Position numbers and translations under genes: made by a program. 21,736 nt of DNA from a virus. Where the stretch lies: positions 1-21,736 of the IMG/VR virus record IMGVR_UViG_3300027759_000478, one strand, 5' to 3'. The stretch's first letter is position 1. The number at the start of each line of letters is the position of its first letter. Under the pieces are notes generated by a model. The model was not told the DNA's origin. It searched no databases and worked only from the letters and a program-made list of their open reading frames with translations. This document shows positions 1 through 21,736 of this stretch, in pieces.

Positions 1-381
1 AATCTCATTCGGAAAGCGACAGTCTGTAATAACAATGTCATCTTTGCTAGATCTTAGACGATTTTCCAAGCTAGCTATCCACATATCGTCATGGAAGTGT
101 TTGCGTACCACCTCAGTACCCCAATATTGTAGTACCCAACGCGGTGTTACATCACAGCCTAGTCGTTTGCTCCACCATTCATCTTTGGTTTCGCGCCAGA
201 TTCTTGATTGATTAGTGCGCCCTTCAAGCAAGTCGCGTTCCCAACCAAATACCACGCTTACAGCATCTTTAAGGCTGTTAGCAAAGCTCTCGCGTTTAAA
301 TCTATGAAAGTTAACCAGATAGTCTGCAACCGTATCTTTACCTGAGCCGATAAAGCCTACGATACCGATGATAGAACTCAT
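1..381 (-). CDS. 1: Deoxynucleoside monophosphate kinase (T4 gp1-like), 5' part only
   Basis: Partial gene: 127 codons from the ATG at 381, and the reading frame runs off the left edge. The translation begins MSSIIGIVGFIGSGKDTVA, with a P-loop (GxxGxGKD, residues 8-15) for ATP binding. It ends with a DCRFPNE motif (about residues 120-126), which matches the conserved RFPNE stretch of the phage dNMP kinase family (T4 gp1, T5 dnk). In that family the enzyme phosphorylates dNMPs to dNDPs for phage DNA synthesis in the cytoplasm. T4 gp1 is about 240 aa, so roughly half is visible. An AAGGGGAT ribosome binding site lies 6 bases before the ATG. It follows the gp13-like gene on the same strand, about 60 bases downstream. 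The family call rests on the two motifs; the gene number is inferred from the T4-like context. Confidence 0.88.
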   Translation of the reverse strand, partial: MSSIIGIVGFIGSGKDTVADYLVNFHRFKRESFANSLKDAVSVVFGWERDLLEGRTNQSRIWRETKDEWWSKRLGCDVTPRWVLQYWGTEVVRKHFHDDMWIASLENRLRSSKDDIVITDCRFPNEI

Positions 382-419
382 TGAAATCCCCTTAGTTGAT
401 AATACTATTTTACGAAATT

Positions 420-436
420 ATTGACTGAGAGTCAAT
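420..436 (-). terminator. Hairpin between gp13-like gene and dNMP kinase; weak terminator or attenuator
   Basis: A perfect 7-bp inverted repeat (ATTGACT / AGTCAAT) with a 3-base loop lies just after the gp13-like stop codon. On the minus strand it is followed by AATTTCG, a poor U-tract, so termination may be partial. On the plus strand it is followed by GGATTTTT. It could separate late gp13 transcripts from the kinase message. Inference from sequence only. Confidence 0.4.
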
Positions 437-442
437 GGATTT

Positions 443-1636
443 TTAGCCGGTTATCCAAGTCAATGGCATACCACCATCAGCATAGTTTCTAATATCTTCG
501 TCTAGTTTTACCAATAGCTCTGCACCTTCTTGTTTGAGTGCTGTACCGTTTAAGCTAGTGCCGCCTTGTGGGCCTGCGATTGATGCAAATTTTTCACGAG
601 CATTACCCACGCTGATCAACACTAGTGCATAAGCATAGTCTTGGATCCACGGAAATACCTGTGGATCGTTTAACAACATAATATCTGGTTTATAGTTGTA
701 TAAATGTAATAACACTGTTTCAGTTACTGCATTATCTGGTGAGCTTGGTGAACTTACGTATGTAGAAGCTAACGACATATCATTGACCACCGTGGCACCA
801 AGTGCCGCAGTATTTAAGAATGTAAATACTTGTTGCGTTGGATCCACGCTGGTAATAACATAGCTACCGTTATACCCAGAAACAGGGCAATTAGTAATAG
901 CAATAGTGCTTCCTACGCCGACACCATTCCAAGGCCCTTGATTTGAAATTTGGAATGTAACCGTGCTGCCCGGCGCTGTGCCCGTTGATGTTAAACTCCT
1001 TAATCTTAATGTAGCACCTGCTCCTTGAAATGGTAATTTACGAACTAGAGTAATTTTTTTGCTAACTTTGTTCCACGTAAAGTTCATAAACCCACCAAAC
1101 ATACGCATGGCCAATTTTTGATAGTCTACGAATAATTCATAGTTTGCTAGGCCACCAACCCGACCTGCTACTAACATATAGGTGTTTAAGTAACCACTTG
1201 CAAATGGTTCAAATTGGCTAGCTGTGGTACCCGTTACACTGCCAATACCACGTCGATAAATTGCTTTAACATCCATGACTGTGTTAGGTAATATGTATTC
1301 TTGTGTTTCGGGGTATAAATCTAAAAATGCATAACTTTCTTCTACTGAGTTGCTGCTCTTTTGACGATATCGGATCAGTGCTTGTTTGATACCCATTTCA
1401 TAGTGATCGCTGTCTGCTTCGACATCAACTATCTGATCACCCAAGCGTAGCCTAATATAATCAATTATATCATTTTGTAGGCTAGATACTTGTGTTAGTT
1501 GAGCTTGTAAGTTAGCATCAAAAGCAATGTGCCCAGCACCTGTACCTGTATATGGATTATACAGGCTCTCAGTTTGCATACTAAGAGTTGCTGTTAAATT
1601 ACCGGTTGCTGAAACGTTTGCTGGAAGTAAAGACAT
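443..1636 (-). CDS. 13: gp13-like neck (head completion) protein with an inserted domain
   Basis: 397 aa. In T4, gp13 with gp14 forms the neck that seals the filled head and receives the tail. The conserved core is visible as an N-terminal helix segment with a D-Y-I-R-L-R-L-G pattern (residues 59-66), an ILPNTVMDV strand (115-123), and a C-terminal helical part (about 303-383) that includes a PWIQDYAYALVLI helix and the GGTSLNGTALKQE segment. These match gp13 of marine T4-like phages as I know it. Residues about 213-302 look like an extra beta-rich, Gly/Thr/Ser-rich domain splitting the core, which would explain a length above T4 gp13 (309 aa). The ATG is preceded by AGGAT at good spacing. 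The ribosome site lies in a long hairpin whose loop carries a late promoter. The gene sits on the strand opposite to the gp14/gp15-like genes, unlike in T4. Confidence 0.78.
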   Translation of the reverse strand: MSLLPANVSATGNLTATLSMQTESLYNPYTGTGAGHIAFDANLQAQLTQVSSLQNDIIDYIRLRLGDQIVDVEADSDHYEMGIKQALIRYRQKSSNSVEESYAFLDLYPETQEYILPNTVMDVKAIYRRGIGSVTGTTASQFEPFASGYLNTYMLVAGRVGGLANYELFVDYQKLAMRMFGGFMNFTWNKVSKKITLVRKLPFQGAGATLRLRSLTSTGTAPGSTVTFQISNQGPWNGVGVGSTIAITNCPVSGYNGSYVITSVDPTQQVFTFLNTAALGATVVNDMSLASTYVSSPSSPDNAVTETVLLHLYNYKPDIMLLNDPQVFPWIQDYAYALVLISVGNAREKFASIAGPQGGTSLNGTALKQEGAELLVKLDEDIRNYADGGMPLTWITG

Positions 1637-1641
1637 TTAAA

Positions 1642-1681
1642 TTATCCTGTTATAGTGTATTTATTATCTACAACAGGATAA
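1642..1681 (-). promoter_or_regulatory. SD-sequestering hairpin in front of gp13-like gene
   Basis: A perfect 10-bp inverted repeat is present: TTATCCTGTT at 1642-1651 and AACAGGATAA at 1672-1681, with a 20-base loop. In a minus-strand transcript the 3' arm contains the AGGAT ribosome binding site of the gp13-like gene. A transcript arriving from the upstream 397-aa gene would therefore hide that site. The loop contains the late box at 1658-1665, and its predicted start near 1652 omits the 5' arm and leaves the site free. T4 uses this logic for genes such as e (lysozyme), soc and 49. The structure is seen in the sequence; the regulation is inferred. Confidence 0.7.
1658..1665 (-). promoter_or_regulatory. 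T4-type late promoter (AATAAATA) for gp13-like gene
   Basis: The box AATAAATA on the minus strand differs from the T4 late consensus TATAAATA only at the first base. It lies 21 bases before the ATG, giving a predicted leader of about 16 bases. The geometry matches the other late boxes in the window (leaders of 14-16 bases for three of them). Confidence 0.65.
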
Positions 1682-1707
1682 CTTTGCCTTTCGCTACCTT
1701 GAGGGGA

Positions 1708-2901
1708 TTAGATTACTTTGAGTAGGATGGTATCAGCGTTGATACGTCCATTAAGTTTGATTTCTGTAGTTTTGATATTTTCTAAGAACTTACGTAGTTC
1801 TACTTTATTGCTGGCTAGGAATGCTTTGACCTGTTCTTCGGGTTTGCGTAGAGTTTTTTGTGTGCTCTTGCTTTCATTAAAGCCCGTGATGGTTGTACCT
1901 TTAACACCTAATACACCGCCTTGATCTTCTGCTACATAGCGACCTAGTTTACGATTTTTAACATTATAAACCCATAGCTGTTCTGCGCCAACGATGTCCA
2001 CTGGATTAATCGATACCAGCTTCATTCCAGCATCTTGTTTAAGATATTTCAAACTCTTAACTAGTTTTTCTTTGGCTGGTGGTTTACGGACTGCGGCTTT
2101 TTTAGTTGCTTTCTTAGTTTGATTATAGGCCGTCAAATCAGCAAATAGTTTGTCATAGAAAGCATCATAACGTTTATAGTCAGCGGCTTTCATATAGCTG
2201 TATGCATCTTTAAGATCTTCATCTTTGGTCGTTCTTGCTTCACGCACTTCTGCACAGCGTGGTTCAAACACTGCCTGGATTTTATTAATCAGTACTTGTG
2301 GTACGTTGTTCTTAGTTAAATACTCATAGGCCTTAGGATCTATTGTTTCGCCTGTATATAAAGCATCTTCAAGCATTTCAAAATAAAGAATATGCTTCCT
2401 GGCTACTTCGTTCATACGGTCTTGGATCGTTGGAATATAGACTTGTGTTTTCTTTACTTCTGGCTTTTCTTCAAAATCTTCGTCATTGTCTGCTTTAAGC
2501 AATAGCACACGCTGAACCGCATCAAGGATATATTCTACATGGCGGTCACGTAAAGGCATACCTCGTTCATGTGCTTTGATCAGTGCGCAGACTGTAAATG
2601 GTGTAAGGCTGTCGGCTGACCGTTGATAACGATCAATAGTAGTTTTATCTAGTTTATGTAACCCTTCGCTACCTTCATGTTGACGTAGCCAGGCCACTAC
2701 ATATTTTTTAAGATCTTTGGTGCTATAATAATAATTGTAGTAACGAAAACTTTGGCGTAGGTGATGGTCAAATTCCTCATTTGAAAAAGCCAAGGCGCGA
2801 TCATAATCCCAAATAGGTTCATTGCCTGTATATTTTTCGTCAGCGAAATTATTACTGCTAACTTTTGCTTTCTTTTTCATGCCATCAATCTTGATTGCCA
2901 T
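1708..2901 (-). CDS. Conserved phage protein of unknown function, 397 aa, early-type promoter
   Basis: I do not recognise a named family. The protein is charged and soluble-looking, with no signal peptide or membrane segment. The N-terminus is basic (residues 1-14, several Lys). The region 28-140 is largely helical and rich in Tyr/Arg, followed by an acidic patch at 138-147. A Lys/Ala-rich linker at about 263-289 separates the helical part from a C-terminal domain (290-397) that contains a V-N-R-K-L-G-R-Y-type stretch and an LRKPEEQ segment. The linker and basic tail would fit nucleic-acid binding, but that is only a guess. The ATG is preceded by GAGAGGAT, and a consensus sigma-70 promoter lies about 24 bases upstream, so early expression is likely. 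It lies just upstream of the gp13-like gene on the same strand and read-through is possible. Confidence 0.85.
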   Translation of the reverse strand: MAIKIDGMKKKAKVSSNNFADEKYTGNEPIWDYDRALAFSNEEFDHHLRQSFRYYNYYYSTKDLKKYVVAWLRQHEGSEGLHKLDKTTIDRYQRSADSLTPFTVCALIKAHERGMPLRDRHVEYILDAVQRVLLLKADNDEDFEEKPEVKKTQVYIPTIQDRMNEVARKHILYFEMLEDALYTGETIDPKAYEYLTKNNVPQVLINKIQAVFEPRCAEVREARTTKDEDLKDAYSYMKAADYKRYDAFYDKLFADLTAYNQTKKATKKAAVRKPPAKEKLVKSLKYLKQDAGMKLVSINPVDIVGAEQLWVYNVKNRKLGRYVAEDQGGVLGVKGTTITGFNESKSTQKTLRKPEEQVKAFLASNKVELRKFLENIKTTEIKLNGRINADTILLKVI

Positions 2902-2924
2902 ACTATCCTCTCTTGTTATATTTA

Positions 2925-2952
2925 ATTATACAGGATTTGTTTTGCTTGTCAA
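2925..2952 (-). promoter_or_regulatory. Consensus sigma-70 promoter for the 397-aa gene
   Basis: Minus strand: -35 TTGACA at 2947-2952 and -10 TATAAT at 2925-2930, both perfect, with a 16-base spacer. The predicted start is near 2918, giving a leader of about 17 bases with a good ribosome site. The -35 box lies immediately after the stop codon of the upstream small gene. Confidence 0.85.
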
Positions 2953-2957
2953 ACATT

Positions 2958-3167
2958 TTAATTTTCCGAATCACGGACTGTTTTAATTTCTTTCTCTAAC
3001 TCGCGTTTGACCTGTTTATAAGCGGCACGTTCCATGCTGTCTAGATCGTCCCAATTCTCTTCCATGCTGTTTAGGGCACCAAAGAGATTGCGATGTCCGT
3101 ATTCTTCACCGTGCCACTGCACGATACTATATGCTTCACCTATGTCCATATATACTGGTGTTCCCAT
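2958..3167 (-). CDS. Small hypothetical acidic protein, 69 aa
   Basis: The protein begins MGTPVYMDIGEAY and ends with a charged helix rich in Glu/Lys (about residues 42-66). There is no recognised family, signal or membrane segment. The ATG overlaps the stop of the upstream 58-aa gene in a TAATG junction, and a GGAGA ribosome site lies at the end of that gene. This indicates translational coupling as the third gene of a three-gene unit driven by the promoter at 3591-3619. Function unknown; small early T4-like genes often target host factors, but nothing here shows that. Confidence 0.75.
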   Translation of the reverse strand: MGTPVYMDIGEAYSIVQWHGEEYGHRNLFGALNSMEENWDDLDSMERAAYKQVKRELEKEIKTVRDSEN

Positions 3168-3343
3168 TATTTGTCTCCAAGTTGGAATTTTTTAAGATAT
3201 TCGTTGGCTTCAGTTAGATCCGTTACGGGTTCAACAGTATCTAATAACATAGCGTGACGTGATAGTTGTAGGATTCTTTGGGCACGGAAAAGACGTTCAT
3301 ACCGGCTTTCACCTGGATAGGGTTGGCTCCATTTAAAGTTCAT
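3167..3343 (-). CDS. Small hypothetical protein, 58 aa
   Basis: A 58-codon frame starting MNFKWSQPYPGESRYERLFR and ending KKFQLGDK. It is supported by tight packing: its ATG overlaps the stop of the 75-aa gene (ATGA junction), and its stop overlaps the ATG of the 69-aa gene (TAATG). A strong GAGGAGAT ribosome site precedes the ATG. The content is charged and probably helical, with no membrane segment. The fit between neighbours makes it very likely a real gene. Function unknown. Confidence 0.75.
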   Translation of the reverse strand: MNFKWSQPYPGESRYERLFRAQRILQLSRHAMLLDTVEPVTDLTEANEYLKKFQLGDK

Positions 3344-3567
3344 TTGATCTCCTCTATACTGGATTTAAAATCATTGTCCCAATTTAGCTCTACTGTTTTA
3401 TTCACAGGTGTGGCAATGATTTCTTCGATAGTTCTGCCAGTGGGCTTATGCTGGACGATTGGTTTTTTAGCCCAATCTAAATTGTAGAGCCAGGCAAATA
3501 TAGCTATCCATAATAGAGTAGCCAGAGTAGTTTTGCTGTCTAAAAGTTTTTTAATAAAATCATGCAT
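3340..3567 (-). CDS. Small single-pass membrane protein, 75 aa
   Basis: The N-terminus is short and basic (Lys6, Lys7, Lys12), followed by a hydrophobic, Trp/Ala/Leu-rich segment at about residues 13-29, long enough to span the inner membrane. A polar tail of about 45 residues follows, with an acidic end. No lipobox or cleavage site is apparent, so it probably stays anchored. The start codon has an excellent AAGGAGT ribosome site and lies behind a perfect sigma-70 promoter. First gene of the 75-58-69-aa unit. Function unknown; an early membrane protein affecting the host envelope or superinfection is possible but unsupported. Confidence 0.78.
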   Translation of the reverse strand: MHDFIKKLLDSKTTLATLLWIAIFAWLYNLDWAKKPIVQHKPTGRTIEEIIATPVNKTVELNWDNDFKSSIEEIK

Positions 3568-3590
3568 TTAGTCACTCCTTTATTATATGT

Positions 3591-3619
3591 ATTATAGCAT
3601 CTTTTGGTTTAAATGTCAA
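3591..3619 (-). promoter_or_regulatory. Perfect consensus sigma-70 promoter for the three-gene small-protein unit
   Basis: Minus strand: TTGACA at 3614-3619, a 17-base spacer, and TATAAT at 3591-3596. Both hexamers and the spacer are the ideal values for host sigma-70 RNA polymerase. The -35 box overlaps the last codons and stop (TGA, 3616-3618) of the upstream 88-aa gene. The predicted start is near 3584, 17 bases before the ATG. Confidence 0.92.
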
Positions 3620-3882
3620 CCATTTAATAGCACACCAAAGGTCAAATATTGCTCATAATGGGCTATTTCTTGGTTGATTTGTTCTAGTAATTCCTTGTGC
3701 TTACGGGTTTGGCGACCCATTCTACGGCAGTTGATTTCTTCTTCTGATAGTTTTTTAACCATAGCACCTATAGCATCGCTCATTTTCAGCATGTCGTTGG
3801 TATGCTTTTTCATTTTGTGTGCGGGTGCTTCTAGTTCAATTTGAACCTGTGCCCAATCTAAACTTTGAGTAATTTCAGCCAT
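3616..3882 (-). CDS. Small hypothetical coiled-coil protein, 88 aa
   Basis: The protein begins MAEITQSLDWAQ. It is strongly charged from about residue 24 to 80, with a heptad-like pattern of Met/Leu/Ile (NDMLKMSDAIGAMVKKL, then a KELLEQINQEI stretch), so a coiled coil or helical hairpin is likely. No named family recognised. No ribosome site is visible before the ATG, and the sigma-70 promoter geometry places the transcript start at or within 2 bases of the ATG, so the message may be leaderless. The next in-frame Met is residue 24, with no clear ribosome site either. Confidence 0.72.
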   Translation of the reverse strand: MAEITQSLDWAQVQIELEAPAHKMKKHTNDMLKMSDAIGAMVKKLSEEEINCRRMGRQTRKHKELLEQINQEIAHYEQYLTFGVLLNG

Positions 3883-3887
3883 ACTAT

Positions 3888-3916
3888 ACTATAACACATT
3901 TTGGCTAGCTTGTCAA
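3888..3916 (-). promoter_or_regulatory. Sigma-70 promoter for the 88-aa gene, likely leaderless
   Basis: Minus strand: TTGACA at 3911-3916, a 17-base spacer, and TATAGT at 3888-3893 (one mismatch). The -10 box ends only 5 bases before the ATG at 3882, so initiation 6-7 bases downstream would fall on the start codon. A second TATAGT copy at 3883-3888 would need a 22-base spacer and is less likely. Confidence 0.75.
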
Positions 3917-3920
3917 TGTC

Positions 3921-3928
3921 GATAAATA
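3921..3928 (+). promoter_or_regulatory. T4-type late promoter (GATAAATA) for gp14-like/gp15-like/Nudix unit
   Basis: Plus-strand GATAAATA differs from TATAAATA only at the first base. The predicted start is near 3934, 15 bases before the ATG at 3949, with an AGGAT ribosome site in between. It lies only 4 bases from the -35 box of the opposing sigma-70 promoter, so early and late transcription diverge from one compact region. Confidence 0.75.
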
Positions 3929-3948
3929 CTAGATAATAGGATTAGCTA

Positions 3949-5361
3949 ATGCCACGTCTAAGTTTATATCGTCCAGAAAAGGGCAATGACTACAAGTTCT
4001 TTGATCGACGTATCAGTGAAATGTTTACCATAGGTGGAGTTGATGTCCATATCCACAAATATCTTGGGCCGTTAACACAGGGTAATGTCAGCATGACTGA
4101 ACCTGGTGGTGCTACTACTCTACTAGGAATCCAAGACTTACTATTCTTAGAAAATCGTGATCGCAAGTATGACACCAGTGTCTATACCATGCGAACTATA
4201 TACCGCTTAAATGACAACGATTTTGATCTAACGCAGTTTGGATTATTCTTAACTGGTGATACCATGTTTGCTGTGTTCCATTTAAATGACATGATCGACA
4301 CAGTTGGTCGTAAGATCATAGTAGGTGATGTCATGGAACTACCAAATTTAAAAGACTACTATCCGTTAGATGACAGTGTCCCAACAGCTCTTAAACGTTA
4401 TTATGTAGTGCAAGACGCTACCCGTGCCGCAGAAGGATTTGCACCTACTTGGTATCCGCACCTATGGCGTGTTAAACTACAACCATTGGTGGACAGCCAA
4501 GAATACAAAGATATCATTAATACTCTTGATGCTGGCGAGAATACTGATAGTTCAATAGCAGAGGTTCTAAGCACTTACCAAAAATACATTGATATCAATG
4601 ACGCTATTGTTAGCCGTGCAGAACAAGATGTTCCAGCCAGTGGTTATGATACCAGTGCGATCTATACTGAGCCGGTTAATCCGGACGGCACACCCGGTGA
4701 CCCGGGTGGTTTAGATGCCAGCCAGGTCAGTGATGATGCCAGCGATGTCAATGATGATGCGAGTTCAGCCACACTGACGGCAGCCAAGAAAGTAGAAGGA
4801 TATCTGACTGGAGATGGCCTACCACCAAATGGCGCCGCAGTTGCCGCTGGTATCGCTTTCCCAAATTCTCCAGGAGTGGGAGATTTCTATTTACGTTTAG
4901 ACTATGTGCCTAATAGACTGTTCCGTTATGATGGACGTCGTTGGGTCAAGATAGAGGATGCAGTGAGAACTAACCTAACACCTGGTTCGACCAATACTAC
5001 ACAATTAAGTGGGTTCGTTAATGACACTAACAAGTTTATGAGCAACAGCGTTGCTTGGGACGCTATACGTATCAGCAGTGGTGCATATACACCTGCGGCC
5101 AATGCTTGGACATTATCATTTAATGTTACCACAGGTAATATAGTTGTTAAAGTTCCATACGTCAGTGGTTATGGCGCCAAGACCTATATCAACAGTATCA
5201 AAGTCAACAACACCATCAGTAACTCAAGTGGCAACATTGGCATACACGTGGCCAATACCTATGTCAATGGTGACCTATTAGAATACACAGTTTACGAACA
5301 CGTGATCAACGAACGTCAGAGCTTATCACAAGCCTTGCGTCCTTCAGCGGATAACATATAA
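3949..5361 (+). CDS. 14: gp14-like neck protein, extended, 470 aa
   Basis: Probable partner of gp13 in the neck, or head-to-tail connector completion protein. The N-terminal part (residues 1-190) has the layout I associate with gp14 of marine T4-like phages: an early VDVHIHKYLG strand, a DLLFLENRDRKYD segment (63-75), a central strand region with FGLFLTGDTMFAVF (97-110), an IVGDVMELPN motif (124-133), and a YYVVQDATRA...WYPHLWRVKL stretch (151-177). The C-terminal half is not expected from T4 gp14 (256 aa). It has a Pro/Gly/Asp-rich linker (about 242-275), a W-R-type motif region LRLDYVPNRLFRYDGRRW (315-332) seen in other phage virion proteins, and a final strand region ending in HVINERQSLSQALRPS. 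Its stop overlaps the gp15-like ATG (TAATG). The call rests on gene order plus pattern, so it is less certain than gp15. Confidence 0.62.
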   Translation: MPRLSLYRPEKGNDYKFFDRRISEMFTIGGVDVHIHKYLGPLTQGNVSMTEPGGATTLLGIQDLLFLENRDRKYDTSVYTMRTIYRLNDNDFDLTQFGLFLTGDTMFAVFHLNDMIDTVGRKIIVGDVMELPNLKDYYPLDDSVPTALKRYYVVQDATRAAEGFAPTWYPHLWRVKLQPLVDSQEYKDIINTLDAGENTDSSIAEVLSTYQKYIDINDAIVSRAEQDVPASGYDTSAIYTEPVNPDGTPGDPGGLDASQVSDDASDVNDDASSATLTAAKKVEGYLTGDGLPPNGAAVAAGIAFPNSPGVGDFYLRLDYVPNRLFRYDGRRWVKIEDAVRTNLTPGSTNTTQLSGFVNDTNKFMSNSVAWDAIRISSGAYTPAANAWTLSFNVTTGNIVVKVPYVSGYGAKTYINSIKVNNTISNSSGNIGIHVANTYVNGDLLEYTVYEHVINERQSLSQALRPSADNI

Positions 5362-6767
5362 TGGCAGCCTTACAACAATATTTTTATGATGCTCAGATTG
5401 AACGTTTCCTAGCACAGTTTATCCGTATGGTGTCTGGGTTCCAAGTTGAATTTGGTGCTGATCGAGATGGCAATAAAACTCTACAACGTGTGCCTGTTTA
5501 CTATGGTGATGGTAGTCGACAAGTAGCTGCTATCATTAATAATATGAGTGAAAACGCATTGCCAACTACTCCGGCTATGACCGTTTATATCAACAACGTT
5601 ACCTATGATCGTGATCGTGTGCAGGACCCTACATTCGTTGGTAAGATGAATATACGCCAACGTTACTATAATGAAGACACACAAGAATTTGAAAATCGCC
5701 AAGGTAATGCATTTACCATCGAACGTAGCATGCCAGTACCTTACACCTTAGATCTTAAATTAGATATCTGGACATCAAACACTAAACAGAAACTACAGTT
5801 ATTAGAACAATTAATGGTCTTGTTTAATCCAGGTATGGAAATACAGTCAACAGACAACTATATCGATTGGACCAGCCTGAGCGTGGTTTATTTAGAAAGT
5901 CCAACTTGGACTAGTCGTAGCGTACCAATTGGTACAGAAAATCCCATTGATGTTGCTACCTTAACATTTAAACTACCTGTGTGGATCAGTCCTCCGGCCA
6001 AGGTTAAAAAACTTGGGGTCATACAAAAAATCATCGCCAGCATACACGATGCAGATGGTAATCTCAGCGATGCTGTTTATAATGACACTAATCTATTAGG
6101 TAATCGTCAATACTTTACACCATTGATGTATGGAGTATTATTAATTGGTAACCAATTGACTTTATTAAAAGTCAGCGAAGTCGAAACTCCACGCGAACCT
6201 ACACTCAGCACACCAACCAAAGTTGGTACCCGTGATGTTTGGCGCGATCTCATCAATGTCTATGGTGTATTAGAAAATGGTATTAGTCAGGTAAGATTAT
6301 TACAGGAAGATGGTATTACTGAAGTCATTGGCACTGTTAGCTATCACCCAACTGATGATAGTATATTGATCTTTAATGTAGATGTAGATACCACACCGGG
6401 TAACACATTAAATCCAATTAATGCTATCATTGACCCTCGCAAGGTCACTGTCAACAGCGACATTACTAATCCTAGCTCTGGTACTAGATATTTAATATTA
6501 GGTGATATTGGTAGTTTTGATACTTCAAATGGTGATGGTCCTATTGCCTGGCGTGGCTCGGCTGGAAGAGATTTAGTAGCCAATGCAAATGATATTATTG
6601 AATACAATGGTAGCTATTGGACAGTTTCATTTGACAGCCAAACCCAAACGAGTTTACAATATGTAAGTAATCTAACAACTACCACTCAATATAAATGGAA
6701 TGGATCCCAATGGGTAAAAAGCTGGGAAGGCGAATACAAGGAAGGACTTTGGACACTAGTCATATAG
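5361..6767 (+). CDS. 15: gp15-like tail completion / sheath stabiliser protein, extended, 468 aa
   Basis: T4 gp15 caps the tail tube and contracted or extended sheath and docks to the neck. The first 215 residues show the family pattern: an N-terminal YFYDAQIERFLAQF helix, QRVPVYYGD (42-50), a strand with PAMTVYINNVTYDRDR (71-86), MPVPYTLDLKLDIWT (124-138), a helix KLQLLEQLMVLFNPG (144-158), and the closing FKLPVWISPP. T4 gp15 is 272 aa. Residues about 220-468 form a C-terminal extension containing GTRYLILGDI (374-383), a DLVANANDIIEYNGSYW stretch (404-420), and a terminal YKWNGSQWVKSWEG repeat-like W motif. Coupled to the gp14-like gene by a TAATG overlap, and its 3' end overlaps the Nudix gene. 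Confidence 0.78.
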   Translation: MAALQQYFYDAQIERFLAQFIRMVSGFQVEFGADRDGNKTLQRVPVYYGDGSRQVAAIINNMSENALPTTPAMTVYINNVTYDRDRVQDPTFVGKMNIRQRYYNEDTQEFENRQGNAFTIERSMPVPYTLDLKLDIWTSNTKQKLQLLEQLMVLFNPGMEIQSTDNYIDWTSLSVVYLESPTWTSRSVPIGTENPIDVATLTFKLPVWISPPAKVKKLGVIQKIIASIHDADGNLSDAVYNDTNLLGNRQYFTPLMYGVLLIGNQLTLLKVSEVETPREPTLSTPTKVGTRDVWRDLINVYGVLENGISQVRLLQEDGITEVIGTVSYHPTDDSILIFNVDVDTTPGNTLNPINAIIDPRKVTVNSDITNPSSGTRYLILGDIGSFDTSNGDGPIAWRGSAGRDLVANANDIIEYNGSYWTVSFDSQTQTSLQYVSNLTTTTQYKWNGSQWVKSWEGEYKEGLWTLVI

Positions 6768-7177
6768 AAGGTGTCGGCACCTTTATCTACGCAACATCGA
6801 CTAGCCGCTATCTATTCTTATTACGTGATACTAGCAAATATAGTGGAACTTGGGGCTTAGCTGGTGGAAAGATCGACCCTGGTGAACAATTACTAACATC
6901 ACTACATAGAGAACTCAACGAAGAACTTGGCTACGATTTCATTGATGTCAAAGTTATCCCAATAGAAAAATTTACCAGTGACAACGGTAACTTTAGTTAT
7001 AACACTTTCCTGATACCTGTAGAAGAAGAATTCACTCCGGTATTGAACTACGAACATCGTGGATATTGTTGGGTCCGTTTAGAAGATCATCCTAAACCCC
7101 TACACCCAGGTGTATGGCGAACTATTAATTTTTCAGCTGTGATAGATAAGATTAAAACTTTAGAAACAGTGTTATAG
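6695..7177 (+). CDS. Nudix hydrolase
   Basis: A perfect Nudix box (GX5EX7REUXEEXGU) lies at residues 58-80 (G58, E64, R72-E73, E76-E77, G79), so the metal-binding catalytic helix is intact. Family members hydrolyse nucleoside diphosphates linked to another moiety (ADP-ribose, NADH, Ap4A, 8-oxo-dNTP); the substrate cannot be read here. T4 carries an unrelated-position Nudix gene (nudE). Length and fold are normal for a stand-alone enzyme of 140-160 aa. The start is uncertain. The ATG at 6695 overlaps gp15 by 73 bases; an ATG at 6710 is also possible. A TTG at 6749, with an AAGGA/GGAAGG ribosome site, would cut the overlap to 19 bases and begin just before the conserved IEGVGTF strand. It is the last gene of the late plus-strand unit. 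Confidence 0.9.
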   Translation: MEWIPMGKKLGRRIQGRTLDTSHIEGVGTFIYATSTSRYLFLLRDTSKYSGTWGLAGGKIDPGEQLLTSLHRELNEELGYDFIDVKVIPIEKFTSDNGNFSYNTFLIPVEEEFTPVLNYEHRGYCWVRLEDHPKPLHPGVWRTINFSAVIDKIKTLETVL

Positions 7178-7190
7178 GTCAGTTTCTAAA
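7159..7190. terminator. Inverted repeat over the convergent stop codons; possible bidirectional terminator
   Basis: A perfect 9-bp stem (TTTAGAAAC at 7159-7167, GTTTCTAAA at 7182-7190) with a 14-base loop spans the adjoining stops of the Nudix gene (TAG, 7175-7177) and the 244-aa gene (TAA on minus, 7172-7174). Minus-strand transcripts would have GTTTTAATC after the stem, a modest U-tract; plus-strand transcripts have none. The position suits a terminator for both units, but the stem is AT-rich. Confidence 0.45.
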
Positions 7191-7906
7191 ACAAAGTCTC
7201 TATGACTGATCTGGCGGAAGTTTAGGCAATATTTGTGACTTTCTGGAACTGTGCTACGTCCACACGGTGTAACCCAAATGAAGTCAACATCATCATATAG
7301 ATTAAATAACTCAATCCTATTTGTCACCCATTTATCACTTAATATGTCAACATCAAGAGCATCATAGCCATTGGTGCCAGCATAGACGTTGAAGTTATAG
7401 CTTTCAACATCTTGCTCATCAAATCCCAATAGATAGATACGTTTATGTCCATCAAATGCCGCGATATAAGCTGCGGTGGTGCCTGCATCAGCATAGGGAT
7501 TGTAAGGGATTAAATAAAACTTTCCTGGATATTCTAATAGATGCATAGCATTAGTATAGACTATATTGTTTTTAACGTATTCACTACCAGCTAGTTCTTT
7601 AACTATACCATCACCACCGGCTACTAAAAAGTCTGGAGTAAAGTCTCTGTATAAGGCATTACACCCATAAGTTTGTAGAGTATCTGCACCAAGTAGTCCG
7701 CTAAACTTTTTAAGATTTTGTAGATCAAACTCTAATCTCGTAGGACTGTTGCCAACGACCACAGCACGATTACTAATTTGATTGTTAGTAACGGCATTAG
7801 GAACAGTTTCCACAGTTTCGTACCAATGGGTTCCTTCCTTCTTGCGTTCAACAATAATATCTTCGCCGGTATAGTCCTTGCGATAACTTTTAGCTACTTT
7901 TAACAT
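7172..7906 (-). CDS. Rossmann-type protein resembling MptE/DUF115 or CST-like sialyltransferases
   Basis: 244 aa, soluble, no signal. Three motifs stand out: VVVGNSPTR (49-57), like the GNGPS nucleotide-binding loop; TYGCNALYRDFTPDFLVAG (79-97), where a 'GCN...pDylv' pattern is typical; and GTTAAYIAAFDGHKRIYLLG (142-161), followed by FD, like the 'SG..A...A...G...I.LLG.D' helix-strand. This set occurs in MptE-like (DUF115) proteins and in CST-I type sialyltransferase folds, and in unannotated genes of marine T4-like phages. A sugar- or nucleotide-transfer role, possibly modifying fibres or host glycans, is inferred, not shown. The ATG has an AGGTGAT ribosome site. It lies 10 bases after the 1032-aa fibre gene and probably shares its late transcript. 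Ends overlapping the Nudix gene tail-to-tail. Confidence 0.72.
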   Translation of the reverse strand: MLKVAKSYRKDYTGEDIIVERKKEGTHWYETVETVPNAVTNNQISNRAVVVGNSPTRLEFDLQNLKKFSGLLGADTLQTYGCNALYRDFTPDFLVAGGDGIVKELAGSEYVKNNIVYTNAMHLLEYPGKFYLIPYNPYADAGTTAAYIAAFDGHKRIYLLGFDEQDVESYNFNVYAGTNGYDALDVDILSDKWVTNRIELFNLYDDVDFIWVTPCGRSTVPESHKYCLNFRQISHRDFVLETDL

Positions 7907-7916
7907 TGATCACCTA

Positions 7917-10900
7917 TTATACTATGAATGTACCAAATGCTTTAACATTGGCTTGTACCACTGATGCAGCTATTGTACCTGTGTAGTAAACTTGGACGTT
8001 GCCTGCCAGCACGTTTGCACTTAAAACGCCCATGGCATAGCCATTATTCACTACACCGTAGGTGTTGATCCAAGCATTACCTGCACCATCAGTAACTACC
8101 TGTGCTGTATATGATTCTACATTACCTGTAGCACCCGTGCCTCTCTTAGATGAAATTTGGAAAGTAGCACTGGTAAATGTTGTTTGGCTACGAGTAGCGA
8201 TCACATATGGTGTATTGTTGGCTGCGATATTAACTGCTGTCTGTGTATAGACGATGTCTGTACCATTGAGCAAGTTAAAGTCGCCGGCGGTGTCAACACG
8301 TGTGCGGATAACCGTACCGCCATCACTGGTGCCTGACCATTGTTCTACCCCAGTGTCACTGGTAATAAGTTGATTAATACCATTACCGTTGGTAATTGAA
8401 CTAACTGTTGCTGTCGTTGTTAATACGCGAACGTCGATCACATCATCTGGTGCTGGTGGTTCTGTAAATGTCATTGTTGTACCGCTTACACTGTAGGCCA
8501 AGGTTGGGAACTGCATGACACCGTTAATGCTTACAATCACGCTAGATGTTGTTGCTGAGGCTTGTAAGGTAAATGTTGTATTAGTTCCGTCAACGTTACC
8601 ATAACCAGCTGCTACGTTACCTGAATATTGGCGATCACTGATGACTGTGAACACTGAACCCGCAACGTTCCAAACAGTACCATCATAGAATTCAAGTGAA
8701 TTAGTTGTGCTGTTGAAACGTAGCATACCTGCTACATCATTACCGCCTTGGCTACTTGGTCGTGCAGCAGTTGGTCCAACTGGAACCATCATTGATGTTG
8801 ATCCACCAACTTTTAATATCGCACCTGGTTGGACTGTTAGATTGCCGCCACCGACGATCACTGTTTCTGTTATTCCTGCTACAGTATTACCTGTCAGACC
8901 TAATAATACCACATTGCCATTAAAGCTATTAACTCTAAATGCCGTACCTTGTTGATTTGTAGTATTAATATTTGCGCTGATACCAAGTGTGAAACTCTTA
9001 TTAACTGCAACACCACCAGCTACGATCAACGCACCAGTGGTTAATGTTGTTGATTCTGTTGTTGAGTTAGCCCAAATAATGCCTGTGGCTTTTACTGTAT
9101 CTGCGATCACGCCTGATGCGCTTACGTTGCCAGTTGTATTAATAAATCCACTTGAGTTGATTGCTGCTACTGTTGATGTTCCAGTTACATTTAATGCACC
9201 GGCATTGACTGCAGAAGCACTGACGTTTGCTGTGGTATTAATAAATCCACTTGAGTTGATATCAGCCGCAGTGGTAGTGCTGTTAATTGTTAAGGTGTTG
9301 AGTATGCCGCCTGCAGCTAGAATGTTAGCTGATAAGTTAATACTTGCGCCAGTGAATGCAGTTCCTGTGTTGCCAATGAATCCTGAACTTATTTGCCCTG
9401 CGGTAACAGTAGTAAATGTACCAGCTGCCGCTGTAGCATTACCAATGACTGTGTTTTGTATACCTGAGCCTACGTATAGTGCTCCAGTTATACCAGCACC
9501 ACCTAATACCTGTAGTGCTCCTGATGTAGCGTTGGTTGCTGGGTTACCATTGACTAGAGATAAGTTACCAGCTTTGATCGGATCCCATACTGTTCCTGCA
9601 GAAAATACCACAGTATCAGTGCCTGGTTCTGCGGTATTACTAAAGAATTTCCATGTGTTGTCTGTATTGTCACGCACTACTCCAGTGAATTGGGTAGAGT
9701 TGGCTAGTGTTGATAAGCCAGGTCCGGTGAATTTTGAATAGAATCCAATATCATAATTATATGGATATGAAGTAGCTGTTGCTAAAAATAGTAATGGATC
9801 TTCAACCGTGATAACGTTGGCTTGAACACCAATGATATTAGCCGCATACAAGTTGCCACCAACCCATAGGTCTTTGGCGATACTCGCGCCACCTTGGATG
9901 ATCACTGCTCCAGAGGCTGCGTTTGTTGAATTTGTTGGATTTGTGAATGTTGCTGCGCCACCGACACCTAGTGTGCTGTTTAATTGTGTACCGCTTGATA
10001 CTGTTAGTGTAGATCCGATATTAGCCGCACCGCTTACGCTGATACCACCATTTGGAATCACGACTGCACCAAGGCCTTGAGCTGTTGTTGCTATGCTGGC
10101 GTTGGCCCATAAGCTGTTGTCTGCGCTTAATGTTGTGAATGCACCCGTTGACGCAGTTGCATTACCAATTGGAGTAGAGTTTATCGCGGCAAATTGTGCT
10201 AGACCACCAAGAACATTACCTGATAAGTTGATAGTTGCACCAGTAAATGCAGTGCCTGTATTACCAATAAAGCCTGCAACTACATTACCAAATGTAGCAT
10301 CATCTGCCGTGACCAATTGTGCTAGAACTGTGCTGGCTGCAACGTTGCCTGATACATTCAAGCTCGCGCCAATGATACCACTAGCCAATACGTTACCACT
10401 TAGATTGATACTCGCACCAGTGAATATTGTGCTGGCATTACCAAAGTTAGCTGCGGCAATGTTGCCAAATGTTGCTGTGCTTGCTGATATATAACTAGCA
10501 ATCAATGTTGAAACTAATACGTTGCCTGTGGCATTCAAATCACCAACGTTGGCTGCACCTAAGGTCGTAAAGCTACCAACCGTAGCTACACCTGCGGCAT
10601 TGAACTTACCGACAGATAAGTTAGCTAGGCCAAGTTGTGAAGTGATATTACCGTAGGTAGTGCCGCCTTCAGCAGTTGTGATTAATCGAAATTCTTTAAA
10701 CGTTTCGCTCCAGATAAACGCTTTGTTATCTGCTGAGCCTCTGTTGAATATCAAACCTTCATCGTAGGTATTAGTGCCAGCAAATCCGTTGTTTAATACT
10801 ACCAATGGATCGTTAACGTAGGTGTTAGTAGACGCAATAGTAGTAGTTTGACTGCTGCCTAGGACGAACAAGTTACCTGTGATTAAGAAGTCACCCGGTA

Positions 10901-11015
10901 CTGTTACGTTACTAGCAAACAATGGACCTGTGATAGTTCCATCTGCGATCTTTTGGCTAGCAATGATAGTCTTGCTATAGATCTGATTGTTTAATATTCT
11001 AGTTAAATTTGCCAT
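7917..11015 (-). CDS. Large fibre-like virion protein, 1032 aa, internally repetitive
   Basis: Probable tail or head fibre. Rich in Thr/Ser/Ala/Asn/Gly with very few Cys and Lys, and built of short beta-strand repeats. The N-terminal part (about 37-125) has a strand-rich unit with an N-D-P-L-V-V-L-N-N core. A related unit recurs at about 385-490, with D-P-L-L-F-L. Between and after them are copies of FIGNTGTAFTGATINLSGNVL-like repeats (about residues 188, 247 and 543), and two SSGFINTT units (near 600-630). Residues about 750-870 form a module shared with the 712-aa protein (R-P-S... LEFYDGTVWNV, then SINGVMQFP, and VIDVRVL). The C-terminal 160 residues look like a separate domain with SSKRGTGATGN. 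The late promoter is 94 bases upstream of the ATG by predicted start, an unusually long leader; the ribosome site is weak. No enzyme motif seen. Confidence 0.8.
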   Translation of the reverse strand: MANLTRILNNQIYSKTIIASQKIADGTITGPLFASNVTVPGDFLITGNLFVLGSSQTTTIASTNTYVNDPLVVLNNGFAGTNTYDEGLIFNRGSADNKAFIWSETFKEFRLITTAEGGTTYGNITSQLGLANLSVGKFNAAGVATVGSFTTLGAANVGDLNATGNVLVSTLIASYISASTATFGNIAAANFGNASTIFTGASINLSGNVLASGIIGASLNVSGNVAASTVLAQLVTADDATFGNVVAGFIGNTGTAFTGATINLSGNVLGGLAQFAAINSTPIGNATASTGAFTTLSADNSLWANASIATTAQGLGAVVIPNGGISVSGAANIGSTLTVSSGTQLNSTLGVGGAATFTNPTNSTNAASGAVIIQGGASIAKDLWVGGNLYAANIIGVQANVITVEDPLLFLATATSYPYNYDIGFYSKFTGPGLSTLANSTQFTGVVRDNTDNTWKFFSNTAEPGTDTVVFSAGTVWDPIKAGNLSLVNGNPATNATSGALQVLGGAGITGALYVGSGIQNTVIGNATAAAGTFTTVTAGQISSGFIGNTGTAFTGASINLSANILAAGGILNTLTINSTTTAADINSSGFINTTANVSASAVNAGALNVTGTSTVAAINSSGFINTTGNVSASGVIADTVKATGIIWANSTTESTTLTTGALIVAGGVAVNKSFTLGISANINTTNQQGTAFRVNSFNGNVVLLGLTGNTVAGITETVIVGGGNLTVQPGAILKVGGSTSMMVPVGPTAARPSSQGGNDVAGMLRFNSTTNSLEFYDGTVWNVAGSVFTVISDRQYSGNVAAGYGNVDGTNTTFTLQASATTSSVIVSINGVMQFPTLAYSVSGTTMTFTEPPAPDDVIDVRVLTTTATVSSITNGNGINQLITSDTGVEQWSGTSDGGTVIRTRVDTAGDFNLLNGTDIVYTQTAVNIAANNTPYVIATRSQTTFTSATFQISSKRGTGATGNVESYTAQVVTDGAGNAWINTYGVVNNGYAMGVLSANVLAGNVQVYYTGTIAASVVQANVKAFGTFIV
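9136..9260 (-). repeat. 26-bp direct repeat within the 1032-aa fibre gene
   Basis: A 26-base sequence at 9136-9161 recurs exactly at 9235-9260, 99 bases (33 codons) apart and in the same frame. It encodes the SSGFINTT unit twice. Identity at codon wobble positions suggests a recent duplication or recombination between fibre repeats. Confidence 0.8.
9321..10450 (-). repeat. Dispersed fibre repeat units (FTGA-INLSGNV) in the 1032-aa gene
   Basis: Similar DNA units of about 65 bases occur near 9321-9387, 10211-10275 and 10390-10450. They encode FIGNTGTAFTGA(T/S)INLS(G/A)N or the variant STIFTGASINLSGN. They are the clearest copies of a more degenerate beta-strand repeat that fills much of the protein. 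Confidence 0.65.
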
Positions 11016-11049
11016 TTTAAGGACTTAGCTCCGCAATTATAATATATTT

Positions 11050-11079
11050 CTACACTATGTTTACAGCCTGCGGTTCCAT
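11050..11079 (-). CDS. Possible 9-aa leader peptide upstream of the 1032-aa fibre gene
   Basis: The otherwise untranslated leader contains ATG at 11079, nine codons (MEPQAVNIV) and TAG at 11050-11052. It is preceded by AGGGGAAT at plausible ribosome-site spacing, stronger than the site of the fibre gene itself. It lies downstream of the late box at 11115-11122 and upstream of the fibre ATG at 11015. Chance occurrence is quite possible. Confidence 0.25.
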   Translation of the reverse strand: MEPQAVNIV

Positions 11080-11114
11080 ATTCCCCTGGGGCGTTTGATA
11101 TGTGTTGTTAGTAA

Positions 11115-11122
11115 TATTTATG
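11115..11122 (-). promoter_or_regulatory. T4-type late promoter (CATAAATA) for the 1032-aa fibre gene
   Basis: Minus-strand CATAAATA, one mismatch from TATAAATA, immediately beyond the terminator of the 195-aa gene. The predicted start near 11109 gives a leader of about 94 bases, much longer than the other late leaders in the window. Confidence 0.65.
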
Positions 11123-11130
11123 CGAGATTG

Positions 11131-11157
11131 CCAAAAACTATCAGCGTTATGCTGATA
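11131..11157 (-). terminator. Rho-independent terminator after the 195-aa gene, stop codon in the loop
   Basis: Reading the minus strand: a 7-bp stem TATCAGC / GCTGATA (arms at 11151-11157 and 11139-11145), a 5-base loop at 11146-11150, then GTTTTTGG. The gene's stop codon (TAA, 11147-11149) lies in the loop. It is followed directly by the late promoter of the next unit, so the boundary between two late units is very compact. Confidence 0.65.
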
Positions 11158-11734
11158 ATGCGAGAGTATTTTGTGTTGTGACGTTGATATTTGCCACTGT
11201 TTGATTAGTAGTATTGATAGCACCACCAACTGTGCTTGCGCCGTAGGCAGCTGGGTTGGCATTTAATACTGCGGCCGCATTTTCTGCCGCTGTAGGCACT
11301 GTCACGCCTGAAGTGTTGTAGGCAAAAGCCAGAGCCGAAACAGTAGCGATAACACCGCCACCTGGGTTCACTGTATAAGGAGTTGAGTAGTCATCTGAAT
11401 AGACGATACCTGTGACGTTGACTTGTTGATTTACCACTATGTGCCAACCGTTAAAGGTAAAATAGATATCACCCGCATATTGACCACTGCCTACACTGTC
11501 GCCACCAATTGATCTAATAGGTTGTGCATAGGTATAATTACGACGACGTTGCAACCAACGTTTGCTTGCTGAGTAGATGTCTTGTTTAGCACGGACTGTT
11601 ACACTGGTGCCATAGCCTTGACCATTGGCGTATAGTTTGATAGGGTTAACGATGATGTTTTTATTATCACCGTCAAATGTGACTAATAGCGGATCTACTA
11701 GATCATCCCAAAAGCTAATAAGGTTTGTCCACAC
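11147..11734 (-). CDS. Virion structural protein, 195 aa, GTG start
   Basis: The N-terminal two thirds match a structural protein family that recurs in many tailed phages, by pattern: a VTFDGDNKNIIV opening strand (about 18-29), a helix with QDIYSASKRWLQRR (51-64), a central RSIGGDSVGSGQYAGDIYF stretch (73-91), NGWHIVV and then a GIVYSDDYSTPYTV strand. The last 50 residues are Ala/Asn/Thr-rich and variable, like a fibre or coiled tail. Exact role unknown, likely baseplate or fibre-associated. The start is GTG at 11732-11734, 2 bases after the stop of the 771-aa gene; an AAGGAA site in that gene's end lies about 11 bases upstream. No earlier or nearby ATG fits. It is followed by a terminator and shares the transcript of the 771-aa gene. 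Confidence 0.75.
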   Translation of the reverse strand: MWTNLISFWDDLVDPLLVTFDGDNKNIIVNPIKLYANGQGYGTSVTVRAKQDIYSASKRWLQRRRNYTYAQPIRSIGGDSVGSGQYAGDIYFTFNGWHIVVNQQVNVTGIVYSDDYSTPYTVNPGGGVIATVSALAFAYNTSGVTVPTAAENAAAVLNANPAAYGASTVGGAINTTNQTVANINVTTQNTLALSA

Positions 11735-11736
11735 AA

Positions 11737-14052
11737 TTAGCGGATTTCCTTCCAGAATTTAGTGTAGTAAAGTGAAACGTTACCGTTTGGGTTACCTGCG
11801 GCTGATGTTGGCACTGTCATTGGACGAGCAGCGAATGTAAACACACCCTTGGCATTTTCAGCTACATTGTAGTTAGGACCAAGACCAAATGATTTTTCAA
11901 TACGATCGCCTAGTGATGCTCGACCACTACTGTTAGCTGGTGCCACAAATCCTTCGATTGGTTTAAATGCATAGTTACCAATGAGACTATTTTGGGCAGC
12001 TCGCGTCTGTATAGTATTGACTTCATATGTACCTGTGCTACCTGGATTAGTGAATGTAACGCTAGTTACTGTGCCTGTCATAGCTTGGCTACAATAAACA
12101 TTACTACCTACTATACTTTCAACGAATGTAGCCTGTGGAACGTTTGTGCCTTGCACTAGTTGTCCCATGCCAATACCTACGTTGCTGACTACTGTCATCC
12201 ATTTTTGACCACTTGCACCACCAGTGGCTACTGTGGTTGTTGTGTTTGGTGTTGCGTTTGATGTCAGCTGTCTAATAACTTTAGTTCTAGCCGTTACGCC
12301 TGCACCGTCACCACCTCTTAGATATAATTCTTTTAGCACACTGCCAGATGATACACTACCAACTGTCATGATGTTGTTAGAAGTATATGGGAATACTCCG
12401 CCGATGTTAGCTGAGAATGTAGCTACATTTGACCATAATTGGACTTGTGGCATTACTGTTGCTGATGTATCAACATACAGCATGGTGCTAGGTTGATAGG
12501 TATCCGACCATTGGTAGCCTGTTAGATAATCTTCACCTGGTATTACGAAAATACCCACTTCTAGGTTAACGTTACCTTGCACAGCCCAGTCAAATGTTTC
12601 ATGGATACCAATCACGCTGTTAGGAACGTTTTGATAAATCCTACCTGTGGTATTGACGATACCTGCGATATTACCATTGGCATTAGCAGTAAACGCTTGA
12701 CCGATCTTATCTGATGCTGAACCAAGACGTTGGAAATTAGTAGAGCCGCTACCGTTACTAACGATAGTATAGCTAACGTTGGCTACGATAGTATTAGCCC
12801 AAGTTTCAGGACCTTTGATCGTTGATTTTGCTTTAAAGCTCAAGAAAGGAGTCCATGTAGTCGGGTCGTTAAACGGTACTGGATCATCTGGAGTGGTGCT
12901 CAGATATATACCAGAATATTTAACGTCAGCTGTTTCACTGAATACCACACCAGCACCAACACGCATAGTTGGATTACCGCTGGTAACGTCAACTACACCC
13001 ACGTTGCGCTGTGCCCATGTCACTGGTAGGCTTAGGATACGACAGCTTGATGTAGTGAAACTGTTGATTGGGCGGAACTCATGCACTGTGATACGACGAC
13101 CGTCTGCTGTTTCGACACCGAGACGTATACGTCCAATAGTGCCCTGAACGTCCATCCAATATAGATTTACCTTGGTAGGATCTAATAGGAATTCGCTGGT
13201 AGTTGCGCTTAATAGTGTGTTGGTATTCCAATCACTTTGATTAACTACAGTATCTGTAACTACGCCTGAGATATCACTACGTAAGAATACCTGCATGGTT
13301 GTGCCGTTAAGACGGAAACCAAATCCATTAAGGTCATCAAAATAACCCCATTCACGGATTACGTTAGCACGACCACTGTCGCCAAATGACACTGAAGTAT
13401 AGAATAATTGTGAAACCCCTGGTTTATAAGGATGATATTGTGCCGTAGTCCTGCGTGCGATATCTCCGCTAGAACTAGTAGTAGTGTACCACATAGAACT
13501 GCCCTGTGGGTTATATGTTACTGAGCCTGCACCAACCTGACTAGTCCAATATCTATCAGCTAGATCGTAGCTATAGTGATAGTATTCACCAACGGCCTGC
13601 ATCTGACTGACCTGCATGTGTCCCCAGCTGTCAAACTGCGGAGTACCTTCAAAGAATCGGGTAAATGCAGCACCTTTGTTGTCAATGGTCATGGTATTTT
13701 CAGGTGCTTTAGCATCTGCAATACTGGTGCTAGATTGATAAACGTTAGCAGTTACACCATTTGCTGCCACTGTAGCATATAATGTACCACCGTTGCCCGC
13801 ACTGTTATAAATTCCATCAGCTGCCGCAAAGTTTGCATTACTGGTTATATTCACATACCAATTTACTGTGGCATCAGTACCGTTATAAGTACCAACTAAC
13901 GTGCCCACTGCTCCGCTTGGATAACCATAAACAGTAGAGTTTAAACTTGCCGCATTAGCTGCTAGTGTAACTACTAGATCGGTAACTAGCTTATGTCTGG
14001 TTTTCTTCCCGACACCGTCTGGTGGTAATTGAATATAATTCGTTGTGGTCAT
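11737..14052 (-). CDS. Large virion structural protein, 771 aa, lectin-like or fibre protein
   Basis: The central region (about 150-380) resembles a beta-sandwich structural domain found in marine and other phage virion proteins, recognised by a QYHPYKPGVSQLFY stretch, an EWGYFDDLNGFGFRLNG segment, a SDWN turn and a TKVNLYWMDVQGTIGRIRLG strand pair, ending in HEFRPIN and a LPVTWAQRN strand. This looks like a concanavalin-type jelly roll, so glycan binding is possible but unproven. Residues about 590-675 hold an inserted beta module (VGIGMGQLVQGTNVPQATFV...) of the type seen in neighbouring fibre proteins. No enzyme motif seen. The ATG follows AAGGAC, and a late promoter gives a 29-base leader. 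The 195-aa gene follows after 2 bases. Confidence 0.78.
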   Translation of the reverse strand: MTTTNYIQLPPDGVGKKTRHKLVTDLVVTLAANAASLNSTVYGYPSGAVGTLVGTYNGTDATVNWYVNITSNANFAAADGIYNSAGNGGTLYATVAANGVTANVYQSSTSIADAKAPENTMTIDNKGAAFTRFFEGTPQFDSWGHMQVSQMQAVGEYYHYSYDLADRYWTSQVGAGSVTYNPQGSSMWYTTTSSSGDIARRTTAQYHPYKPGVSQLFYTSVSFGDSGRANVIREWGYFDDLNGFGFRLNGTTMQVFLRSDISGVVTDTVVNQSDWNTNTLLSATTSEFLLDPTKVNLYWMDVQGTIGRIRLGVETADGRRITVHEFRPINSFTTSSCRILSLPVTWAQRNVGVVDVTSGNPTMRVGAGVVFSETADVKYSGIYLSTTPDDPVPFNDPTTWTPFLSFKAKSTIKGPETWANTIVANVSYTIVSNGSGSTNFQRLGSASDKIGQAFTANANGNIAGIVNTTGRIYQNVPNSVIGIHETFDWAVQGNVNLEVGIFVIPGEDYLTGYQWSDTYQPSTMLYVDTSATVMPQVQLWSNVATFSANIGGVFPYTSNNIMTVGSVSSGSVLKELYLRGGDGAGVTARTKVIRQLTSNATPNTTTTVATGGASGQKWMTVVSNVGIGMGQLVQGTNVPQATFVESIVGSNVYCSQAMTGTVTSVTFTNPGSTGTYEVNTIQTRAAQNSLIGNYAFKPIEGFVAPANSSGRASLGDRIEKSFGLGPNYNVAENAKGVFTFAARPMTVPTSAAGNPNGNVSLYYTKFWKEIR

Positions 14053-14086
14053 TTAAAAAGTCCTTAGTATTCTGCTATAATAGCTT

Positions 14087-14094
14087 TATTTATC
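14087..14094 (-). promoter_or_regulatory. T4-type late promoter (GATAAATA) for the 771-aa and 195-aa genes
   Basis: Minus-strand GATAAATA in the 52-base gap between the 705-aa and 771-aa genes. The predicted start near 14081 gives a 29-base leader that carries a small GCTATTATAGC palindrome. Confidence 0.7.
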
Positions 14095-14104
14095 ACAAAT
14101 AGCG

Positions 14105-16222
14105 TTAGGTTGCGTAATTCTTTTCTTGTACTGGAGTAGCAGTTATGTTATTTGTGGTAGATTTCAACAAGGTAGTTGCTGGACTAATATAGTATTGCCC
14201 TGTGGTGCGTCCTGTGGTTACCAAATATACTGTAGGTCCTGAAATTTGCCCTGCTTTACTAGTGTCGTTGTTAGCACCCCATGTTGCGCCCGACACATAA
14301 TTTTCATTGACTCTATACCAAAGCCAAGCTGTACCTGTATACACGCTGTATTCGTCATTGGTATAATAATAATTGTTGGGTAACCAACGTGCCTGTTGAT
14401 TATTTTCCCATAGCATGTCGTAGTTTATAGTAGTTCCGCTAGGGTTTGCTCCGACTAAATTACCTTTGATTTCGTAACTACCGTCGCCGCTGGTATCATA
14501 ACCAAACCCTTGAACTAGTTGAGCATTTCTGGTGCCAAATGCCAAGCTACCTTGCACTGTGTAACCTGCTGAGATGACATTACCTCGATTGATCTGTTTA
14601 AAGAACAGTTCATAGGTAGTATTGGCCCCGTCCGTGGCTAGATAGCTGTTAAATGAAATAGTACCTTGCGCCACGTAATTAAATGTTCTGAGTGCTTTAG
14701 TGTTGTCAGCAAATACTAAATTATTGATATCAGCCAGTGCAAAGTGATCAATATACACTCCACCGTCAGTGATATCATAGATCGTCTTTAATGTGGTACC
14801 TTCGTATACTACTAGTGCTCTTGTGGTGCTGCCGTTCCTGCGAACAGTTCCACTGTCAATGTCTATAGTATAAGGGCGACGCAAGGTCCATTGTATGTAT
14901 TCATATACTTGTTGTATGGTCTCAGTTCCAAAGGTGCTAGCCGTTGTCTGTGCGTCAACGATCACACTGAAATAGTAGACATTTCCGTTGATAGTTCTAG
15001 GTTGCGGTGTAGCATACCAAGTAATACTCATAGCATTCCATGGACTGGCTGTTGGAGTAATACCAGTTGAGGATATCGTGCTGTCACTGTCAACTATATT
15101 AGTATCAACTGTTGACAATATAGGAAATCTATAGGCCTGATAGGTCAAGTTTGCAAATCCAACGTCTGTCTTGCTGGCCTGCGAGAATGTGTATCCTTGT
15201 TCACGTGTATAGACGTTAAACACATTAGAAGAAGGTCTATAATCAAAATTGCCTGCGCTATAAATCTGCACGGGTTGATTCATTTGTCCTGGTACGATAG
15301 CATTAGTTGGCGCGGCATAAAGATTACCACCAGCTTGATAATACAATTGATCTTTAGGATGTATGGTTATCACGCTACCAGTGTAGGCAGCAGTGATAGT
15401 CTTAGACAATACAAATTGTGTGTTAGACACGATACTAGAAATTTTAGCACCGTAGGGTATATTTGCACCAATGACATAAGATCCTACCACTGATGTTGTA
15501 GCATCATTGATGGTGATCACATTGCTGGCTGTGACATTGGCACTTAATGTTGTTGTAGTTGTAAGTCCTTCTGATCCCAAGGATCCTAGGCTAATTATAC
15601 CTGCCCACTCTTCTGTGGTTACTCTGGTATTAATATTAGCTTTAACTGACCATCCACCGGTGCGTACGAGATTATATGTAAAATCTACATCACCGTAGAA
15701 TGTAAGATTGACTGCTGATATCGTTCCGCTGTTTACTGTAGATAATGTAAGAGAAGTGTTGCTGTCAATACTAGACACTCTGACATTAGCTCCTAGATTA
15801 TTACTTCCAGAGACATAAGCACCAACAAATACATTAGCTTGATCAAATTTAATTCCACTGGCAGTGGTTAGTGTTGTGGATGCATTTGCTCCACTACAAT
15901 TTAATACTGTAATTTTGGTAGTAGGGTTTACAGCTTTGTCGAAATTCCAACCGTTGATCATATCAAACTGCTCGTTGGTCATTGGGTTCATTGGAAATGG
16001 TAAAGGGGTTAGACTGCTGTTACTGGTCCATAATTCTTTTAATTTAGTATATAAACACTGTAGTGTAACACCGTCGGCAGTCAAATTACCTACACGGGTG
16101 AGTTTAATCAACGACCTAGTAGTATCAATTACTAGTTCCTTAGATGTGGTGGCGGTATTGGCAGCTATTTCAAAACCTAAGCTGTCTGGATCTTGTATTA
16201 AACCACCTACTGTTGCTACCAT
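14105..16222 (-). CDS. Large virion structural protein, 705 aa, with two inserted beta modules
   Basis: The scaffold fits a structural protein family I know from T4-like aquatic phages: an N-terminal ELVIDTTRSLIKL strand, VGNLTADGVTLQCLYTKLKELW (44-65), a PFPMNPMTNEQFDMINGW stretch (75-92), LVRTGGWSV (185-193), EEWAGIISLGS, YREQ and YQAYRFP elements, SITWYATPQPR, an IQQVYEYIQWTLR helix, and a C-terminal TGRTTGQYYI...NYAT end. Two segments interrupt it, residues about 103-177 and 219-289. Each has strand-rich sequence and a 'V-G-(A/S)-Y-V-x-G-x-N' core followed by an 'S-S-I-x-S-N-T' turn, so they look like inserted copies of one domain type. The function within the virion is not known. ATG with AAGGAC site and an exact late promoter. 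Confidence 0.78.
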   Translation of the reverse strand: MVATVGGLIQDPDSLGFEIAANTATTSKELVIDTTRSLIKLTRVGNLTADGVTLQCLYTKLKELWTSNSSLTPLPFPMNPMTNEQFDMINGWNFDKAVNPTTKITVLNCSGANASTTLTTASGIKFDQANVFVGAYVSGSNNLGANVRVSSIDSNTSLTLSTVNSGTISAVNLTFYGDVDFTYNLVRTGGWSVKANINTRVTTEEWAGIISLGSLGSEGLTTTTTLSANVTASNVITINDATTSVVGSYVIGANIPYGAKISSIVSNTQFVLSKTITAAYTGSVITIHPKDQLYYQAGGNLYAAPTNAIVPGQMNQPVQIYSAGNFDYRPSSNVFNVYTREQGYTFSQASKTDVGFANLTYQAYRFPILSTVDTNIVDSDSTISSTGITPTASPWNAMSITWYATPQPRTINGNVYYFSVIVDAQTTASTFGTETIQQVYEYIQWTLRRPYTIDIDSGTVRRNGSTTRALVVYEGTTLKTIYDITDGGVYIDHFALADINNLVFADNTKALRTFNYVAQGTISFNSYLATDGANTTYELFFKQINRGNVISAGYTVQGSLAFGTRNAQLVQGFGYDTSGDGSYEIKGNLVGANPSGTTINYDMLWENNQQARWLPNNYYYTNDEYSVYTGTAWLWYRVNENYVSGATWGANNDTSKAGQISGPTVYLVTTGRTTGQYYISPATTLLKSTTNNITATPVQEKNYAT

Positions 16223-16241
16223 GTCGTGTCCTTGATCTTAA

Positions 16242-16249
16242 TATTTATA
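16242..16249 (-). promoter_or_regulatory. Exact T4 late promoter (TATAAATA) for the 705-aa gene
   Basis: Minus-strand TATAAATA, identical to the T4 late consensus, 9 bases past the stop of the 949-aa gene. The predicted start near 16236 gives a 14-base leader with an AAGGAC ribosome site. Confidence 0.8.
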
Positions 16250-16257
16250 GCCAGCCG

Positions 16258-19107
16258 TTAACTGGGATTACTAAATTGCCTATCTATTTGTTGTGCTACT
16301 GTGACTGTAGTACCATTGTATGTCAAACTGGTAGATGGGCGCAGTGCTTGATAATCGTTATTTAATACCACCACATTTACCGGAGTATCAAAGGTCAAAT
16401 ATGTACCTGCTGATACTGTAGCTGATTGGCTCAGTGTGTATGTACCTGCTCCGCCCACGCCAGAACCTAAACCTACTATGGTTGTTCCTGTGCTAATTCC
16501 TGTTCCACTTACAGTTTGACCAATAGTAATATTTCCTGATAGTAACGAGCCCACTGTTAATGTAGTGGTGCTGGCACTGCCGGTCGCTGTTGTATAGGTA
16601 TAAGAATATACAGCTTGATATTTTCCAGTATTTATAGTGTCAGCAGTTATGACTAAATTGCTAACTGTAGTATTAACCGTAGTGCTACCAACATTAGCAA
16701 CACCAGCGATAGGCACCATTGGACTAGCAAAGGTATTGGCATTGTAAACGCTGACATTACTGCCATCGATGATACCTGCGATGATCAATGTTCTAACTGG
16801 TGGAAGTATTACTGTGTTACTGTTTGCTGCCGCCGATGTTTTAGCGATATTAGCCTGTGTACCAGTTTGTTGTAAGGTCAACGGAGTGTTAACAGGAGCA
16901 TTCCAATAGATGTCAAAGTTATTACCAAAGAATGACAGGCTAGATGTTGATAAAGTAATTCTGCTACCACCAGCACCAGTGCAGATCAAATGCAGGCCAC
17001 CGCTAGCGATGGTATTGTATAATATCGAACAGTTGGCTAGTTTGTTTAATGCTGTTTGTAGTGTAGCTTGGTCGGCACCTGCAACTTTGATAGCACCTTG
17101 ACCTGATCCTGCTTTAGTATAAGCAAATTGACTGTTGGTAATAGTTCCACCAGCCGTTAGTATTTCCACACAGTTAGTAAACACCATGTCATTGAGATTA
17201 ACACCTGAATTCAATACGATGTTCCCTGCGCCAAATACTCTACTGCCATCAAAGGCATAGGTAGCACTGGCTGAAGTGCTGGGATGGAATCTCCAGAAGA
17301 ATGGACTAAAACTACTGATCACGCTGTTAGTATGGATTATAGTATCGCCGGTGCCTGCATAGTAGGTCATACCTACCACGTTATCTGATGAATTATAAAA
17401 TACCTGTTCTACATTGATATCGTAGTGTTTTGGAAATTCGATAACTGTGCAGTCTAGATTTAGATATATGGGATTGGTTCCACCGTCGCCAAACTGTATT
17501 GATTGCATGATGACCTGTTGTTGAATACCTTGTTGTAGCACACTCCAACGTTCCTTGCCCAAGGCCGCGCCGCGGAAGATAGCCTTAAGTGATGCTGGGA
17601 ATGCTGAATTACCTCCAGCGATAGTGACGGTATCTAATGCCCACATACTGCCAAACTGCCAGACTGGCGCAGCTACCGCACCCGATACAAAGAATCCAAA
17701 AGCGTTGACGTTGGCCGCTGAAAATTGACTAGAGTTAGCAAGTAATCCGCCGGTAGCAGCATCGTTAACGATCATCGGTACATGTGTAGCTGAGTCAAAT
17801 ACTGTGCCTGACCCGTGCGTGTTCCAAATTTTAACAGCATTACCGACTCCACTTGTAAAAGATGTATTGGCCGCAAATGATCTATCAACTGTGTATATAC
17901 CAACACCGCCAGCGGTACCTGCCTGTTGGCTAACTATCTTAACTCCTAGGACGTTACCATAGATGGCGGCGGCATTTCCTATCACAACGTTAGCACCCAA
18001 GGTACCTGTAACTGCACCAATCTGCATGTTAGTACCTAGGATATTACCTGTGATACCTGTGGCTGTTATTGATGACATGCCGACTGCTAGACCCTTAACG
18101 CCCGGACGAGTAAAGTTGTCTGTGTTCTGTAGAACTTTTGGTGTCTGTGGTTTAGCATGCACCAGGATATTTTTACCTACAAGACTTGATCGATTGACTG
18201 GGGTCTGTATGTAATGTGCACCTGACCAATTTCCGCTGGTAGATACTCCTTGTAGCTGTGCCATGCTATGGTAAGAATTAATTCCCACATCTTGGGCGGT
18301 GCTTGGAACACCAAAGGAGACAGTTTTTCCAGCTATAAGGTTACCAAAATTTGCTGCTGTCTGCATAGATACTGTTATGTTACCATTATTATTCCAGGGA
18401 CTGCCTAATATAGGATCTATATAAATTGAACTATCATTAGCACAATAACCAGGAATAACTGTTGCTCCACTGGCTGGTGGACTGATACCTAATGTTAATT
18501 TAACATGGCCAATATTTCCTGTTTTATTATAGTAAACATTATTTGGTGTTAACCCAGCTGTTGGTTTAAATCCCCAACTAAATCCATGGCTGTGTGTTAG
18601 TGCGTCCTGCCCAGCTTCATAGATAACCGGACCTTCTAAAATCATTGGAACTTCAGCAGCTGCCGAAGCGACTCCATAAAGAACTAAGCTGTTATTTACA
18701 GTAGTGGTTAACTGTGACATATTGCTACGAATTGTACCAACAACTACGTTGGCAGCAATATATCCTGTACCAGCACCGCCTGAGCCATTGAATGGTGTAG
18801 TTGTATTAACATCTTGCACTGATATAAGGCTGATCATTTGTCCAGGACTGACTATCGTATTAGCTAGGAAAGAAGGGTCTGATTCACTACTACCTGCTAT
18901 TTTGTACAAGACAGCTAGACTAACGTTGTTACTTGAATTTTGTGTTAATAGCTGTGTCCATCCCACACTAGTATAAGACGCCACCACGTTGGCAGATATC
19001 ATAGCCAACAAAAGGTCATTGGCCTGATATGTTGGCATACCTACACTTATGAGTCCTAGACCATTACCAATGGTATAGTTAGTAGTCCAATCTCGGATTT
19101 GTGGCAT
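16258..19107 (-). CDS. Large fibre-like virion protein, 949 aa
   Basis: Probable fibre or baseplate-associated protein. The N-terminal 200 residues contain a SVGMPTYQANDLLLAMISAN stretch, like a beta domain common in phage and bacterial surface proteins ('p.gv..GD.Ll..i...'), with HGFSWGFKPT near 175. The middle (about 430-680) carries elements of a known marine-phage virion family: a GFFVSGAVAAPVWQFGSMWALD stretch, ALGKERWSVLQQG, an IQFGDGGTNPIYLNLD segment, IEFPKHYD, SFSPFFWRFHPS, then repeated short strands as in a right-handed beta-helix. Two beta modules appear inserted: at about 349-429 (interrupting a G-M-S-S / V-K-I-W-N scaffold) and 839-905 (a G-Q-T-V-S-G-T-G-I-S-T-G-T-T repeat type). 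No catalytic motif recognised; the beta-helix part could in principle act on a glycan. ATG with an AAGGTG site and late promoter. Confidence 0.77.
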   Translation of the reverse strand: MPQIRDWTTNYTIGNGLGLISVGMPTYQANDLLLAMISANVVASYTSVGWTQLLTQNSSNNVSLAVLYKIAGSSESDPSFLANTIVSPGQMISLISVQDVNTTTPFNGSGGAGTGYIAANVVVGTIRSNMSQLTTTVNNSLVLYGVASAAAEVPMILEGPVIYEAGQDALTHSHGFSWGFKPTAGLTPNNVYYNKTGNIGHVKLTLGISPPASGATVIPGYCANDSSIYIDPILGSPWNNNGNITVSMQTAANFGNLIAGKTVSFGVPSTAQDVGINSYHSMAQLQGVSTSGNWSGAHYIQTPVNRSSLVGKNILVHAKPQTPKVLQNTDNFTRPGVKGLAVGMSSITATGITGNILGTNMQIGAVTGTLGANVVIGNAAAIYGNVLGVKIVSQQAGTAGGVGIYTVDRSFAANTSFTSGVGNAVKIWNTHGSGTVFDSATHVPMIVNDAATGGLLANSSQFSAANVNAFGFFVSGAVAAPVWQFGSMWALDTVTIAGGNSAFPASLKAIFRGAALGKERWSVLQQGIQQQVIMQSIQFGDGGTNPIYLNLDCTVIEFPKHYDINVEQVFYNSSDNVVGMTYYAGTGDTIIHTNSVISSFSPFFWRFHPSTSASATYAFDGSRVFGAGNIVLNSGVNLNDMVFTNCVEILTAGGTITNSQFAYTKAGSGQGAIKVAGADQATLQTALNKLANCSILYNTIASGGLHLICTGAGGSRITLSTSSLSFFGNNFDIYWNAPVNTPLTLQQTGTQANIAKTSAAANSNTVILPPVRTLIIAGIIDGSNVSVYNANTFASPMVPIAGVANVGSTTVNTTVSNLVITADTINTGKYQAVYSYTYTTATGSASTTTLTVGSLLSGNITIGQTVSGTGISTGTTIVGLGSGVGGAGTYTLSQSATVSAGTYLTFDTPVNVVVLNNDYQALRPSTSLTYNGTTVTVAQQIDRQFSNPS

Positions 19108-19128
19108 TAGAAATTCACCTTATTTGCA

Positions 19129-19136
19129 TATTTATC
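19129..19136 (-). promoter_or_regulatory. T4-type late promoter (GATAAATA) for the 949-aa gene
   Basis: Minus-strand GATAAATA in the 30-base gap after the 712-aa gene stop. The predicted start near 19123 gives a 16-base leader. Same spacing to the ATG as the late boxes at 1658 and 16242 within 2 bases. Confidence 0.72.
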
Positions 19137-19137
19137 G

Positions 19138-21276
19138 CTATAATACACTGTAACTTGCTCCTGATATTGATGTACCTATATAAGTTAAATTCTTAGTATA
19201 AGTGTATGGTAATGCAGATCCATATAAAGCTATAGATGTTATTAAATTATTGTCGTAGGTAAATGATTTAGTGATGGTCAACGGTCCTGGAACTGAATAA
19301 ACAACATTTGATATGAGAGTTCCTAATCTATTAATTATAAAAGGATATGCTGATAAATTCTGTGCTATAGTCTCATAGGTTGGAGTAACGGCAGCAAACA
19401 CACCAGTTAGTTGACTACCATTGCCAACAAAATACTGTGCTGTGATATTACCTGATATGATAGCTGTGTTACTGACTATTGTATTGGCTGTTGCTGTGCC
19501 TGCTACTATCTCGTTTTGATTAACTATCTCGGTGTTGACTGTGGTGGTAGTACCAGTAACAGTTAGATTACCAGTAACTGTAAGGCTGCCAATATTGCCA
19601 CTGTAAGCTGGCAATGATGTTTGTAGATTAGCTGCGACCGAGGTTCCGCCCACCGATAAATTACCATTAGATATCGTTAGTGGCACACCGCCAAGATAGA
19701 TTGTATTACCGCTGACATAGATGTCTTTCCATTGACGTGTGGGACTTCCTAGGCTATAAGTTAAATTGGCGTTTGGAATTACGTTTCCAGCAACACCTGT
19801 GGTCAAGTAACTTAAAGTTTGAACATTAGAATAAGATACTGGTATGCCAGTTAGTTGGCTGCCATTACCAAATAAGTATTGTGCTGTGACGTTACCATTG
19901 ACTGCCACATTACTACTAATAACAGCACCTGATACAGTTAAATTAGCACCAGTGATAGCACCAGCATAAGTTGGTAGATATGTAGCTACTTGAACGTTAC
20001 TGTAAGAAGTTATCCCTTGTGATGATAGGTATGCTACTAAATTTACATTACTATACGCACTGGCTCGTAAGTTACCAATCTGTGCTTGTTGTTGGTATGC
20101 ATTGGCTTGCAGAACCGTAACGTTGGCTTGCATTGACACTGTGTTGGCAAAAGCATTTTCCATGTCAACCATGTTGACATTACCAACGTTACCGTAGTAA
20201 GTTGGCAAGTATTGATACAATGCTGATGTATCATAAACTACTGAAACTGCACCTACCGCAATATGACGAACGTCAACAATGTCTGTGGTCAATGGTGTTT
20301 CAGTAAATCTAATCTGATTGTTATTAATAATATCGTAAGCAGTAAATGGTTGTTGCATGGTACCATTGATGCTGACCATCACACCAGTGGTAGTAGAATT
20401 TGATGTCAACGTAAATGTATTAGCAGCCCCATCTGGTGTGATGATGTCTGATGTGATTACCGCTTCACCTGGGATTATCCAGTTAGTTCCATCAAAGTAT
20501 TCTATACTATCTCTACTGGTGTTGAATCGAGTAAACCCAACCTGTGCATTTGTTGGCCTATTTGCGTCATTACCTACAGGTAATCCAACTGCTAGATTTC
20601 CACCAAATTGCACTGTGCCGTTGCCTGTTGGACTGATGTAGATATTACCATCAAGGAATGCAGTGCTGATAGTTGTGTTACTGAATGTAATATTACCAAC
20701 ACTGGTTGCGGCTGGTAGACCGAATTGTCCAGAGTAAACAGCACCACTGATATAAACACTGTTGCCTGTAAAGCTAATTGGTTGGTTGCTGGCATTGTAA
20801 GGTGTATTATTACTATTAAAGTTTAAGATACCTGATTGATAGTCAAACACCCATAGGTCGTTGTTGCCGCTACCTGTAGCAAATACCTGTGTGCCTTTGG
20901 TTAATACATTACCTGCTTGTCCGCTTGGACTGATATAAACTTTGATCTGATATGTTGATCCGAATTCTGGTGGTATCCAGAATGTTCTACCTGTTTGCCA
21001 AGTCAATGTTGGTGTCGGAATACCTGCTGTGCTGGTACATTCTACAGGTAAGGTAGTTGGATAAACTGTTACGACACTGCTGTTACTGCCAGGAATAACA
21101 TTGGCGATCAGACTAGCCTGTTGTAAGATCTTATCACCACGTAATAATAGTGGACTTGGATTTGGTTCGTTGGTTGCGTCAATGTTGCCAGAGATATCAG
21201 TCTTGGCTGCACCATAGACTATCTTCTTCCAAAGATAATCTACTTTTTGACTATCTGATGCGCTTTGTATAGGCAT
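19138..21276 (-). CDS. Large fibre-like virion protein, 712 aa
   Basis: The N-terminal domain (1-180) fits a family seen in marine T4-like phages: DSQKVDYLWKKIVYGAAKTD (8-27), PLLLRGDKILQQ (42-53), TWQTGRTFWIPPEFGSTYQI (92-111), then GSGNNDLWVFDYQSGILNF. It probably attaches the fibre. Residues about 240-347 are the module shared with the 1032-aa protein (R-P-T..., IEYFDGTNWIIPG, SINGTMQQP, IVDVRHI). The rest is repetitive: several YSNVQ...YLPTY units (about 400-520), a LGSPTRQWKDIYVSGN motif typical of phage fibres, and two copies of AQY..GNGSQLTG. The last 60 residues (SAYPFIINRLGT to the end) are a distinct tail with Tyr/Thr-rich strands. Its ATG overlaps the stop of the upstream structural gene (TAATG), and no late box was seen at the junction, so it is likely cotranscribed. 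Confidence 0.78.
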   Translation of the reverse strand: MPIQSASDSQKVDYLWKKIVYGAAKTDISGNIDATNEPNPSPLLLRGDKILQQASLIANVIPGSNSSVVTVYPTTLPVECTSTAGIPTPTLTWQTGRTFWIPPEFGSTYQIKVYISPSGQAGNVLTKGTQVFATGSGNNDLWVFDYQSGILNFNSNNTPYNASNQPISFTGNSVYISGAVYSGQFGLPAATSVGNITFSNTTISTAFLDGNIYISPTGNGTVQFGGNLAVGLPVGNDANRPTNAQVGFTRFNTSRDSIEYFDGTNWIIPGEAVITSDIITPDGAANTFTLTSNSTTTGVMVSINGTMQQPFTAYDIINNNQIRFTETPLTTDIVDVRHIAVGAVSVVYDTSALYQYLPTYYGNVGNVNMVDMENAFANTVSMQANVTVLQANAYQQQAQIGNLRASAYSNVNLVAYLSSQGITSYSNVQVATYLPTYAGAITGANLTVSGAVISSNVAVNGNVTAQYLFGNGSQLTGIPVSYSNVQTLSYLTTGVAGNVIPNANLTYSLGSPTRQWKDIYVSGNTIYLGGVPLTISNGNLSVGGTSVAANLQTSLPAYSGNIGSLTVTGNLTVTGTTTTVNTEIVNQNEIVAGTATANTIVSNTAIISGNITAQYFVGNGSQLTGVFAAVTPTYETIAQNLSAYPFIINRLGTLISNVVYSVPGPLTITKSFTYDNNLITSIALYGSALPYTYTKNLTYIGTSISGASYSVL
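19403..19897 (-). repeat. Two copies of the AQY-GNGSQLTG fibre repeat
   Basis: DNA units at about 19403-19453 and 19847-19897 are closely similar and encode VTAQYLFGNGSQLTG and ITAQYFVGNGSQLTG. This unit is common in repetitive phage fibres. Confidence 0.6.
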
Positions 21277-21736
21277 TATGACACCGCCAATGTGGAAACT
21301 GTTTGTCCACTTGCAAGAGCTATTCTAATTAGTGCGACGTTGTTAGTTGCTGATGACATACTAACTGTTCCTAGAGTCATCGTAAATGTTCCGCTTAGTG
21401 CTACGTTGGCCGCGATTAAAGCACCACTACCACAACCATCACTGCCATTACCACCTGCACCTGTATTACTTCCTGGAACTCCACTACCAGCATAGCTAGT
21501 TGAAGCTGTTAACCAACCATTAAGTCCGCTAGTTGAATCAATCGTTGTACCTGGCGCAGCTACCCATACACCAGCAACACCAGCCGGGGCTACGATATTC
21601 AAGTTAAAGTTCGAAACACCAGTGCGTTGGAAGCCCATGGTAAAGTATTGATAGCTAGTGCCATCACTGCTACGATTTGGACCTACTGGTAGATAGCCTG
21701 TGCTGTAGTTATTGGCTGAGAATTTTAATACGAGAT
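21276..21736 (-). CDS. C-terminal part of a virion structural protein, 5' end beyond the window
   Basis: The frame is open from the right edge (it begins ..LVLKFSANNYSTGYLP) through 153 codons to the stop at 21276. The Met at 21638 is internal, since coding sequence continues upstream without a stop and has no ribosome site at that ATG. The visible part holds a jelly-roll-like domain with SNFNLNIVAPAGVAGVWVAAP, STSGLNGW, a GSGVPGSNTGAGGNGSDGCG loop and a closing LIRIALASGQTVSTLAV strand, a pattern I associate with the C-terminal domain of structural proteins in aquatic T4-like phages. Gly/Ser/Asn-rich loops suggest surface exposure. Coupled to the 712-aa gene by TAATG. Confidence 0.72.
   Translation of the reverse strand, partial: LVLKFSANNYSTGYLPVGPNRSSDGTSYQYFTMGFQRTGVSNFNLNIVAPAGVAGVWVAAPGTTIDSTSGLNGWLTASTSYAGSGVPGSNTGAGGNGSDGCGSGALIAANVALSGTFTMTLGTVSMSSATNNVALIRIALASGQTVSTLAVS

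Follow-up and report, generated by a model that had tools for sequence, protein, structure and literature searches.

The window, meaning the whole stretch of DNA that was analysed, is an IMG/VR record of 21,736 bases and is itself a fragment with no larger assembly behind it. Three minus-strand genes follow one another in the region of interest: a gene of PHROG_11903, a family with no assigned function, a gene for a head-tail adaptor and the 5' part of a dNMP kinase gene (Table 1). The window shares with jumbo phages the gene order gp13, dNMP kinase, sheath. The middle gene had been called a gp13-like neck gene from its letters and the name holds, as PHROG_211 places it in the gp13/Ad2 family and T4 gp13 matches the same PHROG. 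The length of gp13 is 397 aa in the clade of the window versus about 305 aa in many relatives, and the ~90 extra residues, which lie in the C-terminal half, look like a domain insertion. The gap between the PHROG_11903 gene and gp13 is 71 bases long and contains the hairpin that is the subject of this work.

Table 1. Positions of genes and leader elements in the window (minus-strand features throughout).
Feature	Position	Strand	Evidence
dNMP kinase, 5' part of gene	1..381	-	PHROG match
gp13-like head-tail adaptor (Ad2, neck protein), 397 aa	443..1636	-	PHROG_211 match, E 1e-23
Hairpin 3' arm, holds Shine-Dalgarno	1639..1655	-	repeat search, folding, covariation
Shine-Dalgarno AGGA; base-paired in read-through RNA, unpaired in late RNA	1645..1648	-	opening energies
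Hairpin loop, 12 nt	1667-1656	-	folding
Late promoter box AATAAATA, inside the 12-nt loop; predicted +1 near 1652	1658..1665	-	motif position, conservation
Hairpin 5' arm AAGTTATCCTGTTGTAG, present in read-through RNA only, upstream of predicted late start	1668..1684	-	repeat search, folding, covariation
Leader element CCCCTCAAGGTAGCG just past upstream stop	1692..1706	-	conserved in close relatives
Co-directional gene upstream of gp13, PHROG_11903 (no assigned function)	1708..2901	-	PHROG match
Consensus sigma70 (early) promoter TTGACA-16-TATAAT, 12/12	2925..2952	-	promoter scan; relatives

The sequence-only reading had described a perfect 10-bp inverted repeat around a 20-base loop with a late box, and the repeat is exactly as described: on the minus strand, TTATCCTGTT (1681-1672) and AACAGGATAA (1651-1642) are separated by 20 bases that include AATAAATA. 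This repeat is the core of a larger structure. The stem grows inward by GUAG/CUAU, with one G·U pair, and also outward, and the full stem pairs 1684-1668 with 1655-1639 over 17 bp, two of them G·U, so that the size first given for stem and loop had to be revised. The base of the stem is A-U rich. The ribosome binding site lies in the downstream arm, as had been claimed, and AGGA is separated from the ATG (1636-1634) by 8 nt. RNA from 1690 to 1620 folds with -23.9 kcal/mol (z = -6.3), a stability reached by none of 200 dinucleotide shuffles. Among the short-range inverted repeats of the window, the hairpin ranks second, the first being 73% complementary. No Rfam covariance model matched 1637-1710 at E values of up to 1, and a riboswitch or other Rfam element at the leader was discarded as a candidate; a SAM_alpha hit at 2081-2154 lies in coding sequence and is under the gathering score.

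The late box itself was assessed by its position and not by its count. With at most one mismatch, TATAAATA is seen 47 times in the window for 50 expected, and a match to the box alone is therefore not significant and was rejected as evidence by itself. The box is credible because it occupies a fixed place about 20 nt before the ATGs of late genes and because it is invariant in relatives: NATAAATA is found ~20 bases before the ATG at 1636, 16222 and 19107, and on the plus strand at 3949, and in the alignment of close relatives the ATAAATA core does not vary and the distance from box to ATG is 21 nt in most of them. T4 late promoters consist of an 8-bp box, from -13 to -6, that precedes the start by about one turn of the helix; A is a known variant of the first base in T4, and Aeh1 has a/gC at -13/-12 (PMC2988020). 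The first bases of the box and the CTAAATA forms of the relatives agree with these variants. Counted from the box, the expected late start is at about 1652, a position within the 3' arm. A gp55-like late sigma factor (PHROG_12791) is encoded by four of five long relative contigs (E 1e-81 to 1e-85), the window being only a 21.7-kb fragment; a search for gp45 with PHROG_223 gave no match, and neither did its control. In another part of the window, the divergent region at 3888-3949, a near-consensus sigma70 promoter (3916-3888, minus strand) overlaps or adjoins a GATAAATA late box (3921-3928, plus strand), and early and late transcription may interfere there.

To compare the two RNAs that could carry gp13, the RNA was truncated stepwise from its 5' end and the cost of opening the Shine-Dalgarno sequence, or the segment from Shine-Dalgarno to AUG, was computed. 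It had been predicted that read-through RNA would fold over the ribosome site and that RNA started at the late box, devoid of the upstream arm, would be open; folding with and without the 5' arm bore out both parts. In every RNA that begins at 1690 or further upstream, the full transcript from 2918 among them, opening the Shine-Dalgarno sequence costs 13.9 kcal/mol, and opening the segment down to the AUG costs 16-18 kcal/mol, even for the full transcript. For RNA with a 5' end near 1652, the costs are 1.4 and 2.2 kcal/mol, respectively. All 5' ends from 1672 on give 1.4-1.7 kcal/mol for the Shine-Dalgarno sequence, and the switch falls exactly across the 5' arm. The same method applied to the whole start region of T4 genes gave 15.3 to 0.4/4.4 kcal/mol for e, 16.1 to 3.2 for 49, 14.9 to 2.6 for I-TevII and 8.3 to 5.5 for soc. 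As the opening energies of the window resemble those of e, 49 and I-TevII, its predicted switch is, on paper, as strong as the experimentally established T4 cases.

A read-through RNA requires transcription from upstream. The strong early promoter that had been read ahead of the PHROG_11903 gene is real as a sigma70 sequence, with all consensus positions matched. In relatives, a sigma70 match of at least 11/12 is present within 90 bases of the upstream gene in 32 of 70 cases versus 1.9% of random background; about half of the upstream genes thus have no near-perfect promoter directly ahead, and early read-through may start further upstream. In Sinorhizobium phage phiM12, a relative of PHROG_11903 is located among rnh, thioredoxin (nrdC-like) and phoH genes, a block that looks like an early/middle one. 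A terminator scan of the minus strand between the PHROG_11903 gene and gp13 found none, and a PHROG_11903 transcript, presumably made early, would run into gp13.

The hairpin could instead be an intrinsic terminator or attenuator of the early upstream transcript, from which the nested late promoter escapes and for which covering of the Shine-Dalgarno sequence is a side effect. Such a role would fit GAP32, PBECO4, XaC1, BF and ACG-2014j (L167, L168, L173, L176, L206), where at least four U follow the stem, and 16 of 44 leaders of a more distant environmental group with the same property. It does not fit the window, where the stem, A-U rich at its base, is followed by UAAUUUAAAUG with no U-tract and the scan of the minus strand detected no terminator, or the close relatives, only 1 of 33 of which has a U-run of at least four. 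Moreover, the Shine-Dalgarno sequence is in the 3' arm with or without a U-tract. An intrinsic terminator is thus rejected for the window, for want of the U-tract, and as a general explanation it is improbable. In the gp13 leaders of the five phages just named the U-tract is placed right before the start codon, and it is possible that leaders with a U-tract combine terminator, lock on the ribosome binding site and late promoter.

Relatives of the leader were collected in two scans that yielded ~140 environmental loci, some contigs being fetched twice (the contigs of L021 and L023-L025 were scored as L084, L083, L106 and L108); L152, L156, L158 and L159, in which the match starts inside the protein or the box is absent, were kept outside scoring. 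Nearly all of 91 distinct gp13 leaders have the hairpin and, nested in it, the late box; the arms, unrelated in sequence from leader to leader, match only each other. It had been suggested that the leader be compared in related contigs for compensatory changes, and these are abundant. Firstly, in 34 distinct close leaders 92.5% of the stem cells are paired and 12 double changes are counted versus 1.9 in column shuffles; this signal is clearly lost when the columns are slid by 1-3. Secondly, in more distant relatives the arms are entirely different in sequence and still pair around the box. In a swap test on 45 diverged leaders, the median was -18.9 kcal/mol with the leader's own arms versus -8.0 with swapped arms, and 0 of 20,000 permutations reached the observed sum. 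Judged from these leaders, the pairing is evidently maintained by selection, and a chance origin is ruled out by the shuffles, the alignments and the swap test.

The same comparisons bear on whether the element acts as DNA or as RNA. The inverted repeat, nearly a perfect palindrome with the late box at its centre, might be an operator to which a dimeric protein binds and covers the late promoter, and T4 I-TevI does bind over its own late promoter (PMC2988022). However, relatives pair with arms of completely different sequence, and there is therefore no common protein site. Furthermore, the stem wobbles, read in the sense RNA, number 46 G·U versus 7 A·C (counts that include related leaders and for which a p-value is indicative at most), a bias that protein binding to DNA does not predict and that speaks for RNA of the coding strand rather than for a DNA palindrome. 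On both grounds an operator is disfavoured, and we consider it highly improbable.

The pairing is also specific for its gene. The opening cost in read-through RNA minus that in late RNA has a median of 13.9 kcal/mol in the gp13 leaders from environmental contigs (n = 77) and exceeds 5 kcal/mol in 96% of them. In contrast, 82 other late-box leaders from the same contigs have a median difference of 1.7 kcal/mol, with 12% above 5 kcal/mol (p 9e-26 for 77 versus 82 rows that are not phylogenetically independent). Given these controls, the hairpin is a feature of gp13 and was rejected as something that late promoters of these phages have in general. The presence of the same box before other late genes without any hairpin also argues against a third reading, in which the hairpin serves mRNA processing or stability and a nuclease cut in the loop, not a late start, frees the Shine-Dalgarno sequence. 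In favour of such a cut, the loop is single-stranded A/U-rich RNA, and primer extension cannot separate processing from initiation (PMC2988020). But processing gives no reason for the loop being kept as a late box, with an invariant ATAAATA core at a constant 21 nt from the ATG in most close relatives, and we regard it as very unlikely.

Relatives that lose the pairing and keep the box, which the sequence-only reading had counted against its proposal, do exist, but they are few (L014, PA5oct and gp13 genes with no co-directional early gene upstream) and most relatives keep the pairing. In L014, the one close relative that lacks the nested stem, another and weaker fold covers the start codon instead (z -2.6); a search of its contig, a fragment and maybe incomplete, for a gp55-type sigma gave no match. 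Among isolated phages, the hairpin is present in the jumbo phages GAP32, CBB, XbC2, BF, XaC1, PHA46, Hallingskeid, PBECO4, SD-2_S15, RaK2 and K64-1, and in these gp13 sits behind co-directional small genes (tk.4-like and hypothetical). In cyanophage ACG-2014j, gp13 is likewise behind small hypothetical genes and has a box-containing stem and a U-tract. Phages whose gp13 comes after a divergent gene (Atu_ph07, Phosso, SCTP-2, Vibrio 2.275) lack the hairpin, as do those in which a late structural gene precedes gp13 (T4, R10Z, ACG-2014d, avDM2, AB-Navy71). Presence and absence thus track what lies upstream, in a correlation made without phylogenetic correction and between groups that are different lineages too, and from this follows a rule, open to testing, on where a phage needs a translational lock. 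PA5oct is an exception, with the gene order of the window and a late box, yet a weak hairpin (z -1.2).

We propose that the late promoter nested in the hairpin over the ribosome binding site is, very probably, a two-message timing switch for gp13. Early in infection, host RNA polymerase would start at the sigma70 promoter (2952-2925), copy the PHROG_11903 gene and continue into gp13; in this read-through RNA the two arms would pair, the Shine-Dalgarno sequence would be buried and the neck protein would not be made, a repression from which we infer that the phage benefits. Late in infection, the phage-modified polymerase with a gp55-type sigma would use the box AATAAATA in the loop and start near 1652, within the 3' arm. 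The late RNA, lacking the 5' arm, would have an open ribosome site, and gp13 and then the dNMP kinase would be translated.

In T4, the switch is a textbook one for a handful of genes, mostly lysis or mobile-endonuclease genes, for which early expression is plainly harmful. The sequence-only reading had listed e, soc and 49 as its users; all three do use the design, and the list is longer, with I-TevI/II/III, segB, 25, 26 and Aeh1 mobE. The proposed mechanism in the window is this known e/soc/49/I-TevI switch, here at a neck gene and across T4-like jumbo phages. In the e leader, one or more late promoters lie between the arms, the Shine-Dalgarno sequence is in the 3' arm, and the long early RNA is closed while the late RNA is open (PMC3014915). 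The leader of the window has the same arrangement and agreeing opening energies, whereas its sequence is unrelated and its product is a neck/connector protein and not a lysozyme, early expression of which would lyse the cell. Genes 49 and soc share the architecture, 49 with the same AATAAATA box, but are other genes, and the soc hairpin is much weaker, as the energies above indicate. I-TevI/II/III, segB and Aeh1 mobE, located within early transcription units, have a late promoter in a hairpin that hides the ribosome binding site (PMC2988022), the same nested design as in the window. Unlike these homing endonuclease genes, which are mobile and selfish, gp13 belongs to the core virion genes and keeps the device over wide divergence. 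T4 gene 13, the homologue of the window gene, follows the late gene wac and has neither a late box nor a nested hairpin.

The leader had been thought to be possibly a new instance outside classical T4. The occurrence at gp13 stands, but the window is not a lone case: the device is conserved across T4-like jumbo phages. No earlier report of the switch at gp13 or in these phage groups was found in open-licence papers, and one elsewhere is possible; the part of the CBB paper available to us gives an ATAAATA late motif and does not mention the hairpin (PMC5259590). That a core virion gene carries the switch as a fixed trait, over a wide jumbo and environmental range, shows that the design is no T4 curiosity. 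A broader history can be put forward tentatively, in which the hairpin at gp13 is old and near-obligatory in T4-like jumbo phages and related environmental phages, with arms rebuilt repeatedly and with terminator, lock on the ribosome binding site and late start merged in some lineages. If this history is true, excluding the neck protein from the early phase matters enough for selection wherever gp13 is behind early genes. The culturable carriers GAP32, CBB, RaK2 and PBECO4 allow direct testing, including of whether head-tail assembly suffers from early neck protein.

Several leaders show variations on the arrangement. In L150, L151 and L153-L155, the late box CATAAATAC itself serves as the 5' arm, its pairing partner being GTATTTATG in the start region. 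On the contig of L035 (G001), a 54-aa gene (MAKLQEEV...) at 176264 on the minus strand has a late box GCTAAATA in a hairpin of -18 kcal/mol that hides the Shine-Dalgarno sequence; its homologue in G004 has the box and no hairpin. Directly after the upstream stop, the element CCCC(C)TCAAGGTAGCG is strongly conserved among close relatives of the window (L001-L077), and in some leaders the bases right after it pair with the first gp13 codons. The element is kept despite a small ORF inserted before it in L009, L010 and probably L041, L057-L060 and L073. In L010, an insertion of ~210 bp with a small ORF (2716-2930) separates the PHROG_11903 gene from the gp13 leader and the downstream hairpin is unchanged.
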